A DNA stretch of 54,882 nucleotides from an uncultured Mycoplasmatota bacterium. Its GTDB lineage: Bacteria > Bacillota_I > Bacilli_A > RF39 > UBA660. The position numbers and the translations under genes were made by a program. The stretch spans positions 1-54,882 of the forward strand of contig CANPPW010000004.1 of the NCBI GenBank assembly GCA_947576095.1. Direction: 5' to 3'. Position 1 is the first letter of the stretch; every line of letters starts with the position of its first letter. Below are positions 1-54,882 of the stretch, piece by piece. The notes under the pieces are model-generated. The model searched no databases, was not told the DNA's origin, and saw only the letters and a list, made by a program, of their open reading frames with translations.

Positions 1-32
1 CCCTTTTTTACTACATATGTTTTTATTCCCAT
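1..32 (-). CDS. Start of a gene running off the left edge
   Basis: An ATG at 30-32 on the minus strand is preceded by an AAGGAAG ribosome-binding site at a good distance. It opens a frame (MGIKTYVVKKG) that stays open to the window edge. It follows the small helical genes of type VII module A in the same direction, so it is probably the next member of that operon. Only about ten codons are visible, so no function can be given. Confidence 0.45.
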   Translation of the reverse strand, partial: MGIKTYVVKK

Positions 33-86
33 TTCTTTCTTCCTTTTCTTTGGTTACTCTATACATGCACTAATTAATCATCATCT

Positions 87-335
87 CTACTTACTAGATA
101 CCCTCTTTAAAACAATCGGTATAATATTTTCATTTAAATGTATTTTTAAATTTTCTAGACTTTGTCCTATCTTATCCAGGCGATTTATATCAGCCCTTTT
201 ATTATCAATTAAAATACTATCATCTAAAGTTGTTAATATGCCATCAAAATGATTATAAAAAGTAATAACATTATTTTTTATTTCATACAAATCTTGAAGT
301 ACTTTATGATATCTTTTTTTTAATTCTTCATCCAT
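87..335 (-). CDS. Small helical protein of type VII module A
   Basis: This 82-residue protein is Lys/Glu/Asp-rich and predicted largely alpha-helical, with heptad-like hydrophobic spacing. It has no signal peptide, membrane segment or WXG motif that I can see. It is the fourth gene after yukD in the run essC1-yukD-WXG-187aa-99aa-82aa, 9 bases after its predecessor, so it is almost certainly co-transcribed. Small helical partners encoded beside type VII substrates often act as secretion chaperones or heterodimer partners. That role is an inference from position and size; I do not recognise the family. Confidence 0.6.
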   Translation of the reverse strand: MDEELKKRYHKVLQDLYEIKNNVITFYNHFDGILTTLDDSILIDNKRADINRLDKIGQSLENLKIHLNENIIPIVLKRVSSK

Positions 336-344
336 ATAATCACC

Positions 345-644
345 CTACTTGTAGTCTATTATTTCTATAAATCTTTTTTCTGTTTCTTTCATGGCATTTT
401 TATATCGAATTAAGGTATTTGTTAATAGATATATATACAACCTTCGATTGTCGTCTATTTGTTTAAATATAGCTTTCATTTGTAAAATATCCTGTTCAAT
501 CAAAGAAGAGGTATCACTGATGTAACCATCTGATAAAGTATTTAAAGATTTTTCTATTTTGGATAATGTTTCCTCTTCTGATTCTATATACATAGCTATT
601 TTACTCATATGATTTTCTAATTCAGTCTCATTAATTTGATTCAT
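345..644 (-). CDS. Small helical protein of type VII module A
   Basis: This 99-residue all-helical protein reads as two long amphipathic helices with a break near residues 38-46. That is the size and layout of a WXG100 protein, but no W-x-G turn is present. An AAGGAGA ribosome-binding site lies about 11 bases before the ATG. It sits between the 187-residue and 82-residue genes of module A with short spacers. It could be a partner or antitoxin-like chaperone of the neighbouring WXG-like proteins; this is inferred from context only. Confidence 0.6.
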   Translation of the reverse strand: MNQINETELENHMSKIAMYIESEEETLSKIEKSLNTLSDGYISDTSSLIEQDILQMKAIFKQIDDNRRLYIYLLTNTLIRYKNAMKETEKRFIEIIDYK

Positions 645-660
645 ATTGGTTCCTATCTCC

Positions 661-1224
661 TTATAAAAATTGTTCTATCTCAAATTCATTAATTTTTGTT
701 ATAGATAATTTAGATAGTTTAAAGGTAACTTTCTTTTCAATATCTTCTATTATATTATAATATTCCCTGATTTTTTCTCTTGAAACTTGCAGATCTATAT
801 TTATTTTTTCATATTCGTCTATTTGCTTATCAATTTTATTTTTTAATTCTGAATCAAATGATATATCTAAATCTTTATATTTTTTCAAAATCATTTCAAT
901 TTCTGATAATAAAAAATCATATTTTTCGATCACAGCATCTTTGGTTTCTAAATCACACGTAATTTTTTTTCCCAATTCTTTATATCTTGTTAGAATAAAA
1001 AAAAATAAATCTCTACGATCTTTTATATTCCCCACGAGAACCTCTGTTTTGTTCTTTTCTTTTTCTATAGCATCATAAAACTTTACTGCCTTATTATCAT
1101 GCCAATATACGGAAGAGGAGGTAATTGTATTAAACAGATTGGATTTGATCTGTTCATATAATTCAATCAACTGGTCTAATTTTGTGATTTCTTGGTCCAA
1201 TTCTTCAATATCTATCTTAACCAT
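661..1224 (-). CDS. WXG-like N-terminal protein with helical extension
   Basis: I place the start at the ATG at 1222-1224, because an AGGTG ribosome-binding site precedes it. A 15-codon upstream extension of the frame lacks such a site. The product is 187 residues. Its first ~90 residues look like a WXG100 helical hairpin: the turn reads Y-W41-H42-D43 and is followed by A and F at the spacing seen in W-x-G...A...F proteins. Residues ~95-187 form long, Lys/Glu-rich coiled-coil helices. There is no signal peptide, as expected for type VII substrates. It may be a substrate or an LXG-like effector scaffold without a toxin domain; the role is inferred. Confidence 0.65.
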   Translation of the reverse strand: MVKIDIEELDQEITKLDQLIELYEQIKSNLFNTITSSSVYWHDNKAVKFYDAIEKEKNKTEVLVGNIKDRRDLFFFILTRYKELGKKITCDLETKDAVIEKYDFLLSEIEMILKKYKDLDISFDSELKNKIDKQIDEYEKINIDLQVSREKIREYYNIIEDIEKKVTFKLSKLSITKINEFEIEQFL

Positions 1225-1314
1225 TACATTCACCTGTATTCTTTTTCCCAAATATATAGCTATTATCAAAATAATAACTATATATTTAGAAAAAAGGATT
1301 TTTCTAAATACTTT

Positions 1315-1956
1315 TTATTTACCTGTAAAAGCAGCTTCAATTTTACCTTTAGTATCACCATATTGTGCAACAGTCTGGTCAATTGCAGATTTTACAGCGC
1401 CAGTCATTTCAGTAGTAGTACTTTCTAAATTCGTTTTAATACTAGATAAAGATGAAACTAAGTTTGCTTCCTGACTACCACCTACAAATCCACAATTTTG
1501 TACAGCAGAAGTTGCCTTTTCAAGTGCTGCACTTGCACTAGATGTGATTTGTGATAATGATGCAACTACACCTGGAGTTGATTCTACATCAACACCTCTA
1601 GTTCCTCCAATATTTTCCTGAATATTACCAACATCAATTTGGGTATTATTTGGCGTAAAAGCCACTGTACTATACTCTGTTTTTGTATCAGCTGCCCAAT
1701 TACGTGCAGCACTATTCATAGCGTCTGCTACACTCTCAAAAATTGTTGTAGTTTGTTTTACTAAACTATCAATCGCTGGTTTAAATTTGTTTGTAAAAAA
1801 GTCCTGAGCATCTTTACAAGCCCATTTATCTGCCATACCATCTACAAACTTATTTTGCATTTCAGTAGTAAGTGCTCTTATTAAATCTTCATACGCACTT
1901 GTAACTCCATTAATTGATGTACTAACTAATTGTGGATCAAATCCAGTTAATGCCAT
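1315..1956 (-). CDS. Long WXG100-like type VII secretion substrate
   Basis: This 213-residue protein starts with a helical region containing W45-A46-C47 followed by A and FF. This is a variant of the W-x-G turn in which Gly is replaced by Cys. A second half (about 100-213) is Ser/Thr/Ala/Gly-rich with another helical pair and a second cysteine, C155. It has a strong GGGAGG ribosome-binding site and a probable promoter of its own at 2007-2035, which suits an abundant secreted protein. Canonical WXG100 proteins are about 100 residues, so this is roughly double length. The Cys pair might form a disulfide after export; that is inference. It lies directly downstream of yukD and essC1. Confidence 0.75.
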   Translation of the reverse strand: MALTGFDPQLVSTSINGVTSAYEDLIRALTTEMQNKFVDGMADKWACKDAQDFFTNKFKPAIDSLVKQTTTIFESVADAMNSAARNWAADTKTEYSTVAFTPNNTQIDVGNIQENIGGTRGVDVESTPGVVASLSQITSSASAALEKATSAVQNCGFVGGSQEANLVSSLSSIKTNLESTTTEMTGAVKSAIDQTVAQYGDTKGKIEAAFTGK

Positions 1957-2006
1957 ATTTTCTACCTCCCTAAATTCATAAGCTATCTTGTAACTTATCT
2001 ATTTTG

Positions 2007-2035
2007 ATAATAGCATAATTATATTACCTGCGCAA
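2007..2035 (-). promoter_or_regulatory. Probable sigma-A promoter of the long WXG gene
   Basis: On the minus strand TTGCGC and TATTAT are separated by 17 bases, about 50 bases before the start codon of the 213-residue WXG protein. An overlapping TATAAT is also present. It would allow expression of the substrate independent of essC1. Confidence 0.5.
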
Positions 2036-2071
2036 CACACATTGTCACAATTTTACAAATGTTTTTATGTT

Positions 2072-2347
2072 TTACACTATTTTGGTATGATCGCAGAGTA
2101 AAACAAGTTCTGTTCCATTGCGAATATCTGTCTCTATCACAATGTCATTATTATTATAAATGGTCCCACTTGTTTTATTAATTAGAAAAAAGGTATCTTT
2201 TATATCTAATCCAACCCCTGTTAAATCTGAGATAGATTTTACCATTAATTTATTGATTTTCCAAATCAATTCATTTACTGGAATAAATAAATCAAAATTA
2301 CGATCTAAAGCGGGAACCAATAATTTAATCAACACTTTATTTTCCAT
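2072..2347 (-). CDS. yukD: YukD/EsaB-like ubiquitin-fold protein (module A)
   Basis: The 91-residue product has the beta-rich pattern of the YukD/EsaB ubiquitin-like family that accompanies EssC in Bacillota type VII systems: an N-terminal strand, a P-x-x-x-x-x-D-L-F-I-P turn, one helix, then short strands ending in L-V-L-L. The ATG at 2345-2347 is chosen over one 9 bases upstream because an AAGGTGA ribosome-binding site lies just before it, inside the end of essC1. The two genes overlap by 11 bases, implying translational coupling. YukD proteins are cytoplasmic or membrane-proximal regulators of secretion; the exact role is unsettled. Confidence 0.75.
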   Translation of the reverse strand: MENKVLIKLLVPALDRNFDLFIPVNELIWKINKLMVKSISDLTGVGLDIKDTFFLINKTSGTIYNNNDIVIETDIRNGTELVLLCDHTKIV

Positions 2348-5300
2348 TTTCTTCACCTTCTTTAGGAAAAAAATCTATATATTTTACCAGAGAAATACTT
2401 CCATCCTGGAAAAAATATCCCATATCGTTTTTATAATCTTTTTGCATCTCCCTATTCATTTGTCCAACTCTTAATACACTTTGTTCAGAAACACCTTTTC
2501 CTATCCAAAAACCACTGGTTGGATTAAAAGTCTGGGTATACCAAGATTCAAAGGCAAATCCTTTTAATTTTAAAGCATCATCGACAATAAGTAAAAACAT
2601 TCTTTCATATTTTTTCATATTTTCAACAATCTTAGTAAAACGATCTTTTTCTTGAAGCTTTGTCATAAATCGATTGACTCCATAAAGAATAACTACAATA
2701 TAACCACTATCTTTAGATTCCATTTTTTCTTTTAAAAGAATATCGATTTGCTCTAAATATGCATCAAAATTGCTGTTACAATATCCATTGACCATACTTT
2801 TACAAGGTTCAAGCAATGTCAAAGAATCAATAAGTATTGTTTGCAGATCTTTGATTTGATAAAAAAGATAAAGTAAACTTTGCATAAAAGGATTGATATT
2901 AATAAGCTTATTGGAAGAAATAATGGTTCCTGTATCCATAGTAAAATCATAATAAGCAAGATGTAAATCTCTTTTTGTAATACCAATTGGTATACTTTTT
3001 AATGATCCTGTAAAACTTCCAATTTCCCTAAAGGTTACTACATCAGGAAGAGACGGAATTTTAAGAGCTCTATCTTTTTCACGTAACTTTATTTGATTTA
3101 TAAATCGAATTAAATATTCATTTAATATATTTTCATCCTCAACAATAGAAGCCGTTTGAAATTCATGAATACCATCTTTTAAAAAGAATCCTCTACCCAA
3201 AACATCTCTAGGTCCTGATTTTACCTTTGAACCAAATAAGCTCATATAATCTGTTACATCTTTTAGTTTTAATGCATATATATTTTTACAATTTTGAGAA
3301 ACTTTATTATGTACAGAATTAATTCCATTTGCAGTGATAATATAAATGATTCCATACCTTTCAGAATCACGAATCAACTCTGGCAATTCATCAAATAGGG
3401 TTTGATTATTTTCATATACAGAATCATAATTATTAATGATAATGACTTTCAAAGGTAATTTTTTTGAACTATTTTTAACATAGTTCTCATATTCACCACC
3501 ATAATCTACAAAAAGTTTTTTTCGATTTTTAATTTCCTCGCGAATTAGTTTAAATAAATTATTATATCTTTCCTCCTCACCACTAAATACCATACCTCCG
3601 ATATGAGGTACACTCTGATACCTTCTAAGTGATTCAGACCCATAATCTAGAATATAGTACTGAATTTCATTAACAGAATAATTTTGTATAGTAGAGAAAA
3701 TGATTGTATTTAAGAGCATTTCCCTTTCACTACCATCTGTTCCATAAATAATTGTATTCCCATCTTCTAGAAAATGATAAACAACAAGACCTTGTTCTTG
3801 TTTTTCCGGCGCATCATACTCACCAATAACAGCTTTTACTTGATATGGATTGACCTCTACATTATATTTTTGATATAAATCATTTACTAAAATAATATCT
3901 GGAATATTATCAAGCCATAAACGTTTTGCTCTTTTACCTGTCATATTAGCAACCTCAAGAATATTATTCATAATAGCCGCAAGTTGCTCCCCTCTTGCCT
4001 CTATTTTATTTCCACTACCTGCCTGAATGCTTTTTATAATCTGACCAATCGATCCAATAAAATTAACACTTTTATCGACTTCCTTTACAATTTTTTCAGA
4101 AGGATAATATTTTGCACCACAAAAACCCGATTGTCCTAAAGCAAAATATTCATCATAACCTACTTGTAAATAAAATCTTCCTGCTTGTTTCAAACTAGCT
4201 GCTTCTGGTCTTTTTAGCATCTCCCTACTATCTGCTGCATCTTGTACTTTTAAACATACTCTAAATTTTGTATTAGACCATATTTGGTCATTCACAACGC
4301 CACTTGGTTTTTGTGTAGCCAAAATCAAATGAACTCCTAGACTTCGTCCAATACGAGCGATAGAAATTAAATTATCCATAAATTCTGGTTGTTGACTTTT
4401 TAACTCAGCAAATTCATCACTTATAATAATCAAATGCGGAATCGGTTCGCTCAGTTTTCCTTCATGATAGAATTTTTGATATTTATAAATGTCTATAGTG
4501 CTTTGGTCAAGTTTATCTCTTGCTTCATTGAAAATATGTTGTCTTCTTTTTACTTCACTATCAATACTAACAAGAGTCCTTTTCATCTCTGCTTTATCAA
4601 GATTGGTAATTGTTCCAGCCAAATGTGGCAAACGAATACCTGTTTTTTTATTTTCAAAAGCAAAAGCAAGTCCACCACCTTTATAATCGATTAAAATAAA
4701 AGCTACATCTTCAGGACTATAATTAATGGCCATTGACAATATATAGGTGATAATAAATTCACTTTTCCCAGATCCTGTCATTCCAGCTATAAGACCATGA
4801 GGGCCATGAAATTTTTCATGTAAATCTAAATACATCAAATCATGATTCTCATCTATTCCCACTTCTGCTCGTAATGATTGTGTAGAATCATTCATATTCC
4901 ATCTATTTAAAATATTTAGTTGTTCTACTTTCCCTACTTTCTCCATTTCCAAAAAAGAAATAGCATCTGGTAAATTTGCAATTCCCTGTTCAAATTCAAT
5001 GGGAATATTAGATAACACTTTTGCAACAGAAAGCATATCTACAGTGTATTCAATTTCGTCCTGAAAACTAATTGTCTCTTGATTCTCATAAGAATTTTTC
5101 AAAACTCCAGATTTATTAGTACTACTCATTGTGATAAAGTTAGAACATTTGCTAGGTAATTTTGAAAGTCTATCTTCTAAGATAATCAAACTAAACCCGA
5201 TATTTTCATCTACTTCTGTTATATTCTTAATCAAATCTAACTTTTTAACCATAGTATAATCATCCACAATAATTAGATAATATGGTTTAATAGTAGTAGG

Positions 5301-6908
5301 TTTATCTTTGGCATTAGAAATGCGAAAATTAAATTCTCCCATCAAATATTCAGATAAATTTTTTGCTTCTTCCTTATTTGCAGAAAAGAAACGTATGTTT
5401 TTAGCATTATTAAAGGTATGATTATCATATCTTAAATAATCCCATCTACTTTTTTTCATCTCATTTGTAAACAATACAATCTTTAAATCTTCATAACTAT
5501 AAAACGTCATAAATTGTAACAAAATATTATCTATAAAATAGGATTTTTTATGATCATTTCCAATAATAGCTGTAATATAATTTTCATAAAAGGAATACTC
5601 CATAGGAACATTTTTTATATATTTATATTTTTCAACAGTCGCATCCGCTTTTTTCTTTAGATCACTTTCTTCAATGGAAAAACCACCCTTTGGATAATTA
5701 ATTTTAACATTCAAAGGAACATCCCCTGTGCCAATACGAGCTACAAGGAAATCACTTTGCTCAATTCTTTTATCCCATAAGTGAAAATTCTTATTCGCTA
5801 CAATTTGAAGACACTCTTTCACTGTAAGCAAATTTTCTATTAAGATAGATCTTTGAACAATCATCTCAGATTCCAATTCTTTTTCTTTTTCTTTCAAATA
5901 AGACTCATATGCCTGAATAGTTTTCTCTTTTCTTTTCTTTTCCATTCTCTTATTATACATGTTCGTGACAATTGGCCAGAGCAATGTAGAAATTAACATA
6001 ACAGATCCTGTAACTAGTTGTGGCCAACATCGAGAAATTGTAGTTTCCCCTCTTTGTAATTGTAAAACAGTATTAATTAGCATAACAACAGACATAATTC
6101 CCATTGTCATCATGGGTCCAATTGTCAAAATAAGGGGGAGTGTTTGCCTATCTGTTTGTGCTGGAGGAGCGTCAATATCTATTTCTTTTGTTTCAATCAT
6201 TCGTCTAATACGAGGGGATTTGGAAAAATATTCATCTTCTTTGTAAAGATTTTCATCTTTTATATCCCTATTTTTATAAGATTCATTTTGAATCAATCGT
6301 AAAGGATTTAATTTGGCCACTTCTTTATTAATAGAAACGGAATCGCCTGGATTATTCATCAGTAATAGATTAGGTAAAAATAACATTTTCAAACCATATA
6401 TATCTAAAGAATCTCCTGGATTCAAATAACATTTTTCTGTTTTTATAGCCCTCTGGTTGATATATATATTAATATTTTTATTTTTTTCTAATATAAAGGA
6501 TCCATCTTCATATTTAACTTTTACAATTAAATCTTTTAATAAATAACAACTATACCAGATATTACAAGTATTATGATTTCCTATAGTAAGTTCAACAGAT
6601 TGATCATAAGAATAGGTTGTAAATGTGTTTTCATAAGCCTTACTAATATATATTAAATATTTGGTATCATTTCTTCTTAAAGTATAAAACGTATGAATTG
6701 TTAAAGGTAAATAATTTACATATTCCCGATTTCCACCAATTATTTGAACCTCTTCTGTTGCATATAAAACCCATCTTCCTTCTCTAGATTCAATATTAAT
6801 TAATTTCGCTTCTTCATCAGGATTTTCATCAAAACTAAAACTACCTGATACTTGAGTAGGTAAATGGAAATAAACAATTTTATCTGGTAAATAAAGTGTA
6901 ACCTTCAT
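2337..6908 (-). CDS. essC: EssC type VII secretion ATPase, paralog 1
   Basis: This 1523-residue protein has the full EssC layout. It has two FHA-like domains (about 1-90 and 100-185), two membrane helices (about 258-282 and 295-316), then three tandem FtsK/SpoIIIE ATPase domains. The first ATPase domain is intact: Walker A ends in G714-K715-S716 and Walker B in D831-E832. In the second domain the P-loop is degenerate, reading G-T-D-G-S-E1061-R1062-E1063 where GKT/S is expected. The third is also degenerate, as is common. EssC is the membrane motor that recognises and exports WXG-type substrates. It has its own promoter and leads the module A operon. Its paralog at 12597-17177 differs most clearly in keeping the second P-loop. 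Confidence 0.93.
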   Translation of the reverse strand: MKVTLYLPDKIVYFHLPTQVSGSFSFDENPDEEAKLINIESREGRWVLYATEEVQIIGGNREYVNYLPLTIHTFYTLRRNDTKYLIYISKAYENTFTTYSYDQSVELTIGNHNTCNIWYSCYLLKDLIVKVKYEDGSFILEKNKNINIYINQRAIKTEKCYLNPGDSLDIYGLKMLFLPNLLLMNNPGDSVSINKEVAKLNPLRLIQNESYKNRDIKDENLYKEDEYFSKSPRIRRMIETKEIDIDAPPAQTDRQTLPLILTIGPMMTMGIMSVVMLINTVLQLQRGETTISRCWPQLVTGSVMLISTLLWPIVTNMYNKRMEKKRKEKTIQAYESYLKEKEKELESEMIVQRSILIENLLTVKECLQIVANKNFHLWDKRIEQSDFLVARIGTGDVPLNVKINYPKGGFSIEESDLKKKADATVEKYKYIKNVPMEYSFYENYITAIIGNDHKKSYFIDNILLQFMTFYSYEDLKIVLFTNEMKKSRWDYLRYDNHTFNNAKNIRFFSANKEEAKNLSEYLMGEFNFRISNAKDKPTTIKPYYLIIVDDYTMVKKLDLIKNITEVDENIGFSLIILEDRLSKLPSKCSNFITMSSTNKSGVLKNSYENQETISFQDEIEYTVDMLSVAKVLSNIPIEFEQGIANLPDAISFLEMEKVGKVEQLNILNRWNMNDSTQSLRAEVGIDENHDLMYLDLHEKFHGPHGLIAGMTGSGKSEFIITYILSMAINYSPEDVAFILIDYKGGGLAFAFENKKTGIRLPHLAGTITNLDKAEMKRTLVSIDSEVKRRQHIFNEARDKLDQSTIDIYKYQKFYHEGKLSEPIPHLIIISDEFAELKSQQPEFMDNLISIARIGRSLGVHLILATQKPSGVVNDQIWSNTKFRVCLKVQDAADSREMLKRPEAASLKQAGRFYLQVGYDEYFALGQSGFCGAKYYPSEKIVKEVDKSVNFIGSIGQIIKSIQAGSGNKIEARGEQLAAIMNNILEVANMTGKRAKRLWLDNIPDIILVNDLYQKYNVEVNPYQVKAVIGEYDAPEKQEQGLVVYHFLEDGNTIIYGTDGSEREMLLNTIIFSTIQNYSVNEIQYYILDYGSESLRRYQSVPHIGGMVFSGEEERYNNLFKLIREEIKNRKKLFVDYGGEYENYVKNSSKKLPLKVIIINNYDSVYENNQTLFDELPELIRDSERYGIIYIITANGINSVHNKVSQNCKNIYALKLKDVTDYMSLFGSKVKSGPRDVLGRGFFLKDGIHEFQTASIVEDENILNEYLIRFINQIKLREKDRALKIPSLPDVVTFREIGSFTGSLKSIPIGITKRDLHLAYYDFTMDTGTIISSNKLININPFMQSLLYLFYQIKDLQTILIDSLTLLEPCKSMVNGYCNSNFDAYLEQIDILLKEKMESKDSGYIVVILYGVNRFMTKLQEKDRFTKIVENMKKYERMFLLIVDDALKLKGFAFESWYTQTFNPTSGFWIGKGVSEQSVLRVGQMNREMQKDYKNDMGYFFQDGSISLVKYIDFFPKEGEENGK

Positions 6909-6934
6909 TCCTAGGACCCCTCCTATTTTCTATT

Positions 6935-7660
6935 TTGTATTATAGCATACCTCCATACTCGTTCGCAAGATACATGCTTTTTAATTTATCATATCAAAAT
7001 ATAGACCTAAATAAAATCCATAACATATTTATTTCACATAAACATATTGATCATCTTTTGGGAATGATATGGATATATAGATATGTAGATATCGCTATGG
7101 GAAAAGGTATATATGATGGAACTTTAAATATATATTATCACGATGAAGTTGCTAAAATCATTAGGGATCAAATTCATACTTTACTTCGAAAAGAGCAACA
7201 AAGATTTATTGATAAAAGAATACTCATCCATATTGTGAATGATCATCAAAAAGAAAAAATTTTAAATTATGAGTTAGAATTTTTAGACATACTATCCAAA
7301 AGTGATAAACAATATGGTTTTAAAACAACATTAAATAATGGTAAAACCATTTGTTTTCTAGGCGTTGAATCTTTAGATGAAAGATTATATGATGATATAA
7401 GAAATAGCGATTATGTATTACATGAAGCTTTTTGTTTAGAAATAGAAGCAGATAAATTTAAAGCACGGAAAAAAAATCATGATACTGTAAAATCTGCTAG
7501 TATAAAAGCTCAAAACATTGAAGCTAAAAATCTAATATTATGGCATACCCATGAAAATCTAAAAAATCAAAGACAAACTAAATATCTAAAAGAGGCAAAA
7601 AAATATTTCAAGGGAAATGTGTATGTACCAAATGATTTCGATATCATTAATCTTATATAA
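6935..7660 (+). pseudogene. 5'-truncated metallo-beta-lactamase (RNase Z-like) gene
   Basis: The frame encodes a metallo-beta-lactamase-fold hydrolase with H-K-H-I-D-H (the HxHxDH metal site), a later D-Y-V-L-H-E-A-F and a C-terminal W-H-T-H. These resemble tRNase Z-type proteins. The first ~35 residues of the fold (the beta strands before the HxHxDH helix) are absent. Homology starts right at the beginning of the frame, which opens with TTG at 6935, runs through the essC1 promoter and has its first ATG at 6974 without a ribosome-binding site. The gene therefore looks decapitated by the essC1 module. It is otherwise uninterrupted, so recent truncation or residual expression are both possible. 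It is one of only a few plus-strand genes. Confidence 0.7.
6939..6968 (-). promoter_or_regulatory. Promoter of essC1 module
   Basis: Minus-strand TTGCGA and a perfect TATAAT are separated by 18 bases, about 30 bases before the essC1 ATG. The ATG has a GGAGG ribosome-binding site. The promoter lies inside the 5' end of the truncated plus-strand hydrolase frame. Confidence 0.7.
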
Positions 7661-7675
7661 AAATTAAACCATTAT

Positions 7676-7703
7676 AAAAGGGATGAAAAAAATCATCCCT
7701 TTT
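7676..7703. terminator. Bidirectional intrinsic terminator
   Basis: An 11-bp stem (AAAAGGGATGA / TCATCCCTTTT) with a short A/T loop lies between the convergent hydrolase remnant and rpsR. Flanking A and T tracts let it work from either side. Confidence 0.75.
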
Positions 7704-7728
7704 AGTATCATTAAATATTATTAAAAGC

Positions 7729-7950
7729 TTATTTTACAAATGGAATAAATGCCATAAAACGAGCTTTTTTTACTTCACCAGCAATAAATCTTTGATGTCT
7801 AGCACAGTTTCCTGTAGCTCTTCTAGGTAAAATTTTAGCTTTATCAGCACTAATATATTTTTTAATGATCTCAGTATCTTTATAATTTACCGTTTTACCA
7901 GTACACATTTGACATACTTTTTTTCTTCTTTTATTATGAAAATCTGCCAT
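7729..7950 (-). CDS. rpsR: 30S ribosomal protein S18
   Basis: This 73-residue protein has typical S18 features: a basic N-terminus, a C-x-x-C pair (C15-C18), I-S-A-D-K-A-K-I-L-P-R-R and the G-N-C-A-R-H-Q-R segment. S18 binds S6 on the platform of the small subunit. It is the last gene of rpsF-ssb-rpsR, the standard Bacillota operon order, 16 bases after ssb, and is followed by a terminator. Confidence 0.97.
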   Translation of the reverse strand: MADFHNKRRKKVCQMCTGKTVNYKDTEIIKKYISADKAKILPRRATGNCARHQRFIAGEVKKARFMAFIPFVK

Positions 7951-7966
7951 TTTATTTCCTCCTTAA

Positions 7967-8425
7967 TTAGTCTAAGAAGTTATCATCGATAGAAACACTA
8001 TCCCCAAATTCAGCAAACGGATCCTCATCAACATTTACCGCATTTGTATTTTGATAATCATATGGACTTGGCTCAGAAGATACAGTATCGTGATTATTTC
8101 TTTGATTTTTGCTTTCCAAAAATTGTACAGAATCTGCAACAACCTCTACTGTATACCTTTTATTTCCATCTTTATCATCATAACTTCCTGTTTGTATTCT
8201 TCCTTCAATAGCTACAAGGCTACCTTTATCTAAAAAATTACATACGTTTTCAGCTTGTTTTCTCCAAACTACAATATTAATAAAATCTGTCTCCCTTTGG
8301 CCATCTTTTCCTGCAAATGTACGATTTACAGCAAGGGAAAATCTTGTTACAGGTAGATTAGAACCTCCTGTATATCTTAATTCTGGTTTGGCCGTTAAAC
8401 GACCAATCAGCATTGCTCGATTCAT
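7967..8425 (-). CDS. ssb: Single-stranded DNA-binding protein
   Basis: This 152-residue protein has an N-terminal OB fold (M-N-R-A-M-L-I-G-R-L-T through about residue 105), then a polar linker and an acidic tail. It coats single-stranded DNA at forks and recruits partners through its C-terminal tip. The tip here reads D-D-N-F-L-D and not the usual D-D-x-(L/I)-P-F, so the terminal Pro-Phe is missing. The stop is an in-frame TAA, so this is not a sequence-end artefact. It lies between rpsF and rpsR. Confidence 0.97.
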   Translation of the reverse strand: MNRAMLIGRLTAKPELRYTGGSNLPVTRFSLAVNRTFAGKDGQRETDFINIVVWRKQAENVCNFLDKGSLVAIEGRIQTGSYDDKDGNKRYTVEVVADSVQFLESKNQRNNHDTVSSEPSPYDYQNTNAVNVDEDPFAEFGDSVSIDDNFLD

Positions 8426-8441
8426 CCTATTACCTCTTTTC

Positions 8442-8732
8442 TTACTTTTCTAATTTAGTAATTAAATGACGAACAACGTCATTACTGATTAAAGCTAAAC
8501 GATCAAATTCTTTAATGGCTTTATCATCTGCAGCTTCTATTTCAAATAAAAAGTAATATCCACTTTTCATCTTTTTAATTTCATATGCAAATTCTTTTTG
8601 ACCCATTTCCTTAAATTCTGTAATTGTAGCTCCATTTGAAGTTAAAATATTCTCGAAGTTTTTTGCAACTTTTTTAATTTCATCTTCACCAAGTGTTGCT
8701 CTTACAATAAACATAATTTCATAGTTTCTCAT
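8442..8732 (-). CDS. rpsF: 30S ribosomal protein S6
   Basis: This 96-residue S6 has the M-R-x-Y-E-I-M-F-I-V start and the conserved K-x-x-x-G-x-Y-F-L-F core. It pairs with S18 in the 30S platform. It is first in the rpsF-ssb-rpsR operon, with a GGAGG ribosome-binding site and a consensus promoter at 8798-8826. Confidence 0.97.
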   Translation of the reverse strand: MRNYEIMFIVRATLGEDEIKKVAKNFENILTSNGATITEFKEMGQKEFAYEIKKMKSGYYFLFEIEAADDKAIKEFDRLALISNDVVRHLITKLEK

Positions 8733-8826
8733 CTTTACACCTCCTTATGGTCTATTGGCTTTCTAAAAAGCAAGGAGTAATTTCATACTCGCTATAGATT
8801 ATAACAAATAATATTTAAAATGTAAA
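8733..8826 (-). promoter_or_regulatory. rpsF operon promoter and structured leader
   Basis: The minus-strand promoter is TTTACA (8821-8826), 17 bases, TATAAT (8798-8803). The ~60-base leader can form a hairpin with GAGTA/TACTC flanked by AGC/GCT, plus a smaller GCTTT/AAAGC hairpin, before the GGAGG site. Many Bacillota autoregulate rpsF through an S6:S18-binding leader. I do not see that motif's characteristic CCG loop, so its presence here is uncertain. Confidence 0.65.
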
Positions 8827-8831
8827 CATAT

Positions 8832-9434
8832 TTATGTGGTTTCCCATCTTTTTTCTATTTCTTCATAATTTAAAATTGCAAATATACTATCCAAATAATC
8901 ATGTTTTCTATTTTCATAATGAATATAGTAAGCATGTTCCCACATATCAACTACAAGTAATGGCTTCAAATCATATAGAAATGGAAATTCCTGATTAGGT
9001 AAATTGATAATAGAAAGTTCTTTTTTACCATTCATGACTAAATATGTATATCCAGATCCTTTTAGTTTCATAGCCTTTTCTTTGAATTTTTTTTGAAATT
9101 GTTCATAAGAACCAAATGTTCTTTCTATCTGAATCAATAACTCGCCTTTAGGCTTATTACAAGCCCTCCCGAGATTTGAGAAATACATTTCATGATTTAT
9201 AACACCCCCTAAATTAAAAAGCAAGTTTTCAATATCAGTAGCAGAAAATAAATCCAAATGATATATAATTTCTTCTTTAGGAACCGAAAGTTTAAAATGA
9301 TTTTTTAGTAGAATTTCATTTAAATTATTTAAATACGTTAAGTAATGTTTATCATGATGGAGTGCTAAGGTATGGGTATCTATATATGGTTCTAATGTAT
9401 CATAAGCATAATTGAGTTCTTCTTCTTTATACAT
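8832..9434 (-). CDS. Fe/Mn superoxide dismutase, divergent
   Basis: This 200-residue cytoplasmic protein of the Fe/Mn-SOD family converts superoxide to peroxide and oxygen. The four metal ligands are all visible: H26 (L-H-H-D-K-H), H81 (N-H-E-M), D163 and H167 (D-M-W-E-H-A-Y-Y). Several conserved aromatic residues around the site differ from the family. The usual S-G-W-x-W-L-V is S-G-Y-T-Y-L-V, and N-H-x-x-F-W is N-H-E-M-Y-F. It probably still folds and binds metal, but Fe or Mn preference cannot be read. It follows its own GGGGAGG ribosome-binding site. Confidence 0.9.
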   Translation of the reverse strand: MYKEEELNYAYDTLEPYIDTHTLALHHDKHYLTYLNNLNEILLKNHFKLSVPKEEIIYHLDLFSATDIENLLFNLGGVINHEMYFSNLGRACNKPKGELLIQIERTFGSYEQFQKKFKEKAMKLKGSGYTYLVMNGKKELSIINLPNQEFPFLYDLKPLLVVDMWEHAYYIHYENRKHDYLDSIFAILNYEEIEKRWETT

Positions 9435-9463
9435 AATTCCTCCCCTACTATTGTATTTAAAAT

Positions 9464-9487
9464 GAAAAAAACTATACTAAAATAGTT
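9464..9487 (-). terminator. Terminator of the nucleotidyltransferase gene
   Basis: The stem AAACTAT/ATAGTTT with a 6-base loop and T-run starts right at the stop codon of the upstream minus-strand gene (9488). It separates that gene from the dismutase. Confidence 0.6.
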
Positions 9488-10384
9488 TTACCATAAATGT
9501 TTTGGATACTCTCCTTGCTCAATCAAATGATTTATTTTAGAGATAACACCATCCTTATCATCTCTATAAGTAATCCCTAGCCAGCTTGCACTCGTTGATA
9601 ACAAAGCAACATCTTTTTTCTTTTCTTTCATAATTTTACAAAGTACATCTGGTATTAAGTATTCTTTTTCCAAATCGTTTTTATTTTCATTTAAAAAATG
9701 TGTCAAATACATTTCTAAATATTGGAATAGACTAGAATCAAAGCCAATCATATTCATCGAAACAAGTGTATCTTCTTGTAAAGAAAAAGGTTCGTCCCCA
9801 TTTAATGGAGATGCAACAATATTTCCATTTTCTCTTATAATAGAACTTTCAATCAAATCATTTAACTTGCCATTTTCTGCTACACAAACCGCTCTTTTAA
9901 CAGAGCCATATTGAGATAATGTATTCACAACCTGATATCCGACTAAACAATACTCATTTGCTTGTCTATCCAGAAACTGACTAGCAACTTGATACGCATC
10001 TCTTCCATAAAAATCGTCAGCATTAATAATTATAAAAGGTTCTTTAATTTTTTCTTTTGCACATAATATAGCATGTGCTGTTCCCCATGGCTTTGTTCTA
10101 CTTAAACCATTTAAATATTGACTTGGTATATTACTAATATCTTGAAAAGCATATTCCACCTTTATTTTTTGAGAAATACGATTCCCCACCGTTTCCTTAA
10201 ATATCTCTTCATTTTCTTTTTTTATAACAAATACTACTTTATCAAATCCTGCATCAATTGCATCATAAATAGAATAATCAATTAAAAATTCTCCATTAGG
10301 ACCTACAGGTTCTATCTGCTTTAAACCACCAAATCGACTCCCCATTCCTGCTGCCATAATTAATAAAGTTTTATGCTTTTTCAT
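9488..10384 (-). CDS. Sugar-phosphate nucleotidyltransferase-like protein
   Basis: This 298-residue protein carries the nucleotidyltransferase signature A-A-G-M-G-S-R-F-G-G-L-K-Q near its N-terminus, followed by G-P-N-G-E and D-Y-S. A metal-binding D-D follows in the I-N-A-D-D-F-Y-G segment. It belongs to the large NDP-sugar pyrophosphorylase fold, which activates sugar-1-phosphates. The substrate cannot be told, and no partner genes are adjacent. The start is set at the ATG at 10382-10384, since the family begins just before the A-A-G-M-G motif; 15 upstream codons in frame overlap the promoter. It has its own promoter at 10411-10439. Confidence 0.85.
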   Translation of the reverse strand: MKKHKTLLIMAAGMGSRFGGLKQIEPVGPNGEFLIDYSIYDAIDAGFDKVVFVIKKENEEIFKETVGNRISQKIKVEYAFQDISNIPSQYLNGLSRTKPWGTAHAILCAKEKIKEPFIIINADDFYGRDAYQVASQFLDRQANEYCLVGYQVVNTLSQYGSVKRAVCVAENGKLNDLIESSIIRENGNIVASPLNGDEPFSLQEDTLVSMNMIGFDSSLFQYLEMYLTHFLNENKNDLEKEYLIPDVLCKIMKEKKKDVALLSTSASWLGITYRDDKDGVISKINHLIEQGEYPKHLW

Positions 10385-10410
10385 AAAATTCCCACTTTCT
10401 ATTATATATA

Positions 10411-10439
10411 AGTATACAATAATATACAATTTATTTCAA
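10411..10439 (-). promoter_or_regulatory. Promoter of the nucleotidyltransferase gene
   Basis: Minus-strand TTGAAA, 17 bases, TATACT lies between the terminator of RNA-A and the ATG at 10384. It shows that the gene need not depend on read-through from the upstream RNA. Confidence 0.65.
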
Positions 10440-10440
10440 A

Positions 10441-10783
10441 TAAAAAAAGAGATCCTAGATCTAATCTCTAAAAAATATAATATATTCGCGAAATATACCA
10501 TTTTTCTAAGTGCACAAGATATAGCCTGATAAACTATATTGCACCGAGTTTATGGGGACTGGAGTGTGTAGCTAACACACTGCACAAAATTATGTGTCAG
10601 TCACCTACCATTAAGTTTTTCTTTCTTGTTTTTTTTGTAACTATTAACATACAGTTCTGATAAGATTTATTTTGGTAATGTATCTTATACCTTTTATGCC
10701 TTTTTCTTTTGTCTCCCCTACAAATAAACTATAATTTCAATATTTGATCGTTTAATGAATGGCTTGACTTTCTGTATGTTATG
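10441..10783 (-). ncRNA. Structured RNA candidate A, about 340 nt
   Basis: This gene-free minus-strand stretch has a TTGACA-17-TATGAT promoter at its head and an intrinsic terminator at 10448-10469 (AGAGAT/ATCTCT plus T7). In between, a 10-bp stem TAACATACAG/CTGTATGTTA (10772-10781 with 10645-10654) closes a 5' domain. That domain holds a CAAATA/TATTTG hairpin, the stretch GGGGAGACAAAAG and an ATAAGAT/ATCTTAT hairpin. The 3' part has GACTG/CAGTC closing two hairpins (one AGTGTGT/ACACACT), then a GTGCA-ATATAG hairpin. No SRP, RNase P, tmRNA or T-box signature is seen. It shares layout and a 13-mer with RNA-B. Confidence 0.6.
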
Positions 10784-10788
10784 ATATA

Positions 10789-10817
10789 ATCATATACTAT
10801 TCCTATCATCTTGTCAA
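10789..10817 (-). promoter_or_regulatory. Promoter of RNA candidate A
   Basis: On the minus strand, perfect TTGACA (10812-10817), 17 bases, TATGAT (10789-10794). The predicted start falls about at 10782, exactly where the 5' strand of the closing stem begins. Confidence 0.7.
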
Positions 10818-10844
10818 CAATATTTCTAAGAATCAGAATTACAA

Positions 10845-10873
10845 TTGACGAAAAAAAATTTTTTTGATACAAT
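10845..10873 (+). promoter_or_regulatory. Promoter of the WYG operon
   Basis: Plus-strand TTGACG, 17 bases (mostly an A8/T7 tract) and TACAAT, 37 bases before the ATG at 10911. It is divergent from the promoter of RNA-A. Confidence 0.7.
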
Positions 10874-10910
10874 AAATTTGTAATATTATTATAGTAAGGT
10901 GGTGAAATTT

Positions 10911-11261
10911 ATGGCTGTAGCAAAAACCGAATTCTATGTAGACCTAGCAGGAGTTGAACAATATCAAAAATCATGTATGACATATCTTGACAATATTTCT
11001 ACCGCAATGAAGTCTATTCAAAAACAATTTAATGCATTAGCAACTAATAAAGGAGTTTTAGGCAACTTCGAAACATTAATGTTAAACAATGCCAAAGCTG
11101 CTGGAAGAAGGGCTTCTCTAGCTCAAAAAAGAAAAATAGGACTAGAAAAAAAATTAAATGCAGATATATCATACCAAACTAGACTATTATTAGCCTCTTA
11201 TCAACAAGCACAAAAAGCTGTAGAAAACGTGGAAAATGTTCCAACTGGAAATAATAATTAA
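10911..11261 (+). CDS. Small helical protein beside type VII module B
   Basis: The start is the ATG at 10911, behind an AAGGTGG ribosome-binding site; a GTG frame start 12 bases upstream is inside that site. The 116-residue product is predicted as a helical hairpin with a basic second half and a flexible Pro/Thr/Gly/Asn tail. The WXG100 size and shape fit, but the turn region (K-G-V-L-G-N-F) has no tryptophan. The next gene, 17 bases on, encodes a WYG protein, so the two may form a heterodimer like EsxA/EsxB; this is inference. I do not recognise a named family. Confidence 0.7.
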   Translation: MAVAKTEFYVDLAGVEQYQKSCMTYLDNISTAMKSIQKQFNALATNKGVLGNFETLMLNNAKAAGRRASLAQKRKIGLEKKLNADISYQTRLLLASYQQAQKAVENVENVPTGNNN

Positions 11262-11278
11262 GAAAGGAGGAAAGCATT

Positions 11279-11566
11279 ATGGCAAAAACCAAAAATGCAT
11301 TGGGTGGAGATCCAGTCAAAATTAAAACTACTACTACTAAAATTAAAGATGAATTAGATAAAATCGAATACGCTAATAACCAACTCGAACAAATGGTTTT
11401 AACTATGGAAACAAAAATCTGGTATGGTTCTACTAGAGCTGAAAAATGGTATAAAACCACTAGAGATCATATTGAAAATACAAAAAAAGTATTAATTAGT
11501 ATGAGAGAAGCAAATAATAAAGTTATAACTATAGCTGATGCTTTAGACCAGTCTAAATCTTCTTAA
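11279..11566 (+). CDS. WXG100-like protein with a W-Y-G turn
   Basis: This 95-residue protein has two helices joined by I-W48-Y49-G50-S-T, matching the W-x-G turn of the EsxA/YukE family, and has no signal peptide. WXG100 proteins are secreted by EssC-type machines, usually as dimers. AAAGGAGG precedes the ATG. A terminator follows at once, giving a two-gene plus-strand operon divergent from RNA-A and convergent with module B. Both strands around it carry type VII genes, supporting export by EssC2 or EssC1. Confidence 0.75.
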   Translation: MAKTKNALGGDPVKIKTTTTKIKDELDKIEYANNQLEQMVLTMETKIWYGSTRAEKWYKTTRDHIENTKKVLISMREANNKVITIADALDQSKSS

Positions 11567-11579
11567 AAATATATATGTG

Positions 11580-11603
11580 AGATGACAAAAATCATCTTTT
11601 TTT
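11580..11603 (+). terminator. Terminator of the WYG operon
   Basis: AGATGA/TCATCT stem with a 6-base loop followed by seven T residues, 14 bases after the stop codon. Confidence 0.8.
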
Positions 11604-11621
11604 ATAAATTTTAACATATTA

Positions 11622-11655
11622 AAACCTTGATTTTTCTACATAGAAATCAAGGTTT
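11622..11655. terminator. Terminator between convergent genes
   Basis: A 12-bp perfect stem (AAACCTTGATTT/AAATCAAGGTTT) lies 45 bases downstream of the minus-strand acidic gene and after the plus-strand terminator. It probably acts on the minus strand; the T-run is weak. Confidence 0.6.
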
Positions 11656-11699
11656 ATTTTACAATCTAATCCTACATTAATAGAATGCTATATCTCTAA

Positions 11700-11933
11700 T
11701 TACCCAATTCCACCAAGAAAATCATCGATTTCTCCTTCATCATTATCCGTTAAATCATAATCATCTGTATTATCATCAATAGCTGAATATTCAAATGAGT
11801 CGCTATTTTCATCTTCATCATCATCTTCATCATCAATTTTTGTTGAAAAATCAAGATTATGATTATTCATATATTGTAAGGCAAGTTTTAAATCATCTGG
11901 CATATTCTCTTCAATTACAAATTTATTATTCAT
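11700..11933 (-). CDS. Small, strongly acidic protein of type VII module B
   Basis: The start is the ATG at 11931-11933, behind GAGGGA; four upstream codons fall in that site. The 77-residue product has a short helical N-terminus (about 1-30) and an Asp/Glu-rich, probably disordered tail ending in D-D-F-L-G-G-I-G. It lies downstream of essC2-yukD2 on the same strand, separated from them by RNA-B. A highly acidic small protein could shield a basic partner such as the 116-residue neighbour; this is speculation. No family is recognised. Confidence 0.65.
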   Translation of the reverse strand: MNNKFVIEENMPDDLKLALQYMNNHNLDFSTKIDDEDDDEDENSDSFEYSAIDDNTDDYDLTDNDEGEIDDFLGGIG

Positions 11934-11991
11934 CTTATCCCTCATTTCTACGTTATATTTATCATAACATATATTTTAAGTTCAAGTAAAT

Positions 11992-12229
11992 AAAAAAAAA
12001 TTATTTAACAAATCATTAAATAATTTTCTAGTTTTAGGAACTATAAATTTATATATTATCAGTATATAAACTATAGTCTCTTATCAGCTGAGTTTTTCTT
12101 TCTCATCATCTAATAGTTACAAGTTTTTAGCTGTGGTAAGTTGTTTTCACATTTAAAGCGAATTTGCTCCCAAATCATATTATATCATGATATATCAATG
12201 TATACTAATATATCATACTAAAAACTCTA
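11992..12229 (-). ncRNA. Structured RNA candidate B, about 235 nt
   Basis: This minus-strand region of ~390 bases without a gene is headed by a consensus promoter. It ends in a strong terminator (AAATTATTTAA/TTAAATAATTT plus T9, 11992-12026). A 5' domain is closed by GTTTTTAG/CTAAAAAC extended by AGTTA/TAACT (12218-12234 with 12114-12130). It contains an ATGATATAT/ATATATCAT hairpin and the stretch GGGAGCAAAT. The 3' part has GAG/CTC around a purine-rich loop and an ACTATA-TTTATATA hairpin. The 13-mer AGAAAGAAAAACT (12091-12103) is shared with RNA-A at the equivalent place. Its terminator ends 58 bases before the acidic gene, mirroring RNA-A. Confidence 0.6.
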
Positions 12230-12234
12230 ACTAT

Positions 12235-12263
12235 AGTATAAAATAAAATTTAAAAACTGTCAA
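12235..12263 (-). promoter_or_regulatory. Promoter of RNA candidate B
   Basis: On the minus strand, perfect TTGACA (12258-12263), 17 bases, TATACT (12235-12240). It is stronger than most promoters of the window and is followed by no coding frame. Confidence 0.75.
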
Positions 12264-12335
12264 TCATTTAAATAACAAAATTTATCGATCTATCACAAAT
12301 ATTACCTTTTTACTAAATATTTTATAATGATTTTA

Positions 12336-12587
12336 TCAAATTAAAATAACAGAACTTCCATTTTGTAAACCAGAGGTTTTTACTATTTCACCATAAGAAA
12401 TTGGCTGCATTTTTCGTTTGTCATATAAAATTGCGCCCCTCCTTACCTGATAACTCCCTTGTGTAAGCTCACACACTGCTTTTTGTAACAACTCTATTAT
12501 TTTACCTACAGTAATATTAATCGGAAACCAAATTTCATAGTTTTTTTCAACACTTGGTATATAAACACTTACTAAGATTTTTTCCAT
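12336..12587 (-). CDS. yukD: YukD/EsaB-like ubiquitin-fold protein (module B)
   Basis: This 83-residue protein has the same ubiquitin-like pattern as its module A counterpart: a strand, a P-S-V-x-K-N-Y-E-I-W-F-P turn, a helix with I-x-E-L-L, and a C-terminal S-V-I-L-I. Its AAGGTGA ribosome-binding site spans the stop codon of essC2, and the ATG follows 9 bases after it, so the genes are coupled. It is presumably the dedicated partner of EssC2. Confidence 0.72.
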   Translation of the reverse strand: MEKILVSVYIPSVEKNYEIWFPINITVGKIIELLQKAVCELTQGSYQVRRGAILYDKRKMQPISYGEIVKTSGLQNGSSVILI

Positions 12588-12596
12588 AGTATCACC

Positions 12597-15500
12597 TTAT
12601 TTCTGTATATAACGAACATAATTTCTCTTACTATTGATGACTACAATTGCAGTATTGGCATCAACATTTTCATTATATGAACTTGCATATTCCGCATTAA
12701 TAATGGATTGATCATCAAAATTTTCTCCTAACCAAATAGCTGTAGTAGAATCCATCAAATCAAACCATCTTCTTTTCTTAATGGTTTTCATCATCCCATA
12801 TTCATCCGCCAATATAATCTTGAATACAGAACTTGCTTTTGCTTCTAGGATAAAATCATCTACTGTAATCACTTCCTTAGTACCATCCTGTTTTACCTTT
12901 TCTAAATGTTGTTCTAATTTCTGATATCCGATAATGATAATAGGAATTTTTTCAGCAATTTCTTTTCCTATATATTTTTGAATATTTTTATATAAATATA
13001 TAAATAATTTTCGGAAATTAGAATTATAATATTTTATTTTTCCCTGCTCTTCAATCGTAACACTTTCCGATGCATCAATTACAATAGGATGAACATTCCT
13101 AGTCATTCCCATAATTTTAACTAAGGCTGGAATAAACTTTTCAAGAAACCTTATTTCACTTGACGAAATAAAAGTCAAATAATTGGTAAAATTATAGCAA
13201 AATGGTTCAATTGTTTGTCTATCTACTCCAATTGGAACCTTATCTAATGTAGAAATAGCTTCTCTTACTGTATTTATTTCGATCACTTCTGGCATAATAG
13301 GAATTCTTTTTGCTTTTGCTGAAGTAATTTTATTTAACTGATTAAAAATATAATCTAAATTGGAATCTAAATGGTCTTCTTCAAAAATAAGTGCACTTTG
13401 AAATTCATAGACATTGTCCATTTTGATAAGTCCCCTACCTGGATACTCGGCTGGAATCACCTTATCTGTTCCAAATAAATCATAATAATCAGTATGATCC
13501 ACAACCTGCAAGCCTATTTTCTGTGGAAAACTATTTTCAACACGATAACCAAGCGAATTTACAGAAGAAGCTGTGACAATAAAGGTAATTCCATTTTTAC
13601 TACAGTCTCTAATTAAAGATGTAAAAATATCATCATATATATCTTCATATTCCTCTTTGAAAACATCAAAATCATTAATAAATATTAAAATATTAGGTAA
13701 AACAACACCTGTTTTTTTATAATAACTTTGATAACTGCCACCATAATCAGAAAATAAAGATTTTCTTTTTTGAGATTCAGAGACCATAATTGAGAATAAA
13801 CGCTTCACTTTTTCATCATCTGAAACAGTTAAAAAATCTCCTACTTGTGGTGCTTTTTCAAAGATTTTTAAAGTTTGTGCGGAAAAGTCTAATATATATA
13901 TATTTAATTCACTTGTATCATGACTTACAATAGAAGAATATATAATAGTAGATAATAAAGTTGTTTTCCCACTACCTGTCATACCACATATAAAACAGTT
14001 CCCTACCTCTGTAAGTGGTAAAGTTACAACCCCTTGTTTCTGATTTCTTGGATTATCAAATTCTCCAATTACAGGATTAATCACACATTTTTTAACCTCT
14101 AAAGGATATTTTTGTTTTATATTTTCTACATAAATAATAGAAGAAACATTATCAAGCCATAACTGCTTTTGTTTATATTGCTTTTCTCTTGCAACATTTA
14201 TTAAATAATGTAAAACATTAGAAAGTTCCTCACCAAGACTTATATGTGCCTCTTTTGCCTCTTCCACCTCTTCTACACTCTTAATAATCTCTCCTGTATG
14301 ATTAATAAAATCTAGTGCATTATCTACCTTTGAACGAATTTTTTCTGATGGAAAATAACTGGTTCCACTATAAGCAGATTGTCCTAAAACAAAATATTCA
14401 TCGTATCCTACTTGCAAGTAAAATCTTCCTGCTTCTTTTAAATAAGCGGCATCATTTTTTCGAATCATTTCTTGACTATCCTCGGCCGTTTGAACCTTAC
14501 AGCATACCTTAAATTTACTATTACTCCAGATTTGTTCATCAACAACTCCACTTGGCTTTTGCGTGGCTAATATTAAATGAATTCCCAAACTACGGCCAAT
14601 ACGAGCTGCACTAACAAGCTGTTCCATAAAATCTGGTTGTTGATCTTTTAACTCGGCAAATTCATCACAAATAATAAATAAATGAGATAAAGATTCCTTT
14701 AATAAACCATCTCTATATAATTTTTGATATTTATAAATATCTATGGTCCCTGTTCCTACTTGTTCTTTTGCACTATTAAATAAAATCTGTCTACGATTCA
14801 GTTCGCTTTCAATAGATACCAGTGTTCTTTTCAACTCTGCTTTATCTAGATTTGTAATTGTTCCAATTAAGTGAGGAAGTTTTTCTTTAGTCTTTCTATT
14901 CTCAAAAGCACCAGCAAGACCACCACCCTTGTAATCAATCAAAACAAATTGAACTTCATCTGGTCTATAATTAACTGCCATAGACAAAATATAAGTAATA
15001 ATAAATTCACTTTTCCCAGATCCTGTCATTCCCGCAATAAGTCCATGGGGACCATGTTTTTTTTCATGCAAATCTAAAACAAGAAGATTGCCATTTTCGT
15101 CTACACCTACAGGTGCTTGCAAACTATTCATCAAACTACTATTATCCCATCTGTTTGCAACATTCAGTTGTTCCACTTTTCCAACACGGTACATTTCTAA
15201 AAATCCCAAATTTTGTGGCAAATTGGCCATTTTTTCTGTTACAACTTGAATAGGAATATTAGCTAATAAATCCATGCATAAATCAAAGTCTAAACCATTA
15301 TCATGATCTATAAATTCAGGAACAAAAGATTCCAGCTGTTTAGAGGTCATTACATTTTCAAAAAATGTTCCACTTTTTTCATTAAAATTAATAAATTCAG
15401 AACATTCATTAGGAATATTGGTAATTTTCGCATCAAACATAAGAATACTAAACCCAATATTACATTTATGTTCTAAAATATCTTTTATAATCTTTAGATT

Positions 15501-17177
15501 TCGATACAAAAGAATATTATCAGTTACAATTACATAATAGGGCAAAAAATTTTTATATACTTTTTCAGACTCATCCTTTTCATCTGCATTTATTCTTTCA
15601 ATAAATACTTTTTCCAAATAGGAAGATAATATTTGTGCTTCTTCTATATTGGTTGCAAAAAAACGAGTACTATAGTCACTAGTAAAACAATGATTTAATT
15701 TTTTTATAGAACTGAAATGATCCTCTCCTTTTCTATCTGTCAATATAACCAATTTCATATCACTATAACTTTGTAAAGTTACAAGTTGTAACAAAATAGA
15801 TTTCATATATCTATATTTATCTACATGATCATTGATAAAGGAAACAATATGATGAGATGTCAAGGATAGTGTTACTGGCACATCAGACACCGTTTTATGA
15901 GATTCAATTAATTCATCAATTTGATCACGCAGTTCATCATGTTCCATTTCAAATTCTTCTTTTGTATAATCAATTTTCCCATCTAAATCAACAGTTCCTG
16001 TTCCTAATCGAATTTTTAAAAAATCATCATACTCAATATTACGAGAAAATAAATTTGCTTTTCGATTTAAAATCGTATCTTGACATGCTTTAAGTGAAAT
16101 ACTATTATTTTGCAAAATAATTCTTTGTTCGTTAATAGCATCCTCTAATATCTTTCCTTTTTTTTGTAAGTAAGATGTATAAACACGTATTCTTTTCTTT
16201 TCATTTTGTTTTCGTATCTTTTCCTCCATTTTTCTTTCAATAAATGGCCAAACGACCCCTACAACAAGCATTGCTACACACATTAAAATAGATGTCATAT
16301 TAGATTCCATAGAGGCCTTATCATGAATATTTTTAATTGCATAATATCCAGTTATAGCTGATGTAGAACACATAATAGCAGAAGGAATAATTGTCATAAA
16401 AATAGAATATTTATTTTTTTCTTCTTTTGGTGGAGGGGAAGCTATTGGAAGATTTAACTGTTCTATTTTATTTTGAAAAACAGGTGCTTTAAAAAAATAA
16501 TCTTTTTCATCGTAAAAATTTTTATATAGCTTCATAGGTAAAGACTTAGAGATAGTGCTAGTAAAAGGTGGTGGATCTAATAGTTTTCCACCATTTAATG
16601 AAACAGCATTTTGTGGATTATTAATTAATAATTGTTCCCCTAAAATAACGATTTTTAAACCCATAATAAATATTTGATCTGTTTGATTTAAAAGAGTGTG
16701 ATCCTGTCTTTGCTTATTCACATATATAGGAATGAGAGGTTGTAAATTTGTAAGTTCCCATCTATCATTTTCATATACCAGTTTTACTTGTTTTTCATCA
16801 ATCCCATTATATAAATATTTAATATCACAAGTACTTGATTTCCCAATAATCACCTCAGTATTAGAGGAAACCATTTTTCTCATATAAGAAACCTCATTAG
16901 ATGGACAAGTATAAATTAAAACAATTTCATTATTATATACCCTTAATTGATAAAATTTATACATCTCTAAATATATAAAAGAAACAGCCTGATGATTTTG
17001 AAGAACTTTGGTATCAGTATCACTTAAGATTCTCCATTGGTTATTATAAGCTTCTATACTAGCTAAATCCCTTTTATTTCCATCTTTATCATAATCAGTT
17101 AAAATATAGTTCCCAGAAACTATTTTTGGTAGTTCAAATGTAAAATATTCTTCTGCATGTATTATATATATAAACAT
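12597..17177 (-). CDS. essC: EssC type VII secretion ATPase, paralog 2
   Basis: This 1526-residue EssC is collinear with paralog 1. It has FHA-like domains (second one around I-I-G-K-S-S-T-C-D, 109-118), membrane helices at about 258-282 and 294-313, and three FtsK-type ATPase domains. Domain 1 is intact (K722 in Walker A, D838-E839 in Walker B). Domain 2 also has a complete P-loop, G-M-T-G-S-G-K1071-T, unlike paralog 1. Domain 3 is degenerate. It is the motor of module B, with its own promoter, and is coupled to yukD2. The region around both P-loops is very similar between paralogs, while the N- and C-terminal parts differ, suggesting separate substrate sets. Confidence 0.93.
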   Translation of the reverse strand: MFIYIIHAEEYFTFELPKIVSGNYILTDYDKDGNKRDLASIEAYNNQWRILSDTDTKVLQNHQAVSFIYLEMYKFYQLRVYNNEIVLIYTCPSNEVSYMRKMVSSNTEVIIGKSSTCDIKYLYNGIDEKQVKLVYENDRWELTNLQPLIPIYVNKQRQDHTLLNQTDQIFIMGLKIVILGEQLLINNPQNAVSLNGGKLLDPPPFTSTISKSLPMKLYKNFYDEKDYFFKAPVFQNKIEQLNLPIASPPPKEEKNKYSIFMTIIPSAIMCSTSAITGYYAIKNIHDKASMESNMTSILMCVAMLVVGVVWPFIERKMEEKIRKQNEKKRIRVYTSYLQKKGKILEDAINEQRIILQNNSISLKACQDTILNRKANLFSRNIEYDDFLKIRLGTGTVDLDGKIDYTKEEFEMEHDELRDQIDELIESHKTVSDVPVTLSLTSHHIVSFINDHVDKYRYMKSILLQLVTLQSYSDMKLVILTDRKGEDHFSSIKKLNHCFTSDYSTRFFATNIEEAQILSSYLEKVFIERINADEKDESEKVYKNFLPYYVIVTDNILLYRNLKIIKDILEHKCNIGFSILMFDAKITNIPNECSEFINFNEKSGTFFENVMTSKQLESFVPEFIDHDNGLDFDLCMDLLANIPIQVVTEKMANLPQNLGFLEMYRVGKVEQLNVANRWDNSSLMNSLQAPVGVDENGNLLVLDLHEKKHGPHGLIAGMTGSGKSEFIITYILSMAVNYRPDEVQFVLIDYKGGGLAGAFENRKTKEKLPHLIGTITNLDKAELKRTLVSIESELNRRQILFNSAKEQVGTGTIDIYKYQKLYRDGLLKESLSHLFIICDEFAELKDQQPDFMEQLVSAARIGRSLGIHLILATQKPSGVVDEQIWSNSKFKVCCKVQTAEDSQEMIRKNDAAYLKEAGRFYLQVGYDEYFVLGQSAYSGTSYFPSEKIRSKVDNALDFINHTGEIIKSVEEVEEAKEAHISLGEELSNVLHYLINVAREKQYKQKQLWLDNVSSIIYVENIKQKYPLEVKKCVINPVIGEFDNPRNQKQGVVTLPLTEVGNCFICGMTGSGKTTLLSTIIYSSIVSHDTSELNIYILDFSAQTLKIFEKAPQVGDFLTVSDDEKVKRLFSIMVSESQKRKSLFSDYGGSYQSYYKKTGVVLPNILIFINDFDVFKEEYEDIYDDIFTSLIRDCSKNGITFIVTASSVNSLGYRVENSFPQKIGLQVVDHTDYYDLFGTDKVIPAEYPGRGLIKMDNVYEFQSALIFEEDHLDSNLDYIFNQLNKITSAKAKRIPIMPEVIEINTVREAISTLDKVPIGVDRQTIEPFCYNFTNYLTFISSSEIRFLEKFIPALVKIMGMTRNVHPIVIDASESVTIEEQGKIKYYNSNFRKLFIYLYKNIQKYIGKEIAEKIPIIIIGYQKLEQHLEKVKQDGTKEVITVDDFILEAKASSVFKIILADEYGMMKTIKKRRWFDLMDSTTAIWLGENFDDQSIINAEYASSYNENVDANTAIVVINSKRNYVRYIQK

Positions 17178-17209
17178 TCAGCCCACACCCACTTTTCTAT
17201 CTTAATGTA

Positions 17210-17239
17210 ATTATAACATTGACCTTATCCAATTGTAAA
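17210..17239 (-). promoter_or_regulatory. Promoter of essC2 module
   Basis: Minus-strand TTTACA, 18 bases, perfect TATAAT, 33 bases before the essC2 ATG. Only a weak GTGGG-type ribosome-binding site follows. Confidence 0.7.
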
Positions 17240-17253
17240 GCTTGAAATTCAAA

Positions 17254-17314
17254 GAAAAAAATACCTTATCTGGTATCTAAAATTTTAAAAAAATCCTATC
17301 ATTTAATGATAGGA
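17254..17314 (-). terminator. Tandem terminators upstream of essC2
   Basis: Two minus-strand hairpins occur in a row. TCCTATCATT/AATGATAGGA (17294-17314) is followed by T7, and ATACC/GGTAT (17261-17276) by T7. They end transcription from the broken gene at 17363 before the essC2 promoter. Confidence 0.75.
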
Positions 17315-17362
17315 AATATATACTCTTATGACATGATTTCTATCTTTATATAATCTAAAAAA

Positions 17363-17999
17363 TTAGTATTTTTTAGATACAGCACTTTTATCGATAGATT
17401 TTAACTGGCTGATAAATGATTCCATAATTTCTCCATCATTTCCTGTTATTCCTAGTATTACTCTATCCGATAATAATCCCAAATCTTCTTTTAATTTATT
17501 AAATTCTATCGCTTCCAAGCGTGGATAATTTTCTATATTTTCATTTTGTGGCAAAACAACATATCTAGTTTCTATTCTATTGATTATTTTGTGACCCATG
17601 TTTATACCACTATCATACAATTCCCTATTTACTCTTATATAAGAAGGGATAGGTAGTGTTCGCATCTCAAAAATTTGATACTTTTCAATCGATTTATGAA
17701 GTTCACCACAATCTAACAATCCATTTTCATTTCCAACAAAAAAGCCATTAGAAATACTAGAACTAGCATTTCTCAAATGATAAGCAAAAAAAGATTGCGA
17801 TTCTTTCTTTATAATCATCTATATTCTTCATTACCCAAATACTATCTTCATAATCTATTTTACTACCAAACTCACGATATCCCATAAAAATTTGAGGAAG
17901 GGTATCTATTTTCCCGTCTTTATCTTTTCTAACAATCATTTTTCCATCATTTGTAAATGCAAACGTTAAAATTGAATGTGTATATTGTTCTTCTTTCAT
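17363..17999 (-). pseudogene. Unknown gene split by a frameshift in a T7 tract
   Basis: A first frame starts at the ATG at 17997-17999 behind GAGAGGG. It runs about 70 codons and ends shortly after a run of seven T (on the minus strand, near 17781). A second open frame overlaps it and continues from just after the run to 17363. Removing one T joins them into one protein of ~210 residues (…I-A-I-F-F-A-Y-H-L-R-N…). The N-terminal part (L-T-F-A-F-T-N-D-G-K) loosely recalls a Nudix strand, but no Nudix box is seen. It could be a sequencing error, phase variation, slippage or a true mutation. I do not recognise the family. Confidence 0.55.
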
Positions 18000-18060
18000 T
18001 TTCCCTCTCTTAGTTTCCAAATTTTATAACCTTAATTTTAAAAATTCACTTTATATTCTT

Positions 18061-19167
18061 TTACTTAGTTACATTAAAACGAAAAGTACATATATCACCA
18101 TCTTGCATAATATAATCTTTTCCTTCTAATCTCATTTTACCTGCTTCTCGAACACCTTTTTCACTTCTATAACTTTTTATATCTTCAAAACTCATTACCT
18201 CTGCCTTAATAAAACCTCTTTCAAAGTCTGTATGAATAATACCCGCACAAGCTGGTGCTTTCATACCTTTTTTAAAAGTCCAAGCTCTAACTTCATCTGT
18301 TCCTGCTGTAAAATAAGTCTGCAAACCCAAAAGATCATAAGTAGCACCTATTAACTGATCCAGACCACTTTCTTCAATATTCAAATCTTTTAAAAATTCT
18401 TTTTTTTCTTCATCAGATAATTCTGCTAGTTCCGCTTCAATTTTAGCACAAACAACAATGACCCTAGCCCCTTCTGCTTTAGCATACTCCTCTACTCTTT
18501 TTGTATAATCATTTTCTCCTAATAAAAGATCTTCTTCTGCCACATTTGCCATATATATAATAGGTTTTGCTGTAATAAACTGAAATGGTTTTATTAGCTT
18601 TTTTTCTTCGTCAGTAAGCTGCATTTTTCTTACAGGATGACCTGCTACAAGAGAATCTTTTATTTTTTCCATCAACTCATATTCCATTTTAGCTTCTTTA
18701 TCTTTAGATAAAACGGCTTTTTTACTGACCTTTGAAAGTCGATTTTCTACAATCTCCAAATCTGATAAAATCAGTTCAAGGGCGATTACCTCTATATCAC
18801 GTATAGGATCGACTGTATCATCCACATGAATAATATTAGAATCATCAAAACACCTTACAACTTCACAAATGGCATCTACTTCTCTAATATGTGACAAAAA
18901 TTTATTACCAAGTCCTTCCCCTTTACTTGCCCCTTTTACTAGTCCTGCAATATCTGTAAATTCAAAAGCAGTAGGAATGAGTCTTTCTGGTACATACAAA
19001 TCATTTAAAAATTCTAGTCTTTGATCAGGAACAGTAACAGTTCCTACATTAGGATCAATCGTTGCAAAAGGGTAATTTGCGGCTAATATATTTTTTTTTG
19101 TAATTGCATTAAATAAAGTTGACTTACCTACATTAGGAAGTCCAACAATCCCTGCTGTTAATGCCAT
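18061..19167 (-). CDS. ychF: Ribosome-associated GTPase/ATPase YchF (OLA1)
   Basis: This 368-residue protein has G-L-P-N-V-G-K-S-T (P-loop), D-I-A-G-L-V-K-G-A (G3), a coiled-coil insertion and the C-terminal TGS domain ending in D-I-C-T-F-R-F-N-V. YchF is an Obg-family translation/stress factor that prefers ATP. The start is the ATG at 19165-19167, behind AGGAAGTG; a longer frame upstream runs into the promoter. In Bacillus it lies next to the rpsF operon. Here ~9 kb of type VII and other genes separate them. Confidence 0.97.
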   Translation of the reverse strand: MALTAGIVGLPNVGKSTLFNAITKKNILAANYPFATIDPNVGTVTVPDQRLEFLNDLYVPERLIPTAFEFTDIAGLVKGASKGEGLGNKFLSHIREVDAICEVVRCFDDSNIIHVDDTVDPIRDIEVIALELILSDLEIVENRLSKVSKKAVLSKDKEAKMEYELMEKIKDSLVAGHPVRKMQLTDEEKKLIKPFQFITAKPIIYMANVAEEDLLLGENDYTKRVEEYAKAEGARVIVVCAKIEAELAELSDEEKKEFLKDLNIEESGLDQLIGATYDLLGLQTYFTAGTDEVRAWTFKKGMKAPACAGIIHTDFERGFIKAEVMSFEDIKSYRSEKGVREAGKMRLEGKDYIMQDGDICTFRFNVTK

Positions 19168-19188
19168 AATATCACTTCCTTCTTGTTT

Positions 19189-19233
19189 ATTATAACATTT
19201 TTGGTAAAAAAAGGACACTTGTTATGCCCTTTT
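19189..19233 (-). promoter_or_regulatory. Overlapping terminator and ychF promoter
   Basis: A minus-strand hairpin AAAAGGGCA/TGTCCTTTT with T7 (19206-19233) is followed at once by TATAAT (19189-19194) and the ychF ribosome-binding site. The -35 position falls within the hairpin's 3' arm, so incoming transcription and initiation could interfere. Confidence 0.5.
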
Positions 19234-19335
19234 AAATAAAACTTATAACTTTTTATATTATTGTACCTCAAATATATTATATGATGCATTAATCTTACTC
19301 CCTATATTTATAGAGTATACTGATAATATTTATAA

Positions 19336-19363
19336 TAAAAAAGAATGTAATTTATCAACATTC
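19336..19363 (-). terminator. Terminator after the 239-residue gene
   Basis: GAATGT/ACATTC stem with a 9-base loop and a TTTTTT tail, about 70 bases beyond the stop codon of the gene at 19431. Confidence 0.6.
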
Positions 19364-19430
19364 ATTTCATTCTCACTTAGAAATTGACATATACACCTAA
19401 TTCAAATGGTTTTTCCTTTTTGTTTCTCAT

Positions 19431-20150
19431 TTATCTTTTCATAAAAGGATTGCATCGTTTCATAATACTTTTTTCTCCTATATAGAGAAAAGGTCCATTA
19501 GAAGATCTAGCATACATTTCAGCTAAAAAGGCACCTCTCTTTGCTTCTAGTTTATCATCATCTACTAATTTAGCTATATTTGCTGGTTTTTTAGAGATAA
19601 TTTGAAAATCATCCATATTTAACTGATTTATATCTACTGGATAAGATAAAGCACTTGATAATTGACATTCAATAAAAGCTTTAATTGCAGATCCTTCTAT
19701 ATAATAAGGACTATTTACACCCTCATGATACAAATTGAATTTTTTTGAAGGCACTATATGAGAAGAATGAAGTTTCATACTTCTTTCAATCTTTTGACTA
19801 GCATTTTCTACTAAATCCTCTAATTGTCTAAACGGATCTTCCCGTAAATCATTGGGCAATTCACTTTGCTGTTTTATTTGTGAATTTAAAACTTGCTCCA
19901 ATTGTTTATAGGCATTCTGTTCTCTTCTCCTTTTTAGTTCCTCCGCTCTTGCTTGCCCTATTTTAAGAGCTTCATTATCTCTATCAGCTTTATTTTTTCT
20001 ATCAGCTTCATTTAAAATTTTTTGAGCAAAACCTATAGCCTCTTCTGCCATAAGCTGTGCTTCTTCTCCATTTAAAACTTCTTCTAAAGATTCATTTGCT
20101 TTATTTTCTTTTTCAACTTCTCCTGTATTTTTTCTAAAACGATCAAACAA
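19431..20150 (-). CDS. Unknown coiled-coil protein
   Basis: This 239-residue cytoplasmic protein has a long charged coiled coil over about residues 10-120 (rich in Glu, Lys, Arg, Ala, Gln). A compact C-terminal domain of ~110 residues contains Y-Y-I-E-G-S-A-I-K-A-F and ends in two basic stretches. There is no signal peptide, membrane segment or known motif. It is transcribed alone between ychF and the AbgT-like transporter, with terminators on both sides. No function can be proposed. Confidence 0.65.
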   Translation of the reverse strand: MFDRFRKNTGEVEKENKANESLEEVLNGEEAQLMAEEAIGFAQKILNEADRKNKADRDNEALKIGQARAEELKRRREQNAYKQLEQVLNSQIKQQSELPNDLREDPFRQLEDLVENASQKIERSMKLHSSHIVPSKKFNLYHEGVNSPYYIEGSAIKAFIECQLSSALSYPVDINQLNMDDFQIISKKPANIAKLVDDDKLEAKRGAFLAEMYARSSNGPFLYIGEKSIMKRCNPFMKR

Positions 20151-20246
20151 TCCTATTTTTATTCACTCTCCTAACATAATAATATCACAAAAAATAAATT
20201 CATAACAATTAAAAGGTCTCTTATTACAAAAAAATTAAAAGTGTAA

Positions 20247-20269
20247 ACAAAAAACAGACATAATGTCTG
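20247..20269 (-). terminator. Terminator of the AbgT-like gene
   Basis: CAGACA/TGTCTG stem, 3-base loop, T6 tail on the minus strand, 16 bases after the stop codon. Confidence 0.8.
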
Positions 20270-20284
20270 CTTTAAAATTATTTT

Positions 20285-21802
20285 TTAAAGTGTAGTAACG
20301 CCACCAATCCCTAAAGGAAGACCTATAACATACCATCCAATAATAATTAAAATCCATATACCTAGCATTAATAAAACTATTGGCAACATAATATTGATCG
20401 TTCCAAAAATTGTTGTTTTCGTTTTTATATTCGTATCATATTTTTCCAAAAAAGCCAAAAATACTATAAAATACATAAAAATAGGTGTCATTGATTTTCC
20501 AATACCATTTATTGCCTCAAATATAAATTGGGTAAATTCAGGGGTTATATTAGCTCTCATAAAAAGAGGAACTAAAATAGGGGAAGATAGACTCCATTTT
20601 TCTACAGTACCAGGTACAATCAAACTCATAAATAAAATAATAATAATCATAGAAAAAATCAAAGGCATTCCAGAAAATTTAGCCTGACTTATAAGAGAAA
20701 TTAAATTTGATGAAATGACTTCCCCTAAATTGGTCCAATTCAAAATTCCAATCATCTGAGACGTGAAAAACATTAAAACAAATGCATATCCAAGTTTATT
20801 GAAACTTTTTGATAAACCAACACTATAGTCATTACTATTTTTAATATTTCCTGATACTTTTCCATAAATATAACCACATATCATTAGCATCATCGTAATA
20901 ATAAAAATAATGGAACTCTTAAAAGGAGAATTCTCACTTAAAAGTTGCGCTACATAAATATTTTCAGTTTTATCTAATAAAAATCCACCACCTGGGATTG
21001 CAGGAGTAATAGAGTAAACTAGCAATAAAAGCATTAAAATAAAAGTAAAATTACTATAAACAAGAGCATGTTTATTAGTCTTTATATCTTCTAGGGATTC
21101 TTTCTCTATCTTAGGCAATTTAGGAATTAAAAATTTCTGAATAAAAAAGGTTCCCACAAATGTCAATATAAATGTACTAATTATCATGATATAAAGTGTC
21201 GAAAAAGGATTGAATATATAACCTTTATCCACTTCTATACGAGCTGCAGCTTGTGTAAGTATTCCAAGAGAAATGGTATCATAATTGGGTACAAATCCAC
21301 TTGCATATCCACAAGTAAGACCAATAAATGTTGTAAAAATACCTAATAAAGGATTTTTACCAATATAGTGATAAATAACCCCAACCAGTGGTAATAATAA
21401 TGCAAAACTGTATTCCCCTATAATTGTAGAAATCATACTAATAAGTAAAGTCAAAACTATAACAATTGATAATTTTATTTTACGTAATGGAGAAAATATC
21501 GTCTGAAACAGACCACTTTTTTCTCCTATACCTATACCTATTAAACTAATAATAACTAAAAATAATGGCTCAAATAAAGCAAAATGAATCGTTGAATAAC
21601 TAAATAAGTAAGTAAGTCCTTCTAAAGAAAAAATATTTTTAACAGTTACTACAGAAGTCTCTAAATAACCATTCACAATAGCAGTTTTGTCTCCTCTAAT
21701 TTGTAATACAGAGAATAATAAACTAAGTAAAGCAACAAAAAGTGTAATAATCATAATTGTGAAGACAGGACCTAACGAAATTTTTTGTTTTTTCTTTTTC
21801 AT
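20285..21802 (-). CDS. AbgT-family transporter
   Basis: This 505-residue integral membrane protein has about 12-13 hydrophobic segments. Conserved AbgT (p-aminobenzoyl-glutamate/MtrF) features are present: G-I-G-I-G-E-K-S-G-L after the third helix, G-Y-A-S-G-F-V-P-N in the first hairpin, and V-E-K-W-S-L-S-S-P-I-L-V-P-L-F-M followed by K-S-M-T-P in the second. Family members import p-aminobenzoyl-glutamate or export sulfonamides using the proton or sodium gradient; the substrate here is unknown. It has a good GGAGG-type site and starts 9 bases after the DUF951 stop codon, so it may be co-transcribed with parAB-mscS-DUF951. Confidence 0.82.
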   Translation of the reverse strand: MKKKKQKISLGPVFTIMIITLFVALLSLLFSVLQIRGDKTAIVNGYLETSVVTVKNIFSLEGLTYLFSYSTIHFALFEPLFLVIISLIGIGIGEKSGLFQTIFSPLRKIKLSIVIVLTLLISMISTIIGEYSFALLLPLVGVIYHYIGKNPLLGIFTTFIGLTCGYASGFVPNYDTISLGILTQAAARIEVDKGYIFNPFSTLYIMIISTFILTFVGTFFIQKFLIPKLPKIEKESLEDIKTNKHALVYSNFTFILMLLLLVYSITPAIPGGGFLLDKTENIYVAQLLSENSPFKSSIIFIITMMLMICGYIYGKVSGNIKNSNDYSVGLSKSFNKLGYAFVLMFFTSQMIGILNWTNLGEVISSNLISLISQAKFSGMPLIFSMIIIILFMSLIVPGTVEKWSLSSPILVPLFMRANITPEFTQFIFEAINGIGKSMTPIFMYFIVFLAFLEKYDTNIKTKTTIFGTINIMLPIVLLMLGIWILIIIGWYVIGLPLGIGGVTTL

Positions 21803-21811
21803 AATAACCTC

Positions 21812-21997
21812 CTAATATGTCACAATTTTCTTTACCTTTTTATTAAAATCAATTCTGGGAAGCATAATTTGTCTTCCACAATTTATACACTTTATTTTAA
21901 TATCAGCCCCACATCTTGTAATACTCCACTCATTGGTTCCACAAGGATGTGGTTTTTTCATAATCACAACGCTTCCAATACGATAATTTTTATCCAT
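21812..21997 (-). CDS. DUF951 (YyzM-like) protein
   Basis: The start is the ATG at 21995-21997, behind AGGTGG; the frame extends upstream only through mscS codons. The 61-residue product has the signature K-K-P-H-P-C-G, W, R-x-G-A-D-I-K-I-K-C-x-x-C-G-R. Three cysteines suggest metal binding. Its function is unknown. In Bacillus the homolog lies in the same ychF-parB neighbourhood, so this is an old gene association. It overlaps the mscS stop by 8 bases. Confidence 0.88.
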   Translation of the reverse strand: MDKNYRIGSVVIMKKPHPCGTNEWSITRCGADIKIKCINCGRQIMLPRIDFNKKVKKIVTY

Positions 21998-22781
21998 TAT
22001 GAACCACCACCTGTTTATATGGAATGGAAATTTGGTGGAATTCAAGCATAACTTTTACTTTTTTACGAATTTGTCTTTGCACTCTATAATGGGTCATAGG
22101 TTTACATGGTGCGACTATCCGAAACAAAATGCTTGAATCATCTAGCTGTTCTACTCCTAAAACTTCTATTTTTCCAGTTAAATCTGCTATTTCCTTACTT
22201 AATTTTGAACAAATCTTTTTTAAAATTTGCTCCACAGAGTCTGTATCTTCTTCATATCCCACTGGTATATCCACAATTGCCATACTATCTTTCATACTAT
22301 GATTTATAACTTCTGTTATATATCGATTTGAAATAATTTTTACATTTCCAGTATATGCTTTTATCTTAGTTGTTTTCATACCTAAGGAAATAACCTCACC
22401 TGTAAAATCACCTATTGTAACATAGTCTCCTAATTTATATTGATTTTCAAATAGAATAAAAACACCTGAAACAAAATCCTTTAAAGTATCTTGTAGAGCA
22501 AGACCAATTACAACACCAACAACACCAAGTGATGCCACAATGGTTTTAGTATCAATTTTGAAAACTTCTAAAATTAAAAGAATATCAATTAAAAGAATCA
22601 AATATTTTGTAATATTATTGATTAAGACTAAAATTGTTTTGTGTTTATTTGTATCACCAAAATTAATCTTAGATTGTACAATTTTCTTAGTAATTCTCTT
22701 AAAAAGGCCATAAATTAACACAGAAATAGAAACAATTAAAATAGGAGCAATAACTTCTTTGATTAATATTTTATCTAGCAT
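21990..22781 (-). CDS. mscS: MscS-type mechanosensitive channel
   Basis: This 263-residue protein has three membrane helices (about 8-28, 52-72, 80-105). The pore-lining third helix, with A-S-L-G-V-V-G-V-V-I-G-L-A-L-Q-D, is followed by the MscS beta domain (L-G-D-Y-V-T-I-G-D-F-T-G-E-V). It opens on hypo-osmotic shock to release solutes. It sits 4 bases after parB and overlaps DUF951, so it is part of the parA-parB-mscS-DUF951 operon. Confidence 0.93.
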   Translation of the reverse strand: MLDKILIKEVIAPILIVSISVLIYGLFKRITKKIVQSKINFGDTNKHKTILVLINNITKYLILLIDILLILEVFKIDTKTIVASLGVVGVVIGLALQDTLKDFVSGVFILFENQYKLGDYVTIGDFTGEVISLGMKTTKIKAYTGNVKIISNRYITEVINHSMKDSMAIVDIPVGYEEDTDSVEQILKKICSKLSKEIADLTGKIEVLGVEQLDDSSILFRIVAPCKPMTHYRVQRQIRKKVKVMLEFHQISIPYKQVVVHNG

Positions 22782-22785
22782 ATTA

Positions 22786-23670
22786 TCATTCCTTTACATC
22801 TAATATTTCAAGGATTCTATTTAAATCGGCTGTGTTGGTAAAAGAAATTTCTATTTTATTTTCCTTTATTCTAATTTTACTATCCAACTTATCTCTAAGT
22901 AAATCTTCCACGTATTTATATTCATTATACTTAGGTTTTCTTTCTATTTTTACTTTTTTAGGAACATCTTTCTCTTCCGTTAGTTTTTCTATTTGTCTAA
23001 CTGGTAATTTTTCTTCATTAATTTGATTTGCAAATGCTAAAATTTGCTCTTCATTTTCTAATTTACTCAATACTCTTGCATGACTCATACTGATTTTCCC
23101 ATTACTTACCATTTCTTGAACTTGATTAGGAAGCCTTAAAAGACCTAATATATTAGTTATATGAGTCCGACTTTTTCCCACCTTTTTAGAAAGCTCATCT
23201 TGTGTAAGCCCTAATTTTTCTAACATAGAATGATACGCCAAAGCTTCTTCTATTGCATTTAAATTTTCTCTTTGCAAATTTTCTAAAAGAGCTATTTCCA
23301 TCATTTGTTCATCTGTAAAATTCCGAATAATTGCAGGAATTTTAGTAAGACCAGCTAATTTAGAAGCTCTAACTCTCCTCTCGCCTGCAATAATATCATA
23401 TCCTTTAATACTTTTTTTCACAATGATTGGCTGAAATACACCATGTTCTTTAATAGATGAGGCAAGTTCCTTTAAAGGTTCTATTTCAAATGTTTTTCTA
23501 GGTTGATACGGATTGGCTCTTAGTTCTGCTAGTGGTAATTCAACTATTTCCTCATTTGTTGCACTTTCATAAATTCTTTTTTCAACAGAAGAAATACTTT
23601 CAATATCTAAATTATCATTATTAAAAAGTTGTTCCAATCCCCTACCTAAAGCCCTCTTTTTATTCTCCAT
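22786..23670 (-). CDS. parB: Chromosome partitioning protein ParB (Spo0J)
   Basis: This protein of about 294 residues begins K-R-A-L-G-R-G-L-E-Q-L-F, the ParA-contacting tip. It has the CTP-binding N-domain (Y-Q-P-R-K, then A-G-E-R-R-V-R-A), a helix-turn-helix (T-Q-D-E-L-S-K-K-V-G-K-S-R-T-H-I) and a C-terminal dimerisation domain. It loads at parS and spreads as a clamp to segregate origins and recruit SMC. It overlaps parA by 11 bases. The ATG at 23670 is chosen, but a TTG nine bases upstream is better placed for the AAGGAAG site and cannot be excluded. Confidence 0.95.
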   Translation of the reverse strand: MENKKRALGRGLEQLFNNDNLDIESISSVEKRIYESATNEEIVELPLAELRANPYQPRKTFEIEPLKELASSIKEHGVFQPIIVKKSIKGYDIIAGERRVRASKLAGLTKIPAIIRNFTDEQMMEIALLENLQRENLNAIEEALAYHSMLEKLGLTQDELSKKVGKSRTHITNILGLLRLPNQVQEMVSNGKISMSHARVLSKLENEEQILAFANQINEEKLPVRQIEKLTEEKDVPKKVKIERKPKYNEYKYVEDLLRDKLDSKIRIKENKIEISFTNTADLNRILEILDVKE

Positions 23671-24445
23671 TTCTCTCAATCACTTCCTTAGCTAAATTTA
23701 AATATGCTTCTGTCCCTCTACTTTGTGGATCATAAGCAATAATAGGTTTCCCATGACCTGGTGCTTCCGATAGGCGAACAAGTCTAGGAATAATTGTATC
23801 ATATACACGCTCTTTAAAAAAACTTTTTATATCTTCTACTACTTCAAGACCTAAATTAGTTCGATTATCTAACATTGTTAATAATACGCCCTCAATATCT
23901 AATTTAGGATTGATTGTTTTTTGGGCAAGCATAATGGTATTTAATAATTGCATAATTCCCTCTAAAGCAAAAAATTCACACTGAACAGGAATAATAACAG
24001 AGTCTGATGCAGTTAAAGCGTTACTTGTTAAAAGTCCCAAAGAAGGAGGACAATCAATAATAATAAAATCAAATACTGTTTTCGCTTCCTCTAAGTATTT
24101 CTTGAGTTGCCCATTTTTCTGAAACCCATTATTGCCTCTTCCCATTTCCATAAGCTCAATATCCGCTCCTGCCAAATTAATAGTGGCAGGCATAACATAT
24201 AAATTTTTGAACTTTGTCTTTATAATAGCATCACTCAAATGGCAACGATCTGTGATTAAATCATAAACACTTTTATCGATGTCAGCTTTATTAATTCCTA
24301 CACCTGTCGTTGTATTACCTTGCGGATCCAGATCCACTAATAACACTTTTTTCTTAAGTGCACCTAAAGAGGCTGCTAGATTGATACTAGAAGTTGTTTT
24401 CCCAACGCCACCTTTTTGATTTACAAGTGCTATAATTTTTCCCAT
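23660..24445 (-). CDS. parA: Chromosome partitioning ATPase ParA (Soj)
   Basis: This 261-residue protein has the deviant Walker A K-G-G-V-G-K-T-T, D-L-D-P-Q-G-N and F-I-I-I-D-C-P-P. It is a DNA-binding ATPase that works with ParB in origin segregation and, in Bacillus, controls DnaA. It is first in the parA-parB-mscS-DUF951 run. The usual neighbours rsmG and noc are not in this window. Confidence 0.97.
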   Translation of the reverse strand: MGKIIALVNQKGGVGKTTSSINLAASLGALKKKVLLVDLDPQGNTTTGVGINKADIDKSVYDLITDRCHLSDAIIKTKFKNLYVMPATINLAGADIELMEMGRGNNGFQKNGQLKKYLEEAKTVFDFIIIDCPPSLGLLTSNALTASDSVIIPVQCEFFALEGIMQLLNTIMLAQKTINPKLDIEGVLLTMLDNRTNLGLEVVEDIKSFFKERVYDTIIPRLVRLSEAPGHGKPIIAYDPQSRGTEAYLNLAKEVIERNGE

Positions 24446-24601
24446 ACTATCACCATCTCTAATTCCTACTTAACATATATCATTTTATCATATATAAACA
24501 AATAAATCTATATGAATTGTGATTCTTTCTAAAAACAAGAATAGAAGTATAATTATTATTATAGAAAGAAAAAATATAAATAAAAGATGAACTCTTTTAA
24601 C

Positions 24602-24625
24602 AAAAAAAGGCTATATTACCTTTTT
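24602..24625 (-). terminator. Terminator overlapping a stop codon
   Basis: Minus-strand AAAAAGG/CCTTTTTTT hairpin whose loop contains the TAA stop of the serine hydrolase gene. The last codons of that gene form the 5' arm. Confidence 0.65.
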
Positions 24626-25485
24626 ATTTCACCTTCATCATTTTTCTTTATAAAGTTATCATAAATTAGCTTGCTTATTTGTCCACCAATTTCTATGCCT
24701 TTATTATCAAAATTATATCTTAAATCATCAAGATTTGATATAAATATAGATATAATATAATCACCACTTTTTGTAGATATTATTCCACCATCATTACGAA
24801 TGTTTTTAACATTATTATCTTCCCATACTATTCCACCAGATTTAGAAGCAATATAGTTAATATTGCTAGTATCATCCCCCATTAAAACCATATCTAATGG
24901 CGGTAAGTATTTTTCAATCATATCCCTATGCTCTTGCCTTTTTAATATATTTAAGCAATTATCGGATACCTCTTGATTCACTATTTCTCCATTATATAAC
25001 ATTTCAAATACTCTAGCATACTCATATGGCGTAGTTGTAGCAAACTCCAAATATTTTGGGAGATTTATCTTATGTAATAATCTAGTATTTTTAAAACCTA
25101 GTTCCTGAATCGTTTTATTTATATTATCAATTCCCAAATAATCGATTAATGTATTAGTAGCAATATTATCATTTTCTGTTATCATTAATATTGCATAATC
25201 TTTGGTTCTAAATTTCAATCCATAATCAAAATTTTTAATTATCCCCGAATTCGATCCAGGAATATTATCCATCTCAGTATATTCAAAATAATCATCTTTA
25301 CTTATTTTACCTTCATATAATTGTTTAAAGTATTCAATTAAAATAAATGTTTTTATACAACTTGCAGTTTCAAATATGGCATTCTCATTATATTTAATTA
25401 CATTATCATGCATATCTGTAACGTAGATTCCAATATCATATTTACAACTCTCGATTATATTTAATATTGTTTTTTCTAAGTTCAT
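24616..25485 (-). CDS. Class A beta-lactamase-like serine hydrolase
   Basis: This 289-residue protein has the beta-lactamase/PBP-fold order. S42-C-I-K45 is the S-x-x-K nucleophile box, N105-D-N replaces S-D-N, and K215-S-G replaces K-T-G. The omega loop before T-T-T-P is short and lacks a clear E-x-x-L-N. No signal peptide or lipobox is visible, so the protein appears cytoplasmic, unlike true beta-lactamases. With Ser130 replaced by Asn and the deacylation loop altered, it may be an esterase or peptidase-like relative and not a resistance enzyme. It stands alone between parA and the ribosomal protein genes. Confidence 0.8.
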   Translation of the reverse strand: MNLEKTILNIIESCKYDIGIYVTDMHDNVIKYNENAIFETASCIKTFILIEYFKQLYEGKISKDDYFEYTEMDNIPGSNSGIIKNFDYGLKFRTKDYAILMITENDNIATNTLIDYLGIDNINKTIQELGFKNTRLLHKINLPKYLEFATTTPYEYARVFEMLYNGEIVNQEVSDNCLNILKRQEHRDMIEKYLPPLDMVLMGDDTSNINYIASKSGGIVWEDNNVKNIRNDGGIISTKSGDYIISIFISNLDDLRYNFDNKGIEIGGQISKLIYDNFIKKNDEGEIKR

Positions 25486-25726
25486 ATTTTCACTCTTTCT
25501 CTATACTACTATACCATAATTTGTATAAATTCACCTTAACAAAGTTAAATTTTAAAAAAAACTTCATAATAATTAACTAGAATATTGAAACATTGGTTGC
25601 TTTTTATTTATAAGAAATTACAAGTTTTTTTGTAGGCTACGACGTTAGTTTCATTTACAATTTACTATTCTTGCATACAAAAAACCCGTAAATTCGGGTT
25701 CTTTGGAATATTGAAATCCATACTTC
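25486..25726. other. Intergenic region, nothing recognised beyond a terminator
   Basis: About 190 bases between the serine hydrolase start and the rpsI terminator contain AT-rich sequence with no coding frame that has a ribosome-binding site and no convincing promoter. Confidence 0.4.
25679..25700 (-). terminator. Terminator of rplM-rpsI
   Basis: AACCCG/CGGGTT stem, 6-base loop, T-rich tail on the minus strand, about 26 bases after the rpsI stop. Confidence 0.85.
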
Positions 25727-26143
25727 TTAACGTTTTGAAAATTGTGGTGCTCTACGAGCAGCTTTTAGACCTGGTTTTTTACGTTCTTTAATTCTTGCAT
25801 CACGTGTAATAAATCCACATTTTTTCAAAATATTTCTATAACTTCCTTCGCTTCCTTCATTTTCAATATCATATGAAAGTAAAGCTCTAGCAATTCCAAG
25901 GCGAATAGCTCCTGCAGCTCCAGTGAAGCCTCCACCTTTTACTTTTACATCAATATCAAATGTTTCTTCATTTCCTGTAGCAACAAGAGGTTGTTTTAAA
26001 TCCATAATATTAGTTTCATAAGGAAAAAATTCCCTTACATCCACACCATTTACAGTGATTTTTCCGGTTCCTGGTACCATTCTTACTTGTGCAACAGATG
26101 TTTTTCTTCTACCAGTTCCTATAAAAATTCTATCTTTTTTCAT
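25727..26143 (-). CDS. rpsI: 30S ribosomal protein S9
   Basis: This 138-residue S9 has [32 protein letters not shown] and the conserved C-terminal tail ending in Q-F-S-K-R, which reaches the P-site tRNA. It follows rplM by 10 bases with an AGGAGG site, the usual operon. Confidence 0.98.
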
Positions 26144-26153
26144 TTAAATCCTC

Positions 26154-26588
26154 CTATTTAATTTCTAACTCTTTAGGTTGTTGTGCCATATGTGGATGTT
26201 CACTTCCTGTATAAACAAATAATTTTTTATACATTTGTCTACCTAATCTTCCTTTTGGAAGCATTCCTTTTATAGCTCTTTCAACCATTTCTACAGGATA
26301 TTTTTCTTTCATTACTTTTGCAGTTCTTTGTCTAAGTCCACCAGTATAACCACTATGATTATAATAAATCTTATCATTTAGTTTATTTCCTGTAAGATTT
26401 ACTTTTTCAGCATTTACAACAATGATATTGTCACCACAATCTACATGTGGTGTAAATGTTGTTTTATGCTTTCCACGTAAAATATGTGCAGCTTTGCTAG
26501 CTAATCGACCAAGATTTACATCTGTAGCATCAATCACATACCAATCACGTTTTACTTCTTGCTTTTTTTGCATGTAAGTATTTTTCAT
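26154..26588 (-). CDS. rplM: 50S ribosomal protein L13
   Basis: This 144-residue L13 has [13 protein letters not shown]-x-A-A-x-x-L-R-G-K-H-K, and [14 protein letters not shown]. It is an early-assembly 23S rRNA binder. It is first gene of rplM-rpsI with a consensus promoter and a hairpin-containing leader. Confidence 0.98.
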
Positions 26589-26695
26589 AATATTACCTTC
26601 CTTATCTACTATTCGTAAGTGGTCCCAACACTTACTTCTAGCGGGATATAAAATGTACCATTTAAAATTCTACTAGAATTCTATACAATTGTCAA
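26589..26695 (-). promoter_or_regulatory. rplM promoter and leader hairpin
   Basis: The minus-strand promoter is perfect TTGACA (26690-26695), 17 bases, TAGAAT (26667-26672). The ~75-base leader contains GTAAGTG/CACTTAC around a TTGGGAC loop (26615-26635), preceded by ATCCCGCTAG. Bacillota rplM genes often carry an L13-binding leader (Rfam L13_leader). This hairpin is a candidate, but I cannot confirm the consensus by eye. Confidence 0.65.
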
Positions 26696-26783
26696 TAAAT
26701 ATATAACACTTTATTATAAATTTCCAAACAAGTAAATAAATCAAACAAAACAATTCTTACTTTTATCTATTTTATTGCACATT

Positions 26784-26801
26784 AAAAACTGCTTTAAGCA
26801 G
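26784..26801 (-). terminator. Terminator built on the rpmE stop codon
   Basis: CTGCT/AGCAG hairpin whose 3-base loop is the TAA stop of rpmE, followed by TTTTT on the minus strand. It is short, so moderate strength is expected. Confidence 0.6.
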
Positions 26802-27012
26802 CTTTTTCTTCAGCATGAATACCATATTTTTTGTTGAACTTGTCAATATTACCTTTTCTTGAAACATTAGATTGTTTACCAGTATAAAATGGATGACATT
26901 TATCACATACTTCTAAATGTAATGCTTCTTTATTTGACTTTACTTCAAATTCATTTCCACATGAACATGTAACTTTTGTCGTTACATATGTAGGATGGAT
27001 ATTTTTCTTCAT
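26794..27012 (-). CDS. rpmE: 50S ribosomal protein L31, zinc-binding type
   Basis: This 72-residue protein has H-P-T-Y, T-C-S-C-G-N, and V-C-D-K-C-H-P-F-Y-T-G-K-Q. The C-x-C plus C-x-x-C pattern marks the zinc-containing form of L31, used when zinc is sufficient. It is transcribed alone. Confidence 0.97.
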   Translation of the reverse strand: MKKNIHPTYVTTKVTCSCGNEFEVKSNKEALHLEVCDKCHPFYTGKQSNVSRKGNIDKFNKKYGIHAEEKAA

Positions 27013-27096
27013 AGTCTCTCTCCTTCCGCCATGACCCTTTTGGCCATAGAAATTTAATAGCTACTATAGTATAGCAACTTTTCAAAAATTATGCAA
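27013..27096 (-). promoter_or_regulatory. rpmE promoter and structured leader
   Basis: Minus-strand promoter TTGCAT (27091-27096), 17 bases, TATACT (27068-27073). The short leader holds an ATGGCC/GGTCAT-type hairpin around AAAAG, immediately before a GCGGAAGGAG ribosome-binding site. Autoregulatory L31 leaders are known in Bacillota; this is a candidate only. Confidence 0.6.
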
Positions 27097-27121
27097 CTAT
27101 TTTAAATATATTTTAAAAATA

Positions 27122-27160
27122 CACATGTAACAAACCCTTCATCAAAAAGGCATACATGTG
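27122..27160 (-). terminator. Probable terminator of the Bax-inhibitor gene
   Basis: CACATGT/ACATGTG stem with a 25-base interior that can partly pair, followed by a TATTTTT tail on the minus strand, 10 bases after the stop codon. Confidence 0.45.
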
Positions 27161-27169
27161 CATATTTAT

Positions 27170-27811
27170 CTAATCATTTCTTTTTCCTAATAAACGAATT
27201 AAATAAAGGAATAAATTAATAAAATCTAAATATAGTTGAAATGCACCATAAATAGGTAACTTTTCTTCATCAATTACATTACTTAATGTTTTGAGTTTTT
27301 GAACATCATAGGCTATATACCCTACAAAAATAACAATACCAATCATACAAATAACCATATCAAATGTACTATTTCCTACAAATAGATTGATAAGTGTCAT
27401 AATGATTAATGCAATTAGTCCCATAAAAATAATGGTTCCTATTTTGCTAAGATCTATTTTTGTAAAATAACCAAAAGCACCAAATATAGCAAATACAACT
27501 GCTGTTACAGCAAATACAAATAGAACTGAAGATAACTCAAATAAAAGGAAAATAGAAGCAAATGTAAGACCACTAACAAAAGAATATAAAGTATAACATA
27601 CAATTGCTGTGGTATATTTCATTTTTTGTATTCGTGCTGATAAAAATATAACTAGTAAAAACTCAACAACAAAAATAATCCAATATGCACTTGTTGAAAA
27701 AATATTATAGATCATATTCTCATTATTGCTTACATAAAATCCAGTTAAAAATGTTATCAAAAGTCCTAAACATAACCATAAAAATGTTTTAGAATACACT
27801 TTTGTATCCAT
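27170..27811 (-). CDS. Bax inhibitor-1/YccA-like membrane protein
   Basis: This 213-residue protein has seven hydrophobic segments. The family's late G-Y-I-A-Y-D-V-Q-K-L motif is followed by the C-terminal G-A-F-Q-L-Y-L-D-F-I-N-L-F-L-Y-L-I-R-L-L. These bacterial relatives of BI-1 (YetJ/YccA type) are pH-sensitive calcium leak channels or FtsH regulators. The specific role here is unknown. It has a short GGAGG-type site. Confidence 0.9.
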   Translation of the reverse strand: MDTKVYSKTFLWLCLGLLITFLTGFYVSNNENMIYNIFSTSAYWIIFVVEFLLVIFLSARIQKMKYTTAIVCYTLYSFVSGLTFASIFLLFELSSVLFVFAVTAVVFAIFGAFGYFTKIDLSKIGTIIFMGLIALIIMTLINLFVGNSTFDMVICMIGIVIFVGYIAYDVQKLKTLSNVIDEEKLPIYGAFQLYLDFINLFLYLIRLLGKRND

Positions 27812-27842
27812 ACGTCACCTCCTTTTTTTATTATAGCATCTT

Positions 27843-28511
27843 TTATTTATGAAATAAAGTATTTTCAATTTGAGCATTTAATTTTTTAAAAATCTCTTGT
27901 TCTCCTACTCCATTTAAATCAATGGTATTTTGAATCATATTGTTCTTTATTTCATAAGAAACAAAATTGATTTTATATTTTTTTGCTGCTACTTTTAGTT
28001 TGCTATTCATATAATCAATAATATCTTGTGGAAACAAATTTTTGGGATTATAAATTTGTAGTAAAAAGATATCTTCTTTACAATACAAGCGAATTAAATT
28101 CAATAAATGATCCATATCATTCATAATTTCATCTGTATAATTATATAATACTTCCATATCTTTTTCATATGCAAATTCAGTAAACAAATCTACTCTTCCT
28201 ACATCAATCGATAATACATCTGCTTTGATAAGAGCATTTTTAATACTCTGTTCTTTATTATTGATCCGTATCGTTTTATTTTCTTCAATCATTTTGATAA
28301 AATCTGTAATTCTAAAATTAGATTGATTAAACTGAAAAACATACTTTTCTAACAATCCTTTTCTTTCCATGTTTTGCTTTACTTTAAAAGCATAATTATT
28401 TTCCTTTATATTAGTTGACAAAGATAGATAATATACTTTTTTATCAATTGTACTTAAATAAATTAAAAAAATAGAAAGTATAACAATAGAGACTACCAAC
28501 AATTTCTTCAT
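27843..28511 (-). CDS. Membrane-anchored protein of unknown function
   Basis: This 222-residue protein has one N-terminal hydrophobic helix (about 4-21) lacking a lipobox cysteine, and an extracellular alpha/beta domain. Segments such as A-L-I-K-A-D-V-L-S-I-D-V-G-R-V-D-L and I-F-L-L-Q-I-Y-N-P recall the strand-helix pattern of SGNH-type hydrolases. However, the catalytic Gly-Asp-Ser block is not visible, so this is only a suggestion. It follows murA but is separated from it by a terminator. Confidence 0.6.
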   Translation of the reverse strand: MKKLLVVSIVILSIFLIYLSTIDKKVYYLSLSTNIKENNYAFKVKQNMERKGLLEKYVFQFNQSNFRITDFIKMIEENKTIRINNKEQSIKNALIKADVLSIDVGRVDLFTEFAYEKDMEVLYNYTDEIMNDMDHLLNLIRLYCKEDIFLLQIYNPKNLFPQDIIDYMNSKLKVAAKKYKINFVSYEIKNNMIQNTIDLNGVGEQEIFKKLNAQIENTLFHK

Positions 28512-28521
28512 ATTTCACCTC

Positions 28522-28545
28522 AAAAAAAGTAGGGATATCCTACTT
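28522..28545 (-). terminator. Terminator of murA
   Basis: AAGTAGG/CCTACTT stem with a 5-base loop and T7 tail on the minus strand, just beyond the murA stop. Confidence 0.8.
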
Positions 28546-28552
28546 CATTATA

Positions 28553-29800
28553 TTAATTTAATTTTATTTTAGCACCTACATTTGTTAATTTTTCAACGAT
28601 ATTTTCATATCCTCTAAGAACATGTTCAACATTATCAATCGTTGTGGTTCCATTTGCAACCAAAGCAGCCATAATCATACATGCACCTGCTCTTAAATCT
28701 GTCGCTTCTACAGTTGAAGCATGCAAAGGTGTTTTTCCAGACACAATTATTTTTTGATTATGAATCGTTTTTATATTGGCACCCATATTTATTAAATGAG
28801 AAACATTTTGAAATCTATTTTCATAAACCGTTTCTTCTACTATACCTTCGCCTTCACATTGTGTTAATAAGGTTGTAAAGGGTTGCTGCAAGTCTGTAGC
28901 AAACCCAGGATATCCGAGTGTTTTAATAGAAACACTCTTTAAAGGAGAGCGATTAATGATAATAAAATCTTCTTCTATCCTCATGTCTGCTCCCATTTCA
29001 TGTAACTTTGTAAGAAGAGCCTGAATATGTTCAGGAATTAAACCTTGTATTTTTAAATTTCTTCCTAACATAGCTCCCATCATCACATAAGTTCCCGCCT
29101 CAATACGATCTGGAATCACTTCATGAAAACATCCCTTTAGCCTACTCACACCTATTATTTTAATCTGACTGGTTCCTGCACCTTCTATTTTGGCTCCCAT
29201 ACTATTTAAAAATGTTGCTACATTTACAATTTCTGGTTCTCTTGCTGCATTATTTATTGTAGTAATCCCCTTTGCCTTTACCGATGCAAGTATTGTATTA
29301 ATGGTTGCACCAACACTTGGCATATCTAAATAAATATCGGCACCATTTAGATTTTCAGCTTCAATTCGAAAATGATCATCTAACTCTTCTACAGTAGCCC
29401 CTAAAGCCCGAAAGGCTTTTAATGTCTGATCAATGGGTCTAGCTCCAATAGAACAGCCTCCTGGAAAATACATTTCTACTTTTTTATATTTTCCTAAAAG
29501 GGCAGCCATAAAATAATAAGACGCTCTAAGTTTACTAGAAATTTCTTTAGGAATTTCCTTATTTTCAACATTAGAAGAATCTATTTGTATTGCACCATTT
29601 ACCCTTTTTACACGTGCATTTAAAAACTGTAAAATTTCATTTAACGCATCAATATCTGAAATATTAGGAATGTTATCAATGGTAACAATATCATCAGATA
29701 ATAATGATGCAGGTATAAGAGCCACTGCACTATTTTTTGCTCCACTAATAGGAATGACCCCTGTAAGTTCATATCCACCTTCAATAATCAATTGTTTCAT
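28553..29800 (-). CDS. murA: UDP-GlcNAc enolpyruvyl transferase MurA
   Basis: This 415-residue enzyme catalyses the first committed step of peptidoglycan synthesis (PEP + UDP-GlcNAc). The substrate-binding G-A-K-N-S (K22) and the catalytic loop P-G-G-C116-S-I-G-A-R-P-I-D are present, so it should be fosfomycin-sensitive. It has an AAGGAGG ribosome-binding site. Bacillota often carry two murA copies, murAA and murAB (the latter often beside fba). The fba neighbour points to the second type. Confidence 0.95.
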   Translation of the reverse strand: MKQLIIEGGYELTGVIPISGAKNSAVALIPASLLSDDIVTIDNIPNISDIDALNEILQFLNARVKRVNGAIQIDSSNVENKEIPKEISSKLRASYYFMAALLGKYKKVEMYFPGGCSIGARPIDQTLKAFRALGATVEELDDHFRIEAENLNGADIYLDMPSVGATINTILASVKAKGITTINNAAREPEIVNVATFLNSMGAKIEGAGTSQIKIIGVSRLKGCFHEVIPDRIEAGTYVMMGAMLGRNLKIQGLIPEHIQALLTKLHEMGADMRIEEDFIIINRSPLKSVSIKTLGYPGFATDLQQPFTTLLTQCEGEGIVEETVYENRFQNVSHLINMGANIKTIHNQKIIVSGKTPLHASTVEATDLRAGACMIMAALVANGTTTIDNVEHVLRGYENIVEKLTNVGAKIKLN

Positions 29801-29861
29801 AATTACGCCTCCTTATAAAGGTTTTCCACTATATGTATATGTAAAGATTGTATTTTTGTCC

Positions 29862-30710
29862 CTATACCTTTAAAGAATCATGTAAAATATTCAACTTATT
29901 ATGAATGCATTTCTTTATTTCAGTTTCTCCAGATTTTATTATTTTTCTCGGATCATAAATACCTGCATTTTCGGATATAAATTTTCGGACTGCCTTTGCC
30001 CATGCTATTTGAAGTTCTGTATTAATATTAATCTTACAAATACCGTTTTGGATAGATTTTTGAAGTATATCATCAGGTATACCTGTACCACCATGTAAAA
30101 CAAGGGGAATTTCTACCATATTAGAAATTTTTCTCATCCTAGTGAAATCCAATTGTGGCTCTCCCTCATATAATCCATGTACACTTCCTAAGGCAGGGGC
30201 CAAACAGTCAATATGTGTTTGCTTTACAAAGGTAATACAATCTTCTACCTTGGCATACATATTTCCTTTTGAAGAATTTAAATTTTCAAAAATAGCTCCT
30301 ACTTCAGCTTCTACACTAACATTTTTTGTTTTTGCATAAGCTACGACTTCCTTTGTAATCTCTATATTTTTTTCTAATGATTCTCTAGATGAATCAATCA
30401 TTACAGAAGTAAAACCTGCATCAATTGCTTTTTTACAAGATAAAATACTTTTCCCATGATCTAGATGAAGAACTACCTTAATAGTAATACCTAAATCTTT
30501 TATAAGAGAAGTTACAAGAAAATAAACGACATGATAGCCGCCCATATATGTTATAGCACCCTCACTTACACCTAGTATTACTGGTTTTTTTTCTAATTCA
30601 CATTGTTCTAGAATATACTTTGTCCACTCTAAATTATTTATATTAAACTGAATAATGGCAAATTTTCCCTTTTTCGCTTCATTAAGAAGTTCATTCATGT
30701 TTACTAGCAT
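29862..30710 (-). CDS. fba: Class II fructose-bisphosphate aldolase
   Basis: This 282-residue protein cleaves fructose-1,6-bisphosphate in glycolysis with a zinc cofactor. Visible motifs are V-L-H-L-D-H-G (zinc His and catalytic Asp), E-A-E-V-G, G-S-V-H-G-L-Y and L-V-L-H-G-G-T-G-I. The start is the ATG at 30708-30710, behind AGGTGG; six further upstream codons lie in that site. Related enzymes include tagatose-bisphosphate aldolase, but the lone context favours glycolytic Fba. It has its own promoter. Confidence 0.92.
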   Translation of the reverse strand: MLVNMNELLNEAKKGKFAIIQFNINNLEWTKYILEQCELEKKPVILGVSEGAITYMGGYHVVYFLVTSLIKDLGITIKVVLHLDHGKSILSCKKAIDAGFTSVMIDSSRESLEKNIEITKEVVAYAKTKNVSVEAEVGAIFENLNSSKGNMYAKVEDCITFVKQTHIDCLAPALGSVHGLYEGEPQLDFTRMRKISNMVEIPLVLHGGTGIPDDILQKSIQNGICKININTELQIAWAKAVRKFISENAGIYDPRKIIKSGETEIKKCIHNKLNILHDSLKV

Positions 30711-30726
30711 TCTACCACCTATATTC

Positions 30727-30755
30727 ATTATAATATGAAATAAAAAAATTGTAAA
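30727..30755 (-). promoter_or_regulatory. Promoter of fba
   Basis: Minus-strand TTTACA, 17 bases, perfect TATAAT. The -10 box lies about 17 bases before the fba ATG, giving a very short leader. Confidence 0.75.
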
Positions 30756-30797
30756 CCTATAGGAAATATAGTATTTACATGTTATTATTTTTATATT

Positions 30798-31328
30798 CTA
30801 AAATAGATATAATACACCTAAAGCAATCAAAATACCTCCTCCAATAATAGTCGATATTTTTCCAAATAAAGAATTTATTTTTTTACCTAAGATAAGTCCT
30901 AAATAAGTAAATATAAAGCTTGCTAGTGAGAAAATAATAGAACATATTATATAATTATTGGTGATAACTTTTAATCCAATACCAACCGAAAAACTATCGA
31001 TACTGACAGCAAGACCAAATAAAAGAAGTTCTATTTTATTCATATATTTAATAGTATCCTCTTTTTTAAAGGATTCTATAATCATTTGCATGCCAATGAT
31101 TAAAAGAACCAAAAATACGATAATATCTGGATCTATTTTTATGATATGTAAAAGAAAATTGCCAACAAAAAGACCAATAAGTGGCATAAAAAAATGGTAT
31201 ATTCCAACAACAACAGACAATAGAATAATATCTTTTCTATTAAGATTTAATGTACCATATGCCAAAGATAATGAAAAAGCATCCATACTAAGTGAAACAG
31301 CAATCATGATTATCATTATTACATGCAT
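30798..31328 (-). CDS. mntP: MntP-like manganese efflux pump
   Basis: This 176-residue protein has six helices in two repeats, each with the family's acidic signature: S-L-S-M-D-A-F-S-L-S-L near the N-terminus and A-V-S-I-D-S-F-S-V-G-I in the second half. MntP exports Mn(II). The related YtaF is sporulation-associated in Bacillus, and the spoIIR neighbour keeps that option open. The start at 31326-31328 has a perfect AGGAGG site, which lies in the 3' arm of a hairpin (31333-31367). No yybP-ykoY manganese riboswitch is seen. Confidence 0.88.
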   Translation of the reverse strand: MHVIMIIMIAVSLSMDAFSLSLAYGTLNLNRKDIILLSVVVGIYHFFMPLIGLFVGNFLLHIIKIDPDIIVFLVLLIIGMQMIIESFKKEDTIKYMNKIELLLFGLAVSIDSFSVGIGLKVITNNYIICSIIFSLASFIFTYLGLILGKKINSLFGKISTIIGGGILIALGVLYLF

Positions 31329-31332
31329 AATA

Positions 31333-31367
31333 AAACCTCCTATTCCATTATATGGAAAAAGAGGTTT
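31333..31367 (-). promoter_or_regulatory. Hairpin covering the mntP ribosome-binding site
   Basis: The minus-strand stem AAACCTC/GAGGTTT, a 3x3 internal loop, then TTCCA/TGGAA with loop TATAA starts 12 bases after the spoIIR stop. Its 3' arm contains the AGGAGG of mntP. The TTTTATT tail also makes it a weak terminator. Confidence 0.65.
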
Positions 31368-31379
31368 TTTAAACATACT

Positions 31380-31904
31380 TTATAAATATTTATCTATTAA
31401 TTCTTCTACAAATAATTTATACTCTACTTCATCACTCTCATCTGCCTCAATCATACATAACGGTGGAAACAAAACACACCACCAATTGTCGCCTTTTCCT
31501 TCTCCCAGTGTAACAACTAAAGATTCATAGTCACCTGCTTTATAGGTAACTCCTTTATATTCCTTTTCGGGAAAATAATTCATACCATAGTGAATTTGAT
31601 ATCCTAAAGTATAATTTTCTTTATTTAAAACATTAGATACGGCAGAATCAATAACTGGTAAATTATTTTTTAAATGATTTCTAGCATCATCTAGTCCCTT
31701 AGTATCTTTTAATACAGCAAAAACTTCCTTTTCTACTTCGCTCTTTACTTTCATTTTAATAGATTGATCATACTCTGTATTACTATTAGGAACAATACGC
31801 ATACGAATCGCATCACTTGGAATCATATCTGCTTTTTCAATAAACCTTCCAATTCCTATATAAGTCATAAAAATAGCAGTTAATAATAATATTGTTTTCT
31901 TCAT
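31380..31904 (-). CDS. spoIIR: Stage II sporulation protein R
   Basis: This 174-residue protein has an N-terminal signal/anchor helix. Family motifs are I-R-x-R-I-V-x-N-S-N-x-x-x-D-Q, Y-x-A-G-x-Y-E-S-L-V-V-x-L-G-x-G-x-G-x-N-W-W-C-V-L-F-P-P-L-C. SpoIIR is secreted from the forespore to trigger SpoIIGA cleavage of pro-sigma-E. Its presence marks an endospore program. It precedes mntP by 51 bases. Confidence 0.93.
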   Translation of the reverse strand: MKKTILLLTAIFMTYIGIGRFIEKADMIPSDAIRMRIVPNSNTEYDQSIKMKVKSEVEKEVFAVLKDTKGLDDARNHLKNNLPVIDSAVSNVLNKENYTLGYQIHYGMNYFPEKEYKGVTYKAGDYESLVVTLGEGKGDNWWCVLFPPLCMIEADESDEVEYKLFVEELIDKYL

Positions 31905-31953
31905 AAAAAATCGCCTCTATTACATAGTGGACGATTGTTTATTTTTTTATACA

Positions 31954-32409
31954 CTATTTATGATAAGATTCATGATTTATAATCTTATAAGATCGATAAA
32001 TTTGCTCCAATAAAACAATTCTAAATAGTTGATGAGGAAAAGTAAGTTTAGAAAATGATAATAAAAGATGGGATCTTTTTTTTATGCTATCATGAACACC
32101 TACTGAACCTCCTATAATAAATATAATGTTAGGATAATGAATAAATATTTTTTCAATTGTATCAGCAAATAACAAAGAAGACATGCTTGTCCCCTCAATT
32201 GCCAAAGTAATAATATAATCTCGACTTGAAATGTATTTTAAAATAGATTCTTTTTCTCTTTCCATTTGGAGAGATGGATTATCTAAATCAACATCGGGTA
32301 CTTCAATAATTTCTAATTTTGTATATCTAGATATTCTTTTTTTATATTCTTCTAATGCTTCTAAATAAAATTTTTCTTTTATCTTTCCAACACATATTAT
32401 TTTTATCAT
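31954..32409 (-). CDS. rlmH: 23S rRNA pseudouridine-1915 N3-methyltransferase RlmH
   Basis: This 151-residue SPOUT-fold enzyme has K-I-K-E, F-I-I-G-G-S-V-G-V-H (knot/SAM site) and the C-terminal F-P-H-Q-L-F-R-I-V-L-L-E-Q-I-Y-R-S-Y-K-I-I, Y-H-K. It methylates pseudouridine 1915 in helix 69. It overlaps walJ by 4 bases (ATGA), the order also found near the Bacillus walKR locus. Confidence 0.96.
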   Translation of the reverse strand: MIKIICVGKIKEKFYLEALEEYKKRISRYTKLEIIEVPDVDLDNPSLQMEREKESILKYISSRDYIITLAIEGTSMSSLLFADTIEKIFIHYPNIIFIIGGSVGVHDSIKKRSHLLLSFSKLTFPHQLFRIVLLEQIYRSYKIINHESYHK

Positions 32410-33170
32410 ACTTCTACTACCTCTGTTGCCACATCTTGTTTAGCGATAGAAATAGAAGGAAAAGTAATATCTTTTTTCTTTAATGTTTGATAAAGAGTAT
32501 CTAAAGCTTTCTTTTCTGTATTGTTTTCATGAGACAAATGAGCTAAAAATACCTTCTTAGTATGATTCCCAATGATTTTAGACAAATAATAGGATGAATC
32601 TATATTCGATAAATGTCCACGATCTCCCAAAATACGTTGTTTTATGTGATAAGGATAATGTCCATTCATAAGCATTTCAACATCGTGATTACTTTCTATA
32701 ATATAAACATCTTTATTGGTTATTTTCTGTAAATTTCTCTCAGAAATATATCCTGTATCAGTCACATAAACAATTTCTTTCCCTTCACTTGTTATTAAAT
32801 ATCCAACAGAATCTTCCGTATCATGTGAGGTTTTAAAAGATTCAATTAAAATAGTATCCAATAGAATTTGATGATCTATAAATACAACTTCTGCATTTAG
32901 TAACACCTCTTTTAAATCTATATATACTTTATATGGCAAATAAATAGTAGGATGATATTTTTTTATAAATACTTTCAAGCCAGCTGTGTGATCAATATGA
33001 CTATGTGTAATAAAAATACTATCAATCATATTAGGTTCCACACCAAGGGTTCTTAGTCTTTTTTCTGTAGCAAGACTAGTAAGACCAATATCAATAAGAA
33101 TATGATGATTCAAACTTGCAATATAGGTACTATTGCCTTTAGATCCACTTGCTAAAACACAAACTTTCAT
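32406..33170 (-). CDS. walJ: WalJ (YycJ)-type metallo-hydrolase
   Basis: This protein of about 254 residues opens with V-L-A-S-G-S-K-G-N-S-T-Y and has the metal site T-H-S-H-I-D-H-T and later E-S-N-H-D. WalJ is a 5'-exonuclease-like metallo-beta-lactamase tied to cell-wall and replication coordination in Bacillota. Two ATGs are possible (33170 or 33179). Neither has an ideal ribosome-binding site, and the first overlaps the M23 gene's stop. No walKR genes are present upstream here. Confidence 0.9.
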   Translation of the reverse strand: MKVCVLASGSKGNSTYIASLNHHILIDIGLTSLATEKRLRTLGVEPNMIDSIFITHSHIDHTAGLKVFIKKYHPTIYLPYKVYIDLKEVLLNAEVVFIDHQILLDTILIESFKTSHDTEDSVGYLITSEGKEIVYVTDTGYISERNLQKITNKDVYIIESNHDVEMLMNGHYPYHIKQRILGDRGHLSNIDSSYYLSKIIGNHTKKVFLAHLSHENNTEKKALDTLYQTLKKKDITFPSISIAKQDVATEVVEV

Positions 33171-33171
33171 T

Positions 33172-34626
33172 TTAACCATGTACCTTATGTGGATTGATAT
33201 TGGTTCCACCTTTCCAAGGAGGTCCCCCTACCCAAAGTTCATAATGAAGGTGTGGCCCTGTAGCTGAACCAGTCATACCCATATCCCCAATTCTCTGACC
33301 TTTGCTTACAACTTGACCCACTTTTACAGATCTTCTAGACATATGGGCATATAGTGTATAATAGCCATTATTATGATTGATAATCGCACAAATTCCATAA
33401 CTAGAATCACAATTTGTAGAATACACAACACCATTATTAGAAGAATAAATAGGAGAACCATATCCTGCAGCAATGTCTAATGCTGGATGAAGCTGTCTAA
33501 TTCTTTTAATAGGATGGATCCGATAAGCATAATTAGAAGTAATCGTATATCCACTAGCTGTTGGCCAAGCCCAGTTTGTTAAAGTACCAACACTTGGAAC
33601 CATTTTTTGACCACGAATCACAACTTCATTAATTGTTGGTTTTAATTCCTCTTTAGATACTGGGTCTACATAAACCATTACATTATTTTCATATTTTATA
33701 TTTTGAACAACTCTCTCCAATCCATTCTCACCTTTTTGAGTAATTAAATCATCTCCAACAAGTCTAGAGGCATCATATTTTTCCTCAATACGATATTTAC
33801 TCTCAATATCTTCTACAACATAAGATTCGACAATTACTTTTACTTGAGGATTTAAATATGAAATTGCAATTTGCTGACCAATATATAAAAGATTCTTTAT
33901 AGATTTGATTTCTGGATTGGAAACTAAAAGTTCTTCTACACTGACTTGATTATTAAAAGCAACTGTTTCTACAGTATCATTTGCATTAACTGTATAATAT
34001 TGTTTTTGAACATTTTCACCAAACAAAAGAAATTGACTGAGTTCTACTTCATCCTGATAAATTTTTTCAGAAACAGGAATATTAACTTCCTTGACTGTAA
34101 TATCATTATTAATATAAATATTTTGGATCATAGATCCTGTCTCTGTAACTGGCATTTGGGTACCATTTTTATAAGCATTATAATTATCAGTTCCTACAAA
34201 AGAGGCAATTGTTTTTTCTAGAGCTTTTTTAAAAATATTTTTATTTAATACATATATTTTAGAATCACCAGATTCTTGTTTAACAGTAAATTGATACCCT
34301 TTCACAGTAAAATCTTTTCTTTTTTTTATTTCATTATAAATTTTCTCTACTGATTGTAAACGATTACGATAAGTAGTAATTCTCTTTACCTCAAGTCCAT
34401 TTGGTGAATATACTTTTTTAACATGCAAAGTTTTTTTGATTTTTTCTCCTTTTTTATCAATATATTTTTCTAATTCATCTTTGGAATGAATTACTCCTAA
34501 TAATTCATCATCTAAATATACACCATAATATGTATCAGGACTTATAATGGGTTTACTACGAAACCCCAATGTAAAAACACAGACAAATAAAAGGACAATA
34601 CTTATGATTGCAATATATTTTTTCAT
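33172..34626 (-). CDS. LysM-G5-M23 peptidoglycan endopeptidase
   Basis: This 484-residue secreted or membrane-anchored protein has an N-terminal hydrophobic helix (3-21), a linker domain to ~200, LysM (about 210-255), a G5 domain (about 264-340) and an M23 peptidase domain (350-480). The metal residues are intact: H380 and D384 in H-P-A-L-D, and H459-L-H461. It should cleave peptide cross-links of peptidoglycan while bound through LysM. It overlaps dnaB by 4 bases and sits directly before walJ, so it shares the replication/wall operon. Confidence 0.92.
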   Translation of the reverse strand: MKKYIAIISIVLLFVCVFTLGFRSKPIISPDTYYGVYLDDELLGVIHSKDELEKYIDKKGEKIKKTLHVKKVYSPNGLEVKRITTYRNRLQSVEKIYNEIKKRKDFTVKGYQFTVKQESGDSKIYVLNKNIFKKALEKTIASFVGTDNYNAYKNGTQMPVTETGSMIQNIYINNDITVKEVNIPVSEKIYQDEVELSQFLLFGENVQKQYYTVNANDTVETVAFNNQVSVEELLVSNPEIKSIKNLLYIGQQIAISYLNPQVKVIVESYVVEDIESKYRIEEKYDASRLVGDDLITQKGENGLERVVQNIKYENNVMVYVDPVSKEELKPTINEVVIRGQKMVPSVGTLTNWAWPTASGYTITSNYAYRIHPIKRIRQLHPALDIAAGYGSPIYSSNNGVVYSTNCDSSYGICAIINHNNGYYTLYAHMSRRSVKVGQVVSKGQRIGDMGMTGSATGPHLHYELWVGGPPWKGGTNINPHKVHG

Positions 34627-35972
34627 GAATCACCAACTCTTTCATTTGCTACATTTACAAAAGTAGATGTATTTCTTTTAAAAATCAAATCAATTGTTGT
34701 AGTAGGACCACTTCTGTGTTTTCCAATAATAAATTCACTTCGACTTGTATTTTCATCAATCGCTGCCTCTTTATTATAATAATCATCTCTATAAAGAAAA
34801 GCAACAATATCAGCATCTTGTTCAATAGATCCAGATTCTCTTAAATCACTCAAAATAGGTCTTTTTTCATCTCTGCCTTCTACACTACGAGAAAGCTGGG
34901 CGAGAGCTATAACAGGTACCTCTAACTCCATTGCTAGTGTTTTTAATGATCTTGATATTTCACTAACCTCTTGCTGGCGATTTCCGGCATATTTTGTACC
35001 TCCACTAATCAATTGCAAATAATCGATAATAATAGCACCCAAATTTTTTTGAGTAGAGGCAAGTCTTCGACATTTAGCACGAATTTCACCAATATTCATT
35101 CCTGGGGTATCATCTATAAATACTTTCGTTTCAGAAAGTTTACTACAGGCTGCTTCTAATTTTTTCCAATCTTCATGATTAAATCTCGCATTTTTCATTT
35201 TAGAAAGTTCTATTTGTCCCGCTGAAGCAATCATACGATTAGCAAGTTGCTCAGCACTCATTTCCATATTAAAAAGGGCTACTGCTTTATCATTTAATTT
35301 TGAAATATTAACTGCTAAATTGAGGGCAAAAGCTGTCTTTCCCATAGCTGGTCTAGCAGCAATGATAATCAGTTCATTTTCATGAAATCCACTAGTTACT
35401 TTATCCAAATCATAAAACCCTGTAGAAATTCCAGTAACTTCACCACGGTTTTGTGAAAGTTTTTCTAAATCAGATTGTGCCTTCATTAAAACTTCAGTAA
35501 TCGATTTAAATTCTGTCCCTTTTCTTGTTTTCACTACATTTAAAATTTTCTTTTCAGCGGTATCTAATACATTGCTTATATCCTCTTTAGCATTATAAGC
35601 ATCTGTAGCAATTTCATTTGCTTCATGTATTAAACGTCTTAAAATTGCTTTTTCTTCAACAATTTTAATATATTCATCTATATTGGAGGCACTAGGAACA
35701 GAAGATACGATTTCTGTTAAATATTCTACGCCACCAATGCTATTTAAATACTTCTTTTTTTCTAACATTTCTGTTGCAGTTGTCATATCAATGGGAACAT
35801 TCTTCTCAGATAAGTCTACTAAAACTTCAAATATTTTACTATGTGCATCTAAATAAAAGAGTTCCTTTTGAAGAGTTTCTACACCTCTTTGCAAAGCATA
35901 CTTTGATAAAAACATAGCTCCCAATACAGATTGTTCAGCTGAAACATTATGTGGAATATTTCTTTCTGTCAT
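34623..35972 (-). CDS. dnaB: Replicative DNA helicase
   Basis: This 449-residue DnaB-family hexameric helicase (called DnaC in Bacillus) has an N-terminal domain beginning P-H-N-x-x-A-E-Q-S-V-L-G, Walker A A-R-P-A-M-G-K-T-A, and the later I-I-D-Y-L-Q-L-I, R-S-x-E-G-R-D-x-K-R-P and D-L-R-E-S-G-x-I-E-Q-D-A-D motifs. It unwinds DNA at forks. It is 6 bases after rplI, the ancestral gdpP-rplI-dnaC order. Confidence 0.97.
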   Translation of the reverse strand: MTERNIPHNVSAEQSVLGAMFLSKYALQRGVETLQKELFYLDAHSKIFEVLVDLSEKNVPIDMTTATEMLEKKKYLNSIGGVEYLTEIVSSVPSASNIDEYIKIVEEKAILRRLIHEANEIATDAYNAKEDISNVLDTAEKKILNVVKTRKGTEFKSITEVLMKAQSDLEKLSQNRGEVTGISTGFYDLDKVTSGFHENELIIIAARPAMGKTAFALNLAVNISKLNDKAVALFNMEMSAEQLANRMIASAGQIELSKMKNARFNHEDWKKLEAACSKLSETKVFIDDTPGMNIGEIRAKCRRLASTQKNLGAIIIDYLQLISGGTKYAGNRQQEVSEISRSLKTLAMELEVPVIALAQLSRSVEGRDEKRPILSDLRESGSIEQDADIVAFLYRDDYYNKEAAIDENTSRSEFIIGKHRSGPTTTIDLIFKRNTSTFVNVANERVGDS

Positions 35973-35978
35973 ATGGTT

Positions 35979-36422
35979 TTACTTCTCCTTAACAAGTTCT
36001 ATTCTTACAATCGCTTCTACTTCTTTATGAAGTTCAATACATACATTATGAAATCCAAGAGATGTAAGTTCATTATCTAATTTAATCTTTTTCTTATCAA
36101 TTAGAATATCATTTTTTTTAAGTTCATTTACAATTTGTTTTGTACTAACACTACCAAATACACGATCTGCTGCTCCTGTTTTTACAGCCATTTTAATTTT
36201 TAATTTTTCTAATTGTTCTTTTAATTTTTGACACTGTTGTTTTTCTAAAGCATCTTTAAGGGCTTTTTCTTCAACTTCTTTATGAAGACGAGTAAGACTC
36301 CCTTCTGTAGCCACCACTGCCGAACCACTTTTTATAAGAAAGTTAGCATACCCATTAGCAACTTCTTTTACTTCTCCCTTTTTTCCTTGTTTTTTAACAT
36401 CTTTTAAAAATATAATTTTCAT
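35979..36422 (-). CDS. rplI: 50S ribosomal protein L9
   Basis: This 147-residue L9 has the M-K-x-I-x-L-K-D-V-x-x-x-G-K-K-G-E-V-x-x-V-x-x-G-Y-A-x-N-x-L start, a long linking helix and a C-terminal domain. It lies between the GdpP-like gene and dnaB, with 6-10 base gaps. Confidence 0.97.
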
Positions 36423-36432
36423 ACTTTCACCT

Positions 36433-37398
36433 CTATTTCAACATGTTTTCAATCTTTATTTTTATTTTAGATAGACTTTGTCCTTCTACCCTTGCAGCAG
36501 CATCCGTTTTATGGCCACCACCACCAAATTGTTTCATTACTTTTTCAACATTTATTTTTCCTAATGATCTTGCACTAATACCGATAATTCCCTTTTCAAC
36601 ATGACCTATTGCAAAAGAAGCCTCTACATCTTCAATCTGCAAAAGTTCTTCTGCTATTTTAGCAAGTTCACTTCCTTTATGAATGTTATTATCAAGCATA
36701 CATAATATCATATTTTCATTAATCATATAGCTATTTTTTAAAAGTTTCTGTCTCCGTATAAATGTTTTTTTATTTTCTTGAAATAATTCCTGTTTCACAA
36801 CATTATCTGCACCATTTTCCATTAAATATGCACCAGCCAAATATGTATTGGTTGTTGTTTTTATATTAAAGTTATTCGTATCAATATACATCCCAGCTAA
36901 CATAATAGTTGCAACAACTGGTTCTATAGTCTGCTTTTCTAGTTTTAAAAAATCAACAATAATTTCAACTGTACTAGAAACACTTGTTTTAATATAATCT
37001 AAATCTGTATCTGAAATAATATTTTCTCCCTTAATATGATGGTCTATAATTACAACACTACCTACATTATCAATTAAATAAGGTACTTCAACCATCTCTT
37101 TTTTATGTACATCTAAAATAATTAAAAGTGTATGTGGGGTTGCTAAATCTAGAGCTTCCATGCTATCTATAAAAGAGAATTTTCTTTTTCTAGTAATTTT
37201 TTCTAATGCCTTAGAGATAGAATCATCTTGTTCTGATTTATTTGTAATAATAAAAACATTTTTATTATATTTTTCAATAATTTCATAAAGTCCCAAAGAT
37301 GCACCAAATCCATCTAAATCCATATATCTATGTGTCATAATACATATGGATTCTGCTTTTTTGATCATCCCTTTTAGTCTATCAAAGAAAGTAATCAT
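36433..37398 (-). CDS. DHH/DHHA1 phosphodiesterase, short GdpP-like form
   Basis: This 321-residue protein consists only of the DHH and DHHA1 domains. Metal residues are visible: H23 and D27/D29 in [10 protein letters not shown]96, and D119-H-H. It has [11 protein letters not shown] near the C-terminus. Position directly before rplI-dnaB is that of gdpP, the c-di-AMP phosphodiesterase. The two membrane helices, PAS and degenerate GGDEF domains of GdpP are absent. It probably degrades c-di-AMP or pApA/nanoRNA in the cytoplasm; which one cannot be decided. It has a GAGGTGG site and its own promoter. Confidence 0.85.
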
Positions 37399-37420
37399 CT
37401 TACCACCTCACATATTTTAT

Positions 37421-37449
37421 ATTATACTATATTTTTTATATCTTGTCTT
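37421..37449 (-). promoter_or_regulatory. Promoter of the phosphodiesterase-rplI-dnaB operon
   Basis: Minus-strand AAGACA, 17 bases, perfect TATAAT, about 22 bases before the ATG at 37398. The -35 box is weak. Confidence 0.5.
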
Positions 37450-37480
37450 TATTATCCGAAAAAGGCATAGAAAAAAGAGG

Positions 37481-38188
37481 TTAGAAACCCCATCTTTTAA
37501 CATTAAACTCAACATTTTTATAAGAAAGTGCTTTTTCACTTGCTGCATCAATTGCTAAATCAATGTGAACATTTCCATTTTTCCATGCAGCTATCATACT
37601 TCCCCCTGTATCTAAAACAATACCATGAAAATTACCAGATGTATGATTTACTTCAATGATAGTTCCTACTGGAAATTTAGCATGAGCAGCCGAAAGAATA
37701 CGAACTGTTCCATAAGTATTATCATTATAATAAACACTTTTCTTAAGATCATACCCACTACTCGTTTTACAAACTGAGCGGTTAGGACAATTATAATACA
37801 TCGTCATAATCCCTATAAAAGAAGATCCTGTATTCACATTAGATGAAGTAGGAGCTACTTTTTTTTCTACGTATGTTCCAATTTCTATCACTTCATTTAT
37901 AGGATTTTTAATAACCCTTGAAATTCCATTATCATTATTTCGGACTATATATCCATCTTCACCCTTTACGAGAATGGATGTATCTCCATTTGGTTTTGTA
38001 TGATTGTATCTGATTTCTGTTTTATGAGCAATGACTTCTGTTGTCATATTTAAACTCATATTTTTATTTGTATTCTCACAAACAATTTTGTCTTCTTTAT
38101 AAATTCCTAAAAAGGATACAAAAGACACAAACAGAAAACCTATCCATTTTAGAATTAGATCAATCAAGAATAGATTCATTTGTTTCAC
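37481..38188 (-). CDS. 3D-domain cell-wall protein (YabE-like)
   Basis: This 235-residue protein has an N-terminal membrane helix (about 7-27), a G5-like middle region and a C-terminal 3D domain. That domain contains A-A-H-A-K-F-P-V-G-T, V-L-D-T-G-G and H-I-D-L-A-I-D, whose Asp residues define the family. 3D domains resemble the MltA/Rpf lytic transglycosylase fold. In Bacillus, yabE follows metS and yabD (tatD). Here the order metG-tatD-this gene is the same, supporting orthology, though it is shorter than YabE. Confidence 0.87.
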   Translation of the reverse strand: MKQMNLFLIDLILKWIGFLFVSFVSFLGIYKEDKIVCENTNKNMSLNMTTEVIAHKTEIRYNHTKPNGDTSILVKGEDGYIVRNNDNGISRVIKNPINEVIEIGTYVEKKVAPTSSNVNTGSSFIGIMTMYYNCPNRSVCKTSSGYDLKKSVYYNDNTYGTVRILSAAHAKFPVGTIIEVNHTSGNFHGIVLDTGGSMIAAWKNGNVHIDLAIDAASEKALSYKNVEFNVKRWGF

Positions 38189-38217
38189 CTCATATTTAAG
38201 TTAACAACAAAATTCTA

Positions 38218-38973
38218 TCATAATTTAATAGGCAAGTCAAATTGGCATATTGCATTATCTGTAGTCTTTTCCAATACCATTTCTAAAGTAAGGCCTTTAA
38301 TTTCGGCAATTTTTTGTGCAACATAATACACATTAAAAGGCTCATTGACTTTTCCCCTAAATGGTTCTGGTGAAAGATATGGACTATCTGTTTCTAACAG
38401 CAAATATCTGATATCTATATCTTGTACCACTTCTTTAAGTTTTATACCATTTTTAAATGTTACTACACCTCCTATACCAAACATAACATGAAATTTTTGA
38501 AATCTTTTTGCCATTTCTATACTATAACTATAACAATGCAAAACAATTTTTATACAATCAATCTTTTCTTCCTCTAATATATTATATGTATCTATTGCGG
38601 CATCTCTACTATGAATAACCACCGTTTTTTGATATTTTTTGGCAAGGGTTAATTGTTTTTTAAACCATTTTTTTTGTAAATCCTTACAATCTAAATCATA
38701 ATGATAATCAAGTCCGATTTCCCCAATTCCTACAATTTTAGGATGATTTAGATGTTTTTCAATATATTCTAAATGTTCATCTAAAGCACTTAAAACTTCC
38801 TCTGGATGAATTCCAATAGTTCCATAAACGTTAGAATACTGTTCTATTATTTTTAATACAAATTCATTCGTTTTTTGATTACATCCACTTACAATGATTT
38901 TCCCATTACCCATTTTTTGAATAATTTCGTCAAGATTTTCAAAATTGTCTAAATGACAGTGTGTATCAATCAT
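38218..38973 (-). CDS. tatD: TatD-family metal-dependent DNase
   Basis: This 251-residue TIM-barrel hydrolase has M-I-D-T-H-C-H-L-D, G-x-I-G-L-D-Y-H-Y-D, V-I-H-S-R-D-A, L-H-C-Y-S and L-E-T-D-S-P-Y-L. These give the full metal-binding set of TatD/YcfH nucleases. It lies between metG and the 3D-domain gene as in Bacillus. Confidence 0.96.
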   Translation of the reverse strand: MIDTHCHLDNFENLDEIIQKMGNGKIIVSGCNQKTNEFVLKIIEQYSNVYGTIGIHPEEVLSALDEHLEYIEKHLNHPKIVGIGEIGLDYHYDLDCKDLQKKWFKKQLTLAKKYQKTVVIHSRDAAIDTYNILEEEKIDCIKIVLHCYSYSIEMAKRFQKFHVMFGIGGVVTFKNGIKLKEVVQDIDIRYLLLETDSPYLSPEPFRGKVNEPFNVYYVAQKIAEIKGLTLEMVLEKTTDNAICQFDLPIKL

Positions 38974-39023
38974 AACTTTTCCTTCTTTCCATAAAAAAAT
39001 TATACCATTATAAGTATAATTTT

Positions 39024-39197
39024 CTATTCATTTAATAATCTTATTTTTATATAACGTATAATCACTACTACTAAAAATACAAAATAAACAAAATCTAATA
39101 ATTTAAAATCTATTATCAAGTTTCCTATAACAAGTAAGGTTAATACCGTAAACAAAAGCACTACATATTTGTCACTAATTTTATTTTCTCCAAACAT
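39024..39197 (-). CDS. Small membrane protein, 57 residues
   Basis: A frame starting at the ATG at 39195-39197 behind GAGAGGG encodes a 57-residue protein. It has a polar 10-residue N-terminus, two hydrophobic stretches (about 11-28 and 34-48) and a basic end (R-Y-I-K-I-R). It occupies most of the 320-base gap between metG and tatD on the operon strand and would otherwise be unexplained. No known family. The ribosome-binding site and membrane pattern argue that it is real. Confidence 0.6.
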   Translation of the reverse strand: MFGENKISDKYVVLLFTVLTLLVIGNLIIDFKLLDFVYFVFLVVVIIRYIKIRLLNE

Positions 39198-39297
39198 GCC
39201 TATCCCTCTCTATTTTTTACGACATATTCAATATATCATACCTATATAGAGAATTTCAAACGTTTTAAATCCAATTGTTTCGACAATTTACACAGTT

Positions 39298-40863
39298 TTA
39301 CAGATTTTCAACCTGCTTTAATTTTTCTTCTTTATCAATTCTTAAAAATAATGGTTTTGGCTCATTTAATTTTAAATCAATATCAAGCCCATTAAAACCT
39401 TCTATAGAATCTATAAAACGATTATTTGTATTTAATTGACGAAATATTTCGTCAGCTGTATCTGGCAAAAAGGCTTGCAACAATATCGCAGAACTACGAA
39501 TAGATTCTAATAAATTATATAAAACGGTAGCAAGTCTTTCTTTTTTATTTTCTTCTTTTGCAAGAACCCAAGGCATTGTTTCATCAATATATTTATTACA
39601 TTTTCTTAAAACAGAAAAAATTTCATCCAATGCTTCTGCAACTTTTAGCTCATTCATAGCAGTATCTACTTTACCTGGCATCTGCCTTACAGCGGTAATC
39701 AAATCTTTATCTATTTCTTCAAAAGCAGTTGGTTTTACAATAATACCATCAAAATATTTATGGGCCATAGATATTGTCCTATTTACTAAATTTCCAAGGA
39801 TATTTGCTAAATCAGAATTGATTCTATCAATTAAAAGTTCATATGTTATTGTTCCATCATTTGCATAGGGAATTTCATGAAGTAAATAATAACGAATTTC
39901 ATCAATTCCAAATTGTTCTACTAAATCATCAGCATATAATACATTTCCTTTTGATTTGCTCATCTTATCATTTCCACATAAAACCCAAGGATGACCAAAG
40001 ATTTGTTTTGGTAATGGTAAATCCAGCGCCATTAACATAATAGGCCAATATATTGTATGAAATCTTAAAATATCTTTTCCTATCAAATGAATATCTGCAG
40101 GCCAATATTTATTAAATTCAGAAGACTGGATATCTTTATCTGGATCGTATCCCAAAAAGGTAATGTAATTAGAAAGTGCATCTATCCATACATAAATGAC
40201 ATGTGCATCATTAAAAGAAACAGGGATTCCCCATTTAAATGATGTTCTAGATACACATAAATCTTGTAAACCAGGTTTAATAAAATTATTCATAATTTCA
40301 TTTTTTCTAGATTCTGGTTTAATAAAATCAGGATGTGATTCAATATGTTCAATCAAACGGTCTGCATACTTGCTAAGACGGAAAAAGTATGCTTCTTCTT
40401 CTGCCTTATGTACATCTCTACCACAATCAGGACACTTGCCATCTACAAGCTGGGACTCAGTAAAAAAAGATTCACATGGTGTACAATATAATCCTTCATA
40501 TTTTCCAAGATAAATATCTCCTTGATCATATAATTTTTTGAAGATTTTTTGTACAATTTCTTCATGCGTTGGATTGGTGGTTCTTACAAATTTATCAAAA
40601 CTTGTATTTAGACAACTCCAAACTCGGCGTACTTCTAGCGAAATCTCATCAACAAATTCTTGGGGACTTTTCTTTACTATATCTGCTTTTTGTTCAATTT
40701 TTTGACCATGTTCATCTGTCCCTGTCTGAAAGTAAACATCATACCCCATTAATCTTTTGTATCTAGCAATCGCATCTGCTAAAACGATTTCATAGGTGTT
40801 TCCAATATGTGGTTTTCCTGATGTATAAGCAATAGCTGTAGAAATATAAAATGTTTTATTCAT
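39298..40863 (-). CDS. metG: Methionyl-tRNA synthetase
   Basis: This 521-residue class I synthetase has the P-H-I-G-N signature near the N-terminus and K300-M-S-K-S304. A zinc knuckle (Y-C-T-P-C … K-C-P-D-C) lies between, and the anticodon-binding domain follows. The C-terminal EMAP/Trbp111 tRNA-binding extension of longer MetRS forms is missing. It is expressed behind dut, and the T-box upstream of dut has a Met (AUG) specifier, fitting control by uncharged tRNA-Met. Confidence 0.97.
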   Translation of the reverse strand: MNKTFYISTAIAYTSGKPHIGNTYEIVLADAIARYKRLMGYDVYFQTGTDEHGQKIEQKADIVKKSPQEFVDEISLEVRRVWSCLNTSFDKFVRTTNPTHEEIVQKIFKKLYDQGDIYLGKYEGLYCTPCESFFTESQLVDGKCPDCGRDVHKAEEEAYFFRLSKYADRLIEHIESHPDFIKPESRKNEIMNNFIKPGLQDLCVSRTSFKWGIPVSFNDAHVIYVWIDALSNYITFLGYDPDKDIQSSEFNKYWPADIHLIGKDILRFHTIYWPIMLMALDLPLPKQIFGHPWVLCGNDKMSKSKGNVLYADDLVEQFGIDEIRYYLLHEIPYANDGTITYELLIDRINSDLANILGNLVNRTISMAHKYFDGIIVKPTAFEEIDKDLITAVRQMPGKVDTAMNELKVAEALDEIFSVLRKCNKYIDETMPWVLAKEENKKERLATVLYNLLESIRSSAILLQAFLPDTADEIFRQLNTNNRFIDSIEGFNGLDIDLKLNEPKPLFLRIDKEEKLKQVENL

Positions 40864-40912
40864 AATATTATCCTTACAATCTTATAGAAATAATCTACTG
40901 ATTGTTTCCTTT

Positions 40913-41398
40913 CTAAACACGTTTTTCATCTGTACTACCATATCCACCTTGGCGGATTATGGAAGGCTCTTTATCATCATCTGTAACAAAATATGGTACA
41001 AATATTCCCTGACAAATGGCCTGTCCCCTTTGTACTATAAAATCTTCTTTACCTTGGTTTTGTAAACATATAAATAAATGTCCTTCATTAGATTTATTAT
41101 TATAGTAATCAGCATCCACAATTCCCACCTGATTTGTAAATCTTATATTATATTTAAATCCCATACTACTACGCTCAACCATCAAGAGCATTTCACCTAG
41201 ATTCATAGAAACTTTAATTCCAAGAGGTATTTTCTTAATTTCATTAGGATGTAATGTAAAATCAAATAATGCCTCAAAATCATATCCTGCACTTTTCTTT
41301 GTTTTTCTTTCTGGAACAGAATAACTATTATAAAGTTCTAAATCATCTTTTACATCTTTCTGAAATTGATTAAAACTAATTTTTTCAAATTTTCTCAT
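40913..41398 (-). CDS. dut: dUTP diphosphatase, trimeric type
   Basis: This 161-residue protein has the five dUTPase motifs in order: S-A-G-Y-D-F, R-S-S-M-G-F, G-I-V-D-A-D-Y-Y, the Q-x-x-F-V-P-Y region, and a C-terminal R-Q-G-G-Y-G-S-T. It hydrolyses dUTP to dUMP, keeping uracil out of DNA. It is a somewhat extended form with an insertion in the third motif. It directly follows the T-box and precedes metG by 49 bases, so it is under the same tRNA-Met control. Confidence 0.93.
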   Translation of the reverse strand: MRKFEKISFNQFQKDVKDDLELYNSYSVPERKTKKSAGYDFEALFDFTLHPNEIKKIPLGIKVSMNLGEMLLMVERSSMGFKYNIRFTNQVGIVDADYYNNKSNEGHLFICLQNQGKEDFIVQRGQAICQGIFVPYFVTDDDKEPSIIRQGGYGSTDEKRV

Positions 41399-41411
41399 AC
41401 TTCCTCCTATA

Positions 41412-41606
41412 AGTAAAAAAATATTCTAAATTAAGGACGAAAAACCGCGGTACCACCTTATTTCATAGAATATTCTTGCACTCTTTATATAACGCATGTA
41501 TGCGGCCATTGGCAACTCCAGAATCATTTAAAATAGTTTTCTTTGTTTATTTTCACCAATCATAAACTCTCTATAAAATTCCACTATTTCTCTTTCCTTC
41601 ATAGTT
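41412..41606 (-). promoter_or_regulatory. T-box riboswitch, methionine specifier
   Basis: The minus-strand leader of dut-metG contains the T-box sequence AAGGTGGTACCGCGG (41445-41459). A competing terminator (AATATTCTA…TAGAATATT, T7 tail) spans 41415-41478. Stem I is formed by AACT/AGTT, GAA/TTC and AAATAGT/ACTATTT. Its specifier loop reads TAAATGA, so the codon is AUG followed by A. The apical part has a GTTTA/TAAAC hairpin with the GGTGAAA loop. Uncharged tRNA-Met would stabilise the antiterminator and switch on both genes. Confidence 0.92.
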
Positions 41607-41620
41607 TTTTAAACAATATA

Positions 41621-41649
41621 ATTGTATCATATACTATCTTATCAGGCAA
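41621..41649 (-). promoter_or_regulatory. Promoter of the T-box dut-metG operon
   Basis: Minus-strand TTGCCT, 17 bases, TACAAT. The -35 box overlaps the last codons and TGA stop of spoVT. Confidence 0.65.
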
Positions 41650-42169
41650 GTTGTTTTTCTAAAAATGCAGAAATGATATTTGCAACACTTCCTTCTATAT
41701 CCCCTACAGCATTTTCTTTATCAAAAATAATAACCATGCCAACTGCATCACCATTTACTATAATTGTATTTAAAACATATGTCATTTCTTCTTCTTTATC
41801 ACAGATTTGTAAAGGTTTAAAATGTTTTTCTATTTTTTTCTCTCTCCTTCGAATAGACTCAATAATATCATTACCTAATACTTTCATAGCATATTGTTTT
41901 TTATCTTTTCCCGCAACCGCTAAAACTTTATCAGTGTCTGTAATCATGATATTCCTTTTAATATCTGTATAAATAGATTCTACTAAAACGCTTGCAAAAT
42001 CTTTGATTCCAATCATAGCAGAATGTTTTTTCAAAATAATTTTTTCATCTTCCCCAATATAAATTTCTAAATTATCACCTTCACGAATTCGTAAATTTGT
42101 CCGAATTTCTTTTGGAATTACTATTCTTCCTAATTCATCAATTCTTCTTATTACACCTGTTGCTTTCAT
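41642..42169 (-). CDS. spoVT: Stage V sporulation regulator SpoVT
   Basis: This 175-residue transcription factor has an AbrB-type N-terminal DNA-binding domain (K-A-T-G-V-I-R-R-I-D-E-L-G-R-I-V-I-P-K-E-I-R) and a C-terminal GAF-like domain. This is the SpoVT architecture and length. SpoVT tunes late forespore gene expression. In Bacillus spoVT follows mfd. Here mfd is nearby, with a plus-strand pyrophosphatase gene between them. Confidence 0.95.
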   Translation of the reverse strand: MKATGVIRRIDELGRIVIPKEIRTNLRIREGDNLEIYIGEDEKIILKKHSAMIGIKDFASVLVESIYTDIKRNIMITDTDKVLAVAGKDKKQYAMKVLGNDIIESIRRREKKIEKHFKPLQICDKEEEMTYVLNTIIVNGDAVGMVIIFDKENAVGDIEGSVANIISAFLEKQLA

Positions 42170-42278
42170 ATATTCCTCCTTATTATCTAGTTTGATATCT
42201 TTTAAAATTTTTATTCAAAATTTAATTTCTATAGAGGGAAAATCATGTTATAATATTAAGGCAAACAAGGAGGAATAT

Positions 42279-43898
42279 ATGGAAAAAGTGCTTATTTTTG
42301 GACATAAAAAACCGGATACCGATAGTGTATGTTCAGCAATCTCATTGGCTTATTTAAAAAACAAATTAGGAATAAATGCAGAAGCCCGTATTTTGGGAGA
42401 TATGAATAAAGAAACTAAATTTGTTCTAGATTATTTTAAAGTAAACAAACCAGCCTATTTAAATGATGTTAAATTACAAATTAAAGATGTGAACTATTTA
42501 AAAAATTATTATAATTATGAAAAAGATTCGATTCATAAAGGATATATGACTATGACTAAACATGGGATTAGTACAACACTGGTAGTTGATGAAAATAAAA
42601 AATTCAAAGGAATCGTAGGTATGAAGGATATTGCAAAAGATCAAATATCTGGTAAAATCAATGTACTAGACACTTCCTATGATAATATATTAAAAGTAAT
42701 AGAAGGAGAAGAAGTGCTACGTTTTGATGAAGAAATCAATGGAAATATTATGTCAGCTTCTTACAAAAGTACTAGAATTATTGAAAGTGTAGAAATGGAT
42801 ACAGATACAATTTTAATTATAGGAGATAGACATAGTGTAATTGAATATGCCTTAAGTAAAAAAGTTAAATTAATTATTCTAACAGGAAATTCTATTATAA
42901 AAGATGAACATCTTCAGATTGCGAAGGAACAAAAAATCAATATTATTCGAACTGCATTTGATACCTTTAAAGTCAATAAGGTCATTAATCTATGTAACTA
43001 TATTTATAATATCATTCGTAATACTAGTATTACATGTATGAATGAAAATGAATATGTAACAGACTTTATCGACCATGCAAACCGAACAAAATTCAGTTAT
43101 TATCCTGTTGTAGGCAAAAATAATATTTGTAAAGGAATTTTAAGACTTTCTGATTTAGGTGAAAAAGAAAGAAAAAAAGTCATTTTAGTAGATCATAACT
43201 CTTATGATCAAAGTGTAGATGGACTTGATGAAGCAGATATTATAGAAATTATTGATCATCATAATATTGGAACAGTAGGAACTAAAACACCTATTAATTT
43301 TAGAAATATGCCAGTTGGAAGTTCTTGTTCAATTGTTTATATGCTTTATAAAGAAAACCATATAGAAATACCTAAAAATATAGCAGGACTTTTATTATCT
43401 GGAATTCTATCTGATACATTAATATTAAAATCACCTACTACAACGGAAATAGATAAATCTATCGCCATGGAACTTTCTAATCTGATTGATGTAGATTATG
43501 AAAAATATGGAATGGAAATGTACCAGGCAGGGACTTCTCTTAAAGGAAGATCAAAAGAAGATATTACATATACAGATTTTAAAATATATCCTGTTGATGA
43601 AAGAAAAATGGGAATTGGTCAAATATTTACTGTAAATATTAATGAAATTTTGGATGAAAAAGAAGAATATATAAAAATCCTAGAAAATATTGCTGAAAAT
43701 AATAATTATGTTCTTTGTATATTAGTCATAACAGATATTATTAAAAATGGTTCTTATATCTTATATACAGAAAAAGCAAAACATAACTTAGAAAACGCAT
43801 TTCGTATTGATCATTTAACACAAGGACATTATATGCAAGATGTGGTATCTAGAAAAAAACAAGTATTACCTAATATTATTGATGTTTTAACCAATTAA
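42279..43898 (+). CDS. ppaC: Manganese-dependent inorganic pyrophosphatase with CBS-DRTGG insert
   Basis: The start is the ATG at 42279, behind AAGGAGG; an apparent 29-codon extension lacks such a site and overlaps the promoter. The 539-residue protein has the family II pyrophosphatase DHH core (G-H-K-K-P-D-T-D-S, V-D-H, I-D-H-H-N, G-S-S-C-S) and the C-terminal DHHA2 domain with R-S-K. A central CBS-DRTGG-CBS regulatory module (about 70-310) binds adenine nucleotides in relatives. It hydrolyses PPi. It is a lone plus-strand gene, divergent from spoVT; both starts have the same AAGGAGGAATATATG context. Confidence 0.93.
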   Translation: MEKVLIFGHKKPDTDSVCSAISLAYLKNKLGINAEARILGDMNKETKFVLDYFKVNKPAYLNDVKLQIKDVNYLKNYYNYEKDSIHKGYMTMTKHGISTTLVVDENKKFKGIVGMKDIAKDQISGKINVLDTSYDNILKVIEGEEVLRFDEEINGNIMSASYKSTRIIESVEMDTDTILIIGDRHSVIEYALSKKVKLIILTGNSIIKDEHLQIAKEQKINIIRTAFDTFKVNKVINLCNYIYNIIRNTSITCMNENEYVTDFIDHANRTKFSYYPVVGKNNICKGILRLSDLGEKERKKVILVDHNSYDQSVDGLDEADIIEIIDHHNIGTVGTKTPINFRNMPVGSSCSIVYMLYKENHIEIPKNIAGLLLSGILSDTLILKSPTTTEIDKSIAMELSNLIDVDYEKYGMEMYQAGTSLKGRSKEDITYTDFKIYPVDERKMGIGQIFTVNINEILDEKEEYIKILENIAENNNYVLCILVITDIIKNGSYILYTEKAKHNLENAFRIDHLTQGHYMQDVVSRKKQVLPNIIDVLTN

Positions 43899-43899
43899 A

Positions 43900-43939
43900 A
43901 AAAGACAAATTAAGATAAAAATTGATTTGTCTTTTTTTT
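43900..43939 (+). terminator. Terminator of ppaC
   Basis: AAAAGACAAAT/ATTTGTCTTTT stem, 14-base loop, eight T, beginning one base after the stop codon. Confidence 0.9.
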
Positions 43940-43997
43940 CGAATATATGTATTTTTATAAAATGATATAGTATTTAAAATTTATTTCAATACTGAAT

Positions 43998-44036
43998 AAA
44001 AAAGTAATATATTCACTTTAAATATACTACTTTTAA
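43998..44036 (-). terminator. Terminator of mfd
   Basis: Minus-strand AAAAGTA-TATATT / AATATA-TACTTTT interrupted stem with a TTATT tail, directly after the mfd stop codon. Confidence 0.7.
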
Positions 44037-44038
44037 AA

Positions 44039-47000
44039 TTATTTTGTTAAACAATTTTTAATAATATCTAAAAGTTCAATTAAATAATAAATAAAATGTT
44101 TATCTAGTTTTACAATATCTAAAATAATAATTAATTTATTTCCACGCATTGAAAATCGAAACATACGAGTTAAAGTCGATGCCTCAACAAATAATTTTTG
44201 ACCATCTAATTGATCAGTAATTTCCTTAGGCAAAATCAATTCAATAGAATTTTTTGTTTGTTTTATATTTTCAATATGTAACTTTTTCGCTAATTTTTCA
44301 AACCATTCCTCATACATGTAAACCAACATTTGTTCATTGATCTTACCAAAACGATCTTCTAATTCTCCTTTAATATCATTGAGTTTTTCTCTAGAATCAA
44401 TTTCATTAATTTTCTTATGAATCTCTATTTTTAAAGATTCATCTGATACATATTGATTATCAATACTTGTCTCTACTTCTAATAGTGATTGTTCATCTTG
44501 AGGTTCTGTCACCACTTTATTTCCCTTTAATCGTTCTACTTCTTCATTTAACATATTTAAAAACATCTCTACACCCACAGAATCAACAAATCCTGCCTGT
44601 TCACTTCCTAAAATATCCCCTGCACCACGAATCGAAAGATCTCGAACTGCTATCGCAAATCCACTTCCCAGTTCCGTAAATTCTTTAATCACTTTCAGCC
44701 TCTTTAAAGCCACCTCAGATAAAATTTTTCTTTTATCATACATTAAATAACAATAAGCAATTTTATTGGTACGACCTACTCTTCCTCTAATTTGATATAA
44801 CTGTGATAATCCAAAGCGATCTGCATCCATAATGAGTAATGTGTTTACATTAGCAATATCAATTCCCGTTTCAATAATCGTCGTACAAACCAAAATATCA
44901 TACTGATGATTCATAAAAGATTCCATTACATTTTCTAATTCATGTTTACCCATTTGACCATGTGCATAAATAATCCTTGCATCTTTTACTAAGTTTTGGA
45001 TTCTTCTAACTTCACTTTCTAGTTGATCAACATGATTATATAAAATAAATACTTGCCCTCCCCTTGATAATTCTTTATAAAGAGCATCTTTTATAATCTG
45101 ATCATTTTCCGCTAAAACATAAGTTTGAACTGGATACCTTTGAGCTGGAGGTGTTTGCAATAAAGATAAACTTCTAAATCCTGACATAGACATTTGCAAT
45201 GTTCTTGGAATAGGAGTAGCAGATAGGGTTAAAACATCTATATTATGTCTATACTGTTTAAACTTTTCCTTATGTTTTACCCCAAAACGTTGTTCCTCAT
45301 CTATAACAAGAAGTCCTAAATTCTTAAATACTATATCTTTTCCTAAAAGCTTATGTGTCCCTATGATAATATCTATTTTTCCATCCTTTAATCGATTTAA
45401 TATTTCATGCATTTTATTACCTGTAATAAATCGATTTAAAAGAGCCACTTCTACTCCAAAATGTTCAAATCTATCTAATGCGTTTTGATAATGTTGATTG
45501 GATAAAATTGTTGTTGGACAAAGCATAGCAACTTGTTTTCCTGACATTACAGCTTTAAACATAGCTCGAAAAGCAATTTCGGTTTTTCCGAATCCAACAT
45601 CACCACATACAAGCCTATCCATCGGTTTTTCCTTCTCCATATCTGATTTGATTTCAGCTATAACCTTCAATTGATCCTCTGTAGGTGTATATGGAAATTC
45701 CGATTCAAATTGATATTGCTCTTTGGTATCTTCCAAAAAAGCATATCCTTTTGTTTGCTCTCTCTTTGTATATAAATCAAAAAGATCAGAAGCAATACTT
45801 TCTATTTTCTTCTTAACCCTTATTTTTGTTTTTTGCCAATCACTAGTTCCTAATTTATTTAATTTTGGTGTAAGATTCTCATTAGATGAATATTTATGAA
45901 TCAACTCTATTTTTTCAACTGGAATATATAACTTATCACTTCCAGCATATTCAATCATCAAATAATCCTTTTTTAGTCCATTTTTTAAAAGGGTTTTTAT
46001 TCCAGCGTATCTACCAATTCCATGGATACCATGAACAACATAATCCCCTATATTTAATTTATTAATATCCCTAATTTTTGCACCTAATTTAAATTTTGTT
46101 TTATATAATATTTTACTACTTTTCTTATTAAATATTTCCCTTTCAGTAATAATTACATAATTTTCAAGAACAAATCCATATGACATTTTTAAAACAAATA
46201 AATTAATTTTATTTTCTTCTATATGATTTAAATCTGTAAAAATGATATGTTCATTATTTAGTTGTTCAATAATCTTGTTAGCACTATATCTATTTTCTAC
46301 ACAAATACAAACTATTTTATTTTGTTTTAAATAGGAATTCAATCTTTTATTAATAGCCAAAGGATTCTGATCAAAAGGCTCTAGTTCTTTTCCATTATAA
46401 TTAAAAACATTCTCAAAAGAATTAGCATGATCTAAAAAAGATAGATATATAACAGACTCATCAAGTAAATCTTCTAGATTATTCATATATTGTGTATTGC
46501 CATCTAAATTTTCACCTAAACTATATTCATTCATTTCTTCTTTAAGTAATTGATATCCTACTTTAATATCATGAATTTCATTCATAATTATTAAAGGTTT
46601 TTCTAAATATCCAGTGATATTAGAAACATCTGTAAATTTTTTTAAATTTTTTTGTTTCATTTCCTCAAAAGGAATATCTTGATCTACTATAAATTCTGTA
46701 TTAGAAGTGATTATAATTTGTTCTAATTCTTGTTTGGTTAATTGGGAATTAATATCAAAAGTTTTAATAGTATCAATTGTATCACCCCAAAAAGAAATAC
46801 GAATGGGATAGTCCTCATTGACAGGGAACACATCTAATACAAATCCTCTTAAAGCAATTTCTCCTGTTTTATTAACAATACTTTCTTTACTATACCCTAA
46901 TAAAAATAAATCTTTTACTAATTTTGAATAACTATAATCTTCCCCTTGTTTTAAAATAATTTGATGTTTTTGATAAACTTCTAACATAGGAAGAAATCTT

Positions 47001-47326
47001 AAATAGCCCATTAAATTCGTAATTACAATTTGATGTGAATCCACAAGAAGGGTATTTAAAGTTTCTAATCTTTTATATTTTAAATCTGGAGAAATAGCAA
47101 GTGCTTCACTTGTTAAAAAATCATCCATTGGAAAAAGTAAGATTTGATCTGTATAATTTGCAAGTATTTGATAAAAATGATTCGCTTCATAAAGGGAATT
47201 CGTAACCAATAGTATACTGCTTTCTGATAGGAATTTTTTATAAATATAAAGGCATTTCATTTCATCAGTTAGTCCTGCTACAAAAGTTTCCTTATTTTCA
47301 TTCAATAAATGCAAAAATGGATTCAT
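44039..47326 (-). CDS. mfd: Transcription-repair coupling factor
   Basis: This 1095-residue protein has an N-terminal UvrB-like region, an RNA polymerase-interaction domain (starting near G-D-Y-V-V-H-G-I-H-G-I-G-R-Y), and a RecG-like translocase. The translocase has Walker A G-D-V-G-F-G-K581-T-E and D-E-E-Q-R-F-G. A C-terminal autoinhibitory domain follows. Mfd removes stalled RNA polymerase and recruits UvrA. It is slightly shorter than Bacillus Mfd (~1177). A GAGGAGG site precedes the ATG. Confidence 0.97.
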   Translation of the reverse strand: MNPFLHLLNENKETFVAGLTDEMKCLYIYKKFLSESSILLVTNSLYEANHFYQILANYTDQILLFPMDDFLTSEALAISPDLKYKRLETLNTLLVDSHQIVITNLMGYLRFLPMLEVYQKHQIILKQGEDYSYSKLVKDLFLLGYSKESIVNKTGEIALRGFVLDVFPVNEDYPIRISFWGDTIDTIKTFDINSQLTKQELEQIIITSNTEFIVDQDIPFEEMKQKNLKKFTDVSNITGYLEKPLIIMNEIHDIKVGYQLLKEEMNEYSLGENLDGNTQYMNNLEDLLDESVIYLSFLDHANSFENVFNYNGKELEPFDQNPLAINKRLNSYLKQNKIVCICVENRYSANKIIEQLNNEHIIFTDLNHIEENKINLFVLKMSYGFVLENYVIITEREIFNKKSSKILYKTKFKLGAKIRDINKLNIGDYVVHGIHGIGRYAGIKTLLKNGLKKDYLMIEYAGSDKLYIPVEKIELIHKYSSNENLTPKLNKLGTSDWQKTKIRVKKKIESIASDLFDLYTKREQTKGYAFLEDTKEQYQFESEFPYTPTEDQLKVIAEIKSDMEKEKPMDRLVCGDVGFGKTEIAFRAMFKAVMSGKQVAMLCPTTILSNQHYQNALDRFEHFGVEVALLNRFITGNKMHEILNRLKDGKIDIIIGTHKLLGKDIVFKNLGLLVIDEEQRFGVKHKEKFKQYRHNIDVLTLSATPIPRTLQMSMSGFRSLSLLQTPPAQRYPVQTYVLAENDQIIKDALYKELSRGGQVFILYNHVDQLESEVRRIQNLVKDARIIYAHGQMGKHELENVMESFMNHQYDILVCTTIIETGIDIANVNTLLIMDADRFGLSQLYQIRGRVGRTNKIAYCYLMYDKRKILSEVALKRLKVIKEFTELGSGFAIAVRDLSIRGAGDILGSEQAGFVDSVGVEMFLNMLNEEVERLKGNKVVTEPQDEQSLLEVETSIDNQYVSDESLKIEIHKKINEIDSREKLNDIKGELEDRFGKINEQMLVYMYEEWFEKLAKKLHIENIKQTKNSIELILPKEITDQLDGQKLFVEASTLTRMFRFSMRGNKLIIILDIVKLDKHFIYYLIELLDIIKNCLTK

Positions 47327-47365
47327 TTTCCTTCCTCCTCACATAGAAAAGGATACATTTGTACC

Positions 47366-47926
47366 CTACCTTCTATTATATTTATTCATCAAAAAATCAA
47401 AAGATTTATCCATATAATCTTTAAAAAGATTGGGAATAATATCTAAAATTTGATCAATTATTTTTTTATCATCTATAGACAATGAACTCAACACATAATT
47501 CTTCGTATCTATATTTTTATCATTCGAAATACCAATTTTTAATCTTTTATAATTTTTTGTTTTTAAATGCAATTCAATATTTTTTAATCCATTATGTCCA
47601 CCAGAAGAACCACTTATTTTCAATTTTATTTTACCTATATTTAAATCTAAATCATCATGAATAATAAAAATATCATCTATATCAATTTTATAAAATCTAA
47701 CAAAAGAAGCAATCACTTCACCTGATAAATTGATATATTTTTGAGGTTTCAATACAATTATTTTCTCACCATTATATACTGTTTGAAAATAAATTCCACC
47801 AAATTTTTCTTTATTAAAAGTTTCATTCAAATAAGTGGCCAGTCTATCAACTGCCATAAAACCAATATTATGCCTTGTTTGTTCATACTCTTTCCCTTTA
47901 TTTCCAAGACCTACAATTAACTTCAT
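47366..47926 (-). CDS. pth: Peptidyl-tRNA hydrolase
   Basis: This 186-residue enzyme has V-G-L-G-N-K-G-K-E-Y-E-Q-T-R-H-N-I-G-F (catalytic His), P-Q-K-Y-I-N-L-S-G, H-D-D-L-D and G-S-S-G-G-H-N-G-L-K-N. It frees tRNA from drop-off peptidyl-tRNAs. It starts 1 base after the rsmI stop region and lies upstream of mfd, the usual order. Confidence 0.96.
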   Translation of the reverse strand: MKLIVGLGNKGKEYEQTRHNIGFMAVDRLATYLNETFNKEKFGGIYFQTVYNGEKIIVLKPQKYINLSGEVIASFVRFYKIDIDDIFIIHDDLDLNIGKIKLKISGSSGGHNGLKNIELHLKTKNYKRLKIGISNDKNIDTKNYVLSSLSIDDKKIIDQILDIIPNLFKDYMDKSFDFLMNKYNRR

Positions 47927-47927
47927 A

Positions 47928-48770
47928 TTATTCTCCTTTACTATGATAAATATGATAAATCTCCGTTTTAGGTACCTTTCTATCTTTGGCTACCTTTTTG
48001 ATAGCCTCCTTACTATCTAATCCTTCTTTAATGTAAAGATTGACATGTTCTATAATTGTCAAATGATTATAACTTTTACTAGCTGTATTTCCCTCAACTA
48101 TAATTACAAATTCGCCTTTTGCACCATGTATTTTTTCTTCTATTTCTTGAAGCGTTCCTCTATATATTTCTTCAAACTTTTTTGTTATTTCCCGGGAAAT
48201 ACTAGCACGGCGATTTCCTAAAATTGCTATCATATTTTGTAACGTTTTTTCAATACGATGAGGAGCTTCATAAAAAATAAGAGTTGCTTTTATTTCACAA
48301 AGAGATTCTAACTCTTTTTTTCTTTTGGCTTCTTTATTATTTAAAAAACCATAAAAATAAAATTTCTCAGCACTAATACCAGAAGCAATAAGGGCAGGAA
48401 CAAAAGCGGTTGCTCCTGGCAACGCAATCACGTGAAAATGATGATCAATTGCTGCTTTGACAAGTATACTTCCTGGATCACTAATAACAGGAGTTCCTCT
48501 ATCTGTAACAATTCCTACATTCATTCCCTGTTTTAAAAATTCTAATAATTTTGCCTGATTCAGCTCTTCATTAAATTTATGACTTGCAATACATCTTTTT
48601 TTTATACCTAAAAAATGCAAAAGTTCAGAAGTAACTCTTGTATCTTCTGAAAATAGGACATCTACTTCTTTTAATATTTGAACAGCACGTATAGTTATAT
48701 CTTGCATATTCCCAATTGGTGTTGGAATTAAATAAAGGGCATTTTCTCCATTATAACTTTTCTGATTCAT
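47928..48770 (-). CDS. rsmI: 16S rRNA C1402 2'-O-methyltransferase RsmI
   Basis: This 280-residue tetrapyrrole-methylase-fold enzyme has L-I-P-T-P-I-G-N-M-x-D-I-T-x-R-A, S-E-D-T-R, the SAM loop (D-R-G-T-P-V-I-S-D-P-G) and G-E-F-V-I-I-V-E-G. The loop usually reads D-A-G-T-P; here Arg replaces Ala. It modifies the ribosomal P site. It follows the trmN6-like gene as in Bacillus (yabB-yazA-yabC), but yazA is missing. Confidence 0.95.
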   Translation of the reverse strand: MNQKSYNGENALYLIPTPIGNMQDITIRAVQILKEVDVLFSEDTRVTSELLHFLGIKKRCIASHKFNEELNQAKLLEFLKQGMNVGIVTDRGTPVISDPGSILVKAAIDHHFHVIALPGATAFVPALIASGISAEKFYFYGFLNNKEAKRKKELESLCEIKATLIFYEAPHRIEKTLQNMIAILGNRRASISREITKKFEEIYRGTLQEIEEKIHGAKGEFVIIVEGNTASKSYNHLTIIEHVNLYIKEGLDSKEAIKKVAKDRKVPKTEIYHIYHSKGE

Positions 48771-48783
48771 CTTTATCTCCTCC

Positions 48784-49500
48784 TCAAAAATAGGCCATTA
48801 TTTCCTTAGTATATTCACCTTTTTCATCATACACATAAATAGGATCCATAATTTTAAGGCCTGGTCTTCCATTTTTACTACCTTCTATTAAAAGAATATT
48901 AGCCTCTTTCCCTTTATAAGGATATACAAATTGTATTTTTTTAGGTTCTATATGATTTTTTTTCATACATTCAATAATTGAAATAAGTCTATCAGGCCTA
49001 TGTACCAAAGATAGAAATCCATTATTTTTTAATATTTTTCGAGAAATCTTACAAAGATCATCTAATGTGAGAGATAATTCATGTCTAGCTATACTTTTCT
49101 CCTTAGATGCATTTAAATAAGAATCACTTTGTACTGAAAAAAAGGGAGGATTGCAAATAATTAAATCATAAGTATCACTTTCTATCTGTCTATACCATAA
49201 ACGAACGTCCTCACATATTATAGATATCTGTGAATCAAGTCCATTTTTCTGAATGGATTTTTTTGCGAGATTTGCACTTTCTTTTTGAATTTCAATCCCA
49301 GTGATATTAGCTTTAGTTTTAGTACTTAATAATAAAGGAATGGGAGCATTTCCTGTTCCAATATCTAGAATTTTTTTTTGTCTATATTTCAATGTGGCAA
49401 ATGATGCCAATAAAACAGAATCTAAAGAAAATTTAAATCCTGTTTTACTTTGATAAATTTTTAAATTTTTATAATTTAATAATTGATTGAGTTCTTCCAT
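48784..49500 (-). CDS. tRNA A37 N6-methyltransferase-like protein (TrmN6/YabB)
   Basis: This 238-residue class I SAM methyltransferase has D-I-G-T-G-N-A-P-I-P-L-L (motif I) and the N6-adenine motif I-I-C-N-P-P-F-F. Homologs methylate A37 of valine tRNA. Its start codon shares a base with the ricT stop, so the genes are coupled, as yaaT-yabA-yabB in Bacillus without yabA. Confidence 0.9.
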   Translation of the reverse strand: MEELNQLLNYKNLKIYQSKTGFKFSLDSVLLASFATLKYRQKKILDIGTGNAPIPLLLSTKTKANITGIEIQKESANLAKKSIQKNGLDSQISIICEDVRLWYRQIESDTYDLIICNPPFFSVQSDSYLNASKEKSIARHELSLTLDDLCKISRKILKNNGFLSLVHRPDRLISIIECMKKNHIEPKKIQFVYPYKGKEANILLIEGSKNGRPGLKIMDPIYVYDEKGEYTKEIMAYF

Positions 49501-50279
49501 TAATCCTTAATTACCTCTATGATACCATAGTCTTTTACTTCTACTAGATATTTTCTATTTAATATATCTACAAATGTCACTTTTCCTTTTCCCTTTTCTG
49601 TATCTATAATTTGCCCTATTTGAGGAAGATTTTTTTTACAACACTTATAACAGTCATCCTCATATTTCAAACAACACATAAGTCTTCCACAAACACCATT
49701 TATTTTATTGGGATTTAAAGAGATATTTTGATTTTTAGCCATTGAAATAGAAACAGAATCAAAATTTTTTAAAAATCTAGCACAACACATAGATCTTCCA
49801 CATAATCCAATCCCCCCTACTTCTTTAGCTTTATCACGAATTCCAATTTGCCTAAGTTCAATTCTTGTTTTGTAAATGGCTGCAAGATCTTTAGCAAGAT
49901 CTCTGAAGTCAATTCTATTATCTGCAACAAAGCGAAATATAAGTTGATTTCTATCAAATGTATAAAATGCATCTACAATTTGCATATTTAAATTTCTTTC
50001 TTCAACAATTTTTTTACATGTTATGAAAGCATTTTTAGCATCCTTAACATTTTTTAAATGTGTTTTAAAATCATTTTTTGTGGAAATTCGAATAATTTTA
50101 TAATATTTCTTACTATTTATCTCATCTATTTTTTTTATATCTGTAACAACTTTACCAAACTGCAAACCTCTATCTGTATCAACAATAACAGTAATATTCT
50201 TTTTCAGTCTAAGTTTATCTACTAAACAGTATGAAATTTTACCATTCTCTTTAAAGGTTACTCCTACTATTTTCTGCAT
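49500..50279 (-). CDS. ricT: PSP1-domain protein RicT (YaaT)
   Basis: This 259-residue protein has a PSP1 domain with a rich cysteine set, G-L-C-G-R-S-M-C-C-A-R and G-V-C-G-R-L-M-C-C-L-K, then D-C-Y-K-C-C. In Bacillus RicT joins RicA and RicF in an Fe-S complex that promotes RNase Y-mediated mRNA maturation and sporulation. It overlaps holB by 13 bases, the conserved holB-yaaT pair. Confidence 0.93.
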   Translation of the reverse strand: MQKIVGVTFKENGKISYCLVDKLRLKKNITVIVDTDRGLQFGKVVTDIKKIDEINSKKYYKIIRISTKNDFKTHLKNVKDAKNAFITCKKIVEERNLNMQIVDAFYTFDRNQLIFRFVADNRIDFRDLAKDLAAIYKTRIELRQIGIRDKAKEVGGIGLCGRSMCCARFLKNFDSVSISMAKNQNISLNPNKINGVCGRLMCCLKYEDDCYKCCKKNLPQIGQIIDTEKGKGKVTFVDILNRKYLVEVKDYGIIEVIKD

Positions 50280-51202
50280 ATTTTCACTTCTTTCATTTTA
50301 CAAATCAAATGATCTAAAACCAAGTTCATATTCAAATTCATCATAACTGATTCCTTTGCTTCCATTATTAAACCTATTTTATCACATAATTGAATTAAAT
50401 CATTATCATATGCAATATTAGTAATTATTTCACTATAATCTCTAAATATTTCTATAAAACGATCACATTTTATTTCAATTATATCTTTATAGAAATATAA
50501 CAATATATCGAAAGCGATTAACATATCCTCTTTTTTAGGAAATATATCTAACCATAGATTATTCTCATATAATATAGTAGCTTGTCCGTTTTTTTCCAAA
50601 AAGATTGCAAAGTTTACAATTGCATCTACTTTGTCCTTATCAATAGATATTCCAATAATAAAGTGTGAAAGATTAGCTACTGTATCATTGGACTCATATT
50701 TTCTCACATTTTTTAAAGATATAATTTGGCATCTAGAAACAATTGTAGGCAAAACTTGATAAAGATTATCTACAATTAGTAAAGCAATAATATTTTCTTC
50801 AGGTTCTTCTAAAAATTTTAAGATTGCATTAGCTGATGATTCATTTAAACGATCAGCATTCTCAATTATGTATATTTTTTTATTACTTTCAAGTGGTTTC
50901 TTTCCAAAATCATCTTGAAGTTCTTCCATTTGTGATTTTTTAATCCACATTCCATCTGAACGAATCCATTTCAAATCCAAAATATTTTCTGCCGTTTTGC
51001 TACAAATAGGACAAAATTTATCAGGCTTTTGAGTATGATGATTTGGACAAAGAAAATATCTAGCAATAGATAAAACAAAATCATATTTTCTTTCATATTC
51101 TTTAGCTTCTATTAAATAGGCATGTGAACATCTATTTTTTAAAATTGCATTTTTAATAATTTGACAAGCAATGGGCTGCTCTTTTATATAATTATCTAAC
51201 AT
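50267..51202 (-). CDS. holB: DNA polymerase III delta' subunit
   Basis: This protein of 311 residues from the ATG at 51200-51202 begins Q-P-I-A-C-Q-I-I-K-N-A-I-L-K-N-R-C-S-H-A-Y-L. It has a zinc cluster (C-P-N-H-H … C-P-I-C), the D-R-L-N-E-S-S-A-N-A-I-L-K-F-L-E-E-P-E-E box and S-R-C-Q. The Walker A lysine is absent, as normal for delta'. It works in the clamp loader with DnaX. The AGGAGG site sits 12 bases from this ATG and 4 bases from an out-of-frame ATG that opens a four-codon minigene. Confidence 0.93.
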   Translation of the reverse strand: MLDNYIKEQPIACQIIKNAILKNRCSHAYLIEAKEYERKYDFVLSIARYFLCPNHHTQKPDKFCPICSKTAENILDLKWIRSDGMWIKKSQMEELQDDFGKKPLESNKKIYIIENADRLNESSANAILKFLEEPEENIIALLIVDNLYQVLPTIVSRCQIISLKNVRKYESNDTVANLSHFIIGISIDKDKVDAIVNFAIFLEKNGQATILYENNLWLDIFPKKEDMLIAFDILLYFYKDIIEIKCDRFIEIFRDYSEIITNIAYDNDLIQLCDKIGLIMEAKESVMMNLNMNLVLDHLICKMKEVKICRK

Positions 51203-51224
51203 AAAATCATACAACCTCCTGTTT

Positions 51225-51413
51225 TTAATAAATAACTAGTAAAATAATCATAAGTCCTATTAATGCTGGAAGACCTAAAATAGATAGTAATAAAACAGTA
51301 AAAATATTAATAGGGATAAAAAGATTAAGGGGGGCTGCGATTAAATTATAACCATATAAAAAAAAGGTATTAAAAATTATTTTTTTCAAAAAATCAAATA
51401 TTCTCTTTATCAT
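51225..51413 (-). CDS. bofA: BofA-like pro-sigma-K processing inhibitor
   Basis: This 62-residue membrane protein has the family ending: N-x-x-x-x-x-L-x-I-P-I-N-I-F-T-V-L-L-L-S-I-L-G-L-P-A-L-I-G-L-M. BofA sits in the outer forespore membrane and holds the SpoIVFB protease inactive. It is located after recR, as in Bacillus, which supports the call despite its short length. Whether sigK and spoIVFB exist in this genome is not shown here. Confidence 0.82.
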   Translation of the reverse strand: MIKRIFDFLKKIIFNTFFLYGYNLIAAPLNLFIPINIFTVLLLSILGLPALIGLMIILLVIY

Positions 51414-51452
51414 ATTTCACCTCTATCAAACCATATGATAAAGAAAAATAAC

Positions 51453-52052
51453 TTATGCTATTTCTGTCCGATTATCTAGTGCTGTTTCTAGTGTCATTAA
51501 GTCAACATATTCCATATCTGCTCCCATAGGAATTCCATGAGCAATTTTTGTTATTTTAATGGGTAATCCATTTAGTATTTTAGATATATATAAAATCGTT
51601 GTCTCCCCTTCAATACTTGGTTTTAATGCTAAAATAATTTCTTCTATCTTTTCCTTATCAATGCGATCTAATAAAGTTTTTAACTCTATATCATCAGGAG
51701 AAATTCCATCTAGTGGAGATATTAAACCATTTAAAACATGGTATTGCCCCTTATAAGTTCCAATTTTTTCAAAACTAATAATATTTTTAGAATCCTCTAC
51801 AACACAGATGATTTTTTTGTTCCTAGTTAAATCTTTACATATTTCACATAATTCCCCTTCACATAAATTGTTACAAATCTTACATTTTTTTATTTTAATT
51901 TTACTATCAATTATTGATTTTGAAAATAAATTAATACTTTCACTATCCAATTTAAGAGTAGCCAAGGCTAGTCTTTCAGCTGTTTTTTCTCCAATTCCAG
52001 GTAATTTCTTATAACATTCTATTAAATTACTAATAGTTAATGGATACTTCAT
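51453..52052 (-). CDS. recR: Recombination protein RecR
   Basis: This 199-residue protein has a helix-hairpin-helix (L-P-G-I-G-E-K-T-A-E-R-L-A), the C-K-I-C-x-N-L-C-E-G-E-L-C-x-I-C zinc finger and a Toprim domain (V-V-E-D … L-A-L-K-P-S-I-E-G-E-T-T). It loads RecA with RecFO. It follows ebfC by 1 base in dnaX-ebfC-recR. Confidence 0.97.
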   Translation of the reverse strand: MKYPLTISNLIECYKKLPGIGEKTAERLALATLKLDSESINLFSKSIIDSKIKIKKCKICNNLCEGELCEICKDLTRNKKIICVVEDSKNIISFEKIGTYKGQYHVLNGLISPLDGISPDDIELKTLLDRIDKEKIEEIILALKPSIEGETTILYISKILNGLPIKITKIAHGIPMGADMEYVDLMTLETALDNRTEIA

Positions 52053-52053
52053 T

Positions 52054-52350
52054 TTAAAATAAACCTGGCATTCCTTGTGTATATTTTCCTAGTTTTTCTT
52101 CTATATCTTTATCAATTTTTTTCATAGCATCATTAATGGAAACAACAAGTAAATCTTCTAATATTTCAATATCTTCCTTTTCAAGCTCATCCATTTCTAT
52201 TTTAACTTCCTGGATTTCTTTTTTACCATTTACTTTTACATGAACAAAAGAAGAACTCCCTTCATATATTGTATCATCAATTATCCCTTTTGCATTTTCC
52301 ATTTCTTTTTGAATTTTTTTTGCTTGTTTCATCATTGCTTGTATATTCAT
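52054..52350 (-). CDS. Nucleoid-associated protein YaaK/EbfC
   Basis: This 98-residue YbaB/EbfC-family protein has M-K-Q-A-K-K-I-Q-K-E-M and a C-terminal G-M-P-G-L-F. It forms small DNA-binding dimers. It lies between dnaX and recR, the near-universal order. Confidence 0.95.
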   Translation of the reverse strand: MNIQAMMKQAKKIQKEMENAKGIIDDTIYEGSSSFVHVKVNGKKEIQEVKIEMDELEKEDIEILEDLLVVSINDAMKKIDKDIEEKLGKYTQGMPGLF

Positions 52351-52365
52351 AATTTTTCCTCTTTT

Positions 52366-54030
52366 CTAATTTTCATATTCTATTATATCACCAAAAATTT
52401 CATCTATATCGTTTTTTTTATGATTTTGTTTTTTTTGTATTGGAATTTGTAAATTATCTTCTTGATAACAATATTGCTTTTTTTGAGTATTAAAATCCGT
52501 TTTTATTTGTTCCCATTCTATTTGATCACAAGAAATAACTTTTAAATGTTTTTTGTATACCAACTCAAATAAAGTCTCTATTGGTTCCAATTCTGCATTA
52601 AATTTTTCACTCAACCATTTTTTTTCAAATACAATTACAGCATATTTTTCACTTGCCGCTTTTATTTCCCCATCCATAATTAATGTAACATATTCGCTAT
52701 ATTGCGAATCTAAAGTATACGACATAAATTCTTCATATTTATTTTTCATATTTAATAAAATTTTTCTTTGAAATTCAGCTAATGTATTACTAATTCGTAA
52801 TTGTTTTATTTTTTCTATTAACTCTTTATTTTCATTCGATATTTTATTGAAAGAATCCAGATCTGGCTCTTTTTTCCGTGTAATTTTTTCCTGTTGAATT
52901 TGTGGAGGTTTTGTTTGATTCAAAAGTTTTTCCTTTTGCCTAATATGATTAATAGATGAGATTTGTTTAATAATCATTAATTCAAATAATATCTTAGGAT
53001 TATTTGAATTTTTCATCTTATATATATTTTCATTTATTAAATCAATTAATATAACTAATTCTTCTTGTTCTACTTTTTCATTGATTTTTTCATAAGGTTT
53101 CAAATTTAATGTTCTATTTGAAAAATAATTTGGAACTGTTTTATAAAGTAAAACATTTCTTAAAAACAACAAAATCTCTTCTGCGACTTTAACTAAATTT
53201 TTACCAGATTCATTATATAAATCAAATTGATTAAAAACTGCTGCTAGATCCCCAATAAATATATTTTCTATCAAATTTTGCAGTTCTTCTTGTGATACAG
53301 TTCCATTAATTTCATGTATATCAGATACCTGAATTATATCATTATTTCCCACGTAAGATATTACCTGATCTAATAAACCTATTGCATCTCTAAGTCCTCC
53401 ATCTGATAAACGAGCTATTTCTTCTAATGCATAGTTATCAATTTGTATATTTTCATTCTCAGCAATATATTTTAAACGTGTGGCAATCTGTAATACAGAA
53501 ATTTTTTTAAAATCAAAACGTTGACATCTAGATAATATAGTATCTGGTATCTTATGAGGTTCAGTAGTTGCTAGAATAAATAAAACATGTGATGGAGGTT
53601 CTTCTAATGTTTTTAGTAGTGCATTAAATGCACCAACTGTCAACATATGAACTTCATCTATAATATACACCTTATATTTACCATTACTTGGGACTAGATT
53701 TATTTTACTCTTTAATTCTCTTATTTCATCTACACCATTATTAGAAGCAGCATCAATCTCTATTATATCAGTCGTTTCTTTATTATTTATTTGCGTACAA
53801 TTGACACATAAGTTACAAGGAGTGATGCCATTTCGATTTTCACAATTGACTGTTTTTCCGATTATCTTAGCAATTGTGGTTTTACCAGTACCTCTAGGTC
53901 CTGCGAATAAATAAGCATGTGAGAGTTTATTATTTATAATCGCATTTTCAAATGTCTTTACAATCACTTCTTGTCCTACTACATCATCAAATTTTACTGG
54001 TCTATATTTTCTATATAACGCTTGATACAC
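52366..54030 (-). CDS. dnaX: DNA polymerase III tau (and possibly gamma) subunit
   Basis: This 554-residue protein starts Y-Q-A-L-Y-R-K-Y-R-P, with Walker A G-P-R-G-T-G-K-T-T, a four-cysteine zinc site (C-E-N … C-N-L-C-x-N-C), D-E-V-H-M-L and S-R-C-Q. A Lys/Gln-rich linker and tau-specific C-terminus follow. It is the clamp-loader ATPase that bridges polymerase and helicase. An A6 run at codons 386-387 (52870-52875) is followed in the -1 frame by a stop after eight codons, so a shorter gamma-like form is conceivable but not shown. Confidence 0.97.
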   Translation of the reverse strand: MYQALYRKYRPVKFDDVVGQEVIVKTFENAIINNKLSHAYLFAGPRGTGKTTIAKIIGKTVNCENRNGITPCNLCVNCTQINNKETTDIIEIDAASNNGVDEIRELKSKINLVPSNGKYKVYIIDEVHMLTVGAFNALLKTLEEPPSHVLFILATTEPHKIPDTILSRCQRFDFKKISVLQIATRLKYIAENENIQIDNYALEEIARLSDGGLRDAIGLLDQVISYVGNNDIIQVSDIHEINGTVSQEELQNLIENIFIGDLAAVFNQFDLYNESGKNLVKVAEEILLFLRNVLLYKTVPNYFSNRTLNLKPYEKINEKVEQEELVILIDLINENIYKMKNSNNPKILFELMIIKQISSINHIRQKEKLLNQTKPPQIQQEKITRKKEPDLDSFNKISNENKELIEKIKQLRISNTLAEFQRKILLNMKNKYEEFMSYTLDSQYSEYVTLIMDGEIKAASEKYAVIVFEKKWLSEKFNAELEPIETLFELVYKKHLKVISCDQIEWEQIKTDFNTQKKQYCYQEDNLQIPIQKKQNHKKNDIDEIFGDIIEYEN

Positions 54031-54079
54031 TTTTTTACCTCCTTTTTATACCTATTATAACTATATATTAAATAAATTG

Positions 54080-54520
54080 CTATTTTCTTTTTTGAGAAAA
54101 GAATTTTTTTAAGATTTTTTTACTTTCTTCCTCATATATATTTTTTTTTACTTCAATTTTATTTTTTTTACATACATATTCAAAAAATTTTTTTTCTTGT
54201 TCATTTAAATATAGACTATCTGCGGCATAAACTATTTTTTTTATACGAGATTGTATAATAGCACCCATACACATTTCACAAGGCTGTAAAGTTACATATA
54301 ATGTACATTCTTGTAATCTCCATTTTTTTAATTTTTTGCAGGCTCTTTCAATAGCAATCATTTCGGCATGTTTTGTTCCCTGTCTTTTTCTTTCTACCAT
54401 ATTATAAGCTTTGGAGATTATCTTATTATCTTTTGTAATTACTGCTCCAATTGGAACTTCATCTTTTTTATAGGCTAAATAGGCTTGATCTAAAGCTTTA
54501 CGCATAAAATTTTTTTCCAT
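54080..54520 (-). CDS. tadA: tRNA-specific adenosine deaminase
   Basis: This 146-residue enzyme has H-A-E-M-I-A-I-E and P-C-E-M-C-M-G, the zinc-binding His and two Cys plus catalytic Glu of the deaminase family. It converts A34 to inosine in tRNA-Arg(ACG). It lies between the SRP RNA and dnaX, on the same strand. Confidence 0.95.
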   Translation of the reverse strand: MEKNFMRKALDQAYLAYKKDEVPIGAVITKDNKIISKAYNMVERKRQGTKHAEMIAIERACKKLKKWRLQECTLYVTLQPCEMCMGAIIQSRIKKIVYAADSLYLNEQEKKFFEYVCKKNKIEVKKNIYEEESKKILKKFFSQKRK

Positions 54521-54542
54521 ATAATCACCATTTCAAAAAAAA

Positions 54543-54616
54543 AGCACACACATTTAGAGGTACTTAAGGCTGCTATCTTCCGATTCTGACCTGGTTCAAA
54601 CATAAATGTTGTGCTA
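54543..54616 (-). ncRNA. ffs: Signal recognition particle RNA, small type
   Basis: This minus-strand RNA of about 74 nt has the domain IV signature AGGTCAG … CGGAAG … AGCAGCC (symmetric and asymmetric loops with a GGAA tetraloop). It is closed by a long stem with GCACA…ATTTA pairing to TAAAT…TGTGTGC. A T9 run follows directly as terminator. It binds Ffh for membrane targeting. It is the short bacterial form without an Alu domain, unlike the ~270-nt Bacillus scRNA. It lies upstream of tadA; in Bacillus it is between tadA and dnaX. Confidence 0.93.
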
Positions 54617-54621
54617 CATAT

Positions 54622-54650
54622 AATATATATGATAAGAATAAATAAATCAA
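54622..54650 (-). promoter_or_regulatory. Promoter of the SRP RNA
   Basis: Minus-strand TTGATT, 17 bases, TATATT, placing the start at about 54615, right at the base of the RNA's terminal stem. Confidence 0.65.
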
Positions 54651-54709
54651 GATTTTTCTAGTGTTACATTTTATAAAAATTTAACACATATATTTTTCAA
54701 ACATAATAA

Positions 54710-54753
54710 AACAAGACTGATAAAATCATTTCATGATCTTTATCAGTCTTGTT
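54710..54753 (-). terminator. Long hairpin terminator
   Basis: AACAAGACTGATAAA/TTTATCAGTCTTGTT, 15 bp, extended inward by ATCAT/ATGAT, with a TTTTATT tail on the minus strand. It would end the gene that enters from the right edge. Confidence 0.8.
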
Positions 54754-54816
54754 AAATAATAAATAATTCAACTATATATTCTATAAAATTTTACTTCTTT
54801 CTCTTCCTTCTTACTA

Positions 54817-54832
54817 TGTTTCACGTATAACA
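54817..54832. promoter_or_regulatory. parS: Imperfect parS-like ParB-binding site
   Basis: The 16 bases TGTTTCACGTATAACA match the Bacillota parS consensus (TGTTTCACGTGAAACA) at 14 positions, with both mismatches in the right half-site. ParB is encoded in this window and the surrounding genes are origin-proximal. It overlaps the last two bases of the first 30-base repeat. Confidence 0.5.
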
Positions 54833-54837
54833 TCTTT

Positions 54838-54882
54838 TTATTCCTTCGCTTTTTTTACTTCTTTCTCTTCCTTCTTACTATG
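54838..54882 (-). CDS. C-terminal end of a gene entering from the right edge
   Basis: An open minus-strand frame enters at the window end and stops with TAA at 54838-54840, ending in a Lys/Glu-rich tail (K-K-E-E-K-E-V-K-K-A-K-E). A strong terminator follows about 85 bases later. Only 14 residues are visible, so the identity is unknown. Confidence 0.35.
   Translation of the reverse strand, partial: HSKKEEKEVKKAKE

Follow-up and report, generated by a model that had tools for sequence, protein, structure and literature searches.

What are the two small structured RNAs encoded among the type VII secretion genes of an uncultured Mycoplasmatota bacterium, and why are there two of them? We addressed this question in a 54,882-nt stretch of contig CANPPW010000004.1 (the window), in which a preliminary description, made from the sequence alone, had recognized two minus-strand transcripts, RNA-A (10441-10783) and RNA-B (11992-12229), each with a promoter, a strong terminator and no coding frame, and had proposed that they are members of one apparent, undescribed RNA family with a role in type VII regulation or in a linked defence/competition system. 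Reading about 85 homologs, we first asked whether these RNAs are real, then to which family they belong, and finally what distinguishes the two-RNA arrangement from that of their relatives. We conclude that RNA-A and RNA-B are best read as the two subunits of a type VII-linked RNA heterodimer that evolved from a homodimer, although the biochemical role of such a complex is unknown.

Structure of RNA-A and RNA-B

The features to which we refer below are as follows.

12235-12263, minus strand: RNA-B promoter, TTGACA-17-TATACT
11992-12232, minus strand: RNA-B, the B-type subunit, which keeps loop CUGAUAA and lacks UUAUCAG
12218-12227, minus strand: RNA-B P1, 5' strand GAGUUUUUAG, pairs with 12121-12130
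12121-12130, minus strand: RNA-B P1, internal 3' strand CUAAAAACUU
12111-12122, minus strand: RNA-B dimer strand UUGUAACUAUUA, complementary to RNA-A 10635-10646, standing where homologs carry a palindrome
12090-12104, minus strand: RNA-B GAGAAAGAAAAACUC hairpin, containing the 13-mer shared with RNA-A
12080-12088, minus strand: RNA-B P2, 3' strand GCUGAUAAG, pairs with CUUACCACAGC at 12130-12140; P2 covaries in our alignment A1
12049-12069, minus strand: RNA-B hairpin with kissing loop CUGAUAA (12056-12062)
11992-12025, minus strand: RNA-B terminator-like A-U stem and T run, lacking the UUAUCAG loop of one-piece relatives
10789-10817, minus strand: RNA-A promoter, TTGACA-17-TATGAT
10441-10783, minus strand: RNA-A, the A-type subunit, which keeps loop UUAUCAG and lacks CUGAUAA
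10772-10780, minus strand: RNA-A P1, 5' strand AACAUACAG
10646-10654, minus strand: RNA-A P1, internal strand CUGUAUGUU
10635-10646, minus strand: RNA-A dimer strand UAAUAGUUACAA
10613-10627, minus strand: RNA-A AAGAAAGAAAAACUU hairpin, containing the shared 13-mer
10510-10544, minus strand: RNA-A hairpin with kissing loop UUAUCAG (10526-10532), not a terminator here
10442-10469, minus strand: RNA-A terminator-like hairpin with T run
10899-11261, plus strand: W1, small WXG-type protein gene divergent from RNA-A, homologous to W1 at other split loci
11279-11566, plus strand: W2, small protein with W-x-G (alignment A3; weak homology)
11700-11945, minus strand: acidic protein after RNA-B, related to one in the split locus of genome G009 (E about 1e-5)
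12336-12587, minus strand: YukD-like gene just upstream of RNA-B (Pfam YukD E=0.0078, below cut-off)
12597-17177, minus strand: EssC-type ATPase with FHA and FtsK/SpoIIIE domains

The observation made in the preliminary description is confirmed. The two promoters are the best of the region in a promoter scan, each with 11/12 consensus matches. The 13-mer AGAAAGAAAAACT occurs exactly at 12103-12091 and 10626-10614, and in both RNAs the 5' end pairs with an internal strand. Both RNAs fold better than dinucleotide shuffles (z -2.8 for RNA-A and -4.6 for RNA-B), and no coding frame on the minus strand explains either of them, there being only fragments of 21-47 aa. Two details require correction. 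The GGGAG(A)CAAA stretch, which had been described as part of the shared layout, is present in both RNAs but not in the 5' domains of the 11 B-type homologs we tested, so it is probably incidental and we reject it as a family element. Also, the terminators are weaker than had been claimed: our scan called neither of them, and the RNA-B stem is all A-U, although both RNAs end in a T run; promoters and terminators alike are predictions. The layout is nevertheless more than chance, because it is conserved and covaries in homologs.

RF03040 is the core of a free-standing RNA

To which family do these RNAs belong? Nucleotide BLAST with RNA-A or RNA-B in 40 relatives gave only short A-T-rich matches, of which, among those inspected, only one was real (locus L086 in genome G005; loci and genomes are designated L and G, respectively, followed by a number). 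No Rfam family reaches its cut-off at either RNA, but a permissive search matched RNA-B over all 92 positions to RF03040 "PGK RNA" (42.1 bits against a curated cut-off of 50.8; E=0.0025 in the 1.9 kb searched), a 92-nt family typed as Cis-reg; RNA-A was not listed. The inner helix, the GAGAAAG hairpin (the shared 13-mer) and the CUGAUAA hairpin of RF03040 are all present in order in RNA-B, whereas RNA-A has the inner helix (by inspection) and the GAAAG hairpin but no CUGAUAA hairpin. Other RF03040 matches in the window's own genome, at E above 1, look like chance hits and are mostly in coding sequence.

RF03040 is present in 43 of 241 genomes sampled from the same order, all of them in the window's own family, and in none of 14 control genomes. 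A covariance model (R1) trained on 34 homologs, with RNA-A and RNA-B left out, finds RNA-B at 43.9 bits (E=1.2e-4 over the window) and finds the RNA in 79 of 385 genomes of the order, while its score for RNA-A is not significant (E=2.4). A sample of the class gave R1 hits only in the same family; a sample of the phylum gave none, an empty answer that, without a positive control, shows nothing; and viral contigs hold no exact match to the core pattern. The named records are mostly assemblies of uncultured gut and rumen Bacilli. Because R1 failed on RNA-A alone, we built a second model (R2) from 18 other A-type RNAs, and this finds RNA-A (R2 positions 1-170) at 10671-10512 with 41.6 bits and E=4.4e-6 over the window, as the only clear hit.

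In 81 of 84 loci a good promoter lies upstream, and the predicted start falls at a strand complementary to the internal P1 strand, which changes sequence while staying paired. Nearly all one-piece copies also have their own terminator. The neighboring genes vary (efp, murG, ffh, ftsW-like and others, by inspection) and lie on either strand; phosphoglycerate kinase was confirmed downstream of one RNA, in one genus (L048; Pfam PGK E=2.9e-135). The Cis-reg label of RF03040 therefore looks wrong.

A palindrome and complementary loops in one-piece RNAs

Between P1 and the GAGAAAG hairpin, one-piece members carry a palindrome with no loop, such as ACAAUUGU, UACACGUGUA, UAUGUACAUA, AUGAAUUCAU and AUAUGAUCAUAU, which changes sequence but stays a palindrome. 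Counted as a helix over 34 sequences, 91.6% of its cells are paired, 6/6 pairs have changes on both sides, and its covariation score of 0.539 exceeds those of shuffled (0.207) and slid (at most 0.163) controls. A zero-loop helix cannot form within one strand, so the pairing must be between two molecules, the signature of a homodimer duplex.

The terminal hairpin of RF03040 has the loop CUGAUAA, and its complement UUAUCAG is in the loop of the following hairpin, usually the terminator, in 67 of 67 distinct CUGAUAA members. In 12 of 12 members with another loop the partner has changed to match (CUGACA../UGUCAG, CUAGUAA/UUACUAG and GACUAA(G)/CUUGUC, the last with a bulge), so that the two loops match in 79/79 distinct one-piece members against a chance rate of 2.4% per window searched. 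One subclade (L085, L115, L120) keeps loop complementarity only with a bulge, and it is not known whether one-piece members form this contact in cis or in trans.

The split form

In the window both features are divided between two RNAs. RNA-B has CUGAUAA but no UUAUCAG, RNA-A has UUAUCAG but no CUGAUAA, and neither has the palindrome. At the palindrome position RNA-A has UAAUAGUUACAA and RNA-B has UUGUAACUAUUA, a perfect 12-bp complement. The A:B pairing is worth -13.6 kcal/mol, against -1.6 for A:A and -3.7 for B:B, and no shuffle reaches it. Over the whole of both RNAs a 12-nt complement is not by itself rare (9/200 shuffles reach it), and the case rests on its position and on the other pairs.

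The same arrangement was found in 18 further loci, 19 in all; in two loci (L105, L109) the two modules seem, by inspection, to be fused into one transcript. Cognate A and B segments match over 10.05 bp on average, against 7.57 for re-paired partners, and none of 200,000 permutations does as well. Aligned column by column, including two further weak pairs (L146, L207), 189 of 231 cells are Watson-Crick, against a permuted mean of 157 and a maximum of 182 in 20,000. Because the rows are related, these permutation and shuffle numbers are not true probabilities; in addition, some cognate complements are short (7 in L244, 8 in L163, about 6 in L146 and L207) and that of L109 is not significant. Compensatory changes include GUAAU/AUUAC to GUAAC/GUUAC (window, L162, L146, L207) and GUAAUU/AAUUAC to GUAAUC/GAUUAC (L217).

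INTERMEDIATES. In genus g73 (G096, G367) two full-length paralogs, each with both loops, are complementary to each other over 11-12 nt at the palindrome position, as read by eye, and G165 has two paralogs with different palindromes, AAAACAAUUGUUUU and AAGCGCGCGUUU. These look like steps from homodimer to heterodimer or to insulated homodimers, although this is inference.

Linkage to type VII secretion genes

A type VII link for all family members, which we had at first doubted, proved to be specific to split loci. W1/W2, EssC or YukD lie within 5 kb of 20 of 27 split loci but of only 1 of 78 one-piece loci; the former count is 15 of 22 if the five loci that trained the W1/W2 models are left out, and four of the seven negatives have under 0.5 kb of sequence on one side. 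Two settings recur: beside EssC/YukD (window, L105, L114, L244), and in a small island between rplL and rpoB (L083, L106, L110). Split pairs neighbor the two small homologous proteins W1 and W2. The W2 of L083 first resembled the exonuclease VII small subunit (Pfam, below cut-off) but is homologous to W2 of the other split loci. The EssC-type ATPase of the window has the FHA and FtsK/SpoIIIE domains of a type VII locus. However, Pfam recognizes neither W1 nor W2 as WXG100, although W-x-G is invariant in the W2 alignment.

As a test on unseen genomes, a W1 profile search found W1 in 8 of 288 genomes. Of the four not previously known to carry split RNAs, three do (G018, G054, G182), while in G088 no RNA was found. 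Strong A-type matches in the same 288 genomes all fall in W1 genomes: A-type RNA and W1 co-occur in 7 genomes, W1 occurs alone in 1, and A-type RNA with a strong score occurs alone in 0 (Fisher about 1e-13).

Discussion

The interpretation offered in the preliminary description is partly supported. It was right that the two RNAs are free-standing, diverged members of one family under structural constraint, and right about type VII, a link that generalizes to split pairs. It was wrong, or incomplete, in holding the class to be unknown, and it missed the main point, that the two RNAs carry complementary halves of two pairing elements and so are partners rather than merely paralogs. Three outcomes had been set out beforehand as counting against it. 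An Rfam match to a known class is nearly what we found for RNA-B, but this does not refute the RNAs; covariation, the absence of which would have been adverse, is present in homologs; and the transcripts expected from the two promoters were not examined, no RNA-seq or bench data, including any assay of A:B binding, having been part of this study.

We therefore favor, with good though not complete confidence, a model in which the ancestral form, still the commonest in this bacterial family, is one RNA of very roughly 230-500 nt that pairs with a second copy of itself through a self-complementary single strand, and whose CUGAUAA loop kisses a UUAUCAG loop. In the window's lineage the gene would be present as two diverged copies that have lost opposite halves, the palindrome having become an A:B complement, with each RNA keeping its own P1-closed 5' domain and the pair being kept with a type VII module (W1, W2, YukD, EssC). 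Comparative sequence evidence shows the free-standing gene structure, the covariation of the pairing elements, the cognate A/B matching and the type VII linkage; that the duplex and loop contacts form in the cell, that the loop contact is in trans in one-piece members too, and that the dimer acts on or with W1/W2 are our inferences. What the complex does is a guess. Because the split form alone is tied to W1/W2, the most economical suggestion, which we hold only tentatively even if the dimer is real, is that it regulates or scaffolds that protein pair.

What else could explain these observations? The rival that survives best accepts the A:B dimer but considers its type VII link to be hitch-hiking on a mobile island, without action on it. 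The rplL-rpoB island of L106 and L110 carries only RNA-B, RNA-A, W1 and W2, which is compatible with a moving cassette, and one-piece RNAs have no such link. However, the linkage persists in several genera and two genomic settings with gene order and strand changed, and A-type RNA was not found strongly in any genome without W1. We consider this possible but doubtful. It is less likely that the two are ordinary paralogous sRNAs, each acting alone, with the complement and split loops coincidental or relics of the ancestral palindrome. In its favor are the shuffle result for 12-nt complements in two A-U-rich RNAs of this size and the common AAUUAC/GUAAUU core that non-cognate pairs still share, but it does not account for the superiority of cognate pairs, with compensatory changes at several positions, nor for B-type RNAs losing only UUAUCAG and A-type RNAs keeping only UUAUCAG in 19 loci. 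That RNA-B is a cis-regulatory leader controlling the next gene, as the Rfam type and the phosphoglycerate kinase gene at L048 would suggest, is very unlikely given the promoters at the 5' P1 strand, the terminator at the 3' end and the varied neighbors. Equally unlikely is that the palindrome is a DNA site for a dimeric protein, as conserved palindromes in DNA usually are, since in split loci neither site is a palindrome and two separate genes instead stay complementary, which a DNA-binding protein does not require.

A more far-reaching possibility, which we consider only slightly more likely than not, is that this is a natural obligate RNA heterodimer made by two paralogous noncoding RNA genes, derived from a homodimer by complementary loss of contacts, as occurs for proteins, and working as a component or regulator of a type VII secretion module together with a pair of WXG-type proteins. 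The core belongs to, or is closely related to, a known Rfam family. An RNA homodimer that became a two-gene heterodimer, linked to a secretion system, is not described in PMC12286853 or PMC7357161 and we know of no other account, and literature searches, which did not extend to most subscription papers, found none on RF03040 or on type VII noncoding RNAs of this sort. A 2020 review states that functional RNA oligomers are rarely seen in nature (PMC7357161). That the homodimer, a two-gene heterodimer and an apparently fused single-transcript form coexist in one bacterial family means that RNA quaternary structure can be followed as it evolves. The reading of RF03040 also changes, from a cis-regulatory leader to a free-standing dimeric RNA, and type VII secretion loci gain a linked RNA component to test.

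Comparison with known systems

The closest known relative is RF03040 itself, found in the same bacterial family, with which RNA-B shares the inner helix CUUA../..UAAG, the GAGAAAG hairpin and the terminal hairpin with loop CUGAUAA. Rfam models only the core, however, whereas the members are free-standing RNAs with P1, a dimer strand and a terminator loop, and the window has the split, two-RNA form, below the family cut-off. OLE, ROOL and GOLLD RNAs (PMC12286853) are likewise large structured bacterial RNAs that form RNA-only complexes, with intermolecular kissing loops supported by covariation, but all three are homo-oligomers, the term "hetero" does not occur in the main text of that paper, and the window has no match to those families at Rfam cut-offs. 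In palindromic RNA homodimers, such as retroviral dimer sites, and in phi29 pRNA (PMC7357161), self-complementary strands or paired loops also join two RNA molecules; their sequences are unrelated, and here the interface has changed from self-pairing to pairing between two separate genes. Finally, tracrRNA:crRNA and U4:U6 are two different RNAs that act as a base-paired unit, but they are not derived from a homodimer, and there is no Cas or spliceosomal partner here.

Variant Arrangements of the RNA Pair and Neighboring Features

In L105 (genome G308, contig C1) and L109 (genome G362, contig C55) the B-type and A-type modules follow each other with no obvious terminator or promoter between them, as if they were fused into one transcript. 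Two genomes, G096 (loci L062/L065) and G367 (L107/L108), each have two full-length paralogues whose strands at the palindrome position are complementary to each other over 11-12 nt. L103 (G314) and L104 (G398) have tandem full-length copies about 310 nt apart, each with both loops. A subclade comprising L085, L115 and L120 has the loops GACUAA(G) and CUUGUC, which are complementary only with a bulged U. In many one-piece loci we also observed a conserved AAACU(A/C)G just before the terminator hairpin (AAACCA in A-type RNAs), to which we can assign no role. Matches to the core pattern in records titled Bdellovibrio, Tenacibaculum and Bacteroidaceae (L149, L184 and L215) were not checked and are probably due to chance or contamination.

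With regard to neighboring proteins, a small acidic protein with an MPDDLK motif is conserved beside split RNA pairs in two genera (window 11700-11945 and locus L114); the window copy has no Pfam match. At L246 (genome G088, contig C10) there is a weak homolog of the small WXG-type protein W1, but no RNA of either type was found nearby. The window also contains a second type VII-like cluster (1-6908) with its own EssC (2337-6908) and YukD-like gene (2072-2356), and neither RNA model gives a convincing hit there, the best being 16.5 bits (E=0.15) at 6025-6087.

The Rfam matches over cut-off in the window were all ordinary:
41430-41611, minus strand, T-box leader
54528-54625, minus strand, bacterial small SRP RNA
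27020-27049, minus strand, L31 leader
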